From NCBI GenBank assembly GCA_902602765.1, contig CACKSH010000001.1, positions 143,431 to 207,430 of the forward strand: DNA of 64,000 nucleotides, written 5' to 3'. The translations under genes were made by a program, and so were the position numbers. The number at the start of each line of letters is the position of its first letter. Within the stretch, counting starts at the first letter, position 1. The notes beneath the pieces are model-generated. The model worked only from the letters and a program-made list of their open reading frames with translations. It searched no databases and had not been told where the DNA came from. The DNA comes from Paracoccaceae bacterium (GTDB taxonomy: Bacteria; Pseudomonadota; Alphaproteobacteria; Rhodobacterales; Rhodobacteraceae). Positions 1 to 64,000 of the stretch are shown one piece after another.

Positions 1-2
1 GT

Positions 3-446
3 AATATAGCAATAACCGAAACCCAAAATATTGTGTATTTACAAGCTTCCCAGTCCTTCAACCCACCAAAGAAAAGGGACGTGCCACAGTCAGATTATCC
101 TAAAGATAAAATAGTTATATCTAACCCGCTTCTTTTCAGGTTTTCAGCATTAACGTATAATGCGCACAGAATTCACTATGATCTAAAATATGCACAGGAG
201 GTTGAGAAATACCCTCATTTGATTGTGCACGGACCTCTACAGGCACTCTTCCTTATGCAATATGCAAGTGAATTACGAAATTCTTCACCAAAAAAGTTTT
301 CTTTTCGAGGGGTGCATCCAGCATTTGCGAATAATTCAATGGAACTAGTCGCAAAAACAAGTAATGAAGATCTAACTCTGTATACAGCTTCAAATGGCCA
401 TCAATGTATGGAGGCAACTGCTTCATGGAAGAAAAATTATGAATAA
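3..446 (+). CDS. MaoC/FAS1-like dehydratase (mesaconyl- or 3-methylfumaryl-CoA hydratase type), 5'-truncated
   Basis: The reading frame is open from the left window edge (residues ...ETQNIVYLQ before the GTG chosen by the ORF track), so the start lies outside the window and this is the C-terminal part of the protein. The frame holds a hot-dog fold segment with FRFSALTYNAHRIHYD and HGPLQALFL, typical of the HTD2/MaoC hydratases that act on short branched acyl-CoA esters. It overlaps the start of the following CoA transferase by 8 bases, so the two are probably translationally coupled and act in one CoA-ester pathway. The exact substrate cannot be read from the fragment. Family assignment is fairly sure; specificity is inferred. 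Confidence 0.8.
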   Translation, partial: NIAITETQNIVYLQASQSFNPPKKRDVPQSDYPKDKIVISNPLLFRFSALTYNAHRIHYDLKYAQEVEKYPHLIVHGPLQALFLMQYASELRNSSPKKFSFRGVHPAFANNSMELVAKTSNEDLTLYTASNGHQCMEATASWKKNYE

Positions 447-1668
447 TATCCTATCTGGTTTACGTGTTATAGAAAGCTCGGCATTTGTTGCTGTTCCAAT
501 GGCTGGTATGACTTTATCACAAATGGGTGCGGAAGTTATAAGGTTTGATAGGCTTGAAGGAGGGCTAGATGCTCGTCGCATGCCATACTCGCCAAGCGGG
601 CATAGTTTATTTTGGTCTGGAATGAACAAGGGTAAAAAATCTATTGCAGTGGATATGAAAAGTCCAAAAGGAAAGGAATTGATTTCGAATTTAGTCACTG
701 CTCCGGGAAAAGACGCAGGTCTATTTTTAACTAATTTAAAAGTCAGAGGGTGGTTAGATTATGAAACATTATCTAAAGATCGAAGTGACATAATTATTGT
801 TACTTTAACAGGTGATAGACACGGAAAACCTCAAGTTGATTATACCGTAAATCCAGCACTCGGCATACCGGATATTACTGGTCATGAAGGAAGTGCAGAT
901 CCTGTGGCAAATGCGATCCCAGCTTGGGATATGATTGCAGGAAACATGTGTGTTTCCTCGTTACTTGCAGCTGAACGGTACAGACTACGACATGGAGTTG
1001 GTCAGGATGTAGAGATAGCTCTTAAAGATGTTGCAGCTGCCGCTATTGGTCATCTAGGAATGATTGCTGACTCTACTTTAAACAGCGATGACCGTACAAA
1101 AGCGGGAAACGCACTTTACGGGGCATATGGAAAGGATTTTTTGTGCGCAGATGGTAACAGGGTTATGATAATTGGTCTTACCAACAGACAATGGTCGGGC
1201 ATCGTTAAAGCGACCGATACTACTGAGCAATTCAAAAAATTGGAAAAGGAAAATAATATTAATCTGCAGGATGAATCGATAAGATGGCATTGGCGCCATG
1301 CAATAACAGAAATAATAGAACCTTGGTTTAAAATCAGAACTGTAAAGGATTTTGCTGATGATTTTGACAAAACTGGACTTACTTGGTCAGTATTTCGGTC
1401 TGTGAAAGAAGCCTTAAATGTTGATCCTGATTTGACTGAAGATAATCCACTCTTTAAAAAAATTCTGCAACCAAATGCTGGGGAATTTCTAGTTCCAAGG
1501 CATCCAGCAAATTTTTCCAAAGTTGAAAATTCTGATGCAACGCCAGCTCCTGCTCTTGGTGAGCATACTGAGGAAGTATTGGGAGATGTATTAAATCTTT
1601 CAGATCTTGAGATTTCAAATCTGTTCGATGATGGTGTTGTTGCAAGTCCAAATTACAATAAAAATTAA
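439..1668 (+). CDS. CaiB/BaiF (class III) CoA transferase
   Basis: About 409 residues, the usual length for family III CoA transferases, which move CoA between carboxylic acids. The N-terminus has the family signature around AFVAVPMAGMTLSQMGAEVI, followed by the typical GKKSIAVDMKSPKGKEL strand; the C-terminus carries the conserved PAPALGEHTEEVL. The ORF track starts at 394, but I place the start at the ATG at 439: the family N-terminus begins there, GGAAG lies just upstream, and the short overlap with the hydratase stop suggests coupling. The pairing resembles mesaconyl-CoA or related dicarboxylate CoA-ester pathways. The substrate is not determined. Confidence 0.85.
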   Translation: MNNILSGLRVIESSAFVAVPMAGMTLSQMGAEVIRFDRLEGGLDARRMPYSPSGHSLFWSGMNKGKKSIAVDMKSPKGKELISNLVTAPGKDAGLFLTNLKVRGWLDYETLSKDRSDIIIVTLTGDRHGKPQVDYTVNPALGIPDITGHEGSADPVANAIPAWDMIAGNMCVSSLLAAERYRLRHGVGQDVEIALKDVAAAAIGHLGMIADSTLNSDDRTKAGNALYGAYGKDFLCADGNRVMIIGLTNRQWSGIVKATDTTEQFKKLEKENNINLQDESIRWHWRHAITEIIEPWFKIRTVKDFADDFDKTGLTWSVFRSVKEALNVDPDLTEDNPLFKKILQPNAGEFLVPRHPANFSKVENSDATPAPALGEHTEEVLGDVLNLSDLEISNLFDDGVVASPNYNKN

Positions 1669-1782
1669 TGAGCAGTAAATTTAAAATAAGTGTATCCCGA
1701 TTAGTATCGATTTTACATCCTAATTTTTTTATTATGCTTTACACGATAACCACCGCAATCAAAAGAAAAATTAGCATTAATT

Positions 1783-2454
1783 ATGGAACTTGATTCTGGC
1801 TTAACGAGCGGCATACCAATGCTGGTCGCACTTATAATCCTTTTTATAGGCCTATATTTTCGAGGTCTCGTTTTATGGATTTCCTTAGCTTTAGCTATTC
1901 TATACCTATATATTTTTGATAGAGACAGTATTGTCACATTAGTAATTTACGGATTTACAGCAAGTCTTTTGATAGCTGGGTACCTCAGAATAAGAACAGG
2001 ATTAAATCTCGCCAAAGGGTCTGAAAATGCAAATCAATTCGATTTAGTTTTAGATGCAAATAATTTAATAGGTACTGCTAATTGGAATTTGGAAATTTTC
2101 TTAAAATTTATAAATGAGTTGGAACGAGACGGATTTAAAACGTATCTATTTTTTGATCATAGTATTATTCGTTTACTGCGAGAGCAAAACTTAATTCTCG
2201 ATGGAGAAACTGTGCCAATGACAATTTGCAGAATACTAAATAGAAATCGCCATAATGTTACAGTTTCAAAAAAAGGACACAAGGCTGACGGATTGTTAAT
2301 AAAGTATGCTGATAGGAATAAAGTAACAGTTTTAAGTAATGATAAGTTTAACAAGCTTGAGGATCGTTTTTATATTCAATCGGCAGAGAGATTAAGAAGC
2401 CAAGGGTTGATAAAAAGAGTATCCTTGATAGACGGTGCACTGACCATAATGTGA
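1783..2454 (+). CDS. Membrane-anchored NYN/Zc3h12a-like ribonuclease domain protein
   Basis: 223 residues. Residues about 8-75 form two or three hydrophobic segments, so the protein is probably anchored in the inner membrane. The rest reads as a NYN/PIN-like nuclease fold: DLVLDANNLIG with the first acidic residue, FFDHS in the middle, and KADGLLIKYADRN followed by VTVLSNDKF with the later acidic positions. These are the spacing and residues of Zc3h12a-type metal-dependent RNases. No toxin or antitoxin partner is adjacent. A role in RNA decay at the membrane is inferred from the fold only. The M20 gene converges on it 25 bases downstream. Confidence 0.65.
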   Translation: MELDSGLTSGIPMLVALIILFIGLYFRGLVLWISLALAILYLYIFDRDSIVTLVIYGFTASLLIAGYLRIRTGLNLAKGSENANQFDLVLDANNLIGTANWNLEIFLKFINELERDGFKTYLFFDHSIIRLLREQNLILDGETVPMTICRILNRNRHNVTVSKKGHKADGLLIKYADRNKVTVLSNDKFNKLEDRFYIQSAERLRSQGLIKRVSLIDGALTIM

Positions 2455-2479
2455 AAGGTTTAGGCCGTATTAGTATAAA

Positions 2480-3652
2480 TCAGTCTAAAGGAAGCCTTTG
2501 CTCGGCTAAATTAGCAAACCAGCTACAACCAAAGGGTAATGCTTCATTATTAAAATCGTAAGAAGGGTTATGCCAACTAGCTGATGGGCCGTTTCCTAAA
2601 AATATGAATGCCCCAGGACACTGAGATAACATTTCCGAAAAATCTTCACCGGCCATTATTGGTTCTATATCAGTTTTAATATTCTGAGCGCCCACAACCT
2701 CTTGAGCTGCCGCTACAGCAAAGTCAGTATTTTCAACATAATTATCAGTTACACTTACGCCAAATTCATAGCGTACTTTTGCTGAACATCCGTATGCAAC
2801 TGCAGTTGACTCTGCTGTTTTTTGAATACTACTGGGCATTTTTTGTCTTTCCTGTTCATCCAAAAACCGGGTAGTCCCTGTAATCCGTACAGTATCTGGC
2901 GTAACGTTATGTGCCATTGTGTCAGTACTTAATCCAGTAACTGACAAAACAACCGACTGTAACGCTGATACTCGCCTTGATACGATTTGCTGCAGAGCCA
3001 AAACTATTGCTGCACTAGCCAAGGTAGTATCGTTAGAAAAGTGAGGAAGTGCTGCATGTCCTCCCTTACCTTCTACAATAATTTCAAAAAAATCAGACGC
3101 TGCCATCAGTGCACCCGATTTGATAGCAAATTCTCCCACAGGTAAATTGGGTAAATTATGTAAACCGTATATTTCATTTATATCCCAATTTTTTATAAGA
3201 TTATCATCAACCATTGCTTTAGCCCCACCGCCGCCTTCTTCTGCCGGTTGGAATACTAAAACGACCCTTCCATTAAAATTACGTGTCTCACAAAGATACT
3301 TTGCTACTCCCAAAAGGATAGTGGTATGGCCATCATGCCCACATGCATGCATTTTGTTTTCGATCTTTGATTTATGGGAAAAATTATTCACTTCGGAGAC
3401 AGGTAAAGCATCCATATCTGCCCGAAATCCAATACTGCGTCCAGAGTCTACCTTCTGGCCATGTATTTCAGCTACAATGCCACTTTTCCCAACTTCATTC
3501 TTTATTGAATTGACACCAAACTCTTTCAGTAATTCAATAACTTTTTTGGTTGTCCGAGGTAGGTCAAACTGTAACTCTGGATGTTCATGAAAATTATGTC
3601 TCCAAGTAACCATCTCATTTTGGAAATCTGCAAATCGGTTTTTAATAGGCAT
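2480..3652 (-). CDS. M20 family amidohydrolase (hippurate hydrolase / IAA-amino acid hydrolase type)
   Basis: 390 residues, full family length. Metal-binding and catalytic motifs are intact: HEHPEL at 22-27, RADMDALP at 78-84, CGHDGH at 104-109, an EEGGGG segment, and MAGEDFSEM near the C-terminus. Members hydrolyse N-acyl or N-aroyl amino acids with a di-metal centre that usually includes this Cys; the protein has no signal peptide and should be cytoplasmic. It stands alone on the minus strand, divergent from the PLP enzyme. The precise substrate (hippurate, N-acetyl amino acid, indole conjugate) cannot be told from sequence. Confidence 0.9.
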   Translation of the reverse strand: MPIKNRFADFQNEMVTWRHNFHEHPELQFDLPRTTKKVIELLKEFGVNSIKNEVGKSGIVAEIHGQKVDSGRSIGFRADMDALPVSEVNNFSHKSKIENKMHACGHDGHTTILLGVAKYLCETRNFNGRVVLVFQPAEEGGGGAKAMVDDNLIKNWDINEIYGLHNLPNLPVGEFAIKSGALMAASDFFEIIVEGKGGHAALPHFSNDTTLASAAIVLALQQIVSRRVSALQSVVLSVTGLSTDTMAHNVTPDTVRITGTTRFLDEQERQKMPSSIQKTAESTAVAYGCSAKVRYEFGVSVTDNYVENTDFAVAAAQEVVGAQNIKTDIEPIMAGEDFSEMLSQCPGAFIFLGNGPSASWHNPSYDFNNEALPFGCSWFANLAEQRLPLD

Positions 3653-3761
3653 AAAACAGTCCGTAGTGAATTATTTCATTGTATATGGTAGATAAAGATA
3701 ACTAATATCTAGCTATCAAGTTAAACCTAAATTTAAATTTGTACAGCAAAGACATGGTTTC

Positions 3762-4685
3762 ATGAGTCTACATATCGAGACACCGCTAGTTAGCTCCAAT
3801 ATTTTAAGCAATCTTTTAAAAAAAGATATCAGACTAAAGCTAGATGTATTGCAGCCTTCTGGTTCTTTCAAAATTAGGGGTATTGGTTATGCATGCGAGC
3901 ACTTTGCAAATAAAGGAGCTAAAGCATTTTTATCTTCGTCTGGAGGCAATGCAGGAATGGCGGTAGCTTATGCAGGAAAAAAGCTTGGAATTCCCGTAAA
4001 GGTAGTAGTTCCGAAAACAACAACTAATAGATCTATTTCTATACTGAAAAAAGATAATGCGGAAGTCATTGTACATGGTACTTCTTGGCTAGAAGCTAAC
4101 GCATTAGCTCAGTCAATTAAAACTGATGAGACAGCATTTATTCACCCTTTTGATGATGAGCTACTGTGGCGAGGTCACTCTACGATGATAGATGAAGTCA
4201 GTGTCACCGGATTTAAACCTGATCTTATAATATTATCCGTGGGGGGTGGTGGTTTATTAGCAGGTGTTATTAAGGGTTTAATTAATAATAATTGGGAAGA
4301 TATCCCAATTATGGCAGTGGAAACTTATGGAGCTGCCTCTTTTAATAAATCATTAAAAAATGGTAAGACAGTAGAGTTGGAAAAAATTACTAGTTTAGCA
4401 ACATCATTAGGCGCAAAAAGGGTCAGCGAAGGCGCATTTCAGCTTGCTCTGACGCATAATATAAAGAGTGAGTTAATATCTGATCTAGATACACTATTGG
4501 CTTGTGAAAATTTCTTATCAGACCATAATATTTTAGTGGAGCCAGCTTGTGGTGCAGCTTTATCACCAATTTATAAAAAGATTGAAAAACTAATGGCTTT
4601 TAGTAAAATTCTCGTTGTTGTTTGTGGAGGTTCCACAACTTCGATAGACGATATCAAAAACGGGATAATAGCGTTAAATAAATAA
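3762..4685 (+). CDS. PLP-dependent serine/threonine dehydratase-like enzyme (fold type II)
   Basis: 307 residues, PALP domain throughout. The Schiff-base lysine is K37 in PSGSFKIRG; the phosphate/carboxylate-binding SSSGGNAGMA loop and the glycine-rich GGGGLLAG PLP-phosphate cup are present, and a C-terminal VCGGST matches the family. The compact size without a regulatory ACT domain resembles eukaryote-type L-serine dehydratase, which gives pyruvate and ammonia. It could equally be a threonine dehydratase or a beta-substituted amino acid lyase. It lies 540 bases before pckA with another small ORF between, so co-transcription is not evident. Confidence 0.8.
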   Translation: MSLHIETPLVSSNILSNLLKKDIRLKLDVLQPSGSFKIRGIGYACEHFANKGAKAFLSSSGGNAGMAVAYAGKKLGIPVKVVVPKTTTNRSISILKKDNAEVIVHGTSWLEANALAQSIKTDETAFIHPFDDELLWRGHSTMIDEVSVTGFKPDLIILSVGGGGLLAGVIKGLINNNWEDIPIMAVETYGAASFNKSLKNGKTVELEKITSLATSLGAKRVSEGAFQLALTHNIKSELISDLDTLLACENFLSDHNILVEPACGAALSPIYKKIEKLMAFSKILVVVCGGSTTSIDDIKNGIIALNK

Positions 4686-4759
4686 ATGCATTCGGTCTTT
4701 AACCTAAATACAGAAGTATTGTTGCCTTGTGCCCCCAGGCAATCATTAACTTAATCTTT

Positions 4760-4987
4760 TTACTTTTCATCTGATAAATTCAGCAAACTAAAGTTTTTTG
4801 TATTTAGATCATTGCAAACAAACTCATCTAATCTTGATAACTCTTCAGCAAGTCGCTGTTCGAACTTGTTGGAATACCAATTCAATAGATCAAGTTCTTC
4901 AGAGGATAGACTATATGGATCATTAGAAAACCGAATTATAAATGGCTTTATTATTGCTTGAAAAAAAAGTTCAGATTCTATCAACAT
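4760..4987 (-). CDS. Small hypothetical protein (75 aa)
   Basis: I do not recognise this ORF. It starts with ATG, has an ordinary amino acid mix for this genome and a probably helical, acidic C-terminal half (EELDLLNWYSNKFEQRLAEEL). It occupies most of an otherwise empty 530-base gap between the PLP enzyme and pckA. No Shine-Dalgarno sequence is obvious, so it may not be translated. Confidence 0.35.
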   Translation of the reverse strand: MLIESELFFQAIIKPFIIRFSNDPYSLSSEELDLLNWYSNKFEQRLAEELSRLDEFVCNDLNTKNFSLLNLSDEK

Positions 4988-5048
4988 AAGTATATTAACG
5001 ACTATTTGAACTAATCTTTAGAAAATAAATAAATCCTTTAACTTTCAG

Positions 5049-5101
5049 AAATTGAGCTTGTTAGAATTACGAATAAGATTTTCTCATAAGCTCAATTTTT
5101 A
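5049..5101 (+). terminator. Inverted repeat with U-tract, terminator-like
   Basis: AAATTGAGCTT pairs over 11 bases with AAGCTCAATTT, separated by about 28 bases, and the right arm runs into TTTTT on the plus strand. This is terminator-shaped, although the loop is long. It sits about 120 bases before pckA, so it could end transcription coming from upstream or work as a leader attenuator for pckA. Confidence 0.5.
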
Positions 5102-5221
5102 TTCGAATCTCAGATGGTTGCGCAAACATTTTAAAGTTTGCGCTAACAATTAAAACTAGCTGTTTTCATAGTTAATTTCTTGCGCTAAGGACAAATTATA
5201 CCGGTGAGCATGGGGCAATAA

Positions 5222-6832
5222 ATGCAAAATACTTTTGGCTTATATAACCCTAATTATCTTATCGATCGTCAAGGTTTAAAATATTATCGTAGCGCATACT
5301 ACAATCTGAATGAAAATGAACTTGTTGAAGCTGCAGTAGAGAGATCTGAAGGCACAGAAGGCTTAGGAGGATCCCTTCTTGTTACAACAGGTGAATTCAC
5401 AGGTAGATCCCCAAACGATAAGTATATAGTAGTTTCGAAATCTAATGAAAGCGAAATTTGGTGGGATAATAACTCCAGGATGAATGTCGGGTCTTTCGTC
5501 CAATTACAGACTGATATGTTGAATTTTGTAAGTAATAAGGAATTGTTTATTCAAGATTTGTACGGGGGTGCCGAAGAGGAGCATCGAATAAACGTAAGGT
5601 TAATTTCCGAACTTGCTTGGCATAATTTATTTTTAAGACACCTTTTAATCAAACCTACGAAAGCAGACCTAAAAATTTTCTCAAGTGATTTTACGATTAT
5701 TAATATTCCAAGTTTCAGAGCAAATCCAGAAAAACATGGGTGTAGAAGCGAGACTGTGATCGCAATCAATCTCGAAGCTAAATTGGTATTAATTGCAGGC
5801 ACCGAATATGGAGGGGAAAACAAAAAAGCAGTTTTTACCATCTTAAATTACCTATTACCGAAGAAAGGTATTCTTCCAATGCACTGTGCAGCAAATAGAG
5901 TTTCTGATCAATTCTCAGAGACAGCTATTTTTTTTGGACTTTCTGGTACAGGCAAAACGACCTTATCAACAGACGGAAAAAGAGTGCTGATCGGTGATGA
6001 CGAGCATGGATGGTCAGATAAAGGAATATTTAATTTTGAGGGTGGTTGTTATGCAAAAACCTTTGGTCTGTCTGAAACCAGTGAACCCGAAATATTTGCT
6101 ACTACTACCAGGTTTGCGACCGTAATTGAAAATATGGTATATGATAAAAAAACTAAGAAACTAGATTTTTTTAACAATAAGCTCACCGCTAATATGCGAG
6201 CAGCTTATCCTATGCACTATGTATCTAACTCTGCCATTGATGGTTTGGGAGCTCATCCTAAGCATCTTATTATGCTAACCTGTGATGCTTTTGGCGTATT
6301 GCCACCGTTAGCCTCTCTCTCAGCCGAACAGGCAATGTACCACTTTTTGTCAGGTTTCACATCTAAAGCTGTTGGGACTGAACGAGGTATAAAAGAACCT
6401 GAGCCAACATTTTCATCTTGTTTTGGAGCTCCATTCTTACCGCTTAAACCAGAAGTATATGGTAATATCTTAAAGAAAAAAATAATTGACAAGGAAACAA
6501 AGTGTTGGTTGGTGAATACGGGCTGGACTGGAGGCCCTTATGGTATCGGTAGCCGCATGCCTCTAAAAGATACACGAGCTATTCTGGATGCATTATTGAA
6601 CGGAAAACTTGATGATATTAAGTTTCGAAGAGATGATAATTTTGGGTTCAATGTTCCTTTAGAAATTCACGGGGTAGAAAAATCTTTGTTGAATCCAAGA
6701 GAGAATTGGGACAACACCCTCGAATATGATCAGGCGGCAGAAAAGTTAGTTAAGCTTTTTGCAAAAAATTTCGAAAATCATATGTCAGTTAATTCGGAAA
6801 AAAAACTTTCCATGTCCAACCTGTCGCGTTAG
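5222..6832 (+). CDS. pckA: Phosphoenolpyruvate carboxykinase (ATP)
   Basis: 536 residues, standard length for the ATP-dependent enzyme. It converts oxaloacetate and ATP to PEP, CO2 and ADP, the entry step of gluconeogenesis, in the cytosol. The kinase-1a P-loop GLSGTGKTT is at 239-247, followed by the kinase-2 segment with IGDDEHGW; the GRSPNDK substrate-binding motif is at 61-67, and [10 protein letters not shown] is present near the C-terminus. The terminator-like hairpin upstream may affect expression. No other gene of the pathway is adjacent. A growth mode on organic acids or amino acids, fitting a marine heterotroph, is consistent with this gene. Confidence 0.97.
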
Positions 6833-6884
6833 ACCTATGTACTTTTTTATCCTTTGATAATTATATGGTTCTATTCAGGGCTTT

Positions 6885-7853
6885 ATGTTTAAAGAGTTTA
6901 TGGAATATTTCGTAGAGAACTCATACTCAGGCGCAAGGTTAAGAATATATAGAGAAATACCTATATCTGAGCCAAAGGCGGTAGTGCATATTACTCATGG
7001 TATGGCTGAACATGCAGGAAGATATGCATGGTTTATGCAAATATTGAAAGAAGCAGGATATGCAGTTTATGCGCATGATATTCGAGGCCATGGGTACACG
7101 TATGCCTATAATTCAAGTAAAGGACATTTCTGCGATAAGAATGGACTTGATAAAATTTTACATGACTTAGATTTTTCTATTGATTTAATAAAAAAAAATC
7201 ATCCAAATATTCCTATTTATTGTTTTGGTCATTCACTAGGTTCAATTCTTTTATTGAGATATGCAACAAGTTCATACCATAGGATAAATGGTATAGCGTG
7301 TTGGAATAGCGGCATTGAAACTAACCTTTTAGCGATAGTTGGTAGAATTATTTTGTCCATCGAGAGGAAGCTTAGATCGCCTAGGTCAAAGAGTTATTTT
7401 GCATGGAAATTAACATTCCAAACATGGGCAGGAAAAATAAAAAACAGGCGAACAAATTTTGATTGGCTTTCTAACGATAAAAATCATGTCGACAGATACA
7501 TTAAGGACAAACTATGCGGATGTGATGTGTCGCTACAATCCTGGTTAGATGTTGCAGAAGCAGTATTTTATGCAAATCAAAATCTATCTATGATTCCCTA
7601 TAATTTCCCAATTTTTTTATTAGGTGGGGCACAAGACCCTTGCACTAACTATGGAAAAGATATGAAAAAGCTTGCTGCGAGACTAGAGCGAATAGGACAT
7701 TATAATTGCACGCATAAGACTATTGAAAGCTCAAGACATGAAACCTTGAATGAATTAAACAAAGAGCAGAATGCTCAAATATTTCTAGATTGGCTTAAAG
7801 CCCAAACTAATCAAAACAAAGATTTATCGAAAAGAACTAAGAGTTATTGCTGA
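6885..7853 (+). CDS. Alpha/beta hydrolase, monoacylglycerol lipase-like (serine aminopeptidase S33 / Hydrolase_4)
   Basis: 322 residues with an alpha/beta-hydrolase core. The oxyanion HG region is VHITHGMAEHAGRY, the nucleophile elbow is GHSLGS, an acidic residue lies in GGAQDPCT, and the catalytic histidine in SSRHETLNE; all four elements are in the order seen in monoglyceride lipases and lysophospholipases. No signal peptide is visible, so it probably acts in the cytoplasm on acylglycerols or related esters. I kept the ATG at 6885 with AGGG just upstream; an in-frame ATG five codons later is also possible. It overlaps a small convergent ORF by 10 bases. Confidence 0.85.
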   Translation: MFKEFMEYFVENSYSGARLRIYREIPISEPKAVVHITHGMAEHAGRYAWFMQILKEAGYAVYAHDIRGHGYTYAYNSSKGHFCDKNGLDKILHDLDFSIDLIKKNHPNIPIYCFGHSLGSILLLRYATSSYHRINGIACWNSGIETNLLAIVGRIILSIERKLRSPRSKSYFAWKLTFQTWAGKIKNRRTNFDWLSNDKNHVDRYIKDKLCGCDVSLQSWLDVAEAVFYANQNLSMIPYNFPIFLLGGAQDPCTNYGKDMKKLAARLERIGHYNCTHKTIESSRHETLNELNKEQNAQIFLDWLKAQTNQNKDLSKRTKSYC

Positions 7854-8029
7854 ACCATATAAATTAAACACGCAGGTCCCGCGAGTAAAATAAATGCCCA
7901 AAGAGATAAGGTTTTGACTTTTTTTTCAGATTTTAAATTTTTACTTAATAACCTTACTGAGCCAAATAAAAAATCTGGAAATGTTCTTAGCGATATCTTC
8001 TTTAAAAAAATATGTCGTTGTTTGTTCAT
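7844..8029 (-). CDS. Small single-span membrane protein, hypothetical (61 aa)
   Basis: Not recognised. A basic N-terminal half (KQRHIFLKK, LKSEKKVK) is followed by one clear hydrophobic stretch, LSLWAFILLAGPACLIYMV, at the C-terminus, which would make a tail-anchored or single-pass inner-membrane peptide. The 3' end overlaps the lipase-like gene by 10 bases in convergent orientation. There is no firm RBS, so this is a tentative call. Confidence 0.4.
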   Translation of the reverse strand: MNKQRHIFLKKISLRTFPDFLFGSVRLLSKNLKSEKKVKTLSLWAFILLAGPACLIYMVQQ

Positions 8030-8078
8030 GAATACTGTCCCTATGTATCACGGGTAAAGCTTAGCATATATTTAAATG

Positions 8079-8114
8079 AGATCTAAATATTTTTTAATAA
8101 GATCTAAATATTTT
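8079..8114. repeat. Two-copy 15-bp direct repeat
   Basis: AGATCTAAATATTTT occurs at 8079-8093 and again at 8100-8114, a spacing of 21 bases (two helical turns), in the gap between the small membrane ORF and the TauE/SafE gene. It could be a paired protein-binding site or replication slippage; nothing decides between them. Confidence 0.6.
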
Positions 8115-8130
8115 ATAAAAAGTTAAAAAA

Positions 8131-8877
8131 TTAAAATTTTAATCCATCATAAATTAGCTTCACAGAGATTAACAACAAAGCCCATGTAACAATTTTAAAG
8201 AAAACTTTTTCTGATATAATTTTTATAATTCTAACACCAATAAATACAGCAATAGTCGCAGGTATCATGAGGTAAAGTGATTTTAAAAGGGTCGTTAATG
8301 TCATTTGATTTAACATAAAGTAAGGGATGGCTTTAATTAAATTACAGTAGCTAAATGCAAGGACTGATGTACCCACAAAAACTGATTTTCTTAAACCAAG
8401 TGGTAAGGTAAAGATTTGCCACGGCGGACCACCGTTGTGGCTAATGAAGCTCGTAAACCCTGCAACAGTGCACCAAAAAACGCCCGATTTAGTATTAATA
8501 TCCTTACTAATTTTTGAAAAATCTACCCTATAAAAAATTTGTTTTAGTGAGAAAACAAAACCCATTAGGCCAATCATCAATGTAACTACCCACTCCAAAA
8601 CAATATGAGCGATGAGCCCGCCAATCAAAACGCCGAGCGTCATCCCAATAAAACTTATTTTTAAAACTTGCCAGTCGAAGTCTCTTCTGTAGGCTCTGAT
8701 GGCGAATATATCCGATACAATATAAATTGGTAATAATAATCCAGCGGCCGCTACAGGAGACATAATAAGTGATAAACTTGGTACGGCTAAACCTGCCACT
8801 ACAGGAAGTCCTCCCTTACCAAGTCCAACAAAAATTGCTGCAAGGGTCATCAAAGGCCAAAAATATTCAGAGTCCAT
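8131..8877 (-). CDS. TauE/SafE family sulfite/organosulfonate exporter
   Basis: 248 residues, almost entirely hydrophobic, with about eight membrane segments and the family's two-fold repeat (GLGKGGLPVVAG in the first half, FTSFISHNGGPPWQ in the second). Members export sulfite, sulfoacetate or related anions produced in sulfonate or DMSP metabolism. The gene follows a GST gene on the same strand with 30 bases between them, so both may share a transcript. The substrate is not determined; many TauE homologues have no tested function. Confidence 0.88.
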   Translation of the reverse strand: MDSEYFWPLMTLAAIFVGLGKGGLPVVAGLAVPSLSLIMSPVAAAGLLLPIYIVSDIFAIRAYRRDFDWQVLKISFIGMTLGVLIGGLIAHIVLEWVVTLMIGLMGFVFSLKQIFYRVDFSKISKDINTKSGVFWCTVAGFTSFISHNGGPPWQIFTLPLGLRKSVFVGTSVLAFSYCNLIKAIPYFMLNQMTLTTLLKSLYLMIPATIAVFIGVRIIKIISEKVFFKIVTWALLLISVKLIYDGLKF

Positions 8878-8907
8878 CTTTGAAAACCCATACCCTTAAT
8901 AGTTGTT

Positions 8908-9573
8908 TTAAAAGTTACCTCTTGGGTAATTATTTGGATACGTTTTTTGCACCCAACTCTTTATTTTCTCATGATTATCTACTGCTAAACATAGCCTTTT
9001 AAGTTTTGGGAAAAGGGTAATCATGTCTTTAGGAAATCCGTCTATAACGCCTGATGTAAACCATCCTAAAAGACGCCAAATAGCAATGTCAGCAATCGTA
9101 ATTGTTTTTGATGAAACCCACTTTGAGTCTGGTTGGATACAGTTTTCAAGCATAAGTAATTTTCGTCTTAAAAGACCTTCAGCTAACTCGGTCCGTGCTG
9201 CGACTTTTTTGGTTTGCTCAGAAATAGTGTTAGTATTTGAAAATAAAACGTTAAGATCAGTAACAAAATCAATAAACTGATCTATTTTTGCGGCTTCAAT
9301 TGGGTTATTTTTAGGATACAGTCCGCTAAGTTTACCACAAAACCTAGCAATTGCACCCGTTTGAGCGATGGAAACATTGTCAATCACCAGGCACGGTATT
9401 TGATGAAATGGTATAGATATTCCATTAAATAGTTTACCATTCTCTTTAAGATGACGAAATTCGTTTTTCTTTATTCTGACATCGTCAAAGTCTATGTCTC
9501 CAAAATATAAGGCTATTCTGCCTACCTCTGCTCGCCAAAACGGCATATCCCCATATATGAATTGAAGTTTCAT
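8908..9573 (-). CDS. Glutathione S-transferase family protein
   Basis: 221 residues with a thioredoxin-like N-terminal domain (MKLQFIYGDMPFWRAEVGRIAL, then the cis-Pro and SIAQTGAIARF segment that binds the glutathione gamma-glutamyl group) and an all-helical C-terminal domain (TIADIAIWRLLGW). It resembles the Sigma/prostaglandin D synthase-like group, so a catalytic Tyr (Y7) is the likely thiol-activating residue. It may detoxify electrophiles with glutathione; physiological substrate unknown. It lies directly upstream of the TauE/SafE exporter. Confidence 0.82.
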   Translation of the reverse strand: MKLQFIYGDMPFWRAEVGRIALYFGDIDFDDVRIKKNEFRHLKENGKLFNGISIPFHQIPCLVIDNVSIAQTGAIARFCGKLSGLYPKNNPIEAAKIDQFIDFVTDLNVLFSNTNTISEQTKKVAARTELAEGLLRRKLLMLENCIQPDSKWVSSKTITIADIAIWRLLGWFTSGVIDGFPKDMITLFPKLKRLCLAVDNHEKIKSWVQKTYPNNYPRGNF

Positions 9574-9788
9574 TACATAATCCAGTCTAAATTTTTAAAT
9601 TTTTTGAGTAAACTCTGTTATCACTGATAAGTAGTATCTGAAAGGACTAGCATAGTAATAGCTTAAAAACCAAAATAATAAACTTTGATCGAATTGAAAA
9701 AAACTCCACACTTCATAATAGGAACGGTTTAACTTGAAACGTAGTTTTATTTTTTTTCTAACAATTTTATATTTAGCGGAGATAAAAT

Positions 9789-10754
9789 ATGGCAAAGCTT
9801 GGAGTTCCTAAAGTTCACAAGAAAGGTCCATTTGTGGGACCGCAAACCTTTATGAATATTCCATATTCGACTGACTTCAGCTCTTCTCAAGCAGTAATTC
9901 TTGGTGTCCCTTTTGATGGGGGTTTGCACCCAACACGAATAGGATCTCGGACAGGGCCTGCGTCAATTCGTGAGCACTCACAACTTGTCAGACCTTTTCA
10001 ACCGCCCCACGCAACCTACAACCCTCTAGAACTTTTAAAGGTTGTCGATTGTGGTGATGCAGACACGACACCAAGCATAATTGAGGAAAGTTTTGCTGAA
10101 ATTGAGGAGGCAGCCTCTGAAATTTTTAAGGGAGACGCAATACCTATTGCATTAGGTGGAGATGGAAATATCACCCTACCCCTCCTCCGAGCAGCAAGTA
10201 AGAATTATTCAGACCTAGTGGTATTGCATATCGACGCTCATACTGACACCTACAGAGGAGAGGGAAACCAAGATTACTTGCGTTTTAATGTAGCTACTAC
10301 ATTCACAAGAGCAGCCGAAGAGTCTCTCATTGATGTAAAATCATCTCTACATATTGGCGCGCGTGGGCCTACCAATGATAGCAGTGTTTTTGCTCATACT
10401 CGAGATGTTGGATATGGGTTAATAAATGGCACAGAATTATTTAATGCTGGTTTAAATAATACGGCAAAGAAAATTGTAAGAAAACTTGAAGGAAGGCCTG
10501 TTTATCTCTGTTTTGACATGGATTTCTTTGATCCTTCCTGCGCTCCAGGTGTATGCACCCCTACTTGGGGTGGCGCCTCGTCGCGTGAAGGACTTGAACT
10601 ATTGCAAAGCCTTACTGGTTTAAATGTGGTTGGAGCGGACATTAATACAGTATCTCCACCTCACGATGTCTCGGGAATGACGGCGTTTCTCGCAGCAACC
10701 GTGGGTTTGGAAATTTTATCACTTATCTGCCACTCTAAGGGTCTTGTGAAATAA
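9789..10754 (+). CDS. Ureohydrolase (arginase/agmatinase) family protein with substituted active-site residues
   Basis: 321 residues covering the whole arginase/agmatinase fold. DAHTD (149-153) and DMDFFDP (243-249) keep four metal-binding acids/histidine. Three positions usually conserved in working agmatinases are changed: the first metal ligand GGDH reads GGDG (G126), the NHGT proton-shuttle histidine reads NVAT (V168), and the substrate-binding VEV glutamate reads NTV (T287). The cupin gene begins on the very next base, so they are probably coupled. The protein may hydrolyse an unusual guanidino or amidino compound with one metal, or have lost hydrolase activity. I am sure of the family, not of the reaction. 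Confidence 0.85.
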   Translation: MAKLGVPKVHKKGPFVGPQTFMNIPYSTDFSSSQAVILGVPFDGGLHPTRIGSRTGPASIREHSQLVRPFQPPHATYNPLELLKVVDCGDADTTPSIIEESFAEIEEAASEIFKGDAIPIALGGDGNITLPLLRAASKNYSDLVVLHIDAHTDTYRGEGNQDYLRFNVATTFTRAAEESLIDVKSSLHIGARGPTNDSSVFAHTRDVGYGLINGTELFNAGLNNTAKKIVRKLEGRPVYLCFDMDFFDPSCAPGVCTPTWGGASSREGLELLQSLTGLNVVGADINTVSPPHDVSGMTAFLAATVGLEILSLICHSKGLVK

Positions 10755-11192
10755 GTGGCTCAGTATTTTGATTTAGAAAGTGTATGCAAAATGGAAATTT
10801 TTTTAAAATCGTTAGCCGATGTAAAGTGGGAAAAATCAACTAAAGTCCGTATCGCGTCAGGCGCCAATCCAAAAACAGAGTGGAAGCATTTAATTGATAA
10901 TGAGATTTGTGGTAGCGAAGGTGTTAGTGTTGGATATGGAAAAATACCTGTCGGAGAGTATCTGCCACTCCATACACATGAGCCACAAGAAATATACTTT
11001 ATTACGAGAGGGACTGGTCTCTTAAGTCAAGATGACACGAACTTAAAGGAAATTTCCGAAGGGGATATTGTTTATATCCCTTGCAATAAACAACACGGTC
11101 TCAAAAATACTGGAGGTATTGATTTAGAGTATCTTTTTATTTTCATGATCGATAATTGGCATGAAGTACGGTATAATTTTATAAAAAGATGA
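10755..11192 (+). CDS. Cupin domain protein
   Basis: 145 residues from a GTG that directly follows the ureohydrolase stop; an in-frame ATG at 10791 (MEIFLKS) would give 133 residues and is equally possible. The cupin motif 1 reads GEYLPLHTHEPQEIYFITRG and motif 2 GDIVYIPCNKQHGLKN, keeping the His-His-Glu and second-motif His metal ligands. It is a single-domain cupin, likely metal-binding and cytoplasmic, either a sensor/isomerase or a dioxygenase. Its tight junction to the ureohydrolase suggests the same pathway. Confidence 0.8.
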   Translation: MAQYFDLESVCKMEIFLKSLADVKWEKSTKVRIASGANPKTEWKHLIDNEICGSEGVSVGYGKIPVGEYLPLHTHEPQEIYFITRGTGLLSQDDTNLKEISEGDIVYIPCNKQHGLKNTGGIDLEYLFIFMIDNWHEVRYNFIKR

Positions 11193-11195
11193 ATA

Positions 11196-11954
11196 TTAAT
11201 TGATATTTAGCCTTTTTCCTAACTGTGATAATCCATTGTATAAAGCGTCTTCAGTGCCCTCATTTTTCATATGATTTCGCAACTGAGCGTTCAAACCGCC
11301 TTCAGTAGCTAATGAATTTAACTCTTGATTAATTCTGCCTAATCCGTCCTTTTTCATTCCAGAGTAAGTGCCTGCCATCAAGCTAATCAGATAGCTTTCT
11401 GCTTTTTCAGGCGAGTCTAGATGTTCTACAAGCCACTTTTTAGCTACCTCCATTTGAGCGAGAGAACTGGAAAGAATAGCAGTCGCTGCGAAAAAAGGTG
11501 TAAGTTCCGCCTCATTAGACAATTCAATAATTAAATTTTCTGAACCAAATAACTCTAATAGCTTTTTATTTGCAGGGTATACGGGTAAAGGACATCTTCC
11601 ATTTTCTATCATTGGCAAGGGAATTGTAATTGCTATGTCACGAGCTGGCGTACATAGGGTTTGTAGCGTTTGTAAATTCACACCGAGAATAAAGGAAATT
11701 ATGGTTTGATCTTTCCTAAACGATATTGAGCTCAACAACTTCTCTGTAATGTCCTCCATAATTGCCAAAAATATAACATCTGATTCATCTACCACTTCCT
11801 GTGGTGAAGCGATGTTCACGTCGTCAAATTTTGACACCAATCTATTTGAGATTTCTTTATTACGTTCCGTTATTGTGATACTGTAGCCACGTCCAACCAA
11901 GGCAAGTATACAAGAATTTGCTATTTTTCCTGTACCTATAAAACCAATTTTCAT
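11196..11954 (-). CDS. ProC-like NAD(P)-binding oxidoreductase
   Basis: 252 residues. The N-terminus is a Rossmann fold, IGFIGTGKIANSCILAL, followed by VDESDVIFLAIMED, as in pyrroline-5-carboxylate reductase and F420-dependent NADP oxidoreductase relatives; the helical C-terminus (GGLNAQLRNHM) resembles the ProC dimerisation domain but lacks a clean ProC signature. It would reduce an imine or oxidise an amine-type substrate with NAD(P)H. It is the only minus-strand gene between the cupin and the DmdA-like gene and converges with the cupin at 3 bases. A housekeeping ProC function seems unlikely. Confidence 0.7.
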   Translation of the reverse strand: MKIGFIGTGKIANSCILALVGRGYSITITERNKEISNRLVSKFDDVNIASPQEVVDESDVIFLAIMEDITEKLLSSISFRKDQTIISFILGVNLQTLQTLCTPARDIAITIPLPMIENGRCPLPVYPANKKLLELFGSENLIIELSNEAELTPFFAATAILSSSLAQMEVAKKWLVEHLDSPEKAESYLISLMAGTYSGMKKDGLGRINQELNSLATEGGLNAQLRNHMKNEGTEDALYNGLSQLGKRLNIN

Positions 11955-12164
11955 TAGATGAATTCCGTCGTTTGTGTATGTTTTTAGTATATTTTTTTAT
12001 TCCTGATGGAATACTTTTAAATCTGTGCGATGATATTAAAGCATGATTTTAAAAAATAATATTTCAAAAATATATGAATAAAAAGTTCTTTTTAGTTTCT
12101 AAATTTATATTAAGATCGTCTAACGTAGATACAAATAGATCCAGCCGTCGTACGGGATGAAATT

Positions 12165-13343
12165 ATGGTAACTAAACCGCATAAAGGTGCTACTCTCGCG
12201 ATACAACCTCGTATTCGAAAGGGTGCTTTTTTCGATGCGTCCTGGCGGCACGGATGCAGAAAATTTTCTGTTTATAATCGGACGTATATATCTAGTACCT
12301 TTTCAGATCCAACCGCTGAATATTGGAACGTCACTAAAAATGTTGCGATTTGGCCGGTAATGGGTGAACGACAAATAGAAATACGTGGGAAAGATGCTGC
12401 AAAATTTGTTCAGTTTTTAACTTCTAGAGACATGTCTAAATGTGCAGTTAACCAATGTAAGTATGCGCTAATTACTGATCAGTCAGGAGGCATAGTCTGC
12501 GATCCAATCATCCTAAAATTGACACACGATCGTTTTTGGTTATCAACATCTGATTGTGATTTAGAGTTGTGGGCTAAAGGGGTTGCTGTAAATGCACCTT
12601 TTAAAGATGTAGCCATATCCGATGCCAATGTTTCGGTAATACAAATTCAAGGTCCTAAATCGCCCAACCTTGTTAATGATATGTTTGGAGACGATGTTTT
12701 AGATCTAAAATATTATTGGCATAAAACTGTAATTTTCCAAGGCAATGAACTGCAAATCTCGCGGACTGGTTGGAGTGGTGAGTTTGGTTACGAATTATAC
12801 TTAGAGGATCACGAACAAGGTGATGCTTTATTTGACGCTCTTTTAGATACAGGTAAACCGTATGGAGTGGCGCCTGGCGCGGTTAACCAAACACGAAGGA
12901 TCGAAAGTGGTATTCTTTCCTGGGGAGTAGATATGGGAATAGATGAAAATCCATATCAAGTCGGTCTTGGTCGTTTAGTAGAGCTTGAGAATGATAATCA
13001 TTTTATTGGTCGAGCCGCTCTTGAGAAAATAAAAGATCAGCAAGTAGAAAAGATATTGGTAGGTCTCTTAATTGATGGGTCTCCATTAGAGGCAAATGAA
13101 TCTCCATGGAATTTATATTCTAATGGAAAAAATGTAGGAAAGCTTACGAGTCTATCCTACTCTCCCCGTTTGGAAAAAAATATTGCGTTAGGTCTCGTGA
13201 GTAAAGATTTTTCAGAAGTTGGGACAGAGCTTAGTGTTACTACTTGGGATGGTGAACGAAACTTATATGTTTCAGGGTTACCGTTTCTTCCTAAGTTACA
13301 GAATGGAGATGCTCGCTCGCTTTTGCAGTTATCAAAAAGATAA
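12165..13343 (+). CDS. Aminomethyltransferase (GcvT/DmdA) family protein, DmdA paralogue
   Basis: 392 residues, folate-binding GcvT domain plus the C-terminal barrel. ERQIEIRGKDAAKFVQFLTSRDMS and RTGWSGEFGYELYL with RIESGILSWGVDM match the DMSP demethylase/sarcosine-type subgroup rather than the glycine-cleavage T-protein. Compared with the true dmdA at the window end, it differs in SGEFGYEL versus SKQGGFEI and in the RIESGILSWGVDM loop. It probably transfers a methyl or methylene group to tetrahydrofolate from an S- or N-methylated substrate. ATG at 12165 has GGGAT upstream. It begins a plus-strand run with VOC, CoA ligase and AhpD-like genes. Confidence 0.8.
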   Translation: MVTKPHKGATLAIQPRIRKGAFFDASWRHGCRKFSVYNRTYISSTFSDPTAEYWNVTKNVAIWPVMGERQIEIRGKDAAKFVQFLTSRDMSKCAVNQCKYALITDQSGGIVCDPIILKLTHDRFWLSTSDCDLELWAKGVAVNAPFKDVAISDANVSVIQIQGPKSPNLVNDMFGDDVLDLKYYWHKTVIFQGNELQISRTGWSGEFGYELYLEDHEQGDALFDALLDTGKPYGVAPGAVNQTRRIESGILSWGVDMGIDENPYQVGLGRLVELENDNHFIGRAALEKIKDQQVEKILVGLLIDGSPLEANESPWNLYSNGKNVGKLTSLSYSPRLEKNIALGLVSKDFSEVGTELSVTTWDGERNLYVSGLPFLPKLQNGDARSLLQLSKR

Positions 13344-13365
13344 ACTTTATTATAGGAATAATATA

Positions 13366-13872
13366 ATGGGAAAAGTAAAATCAATAAATCACATTGCGTT
13401 TGCAGTAAAAGATTTCAATGCAGCATTGGAAAATGCAATCCAAGTTTTAGGTGGTGAGATGATGATGGAATTTGAGTCTATAGAGGATCGTTATAAAGGC
13501 GCCTGTGTTCGCTTTGGAGACAGCATTATGAGTTTTATATCCAGTGACGACCCAGAGAGCTTTATCAGCAAACATGTTGAAAAGTACGGAAATAGTATTC
13601 AACATATCGGTTTGGAAATTGATAATATAGAGGAGTACGTAGCCAATTTGGAAGAAAAAGGCGTTCGAGTTGACAAGTCAGAAATGAGTGATGTTGATTA
13701 TCAGGAAGCTTTGGTCGGACCAAAAGTCGGAAACGGTGTTGTTTTACAATTAACCGGTTGGAAAGCTGGGCCCTTTGATGCAACTTACGATGGGTGTGAT
13801 CGACTTTGTAGAAAGTACTCTCAAAATCCCAAATTAAACCTCTTGGCTGGCAACCAATTACCAAAACCATAA
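13366..13872 (+). CDS. VOC family protein (methylmalonyl-CoA epimerase / glyoxalase-like)
   Basis: 168 residues. The track start at 13219 overlaps the upstream gene; the real start is the ATG at 13366, where the vicinal-oxygen-chelate fold begins (KSINHIAFAVKDFNAALE). The second module keeps QHIGLEIDNIEEYVANL and GNGVVLQLTG, so the His/Glu metal ligands are plausible. The overall shape matches methylmalonyl-CoA epimerases, but the C-terminal tail (GCDRLCRKYSQ) is longer than usual. It sits 22 bases after the DmdA-like gene and 21 before the CoA ligase, indicating one operon. An acyl-CoA or glutathione-type substrate is inferred. Confidence 0.78.
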   Translation: MGKVKSINHIAFAVKDFNAALENAIQVLGGEMMMEFESIEDRYKGACVRFGDSIMSFISSDDPESFISKHVEKYGNSIQHIGLEIDNIEEYVANLEEKGVRVDKSEMSDVDYQEALVGPKVGNGVVLQLTGWKAGPFDATYDGCDRLCRKYSQNPKLNLLAGNQLPKP

Positions 13873-13893
13873 AATCAATTAGGGTAATAGGAA

Positions 13894-15522
13894 ATGCAGA
13901 GAAAACACTATGGGGTTTGGCCAAAAAACTTACCATACAGTTTACCTGCATCACCGGACTCTGTTTACAAAAATTTAGTTAATTCGGCAAAAAATTGTCC
14001 TTCTACTGTTGCAATAAAATTCTACGGCAAAGACCTAACCTTTTATGACCTATATCAAGAAACTCAGTTGATTGCGGGTTATCTTTTTCAGATTTCAAGT
14101 ATTAGAGAAAATGATCGAGTTGCATTATACATGCAAAACTCACCACAGTTTGTCATTGCTTATTACGCAATTTTGGCTGCAAATGCAGTGATTGTTCCAA
14201 TAAACCCTATGTGCAAAAGTGCTGAATTGGCCCACATAGTTAATGACTCCCAGTCTAAAGCGATAATATTTGGAGATGAGCTCTACAACGAAATTATCAA
14301 TGCTAACCTAAAAATAGGGGAACGTCAGTTATTGGCAGCAACATATCATGATTATACTGGGAAATGTTCCGATATCGAGATACCCGCCTCCCTAACTATC
14401 AAAAGACCTACCCCGACCTGCTCGAGCTGGCGTACTGCTTTAGAATTAAATTTATCTGCAGCTGATCATAACCGAACACCCGACGACTGGTGTATTATTC
14501 CATATAGTTCTGGAACAACTGGGCAACCTAAGGGATGTTTGCATACACACAGAAGTGTAAACGCGACAATATTTGCTTATCCACGTTGGGTCGGAGTAAA
14601 AAATGGCTCACAAGTATTAGCGACGCTACCGCTGTGTCATGTCACTGGCATGCAGCATTCAATGAATTTGCCAATACTTACTGCATCTACAATACATTTG
14701 ATGACTCGATGGAATGCTCAGGCAGCAGCTGAAATTATCGAAAATGAAAAAATTCAACATTGGAGATCAATTACCACTACAATGATTGATTTTCTTTCAT
14801 TGAAGAATATTGAAAAATATGACCTTTCATCTCTTGAAGCGATAGGAGGAGGTGGCGCACAGATGCCAGAAAGTGTTGCAGAGAGAATGGAAAAGCTTAT
14901 TGGGCTTGATTATATTGAAGCGTATGGCCTTACTGAAACAATGGCCCCTATTCATATTAATCCAGTAAATTCTCCTAGAAGGCAATGCTTAGGTATTCCA
15001 ATCTTTGATGTTGATACGCGCATTATAGAGCCCCAATCATGCCATGAGTTAGGTCCAAACGAAATCGGTGAAATAGTTACAAGCGCCCCACAGATTTTTG
15101 CTGGTTACTGGCAAAACGAAGAAGCCACAAATAATGCTTTTGTCAGTATAAATGGTAAAGATTTTTTTCGAACTGGTGATATTGGCTACTATGATGACGA
15201 TGGTTATTTCTATTTTGTTGATCGTTTAAAGAGAATGATAAATGTATCTGGCTTAAAAGTTTGGCCAGCCGAAGTGGAGGCAATATTACACTCACATCCA
15301 GCTATTTCAGAGGCCTGTGTCGTTGGTGATCCTGATCCTCGCACGGGAGAACGAGTGCGAGCTGTCGTGGTGCTAGTTGATCCGTTGGAGGTGTTAACAG
15401 AGGACTCTTTTATTGATTGGTGTGGTAAGAATATGGCGAACTATAAAATTCCAAGAAATCTTGACATTAGAAAAGAATTACCACGTGGCACAGCAGGCAA
15501 GGTTCTATGGAAAAATTTGTAA
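13894..15522 (+). CDS. AMP-dependent acyl-CoA ligase
   Basis: 542 residues with the full ANL superfamily pattern: P-loop IPYSSGTTGQPKGC, YGLTETMAP, the hinge segment RTGDIGYYDDDGYFYFVDRLKRMINVSG and the C-terminal catalytic lysine in GTAGKVLWK. It activates a carboxylic acid with ATP and CoA to an acyl-CoA through an acyl-adenylate. In DMSP users such as Ruegeria, DmdB does this after DmdA; here the ligase follows a DmdA-like paralogue in the same order, so an analogous substrate chain is a reasonable inference. The substrate acid is unknown. Confidence 0.88.
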   Translation: MQRKHYGVWPKNLPYSLPASPDSVYKNLVNSAKNCPSTVAIKFYGKDLTFYDLYQETQLIAGYLFQISSIRENDRVALYMQNSPQFVIAYYAILAANAVIVPINPMCKSAELAHIVNDSQSKAIIFGDELYNEIINANLKIGERQLLAATYHDYTGKCSDIEIPASLTIKRPTPTCSSWRTALELNLSAADHNRTPDDWCIIPYSSGTTGQPKGCLHTHRSVNATIFAYPRWVGVKNGSQVLATLPLCHVTGMQHSMNLPILTASTIHLMTRWNAQAAAEIIENEKIQHWRSITTTMIDFLSLKNIEKYDLSSLEAIGGGGAQMPESVAERMEKLIGLDYIEAYGLTETMAPIHINPVNSPRRQCLGIPIFDVDTRIIEPQSCHELGPNEIGEIVTSAPQIFAGYWQNEEATNNAFVSINGKDFFRTGDIGYYDDDGYFYFVDRLKRMINVSGLKVWPAEVEAILHSHPAISEACVVGDPDPRTGERVRAVVVLVDPLEVLTEDSFIDWCGKNMANYKIPRNLDIRKELPRGTAGKVLWKNL

Positions 15523-15601
15523 TATTTTTAAACTAGGCAGAGGTATTTAAATATAAAACTATAATTAGGAAGATATTTTTTGAATTTATTAAGGAGAAAA
15601 A

Positions 15602-16171
15602 ATGCAAGATAAAAAAATCAGTCGATACCCTATTCCAAAGTTAAATAGTCTTCCAGAAGATATCAAAAATCATATTGTGTCTGTTGAAGAAAAGCTTGGC
15701 TTTATTCCAAACGTGTTTTTAACGCTTGCATATAGACCGGATGAATTTCGTGCTTTTATGGCATACCATGATGCACTAATGGAAAGACAAGGAGGCCTAA
15801 CCAAAGCAGAGAAAGAGATGATTATTGTCGCGACATCGAATAGAAATGGGTGCCAGTATTGTGTAATAGCCCACGGTGCAATCCTTCGAGTACGTGCAAA
15901 AGATCCACTTATCGCAGATCAAGTAGCCATAAATTATAAAAAAGCTGACATATCCGAACGTCAAAAAGCTATGCTAAAGTTTGCATTAAAAGTAACAGAT
16001 GACTCAAAATCTATCTCAGATGAAGATTTCGAATACTTATCAGACAATGGTTTTAGTGAAGATGATATATGGGATATCGCGGGTATAACTGCATTTTTTG
16101 GCCTCTCAAACCGCATGGCCAACTTTACTTCAATGAGACCAAATCCAGAATTTTATAAAATGGGAAGATAG
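15602..16171 (+). CDS. AhpD/carboxymuconolactone decarboxylase-like peroxidase-related protein
   Basis: 189 residues; the CMD/AhpD fold is clear from AYHDALMERQGGLTKAEKEMIIVATSNRNGC and the redox pair CQYCVIAHG, whose Cys-x-x-Cys-x3-His is that of the alkylhydroperoxidase D group. It belongs to the 'peroxidase-related enzyme' type with a longer N-terminus. AAGGAG precedes the start by seven bases. It is the last gene of the plus-strand run that begins with the DmdA-like gene. It may detoxify a peroxide or act as a thiol-dependent partner; the partner reductase is not in the window. Confidence 0.82.
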   Translation: MQDKKISRYPIPKLNSLPEDIKNHIVSVEEKLGFIPNVFLTLAYRPDEFRAFMAYHDALMERQGGLTKAEKEMIIVATSNRNGCQYCVIAHGAILRVRAKDPLIADQVAINYKKADISERQKAMLKFALKVTDDSKSISDEDFEYLSDNGFSEDDIWDIAGITAFFGLSNRMANFTSMRPNPEFYKMGR

Positions 16172-16387
16172 ATATTAAGTGTTAGCAAATAAGGCCTAGC
16201 AACAGCTGCATGTCTTTCGTTGGGCTTTTGTCTTCTTTTTCATTGATTATTTTAGCTCAGTATTAACTTCAATTACAGTTTTTAACATATTGTTTTCAAA
16301 ATCTATTTAGTATTCCATATATTCATAAATGGATTCAAAACTATGTTTCTTTGCTTTTTATAATCGTAGCCAAAAGGCACCTCAATT

Positions 16388-16669
16388 TTAGGAATTCTCA
16401 TTGATGTTATTTTTAACTCTATAAGGCCTCTCCTTACTGAGCCGTCTACTTTGCATTATGTCAAGCTCAGATATAGCAGAACTGAAATCCCCTGTACTTT
16501 GCAATGCTTTAAAGTATGCCCTTTTAACAGACGAGGGGCTCCAAGGTAAGTCTGCATCACGTAACCAACGGCGTAAATAAGGTGGTAGACGATCGAATTC
16601 TTCCATTCGATCGCCTTTCGAAACCTTCTTTTTCAGTGATATGCTACCCAAGTTACGGTTCATCGCCAA
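16388..16669 (-). CDS. DUF6525 family protein
   Basis: 93 residues with RNLGSISLKKK, EFDRLPPYLRRWL and LPWSPSSVKRAYFKAL, the conserved blocks of DUF6525, which I know mainly from Rhodobacterales. The family has no assigned function; a nucleic-acid role has been neither shown nor excluded. It is basic and likely helical. It lies 40 bases downstream of the znuA stop in the same direction, so read-through from the zinc operon is possible. It is a useful taxonomic marker here. Confidence 0.75.
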   Translation of the reverse strand: MAMNRNLGSISLKKKVSKGDRMEEFDRLPPYLRRWLRDADLPWSPSSVKRAYFKALQSTGDFSSAISELDIMQSRRLSKERPYRVKNNINENS

Positions 16670-16709
16670 TTAACTTAAAAATAATATATGAAATGATCTA
16701 AAATGTGTA

Positions 16710-17783
16710 TTATTTCAAGCAATTAACTAATGATTGTGCCATAGCTCTTATAAGTTTCGGGTACAATGATGAACCCGGTTCAATACCAAAGCCAAGCGGG
16801 TCGATAACTTCTGTAGTCGCATCAGTGCCGCCCATCACGGTTTTAACAAGTCCAGCGTTAAACTGTGGTTCTGACAAAACGCATGCAATATTTTCACTTT
16901 TTATCCTATTTGCAATCTCAGCAACTCGGGCAGCACTCGGATCAGATGCATCTCCAAGGGATATTGCTCCAGATGCAGGAAAATCATAAACAGTTTCGAA
17001 ATACTGATAGGCATCATGAAACACTACAAATTTGCCACCTCGGACAGGATCCAACATTGCGTTAATCTCAACGTCCAGAGCATCCATTTCGCCTCTCGCC
17101 TCGCTTGCGTTGGCAAAGTAAGCCCCCGCGTTATCTGGATCAATTGATGATAGCCTTGCTGCTATCACATTAAGCCAGGTTTTTGCGTTATTTGTAGATA
17201 GCCAAGCATGGGGATCAAATGCACCATGATCATGACCAGCGTGATCATCGTGATCATCATGGTCGTCATGATCATCATGGTCGTCATGATCTTTATCATG
17301 GTCGTCATGATCTTTATCATGGTCGTCGTGGTCATCTTTTTTCGCATGGTCGTCATGATCATCATGGTCATCGTGATCATCATGGTCGTCATGATCATCA
17401 TGGTCGCTATGGTCATGCGCTTCGAATAATGCACCTTCTCTAAAAGAAAGAAGAGTAGATTCGTCCAGGGCAAGAAACTCTACTATATCAGTGTCATTGC
17501 TAAGTGCTTCTAAGGCGCGTTCCATCCAAGGTGTTAAGCCCTCACCCATCCAAAATACTAAATTAGCATCTTCAATTGCCTCGGCATCTGCCGGTCTTAA
17601 TCGATAATCATGCGGTGATGTTTCATTCGGTACAATAAGTTTAGGTTCCCCAACACCGTCCATAACCCGTGAAACCAAAGAATGTATGGGTGCTATATCA
17701 GCAACCACTTTAGGTACATCAGCATTCGCGTAGGTACCCGCGATGAAGGTAATTGCGGAAACGGTACTCAGTAATCTAGACAT
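16710..17783 (-). CDS. znuA: Zinc ABC transporter substrate-binding protein ZnuA
   Basis: 357 residues from the ATG at 17783, with a signal peptide (LLSTVSAITFIAGTYANA). It captures zinc in the periplasm for ZnuB/ZnuC. The cluster A-I fold is visible: DIAPIHSLVSRVM, ETSPHDYRLRPADAEAI with a zinc histidine, PHAWLS, FVVFHDAYQYFE and the terminal ASDPSAARVAE region. Between the domains is a very long His/Asp-rich loop of about 65 residues, mostly DHD repeats, far longer than the usual ZnuA loop. The start was chosen from the RBS (see that entry); the track start at 17795 has no RBS and overlaps the Zur box. Confidence 0.93.
   Translation of the reverse strand: MSRLLSTVSAITFIAGTYANADVPKVVADIAPIHSLVSRVMDGVGEPKLIVPNETSPHDYRLRPADAEAIEDANLVFWMGEGLTPWMERALEALSNDTDIVEFLALDESTLLSFREGALFEAHDHSDHDDHDDHDDHDDHDDHDDHAKKDDHDDHDKDHDDHDKDHDDHDDHDDHDDHDDHAGHDHGAFDPHAWLSTNNAKTWLNVIAARLSSIDPDNAGAYFANASEARGEMDALDVEINAMLDPVRGGKFVVFHDAYQYFETVYDFPASGAISLGDASDPSAARVAEIANRIKSENIACVLSEPQFNAGLVKTVMGGTDATTEVIDPLGFGIEPGSSLYPKLIRAMAQSLVNCLK
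17214..17425. repeat. Coding tandem repeat for the His/Asp-rich ZnuA loop
   Basis: The stretch is built from short repeats of the gatcatcatggtcgtc kind, giving Asp-His and Asp-Asp-His codons on the minus strand. Near-palindromic codons (GAT/ATC, CAT/ATG) also make the plus strand open and His-rich (ORF at 17219), which I treat as a shadow. Repeat number could vary by slippage. Confidence 0.85.
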
Positions 17784-17787
17784 TTTG

Positions 17788-17794
17788 TTCCTCA
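17788..17794 (-). promoter_or_regulatory. znuA ribosome binding site
   Basis: On the minus strand GAGGA lies about 5 bases before the ATG at 17783 (GAGGAACAAAATG). It includes the upstream ATG's own bases, so that upstream ATG at 17795 cannot be the main start. Confidence 0.7.
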
Positions 17795-17811
17795 TGATAT
17801 ATTATAACATT
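17793..17811. promoter_or_regulatory. Zur box between znuA and zur
   Basis: On the minus strand AATGTTATAATATATCATG matches the enterobacterial/alphaproteobacterial Zur consensus AATGTTATANTATAACATT at about 16 of 18 defined positions. It lies in the divergent znuA-zur gap, upstream of the zur-znuCB start, so zinc-bound Zur could repress both directions. Confidence 0.75.
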
Positions 17812-17861
17812 ACACATCTTTCTATCGATCTAATTAAGTGATTGCAATAAGGAAATGAACA

Positions 17862-18347
17862 TTGACTAAGAAAAAAGTATCTGCGAATGATAGTGGAGTT
17901 GATCAAAGATCTTTATTTGCGAAAAATATGAAAAATATTGAAGAATATTGTAAAGAACATTCATTGAAATTAACACCAGTTAGGCGTAAAGTTTTTGAGC
18001 TTTTATTGGAAGAAAAACGTGGTCTTGGCGCCTATCGTATACTGGATTTACTTAGAGAAGCAGGGTTTAAATCACAACCACCAGTCGCGTACAGAGCACT
18101 TGAGTTTTTAGTTGAAAATGGTTTTGCTCACAAGATAGGTAGTCAAAATTCCTTTGTTGCTTGTACTATGCCTGGCGAGCATCATGCTCCTGTTTTTATG
18201 ATATGCAAAAAATGTGATAGTGTTTCAGAGGCTCCCTCATCACCATCAGTGTCTGACTTATCACACTCATTAATGGAAGTAGGATTTGAGGTTGAGCAAA
18301 CAAGAATTGAGGCTGAGGGTATCTGTAGCTCATGTGCTGACCGTTAA
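17862..18347 (+). CDS. zur: Zinc uptake regulator Zur (Fur family)
   Basis: 161 residues, TTG start decided by AAGGA eight bases upstream; the ATG at 17855 is out of frame. The winged-helix half has LKLTPVRRKVFELL and PPVAYRALEFLVENG, the metal/dimer half has ACTMPGEHHAPVFMICKKCDS and a terminal CSSC, giving the structural zinc Cys4 pair (CKKC and CSSC) of Zur. It represses zinc uptake when zinc is sufficient. It is transcribed with znuC (5 bases apart) and znuB. Placement next to znuABC makes Zur more likely than Fur or PerR. Confidence 0.92.
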   Translation: MTKKKVSANDSGVDQRSLFAKNMKNIEEYCKEHSLKLTPVRRKVFELLLEEKRGLGAYRILDLLREAGFKSQPPVAYRALEFLVENGFAHKIGSQNSFVACTMPGEHHAPVFMICKKCDSVSEAPSSPSVSDLSHSLMEVGFEVEQTRIEAEGICSSCADR

Positions 18348-18352
18348 CCAAG

Positions 18353-19096
18353 GTGAAGTTATTATCGACGAATAATATAAGCGTAAAATACGGCTCTAAT
18401 GTCGTTTTACGTGATGTTTCTCTTGATATTAATGAAGGAGAAATCACAACCATAGTTGGTCCAAACGGCTCCGGTAAAACAACCTTAGTGAAAACAATAA
18501 TTGGTGCCGTAACCCCCTTTACTGGCTCGATATCATTGACTGAAAATCTCAGAATTGGATACATTCCACAGCGGCTAAGTATAGACTACACGCTGCCAAT
18601 GACTGTTCAACGTTTCCTAAACTTGTCTCATAAGATTAGCAAAGAAGACTGTATATCTGTATTACGTACAGCTGGTGTCCCAGATTTGCTAAAAACCCAA
18701 ATGTCTAATTTATCAGGCGGGCAATTTCAAAGAGTCCTTTTGGCGGGCGCATTACTGGGCTCTCCTCAAATTTTAATTCTTGATGAGGCGTCTCAAGGTT
18801 TAGACCAAGCAGGGTCAGCGGCTTTTTATCAACAAATTGAGTCAGTGCGTAATGAAAAAGGATGTGCTGTACTTATGATCAGTCACGACTTGCATGTAGT
18901 CATGAGCGCATCCGATAAAGTGATTTGTATGAACGGACATATTTGCTGTTCGGGTAAACCTGAAGCAGTAGCAAATATGCCAGAATATCACGGATTGTTT
19001 GCTGCAGGTACTGAAGGAACACTGGCCCTTTATCGTCACATTCATGACCATGACCATGACCATGACCATGATAATTTGAGAAAGTTTAAACACTAA
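18353..19096 (+). CDS. znuC: Zinc ABC transporter ATP-binding protein ZnuC
   Basis: 247 residues, GTG start five bases after the zur stop. Walker A is GPNGSGKTTL, the Q-loop follows YIPQRLS, the signature is LSGGQFQRV, Walker B ILILDEAS, and the H-loop MISHDLHVVM. It drives zinc import with the ZnuB channel. The C-terminus ends in a His-Asp tandem (HIHDHDHDHDHDN), a metal-rich tail that could sense or store zinc. One base overlaps znuB. Confidence 0.95.
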   Translation: MKLLSTNNISVKYGSNVVLRDVSLDINEGEITTIVGPNGSGKTTLVKTIIGAVTPFTGSISLTENLRIGYIPQRLSIDYTLPMTVQRFLNLSHKISKEDCISVLRTAGVPDLLKTQMSNLSGGQFQRVLLAGALLGSPQILILDEASQGLDQAGSAAFYQQIESVRNEKGCAVLMISHDLHVVMSASDKVICMNGHICCSGKPEAVANMPEYHGLFAAGTEGTLALYRHIHDHDHDHDHDNLRKFKH

Positions 19097-19887
19097 TGTT
19101 AGACGACTTTATGGTCCGCGCTTCAATCGCAGGTGTCGGAGTTGCACTTATCGCTGCTCCGTTGGGGTGTTTTGTTGTTTGGCGAAGAATGGCGTATTTT
19201 GGAGAAGCAACTGCCCATGCTGCAATGCTAGGAATTGCGATAGCTTTATCATTAGAAATCCCCATATTTGCAGGCACTCTAGTAGCTGCATTGCTCATGG
19301 CCTTAACAGTAACGCAACTTTCTGGCCGAAGTTTAGCTACCGACACACTCCTGGGCTTAACTGCACACGGTGGTCTTGCACTTGGATTGGTTGTTGCATC
19401 TTTTTTATCTGGAGTTCGTATCGACTTAATGGCTTATTTATTTGGAGATATTCTAGCTGTTACACGAGTAGATCTATTATTGATACTTTTAGGATTTTTA
19501 GCAGTAATTCTTCTTATGTATTGGCGTTGGTCAAAAATGCTTATTTCGACTTTAAACGAGGAGTTAGCTTACTCTAACGGTATTAACCCGATAAGAGAGA
19601 AATTTTTTCTTACGATCTCATTAGCCATAACAGTTGCTGTATCAATAAAGGTTGTAGGTCTTCTACTAATTTCAGCGCTCTTGATCATACCAGCTGCAGC
19701 ATCTCGCACTTTTTCACGTACACCCGAAGAAATGGTGATTATAACGGCGGTAGTAGGAGTAATTTCAGCAATATCTGGACTTCAATTTTCTTATTTATTC
19801 AATACCCCTCCTGGTCCTTCTATAGTTTGTGTTAGCTTAGCTATATTTCTAATTTTAAGCAGTATTAGGCCACTGAGGTCAAATTGA
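19096..19887 (+). CDS. znuB: Zinc ABC transporter permease ZnuB
   Basis: 263 residues with about eight membrane helices and the ABC-3 family signature around FGEATAHAAMLGIAI and GLLLISALLIIPAAASR. It forms the membrane channel for zinc with ZnuC. The stop of znuC and the ATG overlap (TAATG), indicating coupled translation. The C-terminus is short and charged. This ends the zur operon; the GTPase gene follows after 185 bases. Confidence 0.94.
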   Translation: MLDDFMVRASIAGVGVALIAAPLGCFVVWRRMAYFGEATAHAAMLGIAIALSLEIPIFAGTLVAALLMALTVTQLSGRSLATDTLLGLTAHGGLALGLVVASFLSGVRIDLMAYLFGDILAVTRVDLLLILLGFLAVILLMYWRWSKMLISTLNEELAYSNGINPIREKFFLTISLAITVAVSIKVVGLLLISALLIIPAAASRTFSRTPEEMVIITAVVGVISAISGLQFSYLFNTPPGPSIVCVSLAIFLILSSIRPLRSN

Positions 19888-19964
19888 GTTCATGTTGTCT
19901 CTAAACCTAGTTTGATTAGTTTTGATAAAGTAGAAACTAATTTCATATATCGGTTCACGATAGG

Positions 19965-19996
19965 ATACTTTTATTATACTTTTATTATACTTTTAG
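19965..19996. repeat. 11-bp tandem repeat, three copies
   Basis: ATACTTTT-ATT recurs three times in a row (19965-19996) in the 185-base gap between znuB and the GTPase gene. It is AT-rich and may be a slippage product or affect the GTPase promoter. I found no clear Zur box in this gap. Confidence 0.6.
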
Positions 19997-20072
19997 ACTA
20001 TAAATTTGGTTAACAGTTAATCGGTAATATTTTTTAAAATTATCTAATTTTAATATTTATGAGTAATATGAT

Positions 20073-21125
20073 TTGACGGACGATAAAATTCCCATAACCC
20101 TAGTGACAGGTTTTCTCGGTGCCGGCAAAACTACTCTTTTAAATGCTGTTTTATCAGATAGCAAAAATGGACGCGTAGCTGTAATCGTAAATGAATTTGG
20201 TGAAGCAGGATTAGATCATCACTTGATTGAGAAAAGTAGTGATGATGTTGTTCTTATGCAGTCCGGGTGTTTATGCTGTTCGATAAGGGGAGACTTATCA
20301 AAAACAATTGAGAGACTGCTTCGGAAAAATATAATAAATGAAATAAACTTTGAACGTATTGTTATCGAGACGACAGGTTTGGCCGATCCTGGTCCAATTA
20401 TGCAAACATTACTGATGGATAACATCTTGGCAAGCAATACACGTTTGGATGGGGTAGTAACAGTCGCCGATGCAATAAACGGAACCTCCACTCTCGAAAA
20501 ACAGTTCGAGGCCGTTTCCCAAGCCGCACTTGCTGACTTAATTATTATAAGTAAAACGGATATTGCAAGACCGGAACAAATTCAAGATTTAAAAAATCAG
20601 TTAGATAAAATTAACCCAACCTCAAAAATTGTAAGTTCGATAAATGGAGTTGGGCTCCAAGATGAAATATGGGGCTTAAATGCTCTAAGAGAAAAATCAA
20701 ATTATAACGAAGTTCTTAGCTGGACAACGGGTCTTGAGCCTAAAGTCAGTGAATTAAAAAATCTTAGTGGATTGGCTCCAGCCAAAACAATTTTAAAACC
20801 TGCGTTTAATCATGATAGTAAAATTGAGTCCTGCTCGATTATTCTAGATAATCCCATTTCCAGCACTACCTTTGACAACTGGTTAGATACACTAATTGGG
20901 GTGAAAGGCTCTGATATCCTGAGAATAAAGGGTATTGTGTTTTTGGAAAACATCGACGCTCCTTTCGTTTTTCACGGAGTACAACATGTTTTTGATCCCC
21001 CTGTTCAATTACAAAAATGGCCGAAGAATGATCGCCAATCTCGAATTGTGGTCATTGCAAGAAATCTATCCCAATTTCAGTTACAGCGAAGCTTAGATAT
21101 GCTCAGAATACAGGCTAATGATTAA
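20073..21125 (+). CDS. COG0523 (CobW/ZigA-type) GTPase, putative zinc metallochaperone
   Basis: 350 residues. The Walker A GFLGAGKTTLL starts ten residues in, so the TTG at 20073 must be the start. The switch region has NEFGEAGLDH, the metal-binding GCLCC motif and ETTGLADP; the nucleotide-specificity SKTD follows. The C-terminal CobW_C domain begins near ILDNPISS. It lacks the His-rich linker of the second GTPase at 25.9 kb. The family hands zinc (or cobalt/iron) to client enzymes under GTP hydrolysis. Position after znuB suggests zinc. The client is unknown. Confidence 0.88.
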   Translation: MTDDKIPITLVTGFLGAGKTTLLNAVLSDSKNGRVAVIVNEFGEAGLDHHLIEKSSDDVVLMQSGCLCCSIRGDLSKTIERLLRKNIINEINFERIVIETTGLADPGPIMQTLLMDNILASNTRLDGVVTVADAINGTSTLEKQFEAVSQAALADLIIISKTDIARPEQIQDLKNQLDKINPTSKIVSSINGVGLQDEIWGLNALREKSNYNEVLSWTTGLEPKVSELKNLSGLAPAKTILKPAFNHDSKIESCSIILDNPISSTTFDNWLDTLIGVKGSDILRIKGIVFLENIDAPFVFHGVQHVFDPPVQLQKWPKNDRQSRIVVIARNLSQFQLQRSLDMLRIQAND

Positions 21126-21136
21126 ATTCAAGCAAT

Positions 21137-21946
21137 TTAATTTTGAGCTAACCCAGCTGTTTTTATACCTTTTACAGCGTTAGCAAATGCACGAGAAACT
21201 ATTTTATTATCCTTATCTCGTTCCAGTGTTTCATTAAGTTTCGATTTAATATGATCTACAACTTCAGAAGGTAATTCATTAAGAGCGCCGATGACCGATG
21301 GTCCTAATGAACTAATAGCCCAATACTCCTCAAAACTTTTGAACGAACGTTCTACTTCAAATGTTGTGGTTTCTACGTCGGTCATTCCAACACTTTCCCA
21401 AAGCTTTTTCATTTCTGATATTTGTGACGCCTCCGTACTTGGTGGTAATGGATAATTAATACCCATCTCCCTCATTATTTTATGCATGGGCTCCATAGGT
21501 AAACCACCAGAAATCACGTCCCACGCGTAAGCTGCTAAGATACCACCTGATTTTGTGACCCTTGCCATTTCAGCAACCCCTTTTTTAGGGTTTGGTACGA
21601 AAAATATAACTAATGCCATTAATGAAACATCAAATTTTTCGTTTTGATAAGGTAAGTCCATCGAGTCGCCGACTTCAAAGCTAGATGAGACATTAATTTT
21701 TCGGCTTCGAGCAAACTCAATTTGAGCAGGTGAAGGATCAATTCCTGATATGCTCGATGGACTGCAAAGCTCATCAATCTGGACTGAAAAAGCACCATTT
21801 CCACATCCGACATCTAAAAAATCTACAGAGTTTGGGAACCTAACCCAGTCAATAAATTGTGCACCCACTTTGCGAGACCATACACCCATATAACGTTCGT
21901 AGGTCTCACCATCATTAAAAATAATTCCAGATATATTATTAGACAT
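21137..21946 (-). CDS. Class I SAM-dependent methyltransferase
   Basis: 269 residues from the ATG at 21946, preferred to the GTG at 21955 because AGAG lies at the right distance before it. A Rossmann-like methyltransferase fold is evident: FLDVGCGNGAFSVQI (motif I), GIDPSPAQIEFAR, MDLPYQNEKFDVSLMAL and GGILAAYAWDVI. It looks like a UbiE/Coq5-related methyltransferase of the general type-11 group. The substrate is not visible. It is convergent with the upstream GTPase gene. Confidence 0.8.
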   Translation of the reverse strand: MSNNISGIIFNDGETYERYMGVWSRKVGAQFIDWVRFPNSVDFLDVGCGNGAFSVQIDELCSPSSISGIDPSPAQIEFARSRKINVSSSFEVGDSMDLPYQNEKFDVSLMALVIFFVPNPKKGVAEMARVTKSGGILAAYAWDVISGGLPMEPMHKIMREMGINYPLPPSTEASQISEMKKLWESVGMTDVETTTFEVERSFKSFEEYWAISSLGPSVIGALNELPSEVVDHIKSKLNETLERDKDNKIVSRAFANAVKGIKTAGLAQN

Positions 21947-22103
21947 AGTGGACACTCTTTTTAGTTTTTAATTTATATTCAAGTGTAAGTTAATTTAAGA
22001 AATTTATTTGTTCAACAACGCGCTAGAATAAGTGCAAAATACGATGTATCTAATAAAAAGTTTTTAGATGAATATAAAACATCTCTGAATTGGACAAAAA
22101 AAA

Positions 22104-22973
22104 TTGAACCCTGGGATACTTCTGGCGCTTTTGGGTACGTTAATTTTAACACCTGATGCACTATTTATGCGATTATCTGAGCTAAGCGGCGGCGAAATGG
22201 TAGCTTGGCGGGCAACCCAGGGCGGAAGTATTTTCTTTCTGATAGGCCTTTTACCATTTATTTTGCCTAGAAGTGAGGTGAAACCAAAAGTATGGCGTAA
22301 AAGCTTTTTGGCCCTTATTTTCGTTCAAATGGCAAATGTTTTTTGTTTTGCATACGGTATTTTCTTAGCTCCTGTAGCGATTGTTTTAATTGCAGTAGCA
22401 ACTGTCCCGGTATTCTCGATTATTTTGGGAGCCTTAGTACTTAAGGAAGTGGTGGATATTAAAACTTGGTTTATCGTAATTGTGGTATTTTTTGGGGTAG
22501 CAATATCAGCGCTTGGTGATGTAAACTCAAGTGACATGTATAATCGGTCAACAGCTCTTGGCGGTCTATGTGGCCTCATAGTTGCTTTTAGTTTAGCCTG
22601 TAATTTTATTATTATTAGAAAAGACAAAGATGTAGCATTCCCCCTCGCCCTAGGAATGGGTGGAATAATTTGCGGAGTTTTAGCATTTTCTTTTTGGCCA
22701 AGTGCCTTGGAAATTAGTTCAAATAGTTTGTTCTACATATCAATAACCGGTCTAATAATTTTACCTTTATCATTCTTATTACTCTCTAGAGCTGCAAGAA
22801 TGACGCCTGCCTCAAACGTCAGTATTATTATGCTTTTAGAAACAATTTTGGGACCTTTATGGGTATGGGCTTTTATAAGTGAAAGCCCCCAACTTTTAAC
22901 AATTATAGGTGGAGCTATCGTCATTTTAGCCCTAGTTTATTTTTTTTCTATTAAACGTACGAAAGTGGCATAG
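22104..22973 (+). CDS. EamA/DMT family transporter
   Basis: 289 residues, ten hydrophobic helices in two repeated halves, the drug/metabolite exporter pattern (GEMVAWRATQGGSIFFLIGLLPF in the first, and GLIILPLSFLLLSRAARMTPASNVSIIMLLETILGPLW in the second half). It starts at TTG at 22104; no in-frame ATG lies near. Substrates of this family range from amino acids to metabolites. Neighbours give no clear hint. The stop is followed by 106 bases before the GYD gene. Confidence 0.85.
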   Translation: MNPGILLALLGTLILTPDALFMRLSELSGGEMVAWRATQGGSIFFLIGLLPFILPRSEVKPKVWRKSFLALIFVQMANVFCFAYGIFLAPVAIVLIAVATVPVFSIILGALVLKEVVDIKTWFIVIVVFFGVAISALGDVNSSDMYNRSTALGGLCGLIVAFSLACNFIIIRKDKDVAFPLALGMGGIICGVLAFSFWPSALEISSNSLFYISITGLIILPLSFLLLSRAARMTPASNVSIIMLLETILGPLWVWAFISESPQLLTIIGGAIVILALVYFFSIKRTKVA

Positions 22974-23079
22974 TAAAAAACTTTTTTAATAATTTTACTT
23001 TAGAAAAGTACACTTACTGTACTTGTTCAAATATTCGTTTTTATCCTCACTTGTTTCATAAAAAAATAGGAGAATTAAA

Positions 23080-23409
23080 ATGACGGTTCGAATAACGTAT
23101 GTAAATTATAAAGAAGATGTCGCCATGAGTATGATGAGAAATGGCGAAGATAGAACGGCTAGTTTAAAAGCGGCTGTTGAAAGTGCTGGCGGAAAGTTTC
23201 TTGGGTTTTACGGATTAATTGGTCAGGATTATGAGGTCGTCGTAATAAGCGACTTTGAGAAACAAACAGATTATATGGCCCTAGTGATGTCTGCATACTT
23301 AGGAGGCGCTGTAAGTGAAATTAAAACTGTAACTTGCTGGACAGGTCCAGAGTTAGTAATTTCGTCAAATAAGATAGCAGAAGTATCATACGCTCCTCCA
23401 AATTCATAG
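23080..23409 (+). CDS. GYD domain protein
   Basis: 109 residues; VNYKEDVAMSMMRNGEDRTASLKAAVESAGGKFLGFYGLIGQDYEVVVISDF is the GYD fold, a small dimeric alpha-beta barrel of unknown function. Strong RBS (AGGAG) eight bases before the ATG. Only 15 bases separate it from the next membrane protein gene, so they form a two-gene operon. Confidence 0.8.
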   Translation: MTVRITYVNYKEDVAMSMMRNGEDRTASLKAAVESAGGKFLGFYGLIGQDYEVVVISDFEKQTDYMALVMSAYLGGAVSEIKTVTCWTGPELVISSNKIAEVSYAPPNS

Positions 23410-23424
23410 AAAAAGGAAATCAAA

Positions 23425-23865
23425 ATGACCGAATTTGAAATTTTAGAACTCAACAGCCTAAGTTACATTAATAATGGTATGTATATGGTTGCTTTAGCGA
23501 TATTAGTTTTCATCGCTCTACGGGCAGCTAGAGTAACAAATGAGTCAGGTGGGAATATGGCAGCAAAGATATTAACCTCTATTTTTGGTATCTTTGTTGC
23601 GTTTTTCAGTCTGCAGCTTGCAGGGTGGAGAGTACTATTTGATACAAATACTGCAGCAAGGTTAGCTGAAATAAAAGAATCTGGCGTAGAGCTGTCTATA
23701 CAAGGCCAAGCTTGGCTGCAGAATTCTGGAATAACAAGTATCGATTTCTTAATGGATCCACCAATGTTTGCAGATATACCTTCAGTGCTATTAACTCTAG
23801 TAATCCTTCTAATGATATTGGGAACTACTTGGGGACCAACGATCAAAATAGGTGCCGACTCTTGA
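23425..23865 (+). CDS. Hypothetical three-span membrane protein
   Basis: 146 residues, not recognised. Three hydrophobic segments are visible (MYMVALAILVFIAL, ILTSIFGIFVAFFSLQL and VLLTLVILLMILG) with a soluble loop between the second and third. It has an AGGA RBS and immediately follows the GYD gene, so it may be its membrane partner. No family motif was seen. Confidence 0.7.
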   Translation: MTEFEILELNSLSYINNGMYMVALAILVFIALRAARVTNESGGNMAAKILTSIFGIFVAFFSLQLAGWRVLFDTNTAARLAEIKESGVELSIQGQAWLQNSGITSIDFLMDPPMFADIPSVLLTLVILLMILGTTWGPTIKIGADS

Positions 23866-23950
23866 AGCAAAACAAGCTAGTTCTAGCTTGCAGTCACTTA
23901 GAAAGCTTTATGAGTGACGTTAAAGGGGCGTATATCAGATTCTATAAATA

Positions 23951-23986
23951 CATAAGCGCCTCTAGATAAATCTAGAGACGCTTATG
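23951..23986 (+). terminator. Strong hairpin, terminator-like without U-tract
   Basis: CATAAGCGCCTCTAGAT and ATCTAGAGACGCTTATG pair over 17 bases with one mismatch and a two-base loop. It lies about 85 bases downstream of the membrane protein gene. It lacks a T-run on either side, so it may stabilise mRNA or act as a bidirectional barrier. Confidence 0.6.
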
Positions 23987-24223
23987 CAAACCAATCGGGA
24001 ATATCAAAACCTCAATATAGGTTGCCCTATAATCTGCAAACCAACTAGCCGAAGCTACCTAATTTGCCAAAGCCTTAGCGGAAAATGAAAGTAAACTTTC
24101 AAGTCCTTACCGACTTTTGTCTCGATGGTGGCAGTAAAATGAATTACGTTCCCCCCAACTAGCCTGTGACTAATATCTGACATCAGTTTCAGACTTACAA
24201 ACAAAAAAAACCTTCTCACAGGC

Positions 24224-24253
24224 TTATCCCCAGAGATTTTATTCTTATCCACA
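24224..24253 (+). promoter_or_regulatory. Pair of DnaA-box-like sites
   Basis: A perfect TTATCCACA (24245-24253) and a one-mismatch TTATCCCCA (24224-24232) lie 21 bases apart on the same strand. Two sites are not enough to call an origin; they could be chance or a DnaA-binding regulatory site. Confidence 0.35.
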
Positions 24254-24345
24254 AATCAATTCACAAAAAGTGCTAATTTGAACGTAAATCTTAAACAAAA
24301 TTTCATAATATTGATTCGTAAAAGGACCTTACAAGAAGAACACTA

Positions 24346-24531
24346 TCATCTTTCAGTTTTCCTTAGATGAGACATTCTTTTAATTAGTTCCTTCTCAAGA
24401 ATATTTGTTTCATAGGGCTTCATTTTTTTCCATCTTTGACATTCTCGTCTGGTGCGACCACAACCCAAGCACCATCCATTCTGCCCTGAAAAATCACAAA
24501 TATCGATACATGGACTTTTACGTTTTTTCAC
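24346..24531 (-). CDS. DUF1289 family protein
   Basis: 61 residues, with the DUF1289 cysteine pattern at C8, C12, C21 and C24 (PCIDICDF...WCLGCGRT) and another Cys at 31. The family is a small probable Fe-S or zinc protein common in proteobacteria. It is the last of four minus-strand genes behind the Zur-box-preceded GTPase, 32 bases after the 88-aa gene. Confidence 0.85.
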   Translation of the reverse strand: MKKRKSPCIDICDFSGQNGWCLGCGRTRRECQRWKKMKPYETNILEKELIKRMSHLRKTER

Positions 24532-24563
24532 TTTTTGTCCCTGTGGTTAGTATCGGCCAAATA

Positions 24564-24830
24564 TCATTCTCGAAGTTCGACCTTCAATTTTAATATATCT
24601 TGAGCCTCAATGTCATCAATACGTTTTCCTATACGCCATGTCTCCAGAGTGCCATCTTCTTTACGGGCGGTAATAACTGTCTCTACTGGAGGACAATCCG
24701 GTTCATGGCAATTAAGCTCTGCTACTGCTAGTGTGGTTGTTTCAGGTATTTTAAAACAGTCAGAAATCACTTCTTTTAATCGTTTTAGAGCATCTCCACT
24801 GGGCTTAGAACGCTCAAATAAATTGATCAT
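24564..24830 (-). CDS. 88-aa protein with CHEPDCPP motif
   Basis: 88 residues, no named domain that I recognise. The striking part is NCHEPDCPPVETVIT (C41, H42, C46), a compact potential metal site, followed by an acidic tail with DDIEAQDI. Its start overlaps the 3' end of the WD40 gene by 17 bases, so translation is coupled. Neighbours (COG0523 GTPase, WD40) suggest a partner in metal delivery; this is inference. It is soluble and cytoplasmic. Confidence 0.75.
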   Translation of the reverse strand: MINLFERSKPSGDALKRLKEVISDCFKIPETTTLAVAELNCHEPDCPPVETVITARKEDGTLETWRIGKRIDDIEAQDILKLKVELRE

Positions 24831-25851
24831 TTAATGCCCCTGCCCAAAGTGCGGCCCAAAGTACGTGTCCCCCTTCATCACCAATAAGAATATGTGAAAG
24901 GGATTTAGTAAGACTTATTGCAGTAATTTCTCGATTAGTAGCGTTCTTTAAAACAATGGAGTCTTTACTTTCATCTATCTCGGCCAACAATACTTCTCCA
25001 TTCTTGAAACCAGCGAAAACTGCATTTTCTTGGGAGAGGGAGCAAACATATGTGGACAATTGTTTTTCTCCATCTGCTACACAAACTGGAGCACGTCCTA
25101 GCGGACCATCTTTTCGATCAAATGGCCAACAAATAGCAGCATCTGCGCCAGATGTTGCCAGATATGGAGTTTCGCCAACCCAGTCGAAACTTTTTATTTT
25201 TGCTGGATAACCTGCCATTGCAAGATCAGCTTTATCTCTAATACGCCACCCATGCAGTGCATTCTCTTGCATAATTGTAATAATATATTTGTCGTCTGGA
25301 CTAAAGGTTACAGAACTATGAAAACCTTTCCAAATTAGTTTTTTAGATTTCCAACGACGCTCGTTAGGCTCCCAAACTGTAACACCACCATAATGAGCTA
25401 CTGCAAGACGCTTACCCTTGGAGTCGAAAGACAACCCACCTACGGTACTGTTATGCTCTAAAACAGAAGCTTTTGATCCTTTTCCTGACCAAACATGAGT
25501 AGCCCTATCTGAGGAGCAAGCGTATGCTTCACTTGTAGCTGCAACACAGTCCACCCACCGCGATCCAAAATTAGCAATTTCTTCTACATCGCCGCTCAAT
25601 GAAATTCGAAGGAACTTCCCATCATCTCCCCCAGTAAAAATATAACTTTGATTTACTGCCATACACAGTACTACGCCCTCATGTGCTTGTATCAGTCTAG
25701 GTTCATGCCCAGCTTGAAAAAAGCGAACCGACCCATCTCCAAATCCCACCACAATTGTTTCTGCTATTGATGCAGTTGAGGTGACAGGCGCGGCAAAGTC
25801 ATAATTGATGGCTCTGCGTTCAAGCTCAGTTTTATTTATTGTCCCGCTCAT
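24814..25851 (-). CDS. WD40 repeat beta-propeller protein
   Basis: 345 residues from the ATG at 25851 (TTG two codons upstream is the track start). Repeated units such as GFGDGSVRFFQAG, GGDDGKFLRISLSGDV and GDEGGHVLWAALW give a seven-blade-like propeller. No signal peptide or membrane span, so it is a cytosolic scaffold. It starts 14 bases after the GTPase stop and overlaps the 88-aa gene. WD40 proteins are uncommon in this size of bacterial operon; linkage to a zinc GTPase is the interesting part. Confidence 0.85.
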   Translation of the reverse strand: MSGTINKTELERRAINYDFAAPVTSTASIAETIVVGFGDGSVRFFQAGHEPRLIQAHEGVVLCMAVNQSYIFTGGDDGKFLRISLSGDVEEIANFGSRWVDCVAATSEAYACSSDRATHVWSGKGSKASVLEHNSTVGGLSFDSKGKRLAVAHYGGVTVWEPNERRWKSKKLIWKGFHSSVTFSPDDKYIITIMQENALHGWRIRDKADLAMAGYPAKIKSFDWVGETPYLATSGADAAICWPFDRKDGPLGRAPVCVADGEKQLSTYVCSLSQENAVFAGFKNGEVLLAEIDESKDSIVLKNATNREITAISLTKSLSHILIGDEGGHVLWAALWAGALNDQFI

Positions 25852-25865
25852 GACCAAAGAGGTTT

Positions 25866-26837
25866 CTAAAATGCTCTACAACTCTCAAAGCCCTCTTTTA
25901 AACCCATATTTTCCACGCCACGACCAATGAATACTACTCGAGAATTACGCTTCTTCCCTGCGGGCCAAGGACCCATGGGTGATCCATCCATTAACATGTG
26001 GACACCTTGAAAGACATAGCGGTCATCTTGTCCATCAAAGTCTAGAATTCCCTTTGATCTTAATATGTCTTGACCTTTTGTCTGCAAAATTTCGCCAAAC
26101 CAAGTCTGAAACTTATCTAAATCTAATGGAGTATCTGAAACATAAGAAACGCTTGTAATATCATCATCGTGGTCATGATCATGATCAGACTCAAGAAAAT
26201 CTGGTTCCACTTCTAGAACTCTTTCTAAACTAAAGGCATTTAGACCGACTATTTCATCAAGTGGTGCAGCACAATGAGCTGTTTTTATAATTTTAGCATA
26301 AGGATTAATTTTGCGAATTCGGTTTTCTATAAGGCCTAAACTATGGCCCTCAATAAGATCTGTTTTATTTAAAAGAACAACATCAGCAAAAGCAACCTGC
26401 TCCTCAGCCTCGTGGTGCTCTCCCAACTGGCCTTCTAGATGAACTGCATCTGCAACAGTCACTATCGCATCTAATTTAGTTCTGTCAGCAACATCTTGGT
26501 CAACAAAAAAGGTTTGTGCTACGGGTGCTGGGTCAGCAAGACCAGTAGTCTCAACTATAATTGCATCTAGCTGATCGGCTCGCTTCATCAATCCACTAAG
26601 AATACGGATTAAGTCGCCCCTGACCGTACAACAAATACATCCATTGTTCATTTCAAAGACTTCTTCATCGGCATCAACAACAAGGTCGTTATCAATACCC
26701 TCCTCACCGAACTCGTTCACAATAACCGCATACTTTTTACCATGTCGCTCTGTAAGTATTCGGTTTAACAATGTCGTTTTGCCCGCTCCAAGAAAACCAG
26801 TCAAAACAGTTACCGGTACTTGCGTAGAATTTAACAT
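25866..26837 (-). CDS. COG0523 (CobW/ZigA-type) GTPase with His-rich loop
   Basis: 323 residues from the ATG at 26837, with AAGGAA six bases before it; the TTG start in the track gives five extra residues without RBS. P-loop GFLGAGKTTLL, NEFGEEGIDND, GCICC metal motif, ETTGLADP and LNKTD are intact. A His/Asp-rich loop (ESDHDHDHDDD) precedes the CobW_C domain, typical of zinc-handling members. Expected role: GTP-dependent delivery of zinc to client enzymes when zinc is scarce. The Zur-like site upstream supports zinc control. Confidence 0.9.
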   Translation of the reverse strand: MLNSTQVPVTVLTGFLGAGKTTLLNRILTERHGKKYAVIVNEFGEEGIDNDLVVDADEEVFEMNNGCICCTVRGDLIRILSGLMKRADQLDAIIVETTGLADPAPVAQTFFVDQDVADRTKLDAIVTVADAVHLEGQLGEHHEAEEQVAFADVVLLNKTDLIEGHSLGLIENRIRKINPYAKIIKTAHCAAPLDEIVGLNAFSLERVLEVEPDFLESDHDHDHDDDITSVSYVSDTPLDLDKFQTWFGEILQTKGQDILRSKGILDFDGQDDRYVFQGVHMLMDGSPMGPWPAGKKRNSRVVFIGRGVENMGLKEGFESCRAF

Positions 26838-26906
26838 TTCATTTCCTTTCAAATTCTAAGTATCTAAAGCGTTGTGATTTACTTGATAGACTCGCAGTCC
26901 AATTAA

Positions 26907-26920
26907 AACGTTATAACATT
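26907..26920. promoter_or_regulatory. Zur-box-like palindrome
   Basis: AACGTTATAACATT differs from its own reverse complement only at one pair, and shares TTATAACATTAC with the znuA/zur box. It is 70 bases upstream of the GTPase start and about 79 bases upstream of the divergent membrane protein gene, so it could control both. Confidence 0.55.
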
Positions 26921-26998
26921 ACTAAAATTATATATTGCTTTCAGGTAAAATTACAATATTTTTTAGAAACTATAAGTGTTTAAATAAGGTGGGCAGGT

Positions 26999-27409
26999 AT
27001 GACAGACAGTGAGTTTACATTCATAGGACAGAGCGCAGAAAAAATTACCGCTGTAATCGGAATAATATTACTTCTTTGGGGCATATTTGTCAGCTTAGTA
27101 AGCGAAAGCCAATCCTTTACTTCATACATACCCTCTCTACTCGGCCTACCGTTATTTTTATGTGGGCTATTGGCTATATTATTTGAGAACAAGAGATCCC
27201 TGTTTATGCACATTGCGGTTATATTTGGACTTGTTACTTTTTTAGGGGGTGCAGATGTTTTTAGATCAATTACAAGCTATACGTTTCTAACGAAAAGTTT
27301 TTGGGCTGATTTGTCAAAAATACTGTTGTTGATATGTGGTGGTTTTCACACATACATTTGCGTTCAATCTTTTCGCCATGTAAGAATGCATCGAAAAAAC
27401 GAGCATTGA
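26999..27409 (+). CDS. Hypothetical four-span membrane protein
   Basis: 136 residues, not recognised. Four hydrophobic segments are visible (AVIGIILLLWGIFVSLV, LLGLPLFLCGLLAIL, IAVIFGLVTFLGGADV, ILLLICGGFHTYICVQS) and the C-terminus is basic with several His (HVRMHRKNEH). The start has a GGTGGGC-type RBS. It is divergent from the zinc GTPase with the Zur-like site between them. A zinc role is possible but not shown. Confidence 0.7.
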   Translation: MTDSEFTFIGQSAEKITAVIGIILLLWGIFVSLVSESQSFTSYIPSLLGLPLFLCGLLAILFENKRSLFMHIAVIFGLVTFLGGADVFRSITSYTFLTKSFWADLSKILLLICGGFHTYICVQSFRHVRMHRKNEH

Positions 27410-27540
27410 TAAAAAAAACAAAAAAAATTCTCAAAGATTTACTTTAAGTATCTACTAAACAGCTTTTATAACTCTATAACCGTAGTTTGGAATTATGGCC
27501 AAATTATACGCGATATAACTTTGTTCTTGGAAGCACAATC

Positions 27541-28332
27541 ATGAGAGATTTCGAACATAAACTCATATTTATGACGGATATCCACATTACCAGTCGAGGA
27601 AATAAAATTATAGGACTTGATCCTATAAAACGATTCAGTCTTTGCTTGGCTCATGCAGCAAAAAACCATCCAGATGCCGTAGGTCTAATTCTAGTCGGTG
27701 ACCTTACACACGATGGAACGCAAGAGCAGTATGAAATTCTCAAAAGTGCTCTATTCGATTTGCCTTGGCCTGTACATATGACTATCGGAAATCATGACCT
27801 TCGCAAAAATTTTCAAAAAGTTTTTCCCGAAGAACCTACTGATAAAAAAGGATTTATCCAACAAAGCGTTGTTGTTGGCGATAATACAATCATATTGATG
27901 GACACTAATGACACAACAATTGAACCTTATCACGGCGGTAACCTTTGCGAGCATCGCTTAAATTGGCTGGAAGCGGAGTTAAAAAATAAACCCGCTCAAT
28001 CCGTGATAATAGCCATGCACCACCCGCCTTTGATCACGGGCTTCCCCGGAATGGATAATATTGGATTGCATAATAGAAATCATTTCAACCAGATCACTAA
28101 AAATAACTCTGCTGTTTATATGGTTATTGCTGGTCATGTTCATCGGACGATTATTGGGGCTTCCGGAGGCAAACCATGCGCAATATTAAAAAGTCCATGC
28201 CATCAAATGCCACTAGAATTGAACGAGGAAAACTCATCCTTAAGTATAGATGAGCCGGGAGCTTACGGTCTGCTTCTCATTGGACAAAACAATCCGGTAC
28301 TTCTTACAGAGGACGTTGGCTCAGAGGTTTAA
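27541..28332 (+). CDS. Metallophosphoesterase, CpdA-like cyclic nucleotide phosphodiesterase
   Basis: 263 residues from the ATG at 27541, which has GGAAG upstream; the track start gives 18 unlikely residues. Calcineurin-type motifs in order: DIHIT, GDLTHDG, GNHD, AMHHPP and GHVH, matching class III cyclic-nucleotide phosphodiesterases. It may hydrolyse 3',5'-cAMP; two class III cyclase genes lie in the same window. An alternative is a general phosphoesterase. It sits alone. Confidence 0.8.
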   Translation: MRDFEHKLIFMTDIHITSRGNKIIGLDPIKRFSLCLAHAAKNHPDAVGLILVGDLTHDGTQEQYEILKSALFDLPWPVHMTIGNHDLRKNFQKVFPEEPTDKKGFIQQSVVVGDNTIILMDTNDTTIEPYHGGNLCEHRLNWLEAELKNKPAQSVIIAMHHPPLITGFPGMDNIGLHNRNHFNQITKNNSAVYMVIAGHVHRTIIGASGGKPCAILKSPCHQMPLELNEENSSLSIDEPGAYGLLLIGQNNPVLLTEDVGSEV

Positions 28333-28375
28333 TATCGAAAATATTTTGAATAAGCGCTCCAATTAGCTCAATAAA

Positions 28376-28392
28376 GTTTTGATAGTCAAAAC
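28376..28392. repeat. Perfect inverted repeat
   Basis: GTTTTGA-TAG-TCAAAAC is a perfect seven-base-arm palindrome, 44 bases after the phosphodiesterase stop. No T-run follows; it may be an operator or a weak terminator. Confidence 0.45.
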
Positions 28393-28501
28393 CTCAATCT
28401 TTAGATTTTAGTATTTATACAGCGTCTATTGTTGTATCATTTGTCTCTTTGGTTAAGCTTGCAACGATAAAAATGTATGAGTAAAGATTTTAGAAAGTTT
28501 A

Positions 28502-28663
28502 ATGACGATGAAAAGAGGACGTAAAAAAGATCCGAAATATTATATTGAAATGCGTATTGAGCAACTTTTAGAAGATAGAAAGAAAGAAAAAGATAGTTTT
28601 AATCGTCAATGGCTATGGCGCATTATTAATGAATTAAAATATGTTGCGGCCTTGATGGACTAA
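28502..28663 (+). CDS. Small basic hypothetical protein (53 aa), below ORF-track length
   Basis: Starting at ATG 28502 the frame encodes MTMKRGRKKDPKYYIEMRIE and a charged helix to a Trp-rich centre (QWLWRI), ending in AALMD. It is basic, amphipathic and gene-like, in the gap between the phosphodiesterase and a cupin. The RBS is weak (AGAAAG). No homologue is known to me; it could be a nucleic-acid-binding peptide. Confidence 0.5.
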   Translation: MTMKRGRKKDPKYYIEMRIEQLLEDRKKEKDSFNRQWLWRIINELKYVAALMD

Positions 28664-28735
28664 AAATCAGATAGAGTTTTTAGTAAACTCATGCAAAATT
28701 TGAAATAAAGAATTCATCTCTGAGAGGGATAAAAA

Positions 28736-29149
28736 TTGGATATATTTAGAGCTGGCTCAAAACCAACTAGAAAGTCTTCCTCCGAATGGTTTACTGGTAC
28801 GGTATGGCAAGATCCTATAATTGAGGCGCCGGAACCAGCCAGGGTTCGCGCATTAAAAGTTTCATTTGAGCCAGGAGCGCGTACTGCATGGCATACGCAC
28901 CCCCTTGGTCAGACACTACATATAATAAATGGAACGGGCCTCGTGGGATTGAGAAATGCACAGCCTAAAATTGTAAATGCGGGTGATACTGTCTGGATAC
29001 AGCCAAATGAGGAGCATTGGCATGGTGCAACACCAACTAATTCTATGTCTCATATAGCATTACAAGAAGCTATGAATGGAACAGTTGCGAATTGGTTAGA
29101 AAAAGTAATTGATGAAGACTATTATAAGATATTGCGTAATGAGTTCTAA
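28736..29149 (+). CDS. Cupin domain protein (quercetin-dioxygenase-like)
   Basis: 137 residues; TTG start chosen because GAGAGGG stands about ten bases upstream and no ATG fits. Motif 1 is GARTAWHTHPLGQTLHIINGTG, motif 2 GDTVWIQPNEEHWHG, so all cupin ligand positions for a metal are present. It matches the carboxymuconolactone-type or (R)-mandelonitrile-lyase-like small cupins. Likely cytoplasmic metalloenzyme of unknown substrate; isolated from neighbours. Confidence 0.82.
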   Translation: MDIFRAGSKPTRKSSSEWFTGTVWQDPIIEAPEPARVRALKVSFEPGARTAWHTHPLGQTLHIINGTGLVGLRNAQPKIVNAGDTVWIQPNEEHWHGATPTNSMSHIALQEAMNGTVANWLEKVIDEDYYKILRNEF

Positions 29150-29303
29150 ACGTCGGAATGTCTAAAAGCTAGTCATACAAACTAGTAACCTTGCCAGTAT
29201 ACTCAAATTTAATTATGAAGGTAAAATTTTCTTTAAAATCTCGATTTGTACAAGATAAAACGCCGATACAGAATAACTCTTATCATTAATTCATACTTTT
29301 ATA

Positions 29304-30203
29304 TTAGAGGACATTTTCATGGCTTGGACGCTTCTCAGGCCGCTGAGCTAATAAAGTTCCAACTGTTAAAATGGCTGCACCTAATGCCTGCATCCAATTC
29401 CACTCTGATCCCAATACAAATACGATAATCATTACATAAAAAGGAGCAGCATTTAGATGAAATGAGGCGATCGCAATTCCGATATCTTCAACTGCTTTAA
29501 TCCACAAAAATTGTGAAAGGCCCAACCCAAGAAAGGCATAAACAAATAAAAGGCCTACGTTTGAGATATCTAATAATCCAACGGTTGACCATGCGTGCTC
29601 AAAAAATAGGGCGGCAAGGCAAGGAACTGCCATGAACCCAAACATACCGGACGTAGTAATTGTAGTGCGCGCCAAAGGAGATAATGCAGGAAATGATTTT
29701 ACAGTTTTCCGCGACCCCCAGGCAAAAATTCCCGAGGCGAAAAGACCCAATGCAAAGCCTGCTCCAATTGAGGATTCTCCAGGGATTACACCAGCAGCTA
29801 ATGCGCCTCCAAACAAAACTAAGACTACAGCTAATAAAAAGCGACTACTAATCCGCCTTCCGTCAAGAGCTACCTCTAAACCCACACCAAATAATGGCAT
29901 AGCAGCAGCAGCAAGGGCGGCTGTAGTTGCATCTGTCATTGCCTGTGCGATCAAAAGAAGTAGAGAACCAACGCCGAAGCCCATTCCTCCAATCCAGAAA
30001 CCTTTTATCCAAGGAAGTTTTTGAAGAACAGTGCTCGGTTCTAACAAGAAAAGTAAAAAGATCATTACAATTAAAGCTAGTAAATTACGCAAAGTAATCA
30101 GTGTTATTATTCCCCATGTTTGCAAAAGTTGGTCCGCGGCTGGAAAGCCTGAAGCGAAAAAGAAAATGGCTGTTGCGCCAATAATATTACCACGGATATT
30201 CAA
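29304..30203 (-). CDS. EamA/DMT family transporter
   Basis: 299 residues with ten membrane helices in two halves, as for DMT exporters (GIITLITLRNLLALIVMIFLLF in the first half; LGLGLSQFLWIKAVEDIGIAIASFHLNAAPFY in the second). Ends in a short basic tail. Stands alone on the minus strand; substrate not predictable. GC content looks a little higher than its neighbours. Confidence 0.86.
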   Translation of the reverse strand: MNIRGNIIGATAIFFFASGFPAADQLLQTWGIITLITLRNLLALIVMIFLLFLLEPSTVLQKLPWIKGFWIGGMGFGVGSLLLLIAQAMTDATTAALAAAAMPLFGVGLEVALDGRRISSRFLLAVVLVLFGGALAAGVIPGESSIGAGFALGLFASGIFAWGSRKTVKSFPALSPLARTTITTSGMFGFMAVPCLAALFFEHAWSTVGLLDISNVGLLFVYAFLGLGLSQFLWIKAVEDIGIAIASFHLNAAPFYVMIIVFVLGSEWNWMQALGAAILTVGTLLAQRPEKRPSHENVL

Positions 30204-30442
30204 GAAAATTTACTCCTAACGGTGCAATTCAAGCACTATTAAAATGTGTAAGTAGAGCCAAACAATCGATAGAACAGCAAACTAGATCATTCACACACTA
30301 TTCCGACATTGATGTCGCAAACCGAAGCAATTTTCACACTATTTTTTGTCCAGAGATTTTGTCGCACTACAGAATTATCTAATAGTAATTTAATGTTCCA
30401 GTTGGTATGTTTTCATCAAGCAAATCTATTGAGGTAGTATAG

Positions 30443-30895
30443 ATGATCTCAGATCAAGTTTATAATGTTCTAACTAATGGTGTGGGTCACATAGGATGTG
30501 CGTCTTCTTCGTTTAAGCCATTCCATGCGGATGCATTGGGCATTTGCTGCGATCAAGATACAAACACTATAGTTTGTTGTCTAAACAAAGAGACGAATAA
30601 GCTATTTCTAGAAAATTTAGAGATAGGGTCACGTGTCAGTCTTTTTGTGGGTGTTATCAGCCATGAAGCTTACAATTTAAAGGGTGCCGTGACTGACCTG
30701 CGTGATGTTAATGATGATGAAAGTCAAGTCTGTGATGACCTAAGAAAAAAAATGTATAGTTTTTATGATGAACTAGGAATTCCCAAAAATTTAGCGGATA
30801 GATATTGGTTAAAGCCAATAGACCTTTCACTCGTATTTTCAGTAGATAAGGTTTTTGTTCAGACGCCTGGTCCTGATGCAGGAAAAGAGATTTAA
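30443..30895 (+). CDS. FMN-binding split-barrel protein (pyridoxamine 5'-phosphate oxidase-like)
   Basis: 150 residues. The split-barrel fold is suggested by GVGHIGCASSSFKPFHADALGICCDQ, NTIVCCLNKETNKLFLEN and RVSLFVGVISH, with an extra helical insertion. Two Cys pairs (ICC, VCC) are unusual. It is the first gene of a three-gene set with a second split-barrel protein and a GAF-cyclase. It may bind FMN, F420 or haem; function inferred only. Confidence 0.65.
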   Translation: MISDQVYNVLTNGVGHIGCASSSFKPFHADALGICCDQDTNTIVCCLNKETNKLFLENLEIGSRVSLFVGVISHEAYNLKGAVTDLRDVNDDESQVCDDLRKKMYSFYDELGIPKNLADRYWLKPIDLSLVFSVDKVFVQTPGPDAGKEI

Positions 30896-30912
30896 TATGT
30901 TGGAGAAATTTC

Positions 30913-31305
30913 ATGATTACTGATGAACACCTTCCTGCACTGCAAGGAATGTTTCCTAGTTGGATTACGACCGTTTCAAGTGATGGAGAGCCCAATACAA
31001 CAGTGATATCACAAATCTGGCATGTTAACGACACGGAGGTTGCTCTGTCTTTTCAGTTTTTTAATAAAACTAAAAAAAACATTAGTCAGAACCCATTTGC
31101 TTTTGCCACAATAACTAACCCTACCTCTTTTGATACCTATACTTTAGAATTGGAATATAATAGAACTGAGAGTGAGGGCGACCTGTTTGATGAAATGGAT
31201 ATGAAACTTGAGGCGATTGCATCTATGAGTGGAATGTCAGGTATTTTTGAACTACGGGGAGCCGACATTTACACCGTGATGTCAATTTCTAAGAATAATT
31301 TATAG
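30913..31305 (+). CDS. Pyridoxamine 5'-phosphate oxidase family protein (FMN split barrel)
   Basis: 130 residues, with LQGMFPSWITTVSSDGEPNTTVISQIWHVNDTEVALSFQF followed by NPFAFATITNP, a clear FMN-binding split barrel. Gene order 30443-31305-31335, gaps of 17 and 29 bases, indicates an operon with the cyclase. A role as redox or ligand module for the cyclase is inferred. Confidence 0.78.
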   Translation: MITDEHLPALQGMFPSWITTVSSDGEPNTTVISQIWHVNDTEVALSFQFFNKTKKNISQNPFAFATITNPTSFDTYTLELEYNRTESEGDLFDEMDMKLEAIASMSGMSGIFELRGADIYTVMSISKNNL

Positions 31306-31334
31306 GGTAAGAAAAGTTTTCTGCACGGCAAAGC

Positions 31335-32843
31335 ATGCACGAGCAAAATTTGAGGTGGGATCAAGTGATTGAAAGTGATGCCAAAACGCTAGCTGAGCAG
31401 CTGGAACGCCGCAATAAAGAAATTGAAATCATCGAGAGAGTAGCATCGCAGATTAGTAAAACTTTAAACTTAGATGCTATTGCTAAAACTATGCTTATTA
31501 GCATGGAAGAATACTTCGGTTTCAAACATTCAATGATACTATTGCTTGATGGTTCTGAAAGTGTTCTTAAAGTTATAGCAACCCATGGATACAAAGAAGA
31601 AGGTATCGGCGCTGAGGTGAAGATTGGCGTTGGGGTTATAGGGATGGTTGCCAAAAAAAAGAAGCTTATGCGTATGGCAAATCTTGGCGCGCAAAAGCAG
31701 TACATGCAGGCTATAAAAAAACAAATTCAACCATCAGAAGAGACAGCAGTTGTGGATGTAACAAGCCTCCCTGGCTTGAAAAATGCAGAAAGTCAGGTTG
31801 CAATACCAATGTTGATGGAAGACGAATTGATTGGGGTATTTTCGGTTGAGAGTGATCAAGTTAATATTTTTGATAAATCTGATGAATTAATAATCAAAAT
31901 TCTTGCGAACCAAACGGCTAACGCTTTGCAAAATGCAAAACTGTATCAACTAGAGCAGCAACGTTTACAAGAATTAGATAAAGCACATGCGGAGCTTGCT
32001 GATTTAAATACAAATTTAGAAAGGAAAGTTGCCGACCGGACCAAGGAGTTGGTAGACCTTTCAGAAAAGTTAGCAAAGTATTTTTCGCCACAAGTTTACG
32101 ATTCTATTTTTTCCGGAGAACTTGATGTAAAAATTCAGACACAGCGTAAGCCACTGACTGTCTTCTTCTGTGACTTGCAGGGTTTTACACAACTAACTGA
32201 AAGACTTGAACCCGAAATATTAACCGAGCTTTTAACTCAGTACCTTACAGAAATGTCAAAGATTGCAATTCGCTGGGGAGGGACTATTGACAAATTTATT
32301 GGTGATGCAATTCTCGTATTTTTTGGTGATCCAGAAAGCAGAGGAAATAAAGAAGACGCGATGGCATGTGTTTCAATGGCTCTAGAGATGTTGGAGAAGC
32401 TAGAGCTACTTCGTGAGGCATGGCGTGAAAGAGGATTAGCCAGATCACTTAATGCTCGGATGGGTGTTCACTCGGGTGTCTGTACAGTTGGAAATTTTGG
32501 ATCTGAAGACAGATTGGACTATACGGTTATTGGTAATGGAGTTAACTTAGCAGCAAGGCTGGAGGCTAATTCGGAGTCAAATAAAATCCTAATTTCGGAA
32601 GACACTTATCTCTTGGTGAAAGAAGAAATAAAATGCATTAAAAAGCAAGAAATCTCAGTCAAGGGAATTTCTTATCCAATACAAACTTACGAGGTATCAG
32701 GATTTACTTCCAGCAGTAGTTCATATTCGTCAAAATTGGTTAAATCAATTCCAGGTTTATCATTAACCTTTGATCCAAATGAAATAGAAGATAGTGAGAG
32801 AGCGATGAAATTAATCTCTGATGTTTTGAGTCGACTTGTATAA
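31335..32843 (+). CDS. GAF-domain adenylate/guanylate cyclase (class III)
   Basis: 502 residues. A short N-terminal coil precedes a GAF domain (about 45-200), a coiled-coil linker (205-245) and the class III cyclase domain (about 272-430). The metal aspartates are D280 (FFCDLQGFT) and D324 (KFIGDAIL), the purine-selecting lysine K320 is in place, and VIGNGVNLAARLE carries the Asn/Arg transition-state pair. It should make cAMP, controlled by a small molecule bound in the GAF domain. It is the third gene of the FMN-barrel operon. Confidence 0.9.
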   Translation: MHEQNLRWDQVIESDAKTLAEQLERRNKEIEIIERVASQISKTLNLDAIAKTMLISMEEYFGFKHSMILLLDGSESVLKVIATHGYKEEGIGAEVKIGVGVIGMVAKKKKLMRMANLGAQKQYMQAIKKQIQPSEETAVVDVTSLPGLKNAESQVAIPMLMEDELIGVFSVESDQVNIFDKSDELIIKILANQTANALQNAKLYQLEQQRLQELDKAHAELADLNTNLERKVADRTKELVDLSEKLAKYFSPQVYDSIFSGELDVKIQTQRKPLTVFFCDLQGFTQLTERLEPEILTELLTQYLTEMSKIAIRWGGTIDKFIGDAILVFFGDPESRGNKEDAMACVSMALEMLEKLELLREAWRERGLARSLNARMGVHSGVCTVGNFGSEDRLDYTVIGNGVNLAARLEANSESNKILISEDTYLLVKEEIKCIKKQEISVKGISYPIQTYEVSGFTSSSSSYSSKLVKSIPGLSLTFDPNEIEDSERAMKLISDVLSRLV

Positions 32844-32898
32844 TTTTATTTGTACCTGCTTAAGAAAAAGGTCTTTGCTGTTATAGATATACCCTTGA

Positions 32899-32955
32899 CA
32901 GGTAACCCTACCCCAACTCACAATATTCCTAATCTCACACAAAGAAGCTTATTGT
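32899..32955. repeat. Divergent copy of the CCCACCCC/TCACAAAG dispersed repeat
   Basis: ACCCTACCCCAACTCACAATATTCC followed by CACACAAAGAAGCTTATT resembles the left half of the repeats at 37.1 and 38.6 kb but lacks the GCTAC/GTAGC hairpin. It is the most diverged member, in the gap after the cyclase. Confidence 0.4.
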
Positions 32956-33051
32956 AAAATATGGTCTTTTTGGGCAAACTGATACTAGTGCAACGCCAAT
33001 AAAATGAAAAATAAAAATTTATATAAGTTTCATGAAAGGAAGATTTTGATC

Positions 33052-33381
33052 ATGGATGCTAAAACGATATTATCAATTTGGGGGAAAACTTTTTCCGAAA
33101 AAGTGGATTACCTTTCTGAATATCTTGCGGATGATTTGGTTATTGAGTTTATGGGTAAAGACAGTTCCTCCCAAACGAAAGACGAGCACATTGCTTGGAG
33201 TATTTCAGATGAAAGCCCAACAATAGGCGACTTTAAGGTAATTTTTGAAGGGAATGGCGTGGCAGTTGGAACCCACACTGCTTTCAACCCTCAAGGAGAG
33301 GGAAGAGATGTCATGTATTATGGTAAGTTCGAAAATAATAAAGTCACTGAATGGAAAGTACTAGTTTCAGTCCACGATTAG
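33052..33381 (+). CDS. SnoaL/NTF2-like protein
   Basis: 109 residues from the ATG at 33052. The track ATG at 33004 adds 16 residues and the in-frame TTG at 33046 is also possible. The cone-shaped NTF2/SnoaL-like fold is suggested by SEYLADDLVIEFMG, the central strands and HTAFNPQGEGRDVMYYGKFENNKVTEWKVLVS. Members bind or isomerise small hydrophobic compounds. Function unknown; no operon. Confidence 0.65.
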   Translation: MDAKTILSIWGKTFSEKVDYLSEYLADDLVIEFMGKDSSSQTKDEHIAWSISDESPTIGDFKVIFEGNGVAVGTHTAFNPQGEGRDVMYYGKFENNKVTEWKVLVSVHD

Positions 33382-33538
33382 AGTTAGGTCGCAAAGTGCT
33401 CCCTAAGGATATTGAGAACACTTCTGAAAATATCGTTTGTAAGGATCTTTTTATCACTGATCTTTTTAATTAAACTCTGGCTCAATGAATATTTGTCAAC
33501 TTATCTCTTAACAAAAGACATTAAACTAGAGTTACTTC

Positions 33539-34159
33539 TTACATTAAAGCCATTAAACGAGAGCTTTTAAGCGTGCCAACTTCATTTGCTGAATTAATGA
33601 TGCCAGATAAGGCCTCATTTGTAAGCATTTCGTCCACACTTTTTCCCCAATGAGACATGGATTTGAAACGGTAGATAACTCCCATCATTTCGTGATCTTC
33701 TCCTAGAAGAGGAACTGCGGCTGCCACCGTTATATCCATTGGTTTCATTAATTTCTCTAGCTTAGGTGCAAGTTCGAGAGCTTTTGGGAGGCCAGCACGT
33801 GGCATATGGTATGCACGCACCACAATAACTGGCGCTGCTTCCTTGCCAGCGTCACCGTAAGCATATCTTACAAGTTGTGGGCCTATGACTTCTCCGGCAG
33901 GAGCACTTTCTATTTCTGCCATTAATTCTTTATATGAAGCATCTTTTGAAAAAGCTTCAAAAGTTTCTGCACCTTGAGATACTGATGGGTAATGTGCTTG
34001 CACCTGGATATTACCCGCGCCTTGCCCACCTACAACGCGATAAATTCTGGTATGTGCCCCGTGCCTTGCCAAAATTCCTGCTCCCTTTCTCACTCTGGAG
34101 GAGACAATTTCAGTATTACCCGGGTTAATTTTTACTTCTCTTATGGATGCTATAGCCAT
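33539..34159 (-). CDS. Two-repeat dimeric alpha-beta barrel protein, hypothetical
   Basis: 206 residues, not matched with a named family. Two similar halves are visible (about 1-100 and 105-206), each with an alternating strand/helix pattern of the NIPSNAP/ABM barrel type (YRVVGGQGAGNIQVQAHYP; EDHEMMGVIYRFKSMSHW). It lacks a signal peptide. Slightly higher GC than its neighbours. May bind a small ligand; no operon partner. Confidence 0.6.
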   Translation of the reverse strand: MAIASIREVKINPGNTEIVSSRVRKGAGILARHGAHTRIYRVVGGQGAGNIQVQAHYPSVSQGAETFEAFSKDASYKELMAEIESAPAGEVIGPQLVRYAYGDAGKEAAPVIVVRAYHMPRAGLPKALELAPKLEKLMKPMDITVAAAVPLLGEDHEMMGVIYRFKSMSHWGKSVDEMLTNEALSGIINSANEVGTLKSSRLMALM

Positions 34160-34539
34160 AGTTTTTCCTTTCTCTCTTAAATTGCTTTAATAGTGTAACT
34201 ATTACGTAGAGCTGATTAAATATCCGCTTAATCAAATAGAATTTAGAACGCAAACTATCGAAACAGTCATGCATCCTAATTTTAGAGTAATATGGACTAT
34301 TATTAATCGAGCAAGTATAGATCCTGTACCGAATTGAATTTCGCCGATAAACAAACGTGAATTTGCTAACTGAGTAAAGGCATCAAAAATATCTTAATTT
34401 GAACAAAACATGAAAAACTCACTATAGAACAAGCATTGAAAATGATGGGTGAGCTAGGCTTCAAGATAAAAAAACGGGCTGTTTGATTTATATATTCTTT
34501 ATCAATTTTACAATAGATTTGGTTCTTTAACGTGTAATA
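34160..34539. other. 380-base intergenic region with decayed coding fragment
   Basis: AT-rich, many stops in all frames. The only coding-like segment is the antitoxin-like C-terminus at 34406-34486 described separately. Probably a decayed gene region plus the promoter of the following flavoprotein gene. Confidence 0.6.
34406..34486 (+). pseudogene. Remnant of HTH antitoxin C-terminus
   Basis: The frame reads KLTIEQALKMMGELGFKIKKRAV and stops. This is very similar to the C-terminal helix of XRE/HTH_37-type antitoxins (F/LSIDxALRMLxALGxxVxI). In-frame stop upstream and no N-terminal HTH were found, so it looks like a decayed gene. No toxin gene is near. Confidence 0.35.
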
Positions 34540-35688
34540 ATGACTTCAATGGAAAATATTGTGGTGATAGGTGCTGGCGTAGTTGGGCTGTCTTGCGCTT
34601 ACAACCTTCTGAAGGGCGGCGAAAAAGTAACCCTGCTGGAAAGAGGTTGTCCAGGTTGTGGGCAGTCCACGCGAACTGGTGGCGGTATACGCTACCTACA
34701 TGGAACCCAAGAAAACATCAGCATGTCATTCTTGAGTGAACTATTTTGGAAGAATTTCGAAAGCGAATTCAATGTCGACATTAATTATCAGACAACTGGA
34801 CATCTTTTCCTGACTTCAAACCATCAAAAGTCTGAAGAGTTGCGCAGTATTGATCCGAATGGCCTATTAAATTTGAGTGCTTTAGATCAGAGACAAATTA
34901 AAACTAAATGGCCTTATTTAGGCCAACTTAATCAGGATTATGGGATTTACTGTCCTATTGGCGGGTATTTAGATCATCAAAAAGTTATTGATGGTCTAGT
35001 TTCAGGTTTTCATAAATTGGGGGGAAAGCTGCGAGAGGGAGTTGAAGTAAATACGATTTCTATAATGGATAATTCCAAATACCGCATAACCTCTTCAGAA
35101 GGGATAATTGAAGCGAACATTATAATTAATTGCGCTGGCGCATATGCGGGCCAATTTGCAAGTTACTCGAAAGCTGAGCAGTCGTTTACATCAAGACATC
35201 ATGAGTTGTTGATAGTCAGGCCAGAGAAACCCTTTCCAGAGATCTGTCCATGGCTAATTGACATAGATAACCAAGTTCATACCAGGCCTGATGGAGCTGG
35301 AAGAGCCTTAGTTGGTGGCTTTCTCGGTAATAATGAGACGACAGAGCTTCAGGGATATGAGTTCCCAATATCGGAGAATTGGAAACAGCGAGTTCTTATT
35401 GCGGCAGAAAGGTCATTTGGGCTTATTGATTGTAATTCGGAAGTTCTTGAACATTGGGGCGGGCTGTATCCAGGCACGATAGATTATCAGCCAGTGATAG
35501 AGAAAGAAAAGCCCGGTCTGTTTACAGCTGCAGGCTTTTCAGGAACAGGTTTAATGCACGCACCAGCTGCAGCGTTAATCATCAAAGATCTAGTTAAATT
35601 CGGAAAGAGTGAAAAAATTAATCTTGCAGCATTCAGCTCGCGGAGATTTGAAACACTCAAAAGCGTCTCCGAAAATACTGGCTTTTGA
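34540..35688 (+). CDS. FAD-dependent amino-acid oxidase-like oxidoreductase (DadA family)
   Basis: 382 residues. Dinucleotide fold NIVVIGAGVVGLSCAYNLL, followed by the DAO-type TRTGGGIRYLHG and a C-terminal GLFTAAGFSGTGLMHAPAAA, which anchors FAD. The family oxidises glycine, sarcosine or D-amino acids. Here no heterosubunit is adjacent, so a monomeric oxidase or dehydrogenase is more likely than a sarcosine oxidase complex. The C-terminal motif is intact, the gene looks functional. Confidence 0.83.
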   Translation: MTSMENIVVIGAGVVGLSCAYNLLKGGEKVTLLERGCPGCGQSTRTGGGIRYLHGTQENISMSFLSELFWKNFESEFNVDINYQTTGHLFLTSNHQKSEELRSIDPNGLLNLSALDQRQIKTKWPYLGQLNQDYGIYCPIGGYLDHQKVIDGLVSGFHKLGGKLREGVEVNTISIMDNSKYRITSSEGIIEANIIINCAGAYAGQFASYSKAEQSFTSRHHELLIVRPEKPFPEICPWLIDIDNQVHTRPDGAGRALVGGFLGNNETTELQGYEFPISENWKQRVLIAAERSFGLIDCNSEVLEHWGGLYPGTIDYQPVIEKEKPGLFTAAGFSGTGLMHAPAAALIIKDLVKFGKSEKINLAAFSSRRFETLKSVSENTGF

Positions 35689-35760
35689 CTAATGAATATT
35701 TAGATTGGATATTCACAAACTAGAACGCAAGAATTTTTAGAATAAGTTAACAAATATGAA

Positions 35761-35955
35761 GTGACTATTACCAATACAGTTCTGTCAATTGTTTTCGAAG
35801 ATCTTGATTTTGATGTAAGTTACTTGCCTACAGATAGGTTAAGTAGTTTACAGCAAAATAGGGAACCCCAATTTATTGCCGCGATGGTAAGTGGTCGTAA
35901 TGCCGCGTTTGCGTTGATGAATACGCAAAGAGAAGAGTATAATCATCTTCATTGA
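35761..35955 (+). CDS. Doubtful small ORF (64 aa)
   Basis: GTG-start frame of 64 residues, no recognised domain and no RBS of note. It has reasonable composition (VFEDLDFDVSYLPTDRL) but could be noise. Listed because the gap is otherwise empty. Confidence 0.25.
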   Translation: MTITNTVLSIVFEDLDFDVSYLPTDRLSSLQQNREPQFIAAMVSGRNAAFALMNTQREEYNHLH

Positions 35956-36035
35956 CTGGATCATTTTGAAGAATCTTCTGCAAATAAAACATCTAGTCTT
36001 TAGGTATCAGGCAACCATATCCGCTCTACTAGCAA

Positions 36036-36100
36036 ACCCCCACCCCTTTGATTACAAATGCGGTTATTAGCTACTGGTCATTTGCTACGTGTGTAGCAGA
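36036..36100. repeat. Dispersed hairpin repeat, copy A
   Basis: CCCCCACCCCTTTGATTACAAA is followed by TTTGCTAC-GTGT-GTAGCAGA; the end forms a GCTAC/GTAGC stem. The same hairpin ends appear at 38.6 kb, and with one mismatch at 37.2 kb, but the loops differ. Confidence 0.6.
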
Positions 36101-36161
36101 GCAAAACATTTATATCTTAGATTTGCTTGCTTTTAACTCGCAAATTGAGGAAAGTTTTATA

Positions 36162-36974
36162 ATGCAAAGGTTATATCTTGAAGCTTGGCAAGCATTTATT
36201 AGATGGCATTCTGTAGGGTCTTTTGGAGAACCTGTCATTTACCTTCCAGGGTTAAGTATGAGCTCCGTAAGCAGCTTCCTGCCGGTAGCCGCCCATAGCC
36301 TGATGGGAGGCAAGAAAGGAATTATGCTCGATTACATAGGTTCAGGAGTAAGCGATCATTCTGACAGCTTTAGTTTTTCTTTAAAAGCACATGCCGAAAC
36401 AGTAGCTTTTGTGTTACAAGAATTAGGGTACAATAGCTGCCATTTTGTCGGTCACTCTTTCGGTGGAAGTGTAGCTATAAAACTAGCTTTAACTCGCCCT
36501 GATTTAGTGAAAAGTTTATTTATAGCTGAAGGAAATCTGCTTCCAGGGGGCGGTCCTGGTAGTAGAAGTATTGCGGCAAACTCGAAGGTTGAATTCGTGA
36601 ATAAGGTTTTTCCCAAAATGCTTAATCGAATTAGGGAAGATGCACTGATTAAAAAAAGCGGTCCAGATGTGTTAGCTTCTTCTTGGTCTATCGCGGATGT
36701 TGGAGGAATATATGAAAATGCCATTTCATTGGTAAATCTCCCAAAAAGATTTGAAAACGATTTTCTGACTCTCGATATCCCACGATGTTTCATGTTTAGT
36801 GAGGAAAATTTTCCTGCAAAAGGTACAGCTGGAACGGCCGACATTCCAAATGTAGAGCGCTTGGAGAGTTTTGGTGTTCTAGTTGAAATTTTGCCTAACT
36901 CAGGCCATGAAATGATGATAAGCAATCCGGAGGATTTTACAAAAATATTAAGTGGTTTCTTAAACACTAAGTGA
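36162..36974 (+). CDS. Alpha/beta hydrolase
   Basis: 270 residues from the ATG at 36162, supported by GAGGAAAG 8 bases upstream; the track start adds an implausible 38 residues. The fold has VIYLPGLSMSS (oxyanion), GHSFGGSVAIKLAL (nucleophile Ser), and GHEMMISN (His). It resembles simple carboxylesterases or acyl hydrolases without a lid motif. Substrate unknown. It lies between two dispersed repeats. Confidence 0.82.
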   Translation: MQRLYLEAWQAFIRWHSVGSFGEPVIYLPGLSMSSVSSFLPVAAHSLMGGKKGIMLDYIGSGVSDHSDSFSFSLKAHAETVAFVLQELGYNSCHFVGHSFGGSVAIKLALTRPDLVKSLFIAEGNLLPGGGPGSRSIAANSKVEFVNKVFPKMLNRIREDALIKKSGPDVLASSWSIADVGGIYENAISLVNLPKRFENDFLTLDIPRCFMFSEENFPAKGTAGTADIPNVERLESFGVLVEILPNSGHEMMISNPEDFTKILSGFLNTK

Positions 36975-37140
36975 ATTAGTTTGAAAAATGTGAATGAAAA
37001 CCTTCTTCTATTGAAAAAGGATATTTAATTCTATCCCCTTACCAAAAATGTGAGAGTGAGATATTTACGTATATAACTGCCTCGAGTTTTTACCGCCCTA
37101 CCTCTCACGATGGTCCAAATACTCCACTAGTCCACAGGAA

Positions 37141-37218
37141 ACCCACCCCCACTCACAATACCCCTGCTCATTCACAAAGGCGTTTATTTGGATCAGGTCA
37201 TTTGCTTCACGCGTAGCG
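37141..37218. repeat. Dispersed hairpin repeat, copy B
   Basis: ACCCACCCCCACTCACAATACCCCTGCTC continues with CACAAAGGCGTTTATTTGGA and ends TTTGCTTCACGCGTAGCG. The arms GCTTC/GTAGC give a 5-base stem with one mismatch. It sits beyond the 3' end of the lipoprotein gene and the hydrolase. Confidence 0.65.
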
Positions 37219-37239
37219 TCTTGTGATGCACGAAAGATT

Positions 37240-38517
37240 TTAAATTATTTCTAATTGTACTAAGGTCTCAGAAATATCGGACGCATAAAGGCTTTCGAGT
37301 GTCATAGTGTGTTTGATATCTAAATCTTGGTCAATTTTATTACTGTTATAAATTAGATCAATTAACAGAGCTTGCGTTTCAACTGCATCAGGCTGATAGC
37401 CCGACAGACCACCATCATTATCTTGGAACATAATTCTAAGTGTTGTGAAATCGGGCTTTGACAAAACTGGCGCAAAATACGTGTTGAACAAAGCATAACC
37501 AAGAGGGTTTTCTGCCAATACTCCTGCAGGAGTATTGGCAGTTTCACTCCACTCTCCTTCTAAAATTCCGTCACCAGAGGCATTTTTATCTAGCCAAAAC
37601 TCTTTTCCCATCTCCCACATGCTAAAATTCAGGATATATGTGTATTCTATAGCTGCCTTCATGAAATCTTCTGGATTATTGAGAGGATCAGCTGCATATC
37701 CTGATGGATCAAAAACACCATTATCAACAGCTTCCTTTAATGCTAAATAAAGCTCTGATGTTTTCCAGCTTGAGTCATTAGTATCATGTGGGTCTCCAGA
37801 TCCATTTGCTTTAGTGTAGTTAAGAGCTTCAATCGACCCCTCAACTGCACCCCTCACACCCCATGGATGTATTGTATGTAAGGCGTGCTCAAATAGTTCC
37901 TGAATATCACCATCGCCAGAGCCGATTGTACCTGTACTATTTTGATACCAGATCATGTCTTGCATAATAGAGATTAGTAGTGCCTCAGTGCCAACACCGT
38001 ATTGAGCATCAAGTTCACCCTCTATGCGGTCTTCGAGAGGATTAAGGGGATATTCATCGGCTGCCCCCTTCAGTATTCTTTGGGATGTGCCAATACCCTC
38101 ATGCCACGTACCCTCCGCACCAGCTAGAATATTTATCATTTGTTGTTGAGCGCTAGAGTCTATGCCCGCAGCATCTGAGTCCATTAGTATGACAAATGAT
38201 TGAGCAACCTTATGAGCCCATTCATCAGGGACTTTAGCTTGATCACCCGTTTCTCCGCCTACAAGTAATTTAACCCCATTTACATCTAAAGTTCTATCAA
38301 ATAGCGAACTAGTAGTGGATTGCAACGTACCTTTACTCGCATAATTAGTTGTTGGATTAGACGACGGCGTCCCGCCAGTATTATCACCAGTTGATCCAGT
38401 TGTATTACTGTTACCAATTGATGATCCACCGCCGCCACCACAAGCCGCCAATATGAAAGCTAACGGCGAAATCATCACTGCCTTTTTCTGCTTAAATCTA
38501 TCTGAGAAGCTATTCAT
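37240..38517 (-). CDS. Putative secreted lipoprotein with Gly-rich linker
   Basis: 425 residues. The N-terminus is a lipoprotein-type signal, KKAVMISPLAFILAAC, then GGGGGSS and an Asn/Thr/Gly-rich linker; the lipobox Cys is C26. The rest is a single soluble domain with several Trp/His-rich blocks (EHALHTIHPWGVRGAVEGS, AIEYTYILNFSMWEMGKEFWLD). I do not recognise the domain with confidence; it may be a DUF4856-type or imelysin-like fold. It lies between repeat copies B and C, as a single gene. Confidence 0.7.
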   Translation of the reverse strand: MNSFSDRFKQKKAVMISPLAFILAACGGGGGSSIGNSNTTGSTGDNTGGTPSSNPTTNYASKGTLQSTTSSLFDRTLDVNGVKLLVGGETGDQAKVPDEWAHKVAQSFVILMDSDAAGIDSSAQQQMINILAGAEGTWHEGIGTSQRILKGAADEYPLNPLEDRIEGELDAQYGVGTEALLISIMQDMIWYQNSTGTIGSGDGDIQELFEHALHTIHPWGVRGAVEGSIEALNYTKANGSGDPHDTNDSSWKTSELYLALKEAVDNGVFDPSGYAADPLNNPEDFMKAAIEYTYILNFSMWEMGKEFWLDKNASGDGILEGEWSETANTPAGVLAENPLGYALFNTYFAPVLSKPDFTTLRIMFQDNDGGLSGYQPDAVETQALLIDLIYNSNKIDQDLDIKHTMTLESLYASDISETLVQLEII

Positions 38518-38574
38518 TATTGGATTCCTTTAGTTCAAATTCTACCCTCACAATATTCAACTTGAAATGCAAGC

Positions 38575-38643
38575 TTAACACAATACACCTGCTCACTCAC
38601 AAAGACGTTTATTCGGAACGGTTCGTTTGCTACTGGTGTAGCG
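38575..38643. repeat. Dispersed hairpin repeat, copy C
   Basis: AACACAATACACCTGCTCACTCACAAAGACGTTTATTCGGA aligns with copy B and ends TTTGCTAC-TGGT-GTAGCGA with a perfect 5-base stem. It lies between the lipoprotein and the agmatine deiminase genes. Confidence 0.65.
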
Positions 38644-38674
38644 ACAAGAATGGTAATTCTATTAAAGAATAACG

Positions 38675-39799
38675 CTACTCCAAAATTGATTTTGAAGGTT
38701 GATCATTTGTGTGGCAATGAACCCCACCACCAGCTGCCCAGGAACTTAACATTTCGACGATATGGACGTCTCGATTAGGAAAGTAACTTTCAATTCTAAC
38801 TTTTGCTGCAGCATCCGTTTTGGGGTTGCCAAACCCTGGAACTATTACAAATCCATTTCCCACTAGCCAATTTACGTAGTTTGTATCGAAACTCTGACCG
38901 TTATATTCAACATAACTTTCGATGGGATCTCTAATCACATTAAATCCTGCAGCCTTAATAGTTTCAGCAATTTTATCAAATAGTCTGCCATCTTTACCAT
39001 CCGGCTGGCACAATGAGCCCGCAGTACACTGCAAAACCACAGCAGTACTAACATTTATGAACCTTGCTATCCCGTCAACATGCCCTCGCGTCCTATCACC
39101 CGTCGGAATGCCTTCAATGAAAACAACCTTTGATACGCCAAAGTATTTCTTAAGGTCAGCCTTGGCCCGCTCTTTAGTATATCCAAAATTTCTATTTGGA
39201 TCACCGATTGTACTCCAATTCAACAATACAGTATCCAATCCGTTGAACTCAAGATTTCCTCGTTCGTGTGTAATATCGATATGAGTAACTGGCATCTTGA
39301 GAAGCTCTCCAATCTGATCTGGAATGGTGTTATCAAGATAGAAGGGAATATTTGAACCAAAGGCACCGCCCCAAGCATTAAATTCCCAATTTTGTATTTT
39401 TAAACTATTTTCCTCGACTACATACAATGGACCATTATCCCGCATCCATGAATTATCGTATTTCGCGGCTTGCCATCGTATATTAGAATTTTTTGGATCA
39501 GCTCCTATTCTTAAAATTACATCCTTTGCTTCTTCTAAAATTTGATCTGATCCATACAGAATATATAAAGTTTGATAACGAGAGATTATATCGGAAATTT
39601 TTGCAATAGTATCTTCGTAGTCCTTTTCCCATCGACCTGGCCATTGTAGCCAAGTCGCTTCCTGTGGTTCCCACTCTGCTGGAACTCTCTTTAAACCTGA
39701 TTTGACAGAATTTTTGTCGATCATTGCTTCATTACTTAATACAATATTACATGGCAGAATGCTTGTTAAAAAGGTGATATATTTTATGAATTTGTTCAT
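38675..39799 (-). CDS. Agmatine deiminase-like protein, exported
   Basis: 374 residues with a signal peptide (FIKYITFLTSILPCNIVLSNE). PAD_porph family: WEPQEATWLQWPG, YDNSWMRDNGPLYVV, ITHERGNLEFNG, GHVDGIARF and the catalytic Cys in GGGVHCHTND, so the Asp/His/Cys set is present. Cytosolic AguA makes N-carbamoylputrescine from agmatine; here the signal suggests periplasmic action or a related guanidine substrate. The window also has a ureohydrolase-like protein, but far away. Confidence 0.85.
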   Translation of the reverse strand: MNKFIKYITFLTSILPCNIVLSNEAMIDKNSVKSGLKRVPAEWEPQEATWLQWPGRWEKDYEDTIAKISDIISRYQTLYILYGSDQILEEAKDVILRIGADPKNSNIRWQAAKYDNSWMRDNGPLYVVEENSLKIQNWEFNAWGGAFGSNIPFYLDNTIPDQIGELLKMPVTHIDITHERGNLEFNGLDTVLLNWSTIGDPNRNFGYTKERAKADLKKYFGVSKVVFIEGIPTGDRTRGHVDGIARFINVSTAVVLQCTAGSLCQPDGKDGRLFDKIAETIKAAGFNVIRDPIESYVEYNGQSFDTNYVNWLVGNGFVIVPGFGNPKTDAAAKVRIESYFPNRDVHIVEMLSSWAAGGGVHCHTNDQPSKSILE

Positions 39800-40347
39800 T
39801 AATAATTTATTAAGATTTTTAGTATGCTACTACAAGTTTAGCTTATATCGATCCCTGAATATGCTGAAATATGAAAGCAAAAAATAAAGTAACTAAAGCG
39901 GTCAAAGTTTTGACTCCCACCCCTTTGATCACAAAGTTAGCTGTAAACTGTTCCCCAAAGAAGTTTACCCCTGAAAATTTAAACAGCCAAAATATGACAT
40001 TTTAAGGTTTATTGAGGGGCCATTTGAGGGGCCAAATATATCCCGAGACTCTAAGATATTGTTTATATTATATTAAATATGATTTACTGGCGAAGACGGT
40101 TTCTGCTTAATCCTATTGATTTTATACAATTATTTATTTTTTAATATAGTTAACTTATTGGTTTTACGTATTTTTATTAAAATATAATTTTGATTAGTAA
40201 ATATAAAGAAAGTATGCTTTTGGAGGGTTTTACGGAGGGTAAATGCCAATACCAAAACCCCAATGTCTGCGTTCAGCATAACTAAAGCTGAAAATCACGC
40301 AACAACACTTTGTTCAACAAGTTCTTAAAATTTCTTTCGAGAAAAGG
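39800..40347. other. 548-base intergenic region with partial repeat and att-like site
   Basis: AT-rich gap between the agmatine deiminase and the enolase-superfamily gene. It contains a short CCCACCCCTTTGATCACAAA match to the dispersed repeat (about 39916), a G-rich doublet (GAGGGGCCATTTGAGGGGCC) and the tRNA-Ser 3' copy at 40056-40100. No gene found. Confidence 0.6.
40056..40100. repeat. Direct repeat, partial copy of tRNA-Ser 3' end and flank (att-like)
   Basis: These 45 bases match 52708-52752 at 42 positions, the last part being TGGCGAAGACGGT versus TGGCGGAGACGGT, the 3' end of tRNA-Ser. Same orientation, 12.65 kb apart. It is the kind of duplication left when a tyrosine recombinase integrates into a tRNA gene. 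Both copies are preceded by G-rich doublets. Confidence 0.75.
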
Positions 40348-41517
40348 CTAATTAAAGATATTATATTTCTCCATAAATTCGCGATCTGGAGTGACACCCA
40401 ACCCGGGACCACTCGGAATACTTACAGTCCCATTATTAACTTTTACTTGGTTTTGAATGTTCATTGGTTCAGTTAATAAGTCATCCCTGAAACTATTATG
40501 CGTTGTATCAAACTCAAGCATTGGTTCCCATGGAAATAACCCACCTGGTATTGCTGGCATTGCCGCAAGTAAATGTAAATTAGTTGCCACTGCTATAGCA
40601 GAACCCCATACATGATTAACTACTGGAGTAAAATGTGCATGACACAACGCTAAAACTCTCAGGTATTCTGATATGCCGCCGAGCGCACAGACTTCAGGTT
40701 GGGCAATATCGAGGCCTCGACTTTCTAGGAGCTTTCTCCAACCCCATCGATTAAATTCGGCTTCACCACCTGAAATATTTACTTTTAAACCAGATCGTAA
40801 TTCTCGGTAACCGTCCAAATCTTCTGGGGCAACCGGTTCTTCAAACCAGTACGGATCATACTCTTCAAGTGCCCGACCAACATAAAAAGCATCATTGGTT
40901 GTATATGCGTGATTTGCATCCACCATAAACGGATATTCATCACCTATACCGCGTCTAACGGCCTCAATTAAAAGCAGATCGTCCTTAGGGCCTAAGCCAA
41001 CTTTCATTTTTACGGCCTTAAATCCCATTTGCTTTATATTAGAGGCCTCCTCCTCAAATCTTGACGCCATACTTTTGGCGCTCTCTTTACGAAGCATCAT
41101 ACCGTAACCATAGACATCGACTTTTTGTCGGTGCGAACCACCTATCAACTTAAATATCGGCAAACCAGCAATTTTGCCTGCAATATCCCACAATGCAATA
41201 TCAACACCCGATAGTGCTTGGAGAGGCATACCCTTTTGCCCGTGATCACGCATTAAGTTATACACTTTGTGCCAGATGACGTCCCGATCCATTGGATCCA
41301 TACCCACAATCATAGGCTGAATTACTTTTTCTACGATACCTTTGTTGGCTAGGGCAATATTACCTGCACCGAAACATTCTCCCCATCCAACTACGCCGTC
41401 ATCCGTCTCCACCTCAACTAAGTGAGCAGTTCTTTTGTTATAATACTGTTGTGAATAACCAAGAGGCTCTGGCAGGTCATAACCGAGGACGTGGCTAGTA
41501 ATTCGAGTAATCTTCAT
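40348..41517 (-). CDS. Mandelate racemase/muconate-lactonizing (enolase) superfamily protein, sugar-acid dehydratase type
   Basis: 389 residues. The N-terminal capping domain precedes a barrel with KxK catalytic lysines K170 and K172 (AVKMKVG), the metal acids in VDANHA, WFEEP and GGEAEFN, and His in NHVWG. The K-x-K plus Asp/Glu/Glu/His set is typical of acid-sugar dehydratases and racemases. The overlap ATGA with the ALDH gene shows they are coupled. In this operon dehydration of an aldonate to a 2-keto-3-deoxy acid is a reasonable assignment. Confidence 0.88.
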   Translation of the reverse strand: MKITRITSHVLGYDLPEPLGYSQQYYNKRTAHLVEVETDDGVVGWGECFGAGNIALANKGIVEKVIQPMIVGMDPMDRDVIWHKVYNLMRDHGQKGMPLQALSGVDIALWDIAGKIAGLPIFKLIGGSHRQKVDVYGYGMMLRKESAKSMASRFEEEASNIKQMGFKAVKMKVGLGPKDDLLLIEAVRRGIGDEYPFMVDANHAYTTNDAFYVGRALEEYDPYWFEEPVAPEDLDGYRELRSGLKVNISGGEAEFNRWGWRKLLESRGLDIAQPEVCALGGISEYLRVLALCHAHFTPVVNHVWGSAIAVATNLHLLAAMPAIPGGLFPWEPMLEFDTTHNSFRDDLLTEPMNIQNQVKVNNGTVSIPSGPGLGVTPDREFMEKYNIFN

Positions 41518-42974
41518 GGCGTGTGCCCCCCAATCTTATATGTATTTTTTGCACAAGTTATCCGTTTTTGGACAAGGTAATCGTTTAAAGCTAGAGAAGA
41601 GCAATCGTGCCCGATACCAGACTGACCGAAACCACCGTGTGGTAAGTCAATATCATATTTAACCCCATTTACTTGTATTTCTCCATATCGAAGTATGGAT
41701 GAATAATATTCCGCAAGTGATTGATTGCGTGTAAAAATATAGGCTGTGAGACCACCTTCTTCACAGTCATTGGCCATATCAGCGAGGCGCCTATCATCTG
41801 AAAAAGGAATTATGCTTACAATTGGCCCAAACGTTTCTTGTTTGTAAACCTCCATACTTTCTGTGACATCAGTAAGAACCGTTGGCGCAATATAGTATCC
41901 ATTTTTAAGATTTGATGGTCTATCCCCCCCACATAAGAGAGTTGCACCATCTGCAACCGCACCATCAATTAATTTTTTGATGCGCGTGAATGCTCTTTCG
42001 TCTATAACTGGACCTGTCTCAATTTCAGCATATTTATCAAAACCGACTTTGCGAGCTTTTGCACGAGAAACGACTTTCTCAGTAAATGTTTTTAATACTT
42101 TTTCAGAAACAAAAACTCTATTCGGAGCAACACATATTTGCCCAGCATTTGAGAATTTAACGCCTGTAACAATATCAGCAGCCAGATCCAAATCAGCATC
42201 TTCAAAAATCAAGACAGGTGCATTCCCGCCTAATTCCATAGAATATTTTTTAATTGACGATGATCCCGTTTTCATAATGTGCTGGCCAGTTTTTGATGAA
42301 CCAATCAAAGTAAGAACCTGAGGAATAGAAGATGCACTCAATGCATCAGCAACTACATGATTTTTCGTGGTTAGAATCTGAACGACTCCGGCGGGAAGAT
42401 TTATTTTCTCGCAAAGCATTCCAATAGCATAAGCTGAAACCGGTGTAAGTTCAGAAGGACGGATAATTAATGGGCACCCTGCCGCCATAGCCGGACCAAT
42501 CTTAAAAGCTAAATTAAGTAGTGGGAAATTCCAAGCCAAGAAGGCAACCGCAACACCAGCAGGTTCATAAATCATTCGGTGACTGTGGGTTCCAGCCCTA
42601 TCTGGAATGCTGTAATCCTGCAAACGAGAAATCTCTTGAGAGTAAAATTCTAGAGAGACAACGAGACGGTCCCAATCTTCATGGGTCTGAGCCCAGGGCT
42701 TACCCATTTCAAAGTGCACGCATTCCCGTAAAAAATTCTGATTAGCAACAACTTCATCACGTAATTTAGCCATCCAATTCTGCCGAACTTCAATTGAAGA
42801 GGATGCCCAATTTGGAAAAGCTTTCTTGGCAGATAGGAGAGCAATCTCCACTTCCTTTAAACTCGCAGAAGCAACAGTGACTATTTGCTCCTCAGTGGCC
42901 GGATTAAAAACTTTTGTGGTTTCAGTTCCACTTACTTGGGCGCCATCTAAGTACATTTTATTAGGAAAGTTCAT
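41514..42974 (-). CDS. NAD(P)-dependent aldehyde dehydrogenase
   Basis: 486 residues from the ATG at 42974, decided by GAGGG nine bases upstream; the track start at 42989 is a TTG inside the preceding gene. The catalytic Cys is in NAGQICVAPN, the Glu in YSMELGGNAPV, and the NAD fold LAWNFPLLNLAF. It resembles succinate- or alpha-ketoglutaric-semialdehyde dehydrogenases. With the enolase-superfamily gene it would give the last oxidative step of a sugar-acid pathway. Confidence 0.9.
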   Translation of the reverse strand: MNFPNKMYLDGAQVSGTETTKVFNPATEEQIVTVASASLKEVEIALLSAKKAFPNWASSSIEVRQNWMAKLRDEVVANQNFLRECVHFEMGKPWAQTHEDWDRLVVSLEFYSQEISRLQDYSIPDRAGTHSHRMIYEPAGVAVAFLAWNFPLLNLAFKIGPAMAAGCPLIIRPSELTPVSAYAIGMLCEKINLPAGVVQILTTKNHVVADALSASSIPQVLTLIGSSKTGQHIMKTGSSSIKKYSMELGGNAPVLIFEDADLDLAADIVTGVKFSNAGQICVAPNRVFVSEKVLKTFTEKVVSRAKARKVGFDKYAEIETGPVIDERAFTRIKKLIDGAVADGATLLCGGDRPSNLKNGYYIAPTVLTDVTESMEVYKQETFGPIVSIIPFSDDRRLADMANDCEEGGLTAYIFTRNQSLAEYYSSILRYGEIQVNGVKYDIDLPHGGFGQSGIGHDCSSLALNDYLVQKRITCAKNTYKIGGHTP

Positions 42975-42981
42975 TTTACCC

Positions 42982-44601
42982 TCAATCAAAAAGTGTCTGA
43001 ATATTATTTTTTATTTGATCGCCGACGTAGAGGGCTAATGCTTGTATTGTTGAGGTGGGGTTTACTGCACCAGCAGTTACAAAAATTGATCCATCAACTA
43101 TAAAAAGGTTTTTTACATCGTGACTTCGACCCCAGCTGTTTACAACTGAATTACTGGGATTATTTCCCATCCTACAGGTGCCCATCTGGTGCCATCCAGC
43201 CCGCCACCACACTTTATCATCATTTTTTGCTAATACTTTTTCTGCACCAGCAGCTAGTAATACTTCACGAGCGCGCTCTTCGCCATGCTTTATCATTGCT
43301 TTAGTATTTTCGCCTAAAGTGTAGTTAATTTTTGGAGCAGGAATGCCATCGCTGTCTTTTAAATCTGCATCAAGAGTTACGCAGTTATGCTCTTCAGGCA
43401 GATCTTCAGTAACAATCGTTAAACCAGCAAGGTAGGGATATATATTATCCATAATCTCAAGGTGCTCATTTCCCCAAGGAATGGGATTATCAACACCATA
43501 ACCACCTAATGCAAAGGTCATTGGTGTTGTGGAGCGTCCAGAGTGCAAACCATAACCCCTTGAAAATCCTCGCGATGGATCACTTTCATAAAATTCCTGC
43601 GAAAGTATCGAACAGGCCATAGGCCCTTCATGGCCTTTCATTTCTTCCTTAAATACCCCTGCCACGCCAGTTAATGGATGAAACATCAGGTTTTTCCCAA
43701 CTAGACCAGATCTATTGGCCAAACCTTCCGGAAATAAATTAGATGATGAATGCAACAAGAGCCGAGGGGTTCCTACACCATTACAAGCCATAATAACAAT
43801 TTCAGCTCTTTGTCTATGAACTTGTCCATCTTCTCCATGATAAAGCACGCCATTTGCTAACCCGGTAGCTTCGTCAATTTGAATTTCACGCACTCGTGAG
43901 TTTGTCCGAAGCTCTACACCCGCCCTCTCCAATAAAGGCCAGTACGTGAAATTAGTTCCGCCCTTTGCCCCAGCCGCACAACCAAGATCGCATGTTCCTG
44001 CGTTTACACATTTCTGTCGACCTTCTTGGTCTCTACTCAATATTGCAACATCTGAGGGCCACCAATGCCAACCCATATTATTAAATCCTTTAGCGAGTGT
44101 TTGGCCAAGTATTCCGATAGGTATGGGCGGATTAGATATTTTATATTCTGGGTAGGCAGTGTTACCTGGCAATCCTGAAACGCCAATATTTAAGTCATTC
44201 ATTTCGTAAAAAGGTTCTAAATTATAATAATTTATTGGCCAATCTTCGCCCACGCCATCAAGAGTTTTTGTTCGGAAATCACTAGGCCTCATTCTAGGCC
44301 AGTGTGCTAAAAAATTTATGGTCGAACCGCCCACACCGTTCCAGTTAACTGGAGTAATACAACTATTCTCAGAATTAATAGGATAGTCTTGTTTGAGGCC
44401 TCTAACATTCGGATCACAAGAAAACTCTGCATAACGCGAAAGTTCGTAATCTTCTTTACGGGAAGGATACTCAGCATCGGTGAGGTGGCCACCCTGCTCT
44501 AAACACAAAATTCGCATTCGTGTCTCAAGTAATGACCAAGCAATAGCTGCCCCAGATGCCCCAGCGCCGATTATTAAAACGTCTACCGGCTCATGCTCCA
44601 T
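42982..44601 (-). CDS. GMC family flavin oxidoreductase (gluconate 2-dehydrogenase-like large subunit)
   Basis: 539 residues. FAD-binding VDVLIIGAGASGAAIAWSLLE, GGSTINFLAHWPRM, and the C-terminal WHQMGTCRMGN with VDGSIFVTAGAVNPTSTIQALALYVGD containing the catalytic His and partner. It pairs with the gluconate 2-dehydrogenase-like subunit 3 upstream, overlapping by 11 bases. No Tat motif in either and no cytochrome c gene, so it should act in the cytoplasm on the imported sugar. The electron acceptor is unknown. Confidence 0.88.
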   Translation of the reverse strand: MEHEPVDVLIIGAGASGAAIAWSLLETRMRILCLEQGGHLTDAEYPSRKEDYELSRYAEFSCDPNVRGLKQDYPINSENSCITPVNWNGVGGSTINFLAHWPRMRPSDFRTKTLDGVGEDWPINYYNLEPFYEMNDLNIGVSGLPGNTAYPEYKISNPPIPIGILGQTLAKGFNNMGWHWWPSDVAILSRDQEGRQKCVNAGTCDLGCAAGAKGGTNFTYWPLLERAGVELRTNSRVREIQIDEATGLANGVLYHGEDGQVHRQRAEIVIMACNGVGTPRLLLHSSSNLFPEGLANRSGLVGKNLMFHPLTGVAGVFKEEMKGHEGPMACSILSQEFYESDPSRGFSRGYGLHSGRSTTPMTFALGGYGVDNPIPWGNEHLEIMDNIYPYLAGLTIVTEDLPEEHNCVTLDADLKDSDGIPAPKINYTLGENTKAMIKHGEERAREVLLAAGAEKVLAKNDDKVWWRAGWHQMGTCRMGNNPSNSVVNSWGRSHDVKNLFIVDGSIFVTAGAVNPTSTIQALALYVGDQIKNNIQTLFD

Positions 44602-45043
44602 CTTTTTTACCTCCAGTGGGATCTAAAAATATTGGACCGCGCTGCCTAACCGGTTCAGTTAGTGCATCTAATAACTCTTCGCTTTCTTTTTTCACATCAT
44701 AGCCTTGAGGATGAACTGCATGAGCACTCAGGCCAAGTTTTTCTCTAATATCAGGACGGCTGTAATAACCCTTATATGTTTCTATTAGTAACGACTCAAA
44801 TTCAGAGGGCTTATTATCTTGTAATTGGCGGACAAAATTGGGAGAAACCTTGTCCGCCTTTGATTGTGCATAAAGCACAATTGATGCAATATCTTTCTTG
44901 AGAACAGGATTTTTACTGGCTCTCTGTACGATAAATGCAGCAATTTCTAATTTACCAGCACTTGGTAAATCTCTCTTTTTATTAGCTGGAATTAATTGGT
45001 CCAAAATATTGTTGAGGATGGCCATTTCTGTTTGCGTCAGCAT
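44591..45043 (-). CDS. Gluconate 2-dehydrogenase subunit 3-like protein
   Basis: 150 residues from the ATG at 45043, which is preceded by GGGGAGGA and starts after TGAC; the track start at 45079 lies within the permease. The helical subunit-3 fold is shown by LTQTEMAILNNILDQLIPAN and SAGKLEIAAFIV. Normal family members carry a Tat signal; this one has none. It forms a small companion of the GMC flavoprotein. Confidence 0.8.
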   Translation of the reverse strand: MLTQTEMAILNNILDQLIPANKKRDLPSAGKLEIAAFIVQRASKNPVLKKDIASIVLYAQSKADKVSPNFVRQLQDNKPSEFESLLIETYKGYYSRPDIREKLGLSAHAVHPQGYDVKKESEELLDALTEPVRQRGPIFLDPTGGKKDGA

Positions 45044-45044
45044 G

Positions 45045-46262
45045 TCAGGTCCTCCCCGAAGAACTTCGTGACAATGCATCGATAGCTACAGCTAAAATTA
45101 AAATAGCACCCGACACCATCAATTTATCCGCCGCCGACGCACCGGAAAGATCAAGGCCATTACCAAGGGAACCAATTACTAAAGCACCTAAAATCGCATT
45201 CCAAACAGAACCACGCCCACCAAACAAGGAAGTACCACCAATTACCGCAGCTCCAATCGCTTCTAATAATAATGACCCGCCGGCAAAAGCAGTATAAGAT
45301 ACAGAACCGTATCTTGATGCACCAAAAATACCTCCTATAGCTGCCATTAGCCCAACTATTGCAAATGCAGATACGCGAATTTGATTAACTTTTATTCCAA
45401 CTCTTCTAGCGCTTTCCGCATTACCGCCCACTGCAAACAGCGATCGCCCATACGGGGTGCTTCGCGTTACCCAATCTAAAAGCATAGTGGACCCAAGTAG
45501 CAATACTAACAACAAGGGCAGTGATCTGTAAGCATTTAGAGTAAGAACAACCGATATTACGATAAAACCAAAAACAAGAATCTGAACCCAAATAACCCAA
45601 AAACCATCAACTTCTAAATTTCTCGACCTTCTCTGATACTGCTTTCTAAAACTAAAAAAAGCAAACAAGCCAAAAACAGCTAGCGCGATTAAAATACCCC
45701 AGAGATCTGGAATAAGAGTACGCGCTATACCGCGAATAAAAGGATCTCCAACATTCAAATTACCAGTTGGAAGAATTTTCTGCATTAAGCCTTGGTAGCC
45801 AAGAAGCCCCGCTAGGGTAACTACAAACGAAGGTATGCCGACATAAGCAACTAACAACCCTTGAACAAGCCCCATCGCTATTCCAACCAAAATAACAATT
45901 AAACAGGCCAAAATTGAAGGAATGCCAGTAAGAACTAAAACGCCCAAGAGCGCGGCGCAAACACCTGCCGTTGCCGCGGCAGAAAGGTCTATTTCTCCGA
46001 GCAGAAGTACTATCGTAATTCCAACCGCAAGGGTTGCGATGACCGCAGATTGCATAAATAAATTGTAAATATTTCTTGGGCTTAAAAAAATTGCTCGAAA
46101 GTTTTCGGTTTCCCCTGTTAACAAATCTTGCAATGGAATTACGAGACCAAAGTAGCCCCAAATAGCAACAAGGGCGAGTAAAACAGGAATAAAAGCCCCA
46201 ATTTGTGTTTCCCTTAGAGCCCTTAATCTATCCACAATTTTTAAGTTTTCTTCACGTTGCAC
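45045..46262 (-). CDS. Sugar ABC transporter permease (XylH/RbsC-type)
   Basis: About 405 residues with ten or so membrane helices, BPD_transp_2 type (AVIATLAVGITIVLLLGEIDLS, GGTSLFGGRGSVWNAILGALVIGSL). It forms the channel for a monosaccharide. The start is uncertain: the track start at 46298 lies inside the ATPase gene; I prefer the GTG at 46262 with GGGG upstream, overlapping the ATPase stop by 11 bases. It is the permease for the binding protein at 47.1 kb. Confidence 0.9.
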   Translation of the reverse strand: MQREENLKIVDRLRALRETQIGAFIPVLLALVAIWGYFGLVIPLQDLLTGETENFRAIFLSPRNIYNLFMQSAVIATLAVGITIVLLLGEIDLSAAATAGVCAALLGVLVLTGIPSILACLIVILVGIAMGLVQGLLVAYVGIPSFVVTLAGLLGYQGLMQKILPTGNLNVGDPFIRGIARTLIPDLWGILIALAVFGLFAFFSFRKQYQRRSRNLEVDGFWVIWVQILVFGFIVISVVLTLNAYRSLPLLLVLLLGSTMLLDWVTRSTPYGRSLFAVGGNAESARRVGIKVNQIRVSAFAIVGLMAAIGGIFGASRYGSVSYTAFAGGSLLLEAIGAAVIGGTSLFGGRGSVWNAILGALVIGSLGNGLDLSGASAADKLMVSGAILILAVAIDALSRSSSGRT

Positions 46263-47079
46263 TTGACGACCCCGAACTAGAACGATCATCAAGACCACTT
46301 GTCATTGCAATCACAATTTCATCAGGGGAAGTATCTGAAGTTTTATAGGTTGCCACATTATCTCCGTGACGCAGTACAGTTATTCGATCAGAGACCTCAA
46401 AAATATCTCGCATGTTATGAGAGATGTATACAACGGCGTGATTAGTATCTCTTAAACGCTTTACCACTTCCAACACTTGTTTTGTTTGTGCAACTCCTAA
46501 CGCTGCAGTAGGCTCATCCAGCATCACAACTGTACTTTGAGTACCAACGGCCCTAGCTATGGCAATGGCTTGGCGCTGCCCACCAGATAAACCGCCAACT
46601 TTCGCTCGAACAGATTGCAGCGTACGAACTTGCAACTGTTCTATAGCTTTTTTCGCCTTTGCTTCCATTTCTAAACTATCAATTGGTCGTATGAACTTAG
46701 GTAAAAAAGACCAACCACTTTTAACGGGTTCGGAACCAAGTGAAAGGTTGGCCGCAACATCCAAGTTTTCGCAAAGCGCTAAATCCTGATATACTATTTG
46801 TATTCCGAGCGCCGCGGCGTCATTTGGTGATTTTATACTGACATTTTTTCCATTTAAATAAAAATTTCCAGAATCAAAAGTATACGCACCTGCAAGAATT
46901 TTCATCAGAGTAGATTTACCAGCACCGTTATCACCAACTAAAGCCATGACCTCCCCTCGCGAGACTTCGAAATCCGCCCCTCGCAGTGCATGCACTCCAC
47001 CAAATCTTTTTTCTACACCACGCACAACTAAATGTGCTGATGGGGCAGATTGCCCCACCAAAACCTCTTTAGAAGTCAT
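46252..47079 (-). CDS. Sugar ABC transporter ATP-binding protein (single ABC domain)
   Basis: 275 residues, one nucleotide-binding domain: VGDNGAGKSTLM (Walker A), LSGGQRQAIAIARAV (signature), VMLDEPTAAL (Walker B), ISHNMRDI (H-loop). It resembles FrcA/XylG-like CUT2 ATPases but with a single domain, so it works as a homodimer. The stop overlaps the permease start. Located 10 bases after the binding-protein stop. Confidence 0.92.
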   Translation of the reverse strand: MTSKEVLVGQSAPSAHLVVRGVEKRFGGVHALRGADFEVSRGEVMALVGDNGAGKSTLMKILAGAYTFDSGNFYLNGKNVSIKSPNDAAALGIQIVYQDLALCENLDVAANLSLGSEPVKSGWSFLPKFIRPIDSLEMEAKAKKAIEQLQVRTLQSVRAKVGGLSGGQRQAIAIARAVGTQSTVVMLDEPTAALGVAQTKQVLEVVKRLRDTNHAVVYISHNMRDIFEVSDRITVLRHGDNVATYKTSDTSPDEIVIAMTSGLDDRSSSGSSSAT

Positions 47080-47089
47080 TTAACGAAAA

Positions 47090-48148
47090 TCACTTGCAAA
47101 AGGTTGTTGCTGCGGCTTCGCCCTGACATATCATGTCTTTAGTAATGGATTTGTCGTTAGCAATAACATAAGCTACTCCATCCACACCCACCGCGGAGTA
47201 AGACCCGACTGGAACGTAAGCTACCTCTGCCCCCACACCGTTCTTTACAGTTTGTGGTGCTAAGTCAGAAAAATCCTCACCATTTACCAATCGAACAGTG
47301 ACTGCTGCTGCTGCCGCTGCCATATCCTCTAGAGGTCGCCAACCACATTGCGTTTGTTTCCCTAACAAAATCAGTTGCTGAGCTTGGACTGTACAATCAA
47401 GACCAGACACCGGTACAGTACCAGCCATACCCTGCTCTTCCATTGAGGCGATAGCCGCACCTGCATTACCATCATTTGACGAAACAACACCTTGGACATT
47501 ATTATTTAGCTGCGTCAGTGCTTGATCCATAGAGCGCCGAGCGATCGCCGGGTCCCATCCTTGGGTCCAATTTTCATAGCCCATTACCCTTTCACCACTT
47601 TCATATAATGGAGTAAGCGCTCGTAATTGCCCATTATGTATCACAGCGGCATTTGGGTCGGTAGGAGATCCTTTCAGCATTACCAAAGTATCACCAGAAG
47701 CAGTATTATTGATGATGTGAGTAGCTTGATCAAATCCCATGCCTTCTAAATCAGCTTGAACCCAGAAGGTAGTATTCATTGAGTTAATCATTCGGTCATA
47801 AGCAATTGTGGGTACGCCCTCATCTGCTGCGTTATCTGCAATCACAGCAGAACTCTCGCCATCAATCGGGATTACGACCAATACTTTTGCTCCTTGCGTT
47901 AAAGCTTGCTCTGCTTGTCGTTGCTGGGTCGATGTATCGTTATTCGCATTAAAGACTTCAACTTTAACTCCCGGCGCTAATTCTCCCATAGTGCGCACAA
48001 AAGCAGCGGCATCCTGTGTCTCCCAACGTGGGTTAACATTTTCTGGTAGTAAAAGTGCTACCATATCAGCAGAAGCTGTACCCGCAACGGCCATTGCTGA
48101 CGCAGCAAATACACCTCCTAACAGGTCTTTTTTAATTTTAGAAAACAT
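47090..48148 (-). CDS. Periplasmic sugar-binding protein (xylose/ribose type)
   Basis: 352 residues with a signal peptide (LGGVFAASAMAVAGTASA). Peripla_BP_4 fold: MVALLLPENVNPRWETQD, ANNDTSTQQRQAEQALTQG, GVVSSNDGNAGAAI and a C-terminal pair of Cys residues. Closest in pattern to XylF. It binds a monosaccharide and feeds the permease. AGGAGG precedes the start by five bases. First gene of the seven-gene operon down to 40.3 kb. Confidence 0.92.
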   Translation of the reverse strand: MFSKIKKDLLGGVFAASAMAVAGTASADMVALLLPENVNPRWETQDAAAFVRTMGELAPGVKVEVFNANNDTSTQQRQAEQALTQGAKVLVVIPIDGESSAVIADNAADEGVPTIAYDRMINSMNTTFWVQADLEGMGFDQATHIINNTASGDTLVMLKGSPTDPNAAVIHNGQLRALTPLYESGERVMGYENWTQGWDPAIARRSMDQALTQLNNNVQGVVSSNDGNAGAAIASMEEQGMAGTVPVSGLDCTVQAQQLILLGKQTQCGWRPLEDMAAAAAAVTVRLVNGEDFSDLAPQTVKNGVGAEVAYVPVGSYSAVGVDGVAYVIANDKSITKDMICQGEAAATTFCK

Positions 48149-48173
48149 CCTATCCTCCTTGTTGATGTTGTTT

Positions 48174-48188
48174 GACGCGAGTCGCGTC
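48174..48188. promoter_or_regulatory. Perfect palindrome in the sugar operon leader
   Basis: GACGCGA-G-TCGCGTC, two seven-base arms, 25 bases upstream of the binding-protein start. GC-rich in an AT-rich genome. It may be an operator or a leader hairpin. The 157-base leader (48149-48305) also has other GC-rich pairings. Confidence 0.5.
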
Positions 48189-48305
48189 TTTCACTCTGGT
48201 GGAGATCCCGTAAAGCAGCGGGCATTTGGCGGCACGTTGTATCTCTAATGAAGCAAGTGCCGCTTCCACTGGCTCGTCCACCAAGCCGAGCACTAGTAGA
48301 AATTC

Positions 48306-49070
48306 CTAAATATCATAAACTTTTGTCTCCAAATTTAATTCTGGAAGTAAAATGGATAATCGATCATATGTATCCGCTAGGTGTCCCCTCATTGCCACCT
48401 GCGCACCCTCTTTATCATGCATTTCTATTGATCTAAGGATCTTAAGGTGAAGCGGAAGTGAACGGGTCCGGTTATCTATTGGATCATTGTTTGTTATCTT
48501 TATTGAAGTTAAAAGTGCCGAAAAAATCACACCGTCCATAGATGTTAACAGTTCATTATTGGCAGCTCTCAGCACAGCCCTGTGAAATTTGGCGTCCGCA
48601 ATGACAAATTCCTGAATATTTGTGGCTTTCTCCATATCATTATGAGAATTTCGAATTTCAGCTATTTGAGAAGAACTAGCGGTTGATGCAGCCCAATAGG
48701 CCGCATTGGGCTCAATCATTAGCCTAATATCTATTAATTTCTTTAAAAAGTCGGGTTTTGGATCGGTTCCAAGATGCCAGGCTAACACATCATCATCTAA
48801 AAGGTTCCAACTAGACCTAGGCTTCACCTTGGTTCCATTGCCGCGGCGAACCTCCAACAGGCCTTTCGATACTAAAATTTTTATAGCCTCACGAACAACA
48901 GATTTACTGACGTTAAATCGATCACAAAGTCGGTTTTCATCATCTATAAATTGACCCTCTGGAAAATGACCGGCAATAATTCTTCGGCCCACCTCGCGGC
49001 AAACTTGAGTAGCCAAACCTGGAGTTAAACCCGAAACGTCTTTTAAATCATAATATAGTAATTCGTCCAT
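48306..49070 (-). CDS. GntR/FadR (FCD domain) transcriptional regulator
   Basis: 254 residues: wHTH (VCREVGRRIIAGHFPEGQFIDDENRLCDRFNVSKSVVREAIKILVSKGLLEVRRGNGTKV split over the first 80) and an FCD ligand domain (DIRLMIEPNAAYWAA, FHRAVLRAANNELL, HLKILRSIEMHDKEGA). Likely the sensor of the sugar or its acid for the operon downstream. A perfect palindrome ten bases upstream of its start suggests autoregulation. Confidence 0.9.
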   Translation of the reverse strand: MDELLYYDLKDVSGLTPGLATQVCREVGRRIIAGHFPEGQFIDDENRLCDRFNVSKSVVREAIKILVSKGLLEVRRGNGTKVKPRSSWNLLDDDVLAWHLGTDPKPDFLKKLIDIRLMIEPNAAYWAASTASSSQIAEIRNSHNDMEKATNIQEFVIADAKFHRAVLRAANNELLTSMDGVIFSALLTSIKITNNDPIDNRTRSLPLHLKILRSIEMHDKEGAQVAMRGHLADTYDRLSILLPELNLETKVYDI

Positions 49071-49079
49071 ACTACAGGC

Positions 49080-49096
49080 TAAACATCAGATGTTTA
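49080..49096. promoter_or_regulatory. Perfect palindrome, probable operator of the GntR regulator
   Basis: TAAACATC-A-GATGTTTA, eight-base arms. It ends ten bases before the regulator's ATG. A second half-site CAGATGTT lies 10 bases further on. Autorepression is inferred. Confidence 0.6.
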
Positions 49097-49235
49097 ATTT
49101 GTCCAGATGTTTTTTATACAAGTTGTAGATTAGTTATATTGGTTGTTTCTACCATAAAGTTCAAAAGCAAAAACCTATTGAAGATAAACAAGAATATCTA
49201 CTCACTTAAATTATTACTGGTTAAATACTATAAGA

Positions 49236-49309
49236 GTAACCTAAAGGTCTGACTAAAGATAAAATAAAGAAGGAAGAGGAAGGAAGTAACTTATAAGTAA
49301 CCTAAAGGT
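49236..49309. repeat. 13-bp direct repeat with palindromic core
   Basis: GTAACCTAAAGGT occurs at 49236-49248 and 49297-49309, 61 bases apart; the second has AACCT/AGGTT arms. It is a pair of sites in the gap between the regulator and the small ORF, perhaps protein-binding. Confidence 0.5.
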
Positions 49310-49310
49310 T

Positions 49311-49511
49311 CTACTGGGCAGCAGTAGTATCTTTATAGAAATTTGCAGTCACTTTGTGAAAGCCTTTATCCGTTAATTGGCCAAATTCAGTTAACCACTC
49401 TTTTTCTATGCAATACTGGTAAGCCGCAACGCGATCCGATGCATGAAGTTTTTTGACAGCAATATTGAGAAGCGCGTCTGTGTAGTCACTTTGTGGATAA
49501 TTCTTTGCCAT
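49311..49511 (-). CDS. Small hypothetical protein (66 aa)
   Basis: ATG start, composition like a real protein: DALLNIAVKKLHASDRVAAYQYCIEKEWL is helical and TEFGQLTDKGFHKV resembles a winged-helix or DUF-type tail. Not recognised. Located inside the candidate island. RBS weak (AAAAGG). Confidence 0.5.
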   Translation of the reverse strand: MAKNYPQSDYTDALLNIAVKKLHASDRVAAYQYCIEKEWLTEFGQLTDKGFHKVTANFYKDTTAAQ

Positions 49512-49702
49512 ACAAAAAGGATAGAATTGTATCTAAGTGCGTCAAATAAATACTTTTGTGTACAATACTAGCTAGTTCTCTCTAGGTTTTGAAGGTGTAC
49601 CTGCTGGTATCGCTTGGGCACTATTTCTACGCCTTTTTCGATCGCTTTTACATTAGTTTCTATTCTTATTGCTTTGCTCGTCACTTAATGTAATCTAATA
49701 TT

Positions 49703-50320
49703 ATGGCAAATAGTACAACTTCTTACAAACTTTATGGCATACCTTATTTAGGCTCTATGGCTATTGAATTATTAATGGAAGAGGCTGGTATAAAATATGA
49801 CATTATTTTTGCAACTCCAGAGGAAAGAAACTCCGAAGAGTTTAAAATGATTTCGCCTAGAGGATTAGTGCCTGTTCTAATTACTCCAAGTGGGCAATCT
49901 ATTTTTGAAGGACCTGCAATTATTAATTTTCTGTTAGAAACACATCATACCGATTTAATCGCCCCTATTGGCAACCCAGATAGAGCCACATGTTTTCAAT
50001 GGCTTTCTTTCCTTTCTACAGCATTAGGAAATGCCAACAACCGTTTTTTCTTTCCTGATCGATATGGCTCTTCGGAAATTGATATCAAAGAAAAAGCTGA
50101 GTTAGATAGGAAGGCTTGTTACGATATCTTGGAGAAACACGTTGATGGTTTTTTATCAGGAAAAACTTGTGGAATTGCAGACTTCTACTTTTATGTTTTA
50201 ATGAACTGGGATGACAATAAAACTGATGAACTAGCCAAAAGACCAAATCTTGAGAAAATATTTAATCAGGTTAACGAAACCCCATCAGTTCAAAAAGTGC
50301 TAAAAAATCAAACTTCTTAG
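49703..50320 (+). CDS. Glutathione S-transferase family protein
   Basis: 205 residues; thioredoxin-like domain SYKLYGIPYLGSMAIELLMEEAG, FEGPAIINFLLE (glutathione-binding SNAIL-like segment), then a helical domain with KTCGIADFYFYVL. Inside the candidate island. Substrate unknown; may detoxify an electrophile. A small ORF on the other strand overlaps the 3' end. Confidence 0.82.
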   Translation: MANSTTSYKLYGIPYLGSMAIELLMEEAGIKYDIIFATPEERNSEEFKMISPRGLVPVLITPSGQSIFEGPAIINFLLETHHTDLIAPIGNPDRATCFQWLSFLSTALGNANNRFFFPDRYGSSEIDIKEKAELDRKACYDILEKHVDGFLSGKTCGIADFYFYVLMNWDDNKTDELAKRPNLEKIFNQVNETPSVQKVLKNQTS

Positions 50321-50435
50321 CATTAGGTCTAATTATATATCCTTTAGAACCAACTTGTTTGAGGATAGTTTTTAGATAGGCCATGTGCTGTATATTTGCA
50401 TGGTCTATTCGCTTGTATTCTGGAGATACTTCCAT
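50271..50435 (-). CDS. Tentative small ORF (54 aa), below track length
   Basis: ATG at 50435 opens a frame MEVSPEYKRIDHANIQHMAYLK to a stop at 50271, overlapping the GST gene end. Its first 40 residues have plausible composition, but there is no clear RBS and the overlap part is forced by the GST frame. Confidence 0.25.
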   Translation of the reverse strand: MEVSPEYKRIDHANIQHMAYLKTILKQVGSKGYIIRPNAKKFDFLALFELMGFR

Positions 50436-50508
50436 GTTATATACTTTTTGCCTTTTCAGAGTTTAAATACCTCTGTCCAAGTATTAATTGAGTCTAAGGA
50501 GAGCTTAG

Positions 50509-52278
50509 ATGAGTGAAGATCGGATTATTCGCAAAATCGCAGTGATATTTGTGACAGACGTTGTCAGTTTTAGCACGCTCATGGAAAGAAATGAGAATTC
50601 TACACTTAGAAGTCTTCGGGCCTGTCGTGATATCATGGACCAACTTTTCAAGAAATATGATGCTCGTATTTTTAATACAGCAGGAGATTCAGTTCTTGCC
50701 GAATTTCCGAGTGCAGTAACTGCATTAGTTTGTGCTACTGAATTTCAGAAAATGATTAATAAACGCAATCTTTCCGTATCAGAAGATTTACAGATGCAGT
50801 TTCGTATTGGTCTTAATATAGGTGATGTTATTGTAGAGGGGACAAACCTTTATGGTGAGGGGGTAAATAATGCCGCACGGCTAGAAGTATTAAGCCAACC
50901 AGGGGGTGTGTCGTTATCAAAAGCAATATATGATTTTGTAAATAAAAAAGTAGAATTTAAATTTAATGACCTTGGTACTCAGAAAATAAAAAATACTGAA
51001 TTACACGCTTATGACGTGATAATAGAAGGTTTAGAACAGCGGGCATTAGGTTCTTCAATTGGATCAAGCGAAATAACTGAAAGCAAGCCACCAACAATTG
51101 CTGTAATGCCGTTCAAAAATATGACTAATGATGAAGAACAAGAATACTTTGTTGATGGGGTTACAGAAGATATCATTGCTAATCTCTCTTCTTGGAAATC
51201 TTTTCCAGTTATCGCTAGAAACTCTACCTTTAGCTTCAAAGGACAAGAAATAAAATCCTCAGAATTGGGTCAGCGATTGGGGGCAGATTATATCGTTGAG
51301 GGCAGCATACGGAAAGGTGGCAATAAGATACGAATTTCAGCAAGCTTAGTAGATTCAAAAGATGATCAACAAGTTTGGTCTAAACGCTGGGATCGCTCGT
51401 TGGATGATATTTTTGAGGTCCAAGACGAGGTATCACAGGAGGTTGCAACATTGATTTTTCCAGCTCTTAAAGGAAAAGAGCACGAACGCATACGAACCAA
51501 GTCGCCTTCATCTTTGTCTGCCTGGGACAACTATTTGAAAGCGCTTGCTATATATAACCAGACATGGGCTGGGGACGATCCAGATGAAGTTGCGAACAAG
51601 GCATTTTTCGAACTTTGCGATAATGCAATAGCTATGGATCCAGATTTGTGTGACGCTTACGTACTTAAAGCCAGACGCATTTATGGCAACTTATTTATAT
51701 CTATACATCAACATAAGCGCAAAGAAAACGAGTCATTATTTCATGATCTGTCTTTCAAAGCTTATTCTATCGATCCTAATAATCCTGAAGCGGTCGCTAT
51801 GTATAGTAGATCTTTTAATCTTAAAAAAGATTACCCACAGCGATTGAAATATGCCAGACAGGCATTGGACCTGAACCCAAGCCACGATGGATCAAATAAT
51901 GACTATGGCTGGGCTTTATGTAACGAAAAGCGTTTTGAAGAAGCAGAATATTATCTATTAAAAGCAATGGACATGAACCCAATTGGCAGAAGAAGCTATG
52001 AGGGATTAATGCCTTTTCTTTACATGGCAATGGCTGATTCTAATAAGAGCTTAGAGTGGTGCAATACTCTGTATGATAGGGGTTCGCACAGTCGTTATGA
52101 TGGTTGGAGGGCAGCAATCTATGTTCATCTGGGAGATTTTGAGCGTGCTAGAATATTTTTGACAAAATTTCGTGAAGAACGTCCAGAAGTTAAGACAATA
52201 GAAGATTATAAAAAGGTTGCCCCGTCTATTTGTAAGGACTACCTAATTGACGGACTTAGTCAAATTTGGAACGATTAA
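50509..52278 (+). CDS. Class III adenylate/guanylate cyclase-like protein with TolB-like and TPR domains
   Basis: 589 residues. Cyclase-homology domain (about 8-170) with metal Asp D17 (FVTDVVSFS) and D60 (NTAGDSVLAEF), and GEGVNNAARLE. The purine-selecting Lys of typical adenylate cyclases is replaced by N56. Then a TolB-like domain (PTIAVMPFKNMTND, DYIVEGSIRKGG, about 195-330) and TPR repeats (about 345-580). No membrane segment. Such proteins are widespread in alphaproteobacteria; the product nucleotide is uncertain. RBS GGAGAG. Confidence 0.88.
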   Translation: MSEDRIIRKIAVIFVTDVVSFSTLMERNENSTLRSLRACRDIMDQLFKKYDARIFNTAGDSVLAEFPSAVTALVCATEFQKMINKRNLSVSEDLQMQFRIGLNIGDVIVEGTNLYGEGVNNAARLEVLSQPGGVSLSKAIYDFVNKKVEFKFNDLGTQKIKNTELHAYDVIIEGLEQRALGSSIGSSEITESKPPTIAVMPFKNMTNDEEQEYFVDGVTEDIIANLSSWKSFPVIARNSTFSFKGQEIKSSELGQRLGADYIVEGSIRKGGNKIRISASLVDSKDDQQVWSKRWDRSLDDIFEVQDEVSQEVATLIFPALKGKEHERIRTKSPSSLSAWDNYLKALAIYNQTWAGDDPDEVANKAFFELCDNAIAMDPDLCDAYVLKARRIYGNLFISIHQHKRKENESLFHDLSFKAYSIDPNNPEAVAMYSRSFNLKKDYPQRLKYARQALDLNPSHDGSNNDYGWALCNEKRFEEAEYYLLKAMDMNPIGRRSYEGLMPFLYMAMADSNKSLEWCNTLYDRGSHSRYDGWRAAIYVHLGDFERARIFLTKFREERPEVKTIEDYKKVAPSICKDYLIDGLSQIWND

Positions 52279-52340
52279 GAACATTATTAATACACGCAGT
52301 GCAATAACTAGCAGCTAAATCTAATATAAATACTTATTAA

Positions 52341-52529
52341 ATAGCAGTAAAAAACGGAAGTGTTTTAATATGTGATACGACTTCTGACTTTGCTCGATGG
52401 GCCGAAACAAACTCCCATGTAAAGCCACCTTGTCCTGCTGAGTGGCCGTGGAAACCTGCTCTTTTTGACTCAGTATTGGATCAAGACGCTTTACAATGCA
52501 AACAAAAGATGGCTACCGGAGCAGGCTAA
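52341..52529 (+). pseudogene. Coding-like fragment without start
   Basis: A frame without an obvious start encodes FARWAETNSHVKPPCPAEW and LFDSVLDQDALQCKQKM, with protein-like composition, ending at a TAA. It seems a gene remnant at the island edge. Not recognised. Confidence 0.3.
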
Positions 52530-52616
52530 TTAAACACCAGTCTAGTAGTTTCTTGCACCTAATGATTTCATCTATTGTCAGAAATAGTGCTCTATCACAC
52601 ACAAAAAGCACAAGAT

Positions 52617-52632
52617 GCGCGCGGGCGCGCGG
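52617..52632. other. Short GC-only tract
   Basis: GCGCGCGGGCGCGCGG is a 16-base pure GC run in an AT-rich intergenic area, about 110 bases beyond the tRNA-Ser 3' end. It may form alternative structures; no family known. Confidence 0.5.
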
Positions 52633-52707
52633 ACGTGCCATAAAAGCAGTAATAAGTCAATAATGTGGGGGCGAATATGGGGGCGAATATTAATTAATAT
52701 CCACAAA

Positions 52708-52752
52708 ATATTGTTTCTATTATATTAAATATAATTTACTGGCGGAGACGGT
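52708..52752. repeat. Direct repeat overlapping tRNA-Ser 3' end (att-like)
   Basis: The partner of 40056-40100 (42 of 45 identical). It covers the tRNA 3' end and 32 bases beyond. Just upstream stands GGGGGCGAATATGGGGGCGAATAT, a G-rich doublet that also has a relative before the other copy. Confidence 0.75.
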
Positions 52753-52829
52753 GGGATTCGAACCCACGAGACGGTCTCCCGCCTACACACTTTCCAGGCG
52801 TGCGCCTTCGACCACTCGGCCACGTCTCC
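52740..52829 (-). tRNA. tRNA-Ser(GGA)
   Basis: GGAGACGTGGCCGAG opens the acceptor and D arm, the anticodon loop reads CTGGAAA (anticodon GGA, codons UCC/UCU), the long variable arm is characteristic of tRNA-Ser, GGTTCGAATCC is the T-loop, and CGTCTCC closes the acceptor stem with an encoded GCCA end. It is the only tRNA gene I found in the window and the likely integration site of the island. Confidence 0.95.
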
Positions 52830-52888
52830 TTATTCGCGATCTTATATAACTTTATTGAGATTATGAAAGGTATAAATTTTATCGTGGT

Positions 52889-53608
52889 TTACTCAATGAA
52901 ATGAATATTCACTCGTCTATTCTGTTTACCTTTTTTCTCTATTTTACCAAAACGCATTGAGCCTATTTCCGATGTATTAGCCACATGCGTTCCGCCACAC
53001 GGCTGTAAATCAATCTGATTATCGCCAAAACCGATCCGTACAAGCCTTACCCGCCCACTTCCAATAGGAGGCTGAACTGACATAGTTTTTACCAACCCAG
53101 GTTGGGCTAATAACTCTTCATCTGTAATCCAAGATTGTGTAACTTCGTAGTTCCCAGATATTAAATTATTCAATTGAATTTCTAGCTCTTCTTTATCGGA
53201 CAAAGCCTCCGGCATATTAAAATCTAACCTACCCTTTTTATCGGTAATTGACCCCCCAGTAACTGGAAGTGGAATAACAACAGACAATAAGTGTAGAGCT
53301 GAGTGCACACGCATATGTTTAAAACGGGTTTCCCAATCAATCACCTGTTCAACATTATCGCCCAACTTCGGCAGGCAGTCATGATTTGCAGGCACTAAAA
53401 TTATTTTCCCGTTTTCCCCTTTATAAGTTGTGATAATTTCACACTCAGTATCCCCAAAAAGTAATGCACCTCTATCTCCAGGCTGACCACCAGAGGTTGG
53501 ATAAAAAATACTCTGATTTAAAACAATAGATTTATCTTCAGTAATTTCGGTTACTTCACCGACACAAGATTTCATATAGCTATCTTTTAGATACAACGGA
53601 ATAGTCAA
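52889..53608 (-). CDS. Alanyl-tRNA editing protein (AlaX-M type)
   Basis: 239 residues. It hydrolyses mischarged Ser-tRNA(Ala) (and Gly). Zinc ligands H102, H106 (HSALH) and C203, H207 (CGGTH) are in place; FYPTSGGQPGDRG is the glycine-rich segment shared with AlaRS. The absence of the long AlaRS domains marks it as trans-editing. It starts one base after the mscS-type gene stop, so they are co-transcribed. Confidence 0.93.
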   Translation of the reverse strand: MTIPLYLKDSYMKSCVGEVTEITEDKSIVLNQSIFYPTSGGQPGDRGALLFGDTECEIITTYKGENGKIILVPANHDCLPKLGDNVEQVIDWETRFKHMRVHSALHLLSVVIPLPVTGGSITDKKGRLDFNMPEALSDKEELEIQLNNLISGNYEVTQSWITDEELLAQPGLVKTMSVQPPIGSGRVRLVRIGFGDNQIDLQPCGGTHVANTSEIGSMRFGKIEKKGKQNRRVNIHFIE

Positions 53609-55855
53609 CTATACCTCCTTTAAGACCTCTGGATTTTTAATCCAAACGTCCCGTTGAGCAAATGGTATTTCAATTCCTTCCTTATTAAATCGTTTTACGA
53701 TCTCATGATTAACGTCAGATTTAACAGAGAGCATATAATTTACATCCGAAAGAATTGCACGAATTTCAAAATCCATACTATCCGCACCGAAACCTTGGAA
53801 AACGACCCCTGGAGCTGGATCTTTGGCTACATGCTCATTTTTAGAAATTATATCCCTTAAAATTTTCTCAACCTTTTTTGTATCAGTTCCATATGCTACG
53901 CCAACAGGAATAATTACACGTCCGATCGTATTTCCACGCGTCCAATTAGTAACAACGCCAGAAACTAAATCAGCATTAGGTATTATCACATCAGTTCTAT
54001 CAAAGGTTTCAATTCTGGTCGAGCGAACGGAAATGTTGCGAACATATCCCATTTTACCGCTAACCTCGATCCAATCACCTTCGCTAATTGGTCGCTCAAT
54101 AAGAAGAATTACACCTGAAACAAAATTCGAGACAATATTTTGAAGTCCAAAACCGATCCCAACTGATAGTGCACCAGCCACTATTGCAAGCGATGACAAA
54201 TCTAGACCAGTGCTAGAAATTGCTATAAGCGCGGCAATAAAAATACCGATATAACCTAATCCCGCCACTAGAGCATTCTGTGCGCCAGTATCAAGATTTG
54301 TTTTTGGCAAGATACTTCCTCTTAGTGCAGATTGCACCACTCGGGTTAACATGTAACCAACAGTAAACAACAAGATGAAGGTCAAAAAATCCAGAGGAGA
54401 AATTCTACTCTCACCGACCTTAATACCATCTTGAAATTGTATCCAAAGCTCCGTTAGACTCGATACACGAGTACCCCAGATTATTGCAAGAAATGGCAAT
54501 ACAGAAATTGTTATGATAAAGCCTATTAATACAGGAGCGAGAGCATCTGCCTCATCTTCTGATTTATTTAAAATTGCAGCATAGACATCAAATGTTAGTC
54601 TCTGCAGAATTACTATTAAAGCCAATAAACCAAGAGTCTTAATCATTGGCAAAGCTATGGCTGTACCAGCATTTACGTAGCCTATCACAGCGATCAGTGG
54701 AGCAATCACTGCTACCACAAGTAAAATACGCCTTAGAAAGCCTAAAAGCTTTATCTGTAAAGTGCCTGAAGTTGTATCGCTGGTAACAATTAATTTTATT
54801 AAAATAGAGATACGCCAAAGCATAAATCCAGCCAAGATAGTTATAGCACTGCTTAGAATGGCGAAAGACTGTTGCTCTAGCAGTTGCAAACGGCCCAATT
54901 GCGAACCGAAGTCCTGTGCCACTAATATTAAAGGGCTGAAGATAGCAAAGTTTCCCAAAGGTTTACTGATAGAGTTATCTATTGCTGGTGCTTTCCAAGA
55001 TCGCTCCAATCGTTCAGCTAACCAGAACGCAAATACAAAATAACCAACCCAAACATAAAAATTCTCAGCAATTAAGTCACCTCGAATACCGAATATACCA
55101 AGTGACTGAGCTAAATTGATTAAAGAATATATGGCGAGATATCGTAATAAATATTTAACACAAGAAGATAAAAAATCTGCTACTTTCTCAAGTCGTCTGG
55201 TGGCAGCATTTAATTGATTGGAAATAGTGCCTGAGTAAATGAAAAGAAGAATAGAAAAAATTGATATTAATAGTACGGATATCAATCTACTACTAACCTG
55301 CTCTTGGAAATAGCTCGACGATAAAACTTCAGAAGTCTCTTTGGATAGTGTTTCCAAGCTCTTAAATAGATCCCTAAGACTTGTTCCCCATAGTAAAGGA
55401 TTCAAGATACTTGGGCTTAACTTTAAAAGCTCGGTAGCCTGTCTTTGCGAAATCAAGTTATCAATCTCACTAATCAAACCATCGGCACGATTAAAGGCTT
55501 CTTGGGCCCTTACAATTGGCTCATTTAACTTTGATAACTGCTGATCCAGAGCAACTCGCCGATCCTCTACGGGATCTATACCACTCTCCGGTTTAGGACC
55601 CAGTGACCCGATCTGCGTTTTAATAGTTTCAATTCTATCCTGATTTTCGTTTTGAAGTTGCTGAAAGGATGTTCGCCATTGTACTAATTGTGCCCTTAAT
55701 TTCTCAAGCGCTTCAATAGACGCTCGATCAGTTTCAATTACCGTTTCTGCTCTAAGCGCATTTAGCTCCCACTTTTCATAGTCTTTAGTCTCTTCTGACC
55801 AACTAAAATTAAAAGATATAAAAACGAAAATTAAAGCTAAAAATATTTTTTTCAT
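53609..55855 (-). CDS. Mechanosensitive ion channel, DUF3772-containing MscS family (MscK/YbiO-like)
   Basis: 748 residues: signal peptide, a periplasmic coiled-coil DUF3772-like domain (about 25-170), about ten membrane helices, then the conserved MscS pore GLDLSSLAIVAGALSVGIGFGLQNIVSNF and cytoplasmic beta/alpha region (RPISEGDWIEVSG, IIPNADLVSGVVTNWTRG). It releases solutes under hypo-osmotic stress. Between cysK (5 bases) and alaX (adjacent). Confidence 0.92.
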   Translation of the reverse strand: MKKIFLALIFVFISFNFSWSEETKDYEKWELNALRAETVIETDRASIEALEKLRAQLVQWRTSFQQLQNENQDRIETIKTQIGSLGPKPESGIDPVEDRRVALDQQLSKLNEPIVRAQEAFNRADGLISEIDNLISQRQATELLKLSPSILNPLLWGTSLRDLFKSLETLSKETSEVLSSSYFQEQVSSRLISVLLISIFSILLFIYSGTISNQLNAATRRLEKVADFLSSCVKYLLRYLAIYSLINLAQSLGIFGIRGDLIAENFYVWVGYFVFAFWLAERLERSWKAPAIDNSISKPLGNFAIFSPLILVAQDFGSQLGRLQLLEQQSFAILSSAITILAGFMLWRISILIKLIVTSDTTSGTLQIKLLGFLRRILLVVAVIAPLIAVIGYVNAGTAIALPMIKTLGLLALIVILQRLTFDVYAAILNKSEDEADALAPVLIGFIITISVLPFLAIIWGTRVSSLTELWIQFQDGIKVGESRISPLDFLTFILLFTVGYMLTRVVQSALRGSILPKTNLDTGAQNALVAGLGYIGIFIAALIAISSTGLDLSSLAIVAGALSVGIGFGLQNIVSNFVSGVILLIERPISEGDWIEVSGKMGYVRNISVRSTRIETFDRTDVIIPNADLVSGVVTNWTRGNTIGRVIIPVGVAYGTDTKKVEKILRDIISKNEHVAKDPAPGVVFQGFGADSMDFEIRAILSDVNYMLSVKSDVNHEIVKRFNKEGIEIPFAQRDVWIKNPEVLKEV

Positions 55856-55860
55856 AAGGA

Positions 55861-56889
55861 TTATTCCTCAAATACACTTGGCATATTAATCGGAGTATCC
55901 AATAACCACTCGGGTACGGATAAACCCTTACTTTTTAAAAAGGATGGATTATATAACTTCGACTGATATCTTGTACCATAATCACACAAAATTGTTACAA
56001 TTGTATTTCCAGGACCCATTTCTCTTGCGAGATGCATTGCACCCGCAATATTAATTCCACTCGAACCTCCTAAGCACAAACCCTCATGTTCGAGTAGGTC
56101 AAAAACTATTGGAATAGCTTCATCATCACCTATTTGGAAAACATAGTCTGGTTTTAAGTCACGCAAGTTCTCAGTAATTCGACCCTGCCCTATTCCTTCC
56201 GTTATTGAACTACCATCTGCTTTTAGTTCGCCATTTGTATAATAAGAATAAAGTGCCGCCCCCATCGGATCTGCAAGGCCAATTTTTACGCCTTTATCCT
56301 GCAATGCTAAAGCTACTCCTGCTAGAGTTCCACCGGAACCGCAAGAACATATAAAACCATTTACCTTTCCGGCTGTTTGTTTCCAAATTTCTGGACCGGT
56401 GGTTTCAACATGTGCTTGTCTATTAGCAACGTTATCAAATTGATTTGCCCAAACCGCACCATTTTTCTCAGTTTTATTTAACTTTTCGGCTAAACGTTTG
56501 GAATATTTCACATAATTATTCGGATTACGGTAAGGAACGGCTGGCACCTGAACAAGCTTAGCTCCTGTCAGCCTTATCATATCTTTTTTTTCGTCACTTT
56601 GAGTATCGGGTATTACTATAACCGACTTATATCCCAAGGAAGCTCCAACTAAAGAGAGCCCTATACCAGTGTTACCAGCTGTTCCCTCAACGATAGTTCC
56701 TCCTGGCTTAAGAAAGCCTTTCGCCTCAGCGTCACGTATTATAAATAAGGCTGCTCTGTCTTTGACTGATTGACCAGGATTGACGAACTCTGCCTTACCA
56801 AAAATAGTACAGCCAGTAGCGTCTGAAGCTGCTCTTAACTTAATTAAGGGAGTATTCCCAATGGACGAAGCTAGGTCTTCAGCAATCAT
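55861..56889 (-). CDS. cysK: Cysteine synthase A
   Basis: 342 residues, PLP fold type II. The lysine is K43 in GQSVKDRAALF; the TAGNTGIG loop and GSGGTLAGV PLP-phosphate loop are intact. It makes cysteine from O-acetylserine and sulfide. Pairing with trgB (38 bases upstream) is known from Rhodobacter sphaeroides, where the locus confers tellurite resistance. In this operon a role in oxidative/metalloid stress is likely besides cysteine synthesis. Confidence 0.92.
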   Translation of the reverse strand: MIAEDLASSIGNTPLIKLRAASDATGCTIFGKAEFVNPGQSVKDRAALFIIRDAEAKGFLKPGGTIVEGTAGNTGIGLSLVGASLGYKSVIVIPDTQSDEKKDMIRLTGAKLVQVPAVPYRNPNNYVKYSKRLAEKLNKTEKNGAVWANQFDNVANRQAHVETTGPEIWKQTAGKVNGFICSCGSGGTLAGVALALQDKGVKIGLADPMGAALYSYYTNGELKADGSSITEGIGQGRITENLRDLKPDYVFQIGDDEAIPIVFDLLEHEGLCLGGSSGINIAGAMHLAREMGPGNTIVTILCDYGTRYQSKLYNPSFLKSKGLSVPEWLLDTPINMPSVFEE

Positions 56890-56927
56890 ATTTTATCAAT
56901 CTGTAAAAATAGTATAATCTAAAAAGG

Positions 56928-58052
56928 TTACTTAGAAGAAAGTTTAAGTTTGTTCAATGCTAACCACAATACCATCGTATTTAAAGGCAGTACACGAAGT
57001 TTGTTGGACATACTCCAATTTAAAACATCTTTAAAATCAATAACATGTGTTCTGATATCTTCACCCTCATCTCTAACCCCGTAAATACCAGGCGAGTAGT
57101 CTGATAAATCAACAATTCCGATATAGTTATAAAAATATGTGGTGGCTTCTCCTGGATTAGGATAACCGGAGTTAATTTTAACCAAGTTGGTGACTTGAAT
57201 ACCAGCTTCTTCAAAAACCTCTCGTTTTGCAGCATCTTCTGGTTTTTCACCAAATTCAATCATACCAGCTACGGGCTCATAAACCCACGGAGCTTTATCA
57301 CCTCTGCAAAATGGCCCAATTCGGAACTGCTCAACCAAAAGTACTTTGTCAAGAATTGGATCGTACGGAAGGATTAATGACGCTTCAGAACCCATTAAAA
57401 TTGTACGACTTTTCACTCCTGATATAGAATTATCAAAAAATGGATATTTTAGGTCGACCTGATTCAAAGCAAAAAATCCTAAATATTCCCTTCTAAGATC
57501 TTCTACCTGTATACTCTTATTCATCTCAGGGCCAATTTCTAACGCTCTAGTCGGAGTAGAATTTACAGTGACAAAAACCTCGGCCCTTTTTAAGATGCGA
57601 TTGTACATTACTTGGGCAGTATCTCCGAATTTAGTGCCAAAAAAATCCAAAAATTCTCGTGCGGCTAGATACTGAATCTCAGAATGATCAGACAACCAAT
57701 CATCAAAGCTCCATAATTTTGACGTAGCCATATCGGAACGGTTACAGAAATATGCTGAAACTTGTATTTGCCCCGCATGTGTTTCCACAAAGGTTGGAGC
57801 TAAAACATAGTCAAAACCTAACTCATAATAGTTTAGACGCTCAACATCAGGTTCACTTAAGTTTTTAAGAACAAGACCAAGCGCCTCTGAGTTGGGCTCT
57901 GGTATCATCACAGGAAAAGGACCCTCTTTAGCCCAATAAACCCGAAAATCCTTTATGGTAGCCCGGCATATATTATCGGAAGATATATCTCGTCCTAAGA
58001 CAATTTTCCTCAGGGTCTCGCACCGAAGAGTGCCAAAAACAAAAATATCCAT
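56928..58052 (-). CDS. trgB: TrgB-like protein: gamma-glutamylcyclotransferase-like plus NUDIX domain
   Basis: 374 residues in two parts. Residues 1-110 look like an AIG2/GGCT domain (MDIFVFGTLRCETLRKIVLG); residues about 210-370 are NUDIX with the box GMIEFGEKPEDAAKREVFEEAGI, as in ADP-ribose pyrophosphatases. This fusion is the TrgB tellurite-resistance protein of Rhodobacter. It may hydrolyse ADP-ribose or nucleoside diphosphate derivatives. The cysK neighbour supports the name. Confidence 0.88.
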   Translation of the reverse strand: MDIFVFGTLRCETLRKIVLGRDISSDNICRATIKDFRVYWAKEGPFPVMIPEPNSEALGLVLKNLSEPDVERLNYYELGFDYVLAPTFVETHAGQIQVSAYFCNRSDMATSKLWSFDDWLSDHSEIQYLAAREFLDFFGTKFGDTAQVMYNRILKRAEVFVTVNSTPTRALEIGPEMNKSIQVEDLRREYLGFFALNQVDLKYPFFDNSISGVKSRTILMGSEASLILPYDPILDKVLLVEQFRIGPFCRGDKAPWVYEPVAGMIEFGEKPEDAAKREVFEEAGIQVTNLVKINSGYPNPGEATTYFYNYIGIVDLSDYSPGIYGVRDEGEDIRTHVIDFKDVLNWSMSNKLRVLPLNTMVLWLALNKLKLSSK

Positions 58053-58101
58053 AAAAAATGATCAATCAATAATTTTACTTGCTAAGAATGGTTTGCCTTA
58101 A

Positions 58102-59319
58102 TCATTGTATTTCAGGTTTTTGAAGCGTGATTTGTGTCACATCACAATTACCACTTTCAAAAGTAGCAGCGCACGAAGTTAAATAAAAATTCCACATACG
58201 GCGGAACCTATCATCAAATCCCATACCACTAATTGTGTCCCACTGATCATTAAAAACTTCAAACCAACGACGTAACGTTTGGGAATAGCTTTTCCCAAAC
58301 TCAATAGAATGCTGAACGTTTAAACCTGCCTTTGCTACCTCTTGTCGCAGTACTGTCGGACTCGGCAACATTCCTCCAGGAAAGATATATTTTTGAATGA
58401 AGTCGACACCCTTTCTATAGACTTCCCAACGGGCATCGTGAATTGTAATTATTTGCAATGTCGCTTGTTTCCCAGGTTTAAGGCACTGCTTTACCTTATT
58501 AAAATATATCGGCCAATACTTTTCGCCAACAGCCTCAAACATCTCAATACTTGCAACGCCGTCATAAACGCCAGTTTCGTCTCTGTAGTCTTGCAGTTTA
58601 AGATTAACTTTATCACCTAGGCCGTTATTATTAATACGTTTTCTTGCAAAATCTAACTGTTCTTTTGATATGGTAAGTCCAGTTACTTTTAAGCCTCGCT
58701 CCTTAGCAGCGTACTCTGCAAATCCACCCCAGCCACAGCCAATTTCCAAAACATGGTCTCCAGGTTTAACACCCATCTGGTCAATCATACTGGCATATTT
58801 TGCAACCTGAGCATTTTCCAAACTCTCTTGGCTTGTACTAAATAAGGCGGAAGAATATGTCATAGTATCGTCAAGCCATAAACTGTAAAAATCATTACCC
58901 AAATCGTAGTGATAGCTTATATTTTTTAGGGCTTGGCGCTTTGAATTAGACTGAAACCAAAACCGCGCTTTTTCCCAAGCTCGCACAAGGCCCATTCCTG
59001 GAAATTCATCATACATGTCATCGTTATCTGCATGTATAAAATCCATAAAAGCCTGTAAGTCCGGTGTAGTCCACCACCCATCAAGATATGCATCACTAAA
59101 ACCCAGATCACCTTCACGAACTAATCGTGCAAAAACATCAGGATTATTAATAAAAACCTCTGCCACTGGGCCCGGCTTCGCCCCTTCTGCTCTAAATTGT
59201 CGTCCATCTGGCAAAATAAAATCTACCCGACCAGAATTTAACTTACGAACTAAATTAAATACTCTGACGAAGTAACGAGGTAAATTTTGTTGATTATCTG
59301 TAGATGTCAAAACTGACAT
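58102..59319 (-). CDS. cfa: Cyclopropane-fatty-acyl-phospholipid synthase
   Basis: 405 residues, CMAS family. SAM motif HVLEIGCGWGGFAEYAA, the substrate-cavity segment YHYDLGNDFYSLWLDDTMTYSSALF, EMFEAVGEKYWPIYF and the QKYIFPGGMLPS stretch are all present. It adds methylene to unsaturated phospholipid acyl chains. Three bases separate it from the photolyase stop. Both may belong to a stress response operon. Confidence 0.93.
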   Translation of the reverse strand: MSVLTSTDNQQNLPRYFVRVFNLVRKLNSGRVDFILPDGRQFRAEGAKPGPVAEVFINNPDVFARLVREGDLGFSDAYLDGWWTTPDLQAFMDFIHADNDDMYDEFPGMGLVRAWEKARFWFQSNSKRQALKNISYHYDLGNDFYSLWLDDTMTYSSALFSTSQESLENAQVAKYASMIDQMGVKPGDHVLEIGCGWGGFAEYAAKERGLKVTGLTISKEQLDFARKRINNNGLGDKVNLKLQDYRDETGVYDGVASIEMFEAVGEKYWPIYFNKVKQCLKPGKQATLQIITIHDARWEVYRKGVDFIQKYIFPGGMLPSPTVLRQEVAKAGLNVQHSIEFGKSYSQTLRRWFEVFNDQWDTISGMGFDDRFRRMWNFYLTSCAATFESGNCDVTQITLQKPEIQ

Positions 59320-59322
59320 AAT

Positions 59323-60744
59323 TCAAAAACCCCTAGTTGAATATGCTTCCAATGCTCTATTTCGCCCCTCTTCAGGAGACGTGATAGCAGAAGGATAGAC
59401 AGATTCTTTATCAAATTTCCAGTGTTTTGGTATAGCTTTAAAATAAGCTAATGCACTCGCTGACGGAGCGTCTGATAATTCGGCAATCCATCGCTTTGTA
59501 TAGATACCTTTTGGATCAAATTTTTGAAGTTGAGTTACAGGATTAAACACCCGAAAATAAGGAGTAGCATCTGGTCCAGAACCAGCTGACCATTGCCACC
59601 CCATAGCGTTTGAGGCAGGATCCCAATCAATCAAGCACTCACTGAACCAATCTAAACCAATACGCCAATGCGTCATAAGGTGCTTAGTCAAGAATGAAGC
59701 AACGATCATTCTACCACGATTATGCATACGACCAGTGACATACATTTCACGCATGGCGGCATCGACAAACGGAATTCCTGTTCTTCCTTGTTTCCATGCG
59801 ATGACATCCCTGTGGTTCGGATCTGTTCGCCACGGAAAAGCATCCCATTCCTCTCGCCAATTTTTATTTACAATATGTGGCGTGTGGTAGATCAAATGAT
59901 ATGCAAAATCACGCCAAACTAATTCTTTTAAAAATGTCTCAGCTCCTTGCACACCATCTGCAACCATTGGAAAAGTGCTATTCCAGCACTGTTTTGGACT
60001 AATTTCACCCCACGCCAGATGATCAGAGAGCAAAGACGTACCATTTATTTGTGGTATATTACGATCGTCCGAGTAGTTGATTACTGGTCCACCAAGAAAT
60101 TTTTTTAGTTTAATCTGTGCTGCGAGCTCTCCTGCTTCCATGTATTGACTTAAGATTTTACGACCACGCGACATTTTGTTTCCAAGATTAAGATCCCCCA
60201 CAGATAGTGAATTGGGCCTTGAGCTGGGTGATGAAACTGATTTAGGCGATTGTAAGGAACGCTCCACGTCCCTATCTCTCACTGAATTCCAGAATGGAGT
60301 ATAAACTCTATAAAACCCGCCTGTTTTAGTACTTACTGTCCAAGGCTCAAATAAAACCTGCCCTCTGTAACTCGTAACCGAAATACCATTTGCCTTTAAA
60401 TCTTTCTTTATTTCGGTATCACGTGCGATCGCCTTAGGATCGAGGTCACGGGCCCATACGACGGAGGTTGCGCGGGTTTCTTTAATTAAATCGTGTAATA
60501 TACAACCTGCCGGTCCTTTCTTTATTAAGAGATATGAACCTAACCCCTCATATTGTTTTTGTAGGGATAAAAGACTTTTTTCCAATCGAAATTTTGGAGC
60601 TGCCCCCAATTCTGAGAACCATTCATCATAAATGAATACTGGAACCACTAAAGCACCGCTATTTACGGCTTCACTTAATGCTGGATTATCAGATATGCGC
60701 AAATCTCGCCGTATCCAATATAAAATTACTTGTTTGTCTAACAA
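59323..60744 (-). CDS. phrB: Deoxyribodipyrimidine photolyase (CPD class I)
   Basis: 473 residues. N-terminal antenna domain (ILYWIRRDLRISDNPAL) and the FAD domain with ELVWRDFAYHL, RTGIPFVDAAMREMYVTGRMHNRGRMIVASFLTK and WQWSAGSGPDATPYFRVFNP; the Trp chain positions appear filled. It repairs UV pyrimidine dimers with light. Fits a surface-ocean life. Co-transcribed with cfa. Confidence 0.94.
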   Translation of the reverse strand: MLDKQVILYWIRRDLRISDNPALSEAVNSGALVVPVFIYDEWFSELGAAPKFRLEKSLLSLQKQYEGLGSYLLIKKGPAGCILHDLIKETRATSVVWARDLDPKAIARDTEIKKDLKANGISVTSYRGQVLFEPWTVSTKTGGFYRVYTPFWNSVRDRDVERSLQSPKSVSSPSSRPNSLSVGDLNLGNKMSRGRKILSQYMEAGELAAQIKLKKFLGGPVINYSDDRNIPQINGTSLLSDHLAWGEISPKQCWNSTFPMVADGVQGAETFLKELVWRDFAYHLIYHTPHIVNKNWREEWDAFPWRTDPNHRDVIAWKQGRTGIPFVDAAMREMYVTGRMHNRGRMIVASFLTKHLMTHWRIGLDWFSECLIDWDPASNAMGWQWSAGSGPDATPYFRVFNPVTQLQKFDPKGIYTKRWIAELSDAPSASALAYFKAIPKHWKFDKESVYPSAITSPEEGRNRALEAYSTRGF

Positions 60745-60762
60745 AACGGATCTCTAAACATC

Positions 60763-61989
60763 TTATATTATTGTATCTAGAGCATCTATTAACTTTTCAA
60801 TCTCCTCAGGCTTTGTATAATGAACATAACTTAATCTGAGCACACCTTTGTCGGCATCAATACCATGTGCCTCCAAAGCTCGGACAGCATAAAAATCCCC
60901 ACTACCAGCCATTACACCCTTAAGTGCTAATTCATTTGCAACTTGTTTGGGGCTCTGCTTGATATCCAGTGCTACTGTAGGTGCTCTCAATTCTGCCTCA
61001 GTTGGCCCCAGGAGCCTTACCGAATTTTTGCTTGTAGCCCATTCAAGGAGAGGCGGCATTATCTGAGTTTCGTGAGCTCTCATCAAATCGTGGACAAATT
61101 CACCTCGTTCGGTTGCAGATGCTGATGAAGTGCCACCGTGATGCATATGAAGAGTATCGATGTAATCAGCGATGCCTGCACAAGCCGCAATTTGTGCATG
61201 ATCTGGACCAGCTGGAGTAAAACGTTTTGATAAATATCTTGCATTAAAATAGTGACCTTGATTTGGAAGTATTTCTCCCAAATCCCTCCTCATAACCATA
61301 ACGCCTTGATGCGGACCGTATGTTTTATAGGAAGAGAACATATAAATATCAGCACCAATCTTGCCTACATTTGGCAAACCATGTGGCGCGTAGCTGACTC
61401 CATCTACGCATGCAAAAGCACCGAAGGATTGAATTAGACTAACAATTTTGGAAACGTTATTTATCTCACCAACAACGTTTGAGCAGTGAGGGAAGCAAAC
61501 GAGCTTAACTTGGTTTTCAAAAAGTTTTTGCAAGTCATTAATGTCTAGATGACCAGTATCTTTATTAAGCTGCCACTCTAAAATCTTAATTCCTCTATCA
61601 GCCAGCCTTCTCCAAGGACCAGTATTAGCCTCATGATCCTGATTTGTAACTATTATTGCATCGCCATCCTTCAACCAGCTGCCAAAGGCGTTAGCTAATA
61701 CATAGGTATTTTGGGTAGTTGAAGGACCAAAACTTACTTCGTCAGTCTCAACCCCAAGGATTGCAGCAAGACGAACCTGCGCTTCGTCCATTTCCTCACC
61801 TCCAAGCCGAGAGACATCATAATTTGAGTATGGCTGAACTTTCCTTTCTGTATAAAATCTATGCAATCTGTCTATAACCTGCTTGCAGGCGTAGGATCCT
61901 CCTGCATTTTCAAAGAACGCTTGATCTTTTAAGTTTGCTTGTGAAAAAGCAGGGAATTGCTGTCTCACAAAATCAATATCTAGCTGCAT
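60763..61989 (-). CDS. Class V aminotransferase / cysteine desulfurase-like protein
   Basis: 408 residues from the ATG at 61989 (track TTG four codons upstream). PLP lysine K222 in FSSYKTYGPHQG, the PLP-aromatic His in NQDHEAN and ACVDGVSYAPHG. No desulfurase active loop Cys is evident, so it may be a lyase, racemase or aminotransferase rather than IscS. It is 18 bases before phrB on the same strand. Confidence 0.82.
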   Translation of the reverse strand: MQLDIDFVRQQFPAFSQANLKDQAFFENAGGSYACKQVIDRLHRFYTERKVQPYSNYDVSRLGGEEMDEAQVRLAAILGVETDEVSFGPSTTQNTYVLANAFGSWLKDGDAIIVTNQDHEANTGPWRRLADRGIKILEWQLNKDTGHLDINDLQKLFENQVKLVCFPHCSNVVGEINNVSKIVSLIQSFGAFACVDGVSYAPHGLPNVGKIGADIYMFSSYKTYGPHQGVMVMRRDLGEILPNQGHYFNARYLSKRFTPAGPDHAQIAACAGIADYIDTLHMHHGGTSSASATERGEFVHDLMRAHETQIMPPLLEWATSKNSVRLLGPTEAELRAPTVALDIKQSPKQVANELALKGVMAGSGDFYAVRALEAHGIDADKGVLRLSYVHYTKPEEIEKLIDALDTII

Positions 61990-62090
61990 TAAATCTACCA
62001 ATCGACAGAAGGATAATTACCAACGAACTTATAATTAATTAGGCAGTGTAAAGGTCATTAATAAACTAGGGACTTTCAATTCGAATATCA

Positions 62091-63083
62091 CTATTTATTT
62101 ACATCTATCACAACTCGACCTTTGATTTTGCCATTTTGTATATCTTTTCCTAATGAGGGAAGATCCCGAAGCGTTGCTTCGGTCATCATTGAGTCAAGTT
62201 TATTCAAAGGGAGATCCGACGTAATTCTGTCCCAGGCTCTCACGCGATTTTCATAGGGCTGCGCCGCACTATCAATGCCAAGCATATTAATTCCTCTTAA
62301 AAGAAAAGGTATCACATTAGCCGGCACCGCTGTACCACTAGCATTTCCAACCACCGCTACCGAGGCGCCATACTTAAGTTGGCCTAACAATCTAGCAAGC
62401 ATCTCACCACCAACGGCATCTACACACCCAGCCCAAGTCGCAGCCTCCATGGGTCTCTTAATTACCTCATTAAGATCACTACGCTTAACAATTTGCGAAG
62501 CACCAAGATTTTTTAAGTATTCAGCAGCTTCTGGCCTACCAGTAACAGCTGCTACGTCGTATCCTGCATGGGCCAGAATAGTGGTAGCCATCGAACCGAC
62601 TCCACCCGCAGCGCCAGTAACAAGAACAGGCCCTTCATCGGGTTTTAGACCTTTATCCTCCAAGGCTTGCAAGGCAAGCATTGCTGAAAACCCAGCTGTT
62701 CCAACGGCCATTGCTTGTTTTGTTGTTAACCCACTGGGAAGCGGAACTAACCAGTCAGCTTTCACACTCGCCTTTTGAGAATAGCCACCCCAGTATGCTT
62801 CACCTACACGCCAGCCAGTTAAAATTACTTTGTCTCCCTGTTTATATCGTGGATCAGTAGAACTTTCCACCGTGCCAGAGAAATCCACTCCTGGAACGTG
62901 AGGATAATTTCTAACCATTCCCCCTCCAGAACCCATACATGCGCCATCTTTCCAATTTACCGTTGAGTATTCAACCGCGACTATCACTTCTCCGTCCGGT
63001 AAATCGTCCATCGAAATCTGGGTTACAGCAGATGACGTATGTCCCTCTTCATCTTTACTTACAACTAGAGCATTAAACATCAT
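62091..63083 (-). CDS. acuI: Acryloyl-CoA reductase AcuI
   Basis: 330 residues, MDR superfamily without zinc-binding cysteines. YSTVNWKDGACMGSGGGMVRNYPHVPGVDFSG and GWRVGEAYWGGYSQKASVKADWL are the AcuI/YhdH hallmark blocks, GAAGGVGSMA the NADPH site. It reduces acryloyl-CoA, from DMSP/acrylate breakdown, to propionyl-CoA. Only nine bases separate it from dmdA, as in roseobacters. Confidence 0.93.
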   Translation of the reverse strand: MMFNALVVSKDEEGHTSSAVTQISMDDLPDGEVIVAVEYSTVNWKDGACMGSGGGMVRNYPHVPGVDFSGTVESSTDPRYKQGDKVILTGWRVGEAYWGGYSQKASVKADWLVPLPSGLTTKQAMAVGTAGFSAMLALQALEDKGLKPDEGPVLVTGAAGGVGSMATTILAHAGYDVAAVTGRPEAAEYLKNLGASQIVKRSDLNEVIKRPMEAATWAGCVDAVGGEMLARLLGQLKYGASVAVVGNASGTAVPANVIPFLLRGINMLGIDSAAQPYENRVRAWDRITSDLPLNKLDSMMTEATLRDLPSLGKDIQNGKIKGRVVIDVNK

Positions 63084-63092
63084 TTAACCTTC

Positions 63093-64000
63093 CTATATCC
63101 AAAATTTTTCCTTAACTATAGCATCCCTAGGCCCATCATTCGTGACTACTTGGACAGCTGTATCATCGTCCCAATGCGTCATTCGGACCATTCCAACCGC
63201 AACATTAGTATCAAAATCAGGAGAAAATGCAGCAGAACTTACTCTTCCAATTTTTTTTTCGTTAGCCATAATTGGCCACCACCTATCACAAACGCCCACT
63301 TCCGGACCACTAATGTCAATGGCCCTTATCATTTGCGTTGGGCCTTCTTTCGCAACTCGAAGCAAAGCATCTCTACCTACGCAACCCAACGCTTTTTGAG
63401 TATCGCAAAATTTTCCGAAGCCACACTCGTGAGGAGTATTTTTGTCAGTCATATCATTACCATAACTCAGGAGGCCACCCTCAATTCTTTCGATTAAATT
63501 TGGGCAACCAGCATGCACATTATATTTTTTGCCCGCTTCAAATAAAGCATTCCAAAGAGGCATTGCATTCTGATCACCCTCTACATAAATTTCAAAACCA
63601 CCCTGTTTTGAATAGCCAGAGCGCGCAACAATGAAATTCTGATTGTTGAATGCTAATTTTTTAAATCTAAAAAACCTTATATTTCTTACTTCATCACCGA
63701 AAACGTCTGCCATTAAGTCGTCCGATTTTGGACCTTGAACCGCTAAAGGGCTTACATCTGGCTCACCTACCAAAACATCGAGACGCCAGCCATTTGCAAT
63801 TCCTTTAACCCAATAAAGAAGATCACTATCAGCAATCGAAACCCACCAATGATCTTCACTAATTTTTACAGCGACAGGATCATTTAACATTCCTCCTGTT
63901 TCATCAACAATTGGAACGTAATAACATTGTCCACCATACATTTCTGTCAAGTCACGGGGTGTAAGCATTTGCATTAATCGAGCAGCATCTGGGCCTTTTA
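63093..64000 (-). CDS. dmdA: DMSP demethylase DmdA, 5'-truncated by the window
   Basis: The frame stays open to position 64000 (KGPDAARLMQMLTPRDL), so the N-terminus is outside. The visible 302 residues have the DmdA pattern: VPIVDETGGMLNDPV, WWVSIADSDLLYWVKGIA, SPLAVQGPKSDDLM, RSGYSKQGGFEIYVEG and CPNLIERIEGGLLSYGNDM. It moves a methyl from DMSP to tetrahydrofolate, giving methylmercaptopropionate. acuI follows in the same operon. This is clearly different from the paralogue at 12.2 kb. Confidence 0.93.
   Translation of the reverse strand, partial: KGPDAARLMQMLTPRDLTEMYGGQCYYVPIVDETGGMLNDPVAVKISEDHWWVSIADSDLLYWVKGIANGWRLDVLVGEPDVSPLAVQGPKSDDLMADVFGDEVRNIRFFRFKKLAFNNQNFIVARSGYSKQGGFEIYVEGDQNAMPLWNALFEAGKKYNVHAGCPNLIERIEGGLLSYGNDMTDKNTPHECGFGKFCDTQKALGCVGRDALLRVAKEGPTQMIRAIDISGPEVGVCDRWWPIMANEKKIGRVSSAAFSPDFDTNVAVGMVRMTHWDDDTAVQVVTNDGPRDAIVKEKFWI

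Follow-up and report, generated by a model that had tools for sequence, protein, structure and literature searches.

A conserved ureohydrolase-fold subfamily with three substituted catalytic positions, probably acting on something other than guanidine compounds

The roles of individual active-site residues in the ureohydrolases have been described for E. coli agmatinase (EcAGM, SpeB), in which His126 is a ligand of the weakly bound Mn (metal A), His163 is the proton shuttle and Glu274 binds the guanidinium group; the H163F and E274A variants keep 1-5% activity, and the enzyme stripped of metal A by EDTA keeps almost half of its activity (PMC8125230). The metal-B site of arginase is equivalent to the single Zn site of the HDACs (PMC5454378). 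In metformin hydrolase, three to five of the six metal ligands are missing from the pseudoenzyme MetCb, which is encoded beside the catalytic MetCa (PMC11271267). Among the papers that the literature searches listed, I found no described protein that carries the three changes reported here: Gly for the metal-A His, no His at the shuttle position and Asn-Thr for the Val-Glu that includes the guanidinium-binding residue.

The protein that bears these changes, P0001, is encoded in a 64,000-nucleotide stretch of DNA from a Paracoccaceae bacterium (contig CACKSH010000001.1), referred to as the window and numbered from its first letter (Table 1). P0001 is a member of the ureohydrolase superfamily PF00491 with the arginase alpha/beta fold, as the initial annotation had claimed. 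Residues 34-309 match the PF00491 profile (E 7.7e-72, 242.5 bits, cut-off 22), and the AF2 model (pLDDT 91.8, pTM 0.92) matches guanidinopropionase 3niq with TM 0.87-0.89 in Foldseek, where the best 50 matches are all ureohydrolases. Among proteins of known structure, P0001 is closest to guanidinopropionase, guanidinobutyrase and proclavaminate amidinohydrolase. The likeness to GpuA and GbuA (PDB 3niq, 3nip, 3nio) extends to the whole length of the fold (36% identity to 3niq) and to five metal ligands, but in P0001 the metal-A His, the shuttle His and the guanidinium Glu are all replaced. The fold is likewise shared with SpeB (7lol, 7lba), and D149, H151 and D153 even bear identical numbers in the two proteins, but three catalytic residues differ and P0001 falls below the cut-offs of both agmatinase models (166.6 against 174.3 for TIGR01230 and 232.3 against 302 for NF002564).

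Table 1. Coordinates of the GGDG gene, its active-site motifs and the neighbouring cupin gene in the window
Feature	Position	Strand	Remarks
P0001, GGDG-type ureohydrolase-fold protein, 321 aa	9789..10754	+	ATG start, intact ORF
GGDG, residues 123-126; Gly126 in place of metal-A ligand His	10155..10166	+	Gly in 65/65 non-redundant clade members
D149-x-H151-x-D153, kept metal ligands	10233..10247	+	each 65/65 in clade, 26/26 in comparison set
N167-V168-A169-T170, no His at proton-shuttle position (EcAGM His163)	10287..10298	+	small/polar residues, never His, in the relatives read
C241-F-D243-M244-D245, two kept Asp ligands	10509..10523	+	D243, D245, M244 and C241 each 65/65
N286-T287 in place of Val-Glu	10644..10649	+	N and T 65/65 in clade
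Cupin, DddK-like, 133 aa, probable start ATG 10791	10791..11192	+	conserved ATG; PDB match DddK, E 4e-24

The motifs of P0001 read LGGDGN (residues 122-127), HIDAHTD (147-153), FNVATTF (166-172), CFDMDFFDP (241-249) and GADINTVSPP (282-291). When P0001 is aligned with 26 further arginase-family proteins from the same class, with no local gaps, Gly126 falls in a column that is His in 24 and Asp in two, Thr287 in one that is Glu in 25 and Cys in one, and Asn286 in one that is Val in all 26, while typical members carry the His of [ST]HGT where P0001 has Val168. Gly126, Val168 and Thr287 thus correspond to His126, His163 and Glu274 of E. coli agmatinase. The three substituted catalytic positions first proposed from P0001 alone are therefore upheld, and the shifted His or Glu that might have explained them away was absent from the columns beside all three. 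Two further replacements, Cys241 for Ser/Thr and Met244 for Ile/Val, accompany them.

These changes are not peculiar to P0001. The genus of the window holds six further orthologues (76-97% identity, one of them ending at a contig end), and a scan of genome contigs returned 80 loci, mostly 47-97% identical to P0001, with GGDG and Asn-Thr in all and the shuttle His in none. Among the scan matches listed, the carriers belong to the Alpha-, Beta- and Gammaproteobacteria, or are MAGs with no name beyond Proteobacteria. The scan was seeded with the peptide YLCFDMD, and because of this seed bias a separate profile search was made (E <= 1e-90), which found the gene in about 6% of the alphaproteobacterial genomes sampled (24 of 385); every member found in this way carries all three changes as well, and the seed peptide is absent from several of them. 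One further clear GGDG member came from a sample of 399 genomes across the phylum, the lower scores belonging to GGDH or GGEH proteins. The roughly 107 sequences read (41-97% identity) all have GGDG, no shuttle His and Asn-Thr instead of Val-Glu; they include near-duplicates, and conservation was counted on a non-redundant set of 65, with identities as low as 41%. Throughout these 65 the metal ligands D149, H151, D153, D243 and D245 are invariant, and G126, M244, V255, N286 and T287 are fixed at positions where the prevailing residue of the 26 comparison proteins differs. No new invariant His or Glu in place of the lost ones appears in the 65 members, His188 being present in 62 and Gln in the others. 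The combination of six ligands, shuttle His and Glu that marks the catalytic guanidino ureohydrolases (agmatinase, GbuA, GpuA, PAH) is not found in the clade.

In a tree whose alignment retained the few trait columns, the GGDG proteins form a monophyletic clade (48 rows, support 100/100), so that a clade sharing all three changes, whose absence the initial annotation had named as grounds for abandoning its claim, does exist. Between members of the genus, and with pairs of saturated dS excluded, dN/dS of the GGDG gene is 0.05-0.10, against 0.12-0.16 for the neighbouring GST and 0.19-0.20 for the cupin. The gene is under strong purifying selection, and the earlier suggestion that selection has kept the fold of an untruncated protein agrees with these ratios and with the intact ORF. 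Judged by the sequences, the GGDG subfamily is real, old, conserved and widely shared, and no description of it turned up in the papers searched. Some other proteins resemble it in part. L151 (G720:C13:516126-517034) is a ureohydrolase with SAGT for THGT and no shuttle His, and was rejected as an intermediate GGDG member since it keeps GGDH and the Glu. L145 and L146 (G371), two arginase-family proteins, read GGDD instead of GGDH and likewise lack the shuttle His; in the tree they form a group of their own (100/100) outside the GGDG clade.

The genomic surroundings of the GGDG gene vary among lineages (neighbours were called by a simple script, and individual ones are approximate in G+C-rich loci). 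In the best-represented group, Reyranella/Enhydrobacter and their relatives, LysR, an amino-acid ABC transporter and an M20 deacylase precede GGDG at 21 loci, the deacylase, of ArgE/DapE type, lying 1-26 nt upstream of GGDG or overlapping it by 4 nt. Other runs contain polyamine-type or branched-chain ABC transporters, amidohydrolases, a 2-hydroxyacid dehydrogenase and RidA, and further neighbours include Rieske oxygenases, a TPP enzyme and a gamma-glutamyltransferase. A role in riboflavin catabolism, considered for the Rieske and TPP genes, was rejected, as PMC12746152 mentions no arginase-family protein. In one genus where GGDG is the sole PF00491 gene, the run consists of a solute-binding protein, two permeases, an arginine-deiminase (ADI)/DDAH-like gene (PF02274), DUF1028 and GGDG, and an amidohydrolase lies opposite.

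Deiminases of the ADI and agmatine types convert guanidino into ureido groups. An ADI-like gene lies directly or one gene upstream of GGDG, within the same operon-like run, at L130/L122-L124 and L132/L126; that of L132, which belongs to another family, is 77% identical and directly upstream, a 56% identical one at L062 is divergent from an amidohydrolase-GGDG pair, and at L028 an agmatine-deiminase-family gene lies 17 nt upstream of GGDG. Twelve of the 385 genomes carry the ADI-like gene, and 10 of these also have GGDG (p = 7e-12); the two coincide in seven of nine genera (p = 5e-8), both values ignoring phylogeny and genome size. They lie apart from each other in several of the co-occurring genomes. 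At the same threshold no ADI-like gene was found in the window's genome (81.7% complete), and the partner genes in the window's own genus differ from those of the ADI-linked lineages. Agmatine deiminase is weakly associated with GGDG (12/24 genomes against 103/361 others, p = 0.04), and its presence in just those 12 led to the rejection of a general role as N-carbamoylputrescine amidohydrolase. The window itself encodes an agmatine-deiminase-family protein (PF04371; 38675-39799, minus strand) whose N-terminal stretch resembles a signal peptide.

P0001 and the cupin gene that follows it are adjacent and co-directional, not fused. The cupin was initially taken to start on the base after the P0001 stop, and a GTG does stand there (10755), but it is absent in close orthologues and was rejected as the start; the ATG 36 nt downstream of the stop is conserved and more plausible. 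The idea that the three changes always occur beside a cupin also fails: the cupin is found only in the window's subclade, within one genus, and is missing at a 76% identical orthologue, so it was rejected as an obligate partner of GGDG. The cupin resembles DddK, a DMSP lyase from a different organism, SAR11 (PDB 5tfz, 6a53), with His56, His58, Glu62, His96, Tyr64 and Tyr122 all aligning and four of the five aromatic-cage positions as well, the exception being Tyr21, which is Asn in the cupin. In DddK these are the four metal ligands, the catalytic Tyr64 and Tyr122, and the cage that binds the sulfonium (PMC10686828, PMC12582016). The cupin lineage is marine, and the orthologue records are titled Rhodobacteraceae. 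The cupin may thus be a DMSP/DMSOP lyase that is functionally unrelated to GGDG. The window also encodes a GcvT-like protein (12165-13343, plus strand; GCV_T domain by profile), followed by a glyoxalase-family gene and an AMP-binding acyl-CoA ligase, and a putative second GcvT-like protein (63093-63974, minus strand); a comparison of the two with the DMSP demethylase DmdA and with DmdB is of interest. A Zn-uptake solute-binding-like protein with a long His-Asp repeat run (16710-17795, minus strand) lies near a Fur-like regulator, an ABC transporter and two GTPases with CxCC motifs, all named by eye.

What, then, do the GGDG proteins do? Their catalysis, metal number and substrate I infer from sequence and context. 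P0001 is probably catalytically active, on a substrate that is not a guanidine compound, and I lean towards regarding the whole subfamily as uncharacterised hydrolases rebuilt for a new reaction, with a single metal in site B and a neutral C-N substrate. The loss of the A-site His beside a complete set of B-site ligands is most simply read as a single metal in site B, and catalysis of this kind appears feasible because EcAGM without metal A is still almost half-active and the HDACs work with one Zn in the B site. In the proposed mechanism, Asp149, His151, Asp243 and Asp245 would bind one divalent metal, while the A site, having no His, would be weak or absent; Asp153, released from its metal-A role, would orient or deprotonate the metal-bound water; and this water would attack the carbonyl carbon of a substrate held by Asn286/Thr287 in place of the guanidinium-binding Glu. 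The HDAC and acetylpolyamine amidohydrolase branch would be similar only in how it works, through a single metal in the equivalent of the arginase metal-B site, whereas by sequence GGDG belongs with the ureohydrolases (PF00491).

The same loss of three residues required for ureohydrolase catalysis could mean that GGDG is a stand-alone pseudoenzyme, a sensor or scaffold that would bind a small molecule along with a metal but catalyse nothing, particularly as the shuttle His and the Glu are each worth at least 95% of the activity of EcAGM (PMC8125230) and the arginase-deacetylase tree includes a recognised group of pseudo-arginases (PMC5454378). MetCb and the MfmB-type pseudoenzymes share with GGDG the ureohydrolase fold and a non-canonical active site. 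However, MetCb lacks three to five of the six ligands, whereas GGDG lacks just one, keeps the other five invariant in 65 members and stands alone, within catabolic operon-like runs beside hydrolases and transporters rather than beside regulators alone. I therefore judge a pseudoenzyme unlikely, although the invariance of the ligands could also mean a structural metal and this weighs against the single-metal hydrolase. Metformin hydrolase offers a precedent for another possibility (PMC11271267), namely that GGDG is to a canonical ureohydrolase what MetCb is to MetCa, a non-catalytic subunit of a hetero-oligomer, and the window's genome does contain four other arginase-family genes. This seems very improbable, since the genus with GGDG as its sole PF00491 gene is represented by three genomes that are 93-98% complete, which argues against an obligate pseudoenzyme subunit; moreover, within the stretch of DNA covered around each of 94 loci, a second arginase-family gene occurs near GGDG at only 2, both times at least 6 kb away, and GGDG keeps the metal ligands that MetCb does not.

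The activities of its closest solved relatives, guanidinopropionase, guanidinobutyrase and proclavaminate amidinohydrolase, could suggest that GGDG is still a two-metal guanidino hydrolase in which water or other side chains replace the lost residues. Against guanidine chemistry stands the absence, in the whole clade, of both the shuttle His and the guanidinium Glu, and no new invariant His or Glu has taken their place. Cys241 might substitute as a ligand and is also present in the profile-found members, but it is Ser in L150 and was not relied on. Retention of guanidine hydrolysis is accordingly rather improbable. The incompleteness of the window's assembly might raise the suspicion of a decaying gene or an assembly artefact, which is refuted by the intact protein in other genomes and clades and by its low dN/dS.

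If the single-metal hydrolase is the correct reading, its substrates may, with low confidence, be sought among the ureido or amide compounds that nitrogen-catabolic operons produce or take up, such as the product of an ADI-like enzyme. The initial annotation had envisaged a different reaction on a guanidino or amide substrate; the guanidino half is disfavoured by the clade-wide loss of both guanidine residues, and an amide or ureido substrate fits the wider context better. A ureido compound is the leading guess because ADI-like genes lie just upstream of GGDG in several lineages and co-occur with it. However, this linkage holds in a minority of lineages only, and the Rieske oxygenase, TPP enzyme and gamma-glutamyltransferase contexts do not suggest ureido compounds, so that a class of single-metal ureido hydrolases acting after an ADI-like enzyme is a tentative and somewhat doubtful proposal. 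If true, where its relatives hydrolyse guanidines in one step, the route here would take two, a deimination and then removal of the carbamoyl group. The superfamily is annotated wholesale as agmatinase/arginase family; since a clade found in about 6% of the alphaproteobacterial genomes sampled lacks all guanidine-specific catalytic residues while strong selection maintains its metal ligands, a sizeable number of these annotations probably hides another activity. Finally, the GGDG clade may illustrate how a two-metal guanidine hydrolase changes into a single-metal hydrolase with a different substrate, a transition that the relationship between arginase and the HDACs implies too.
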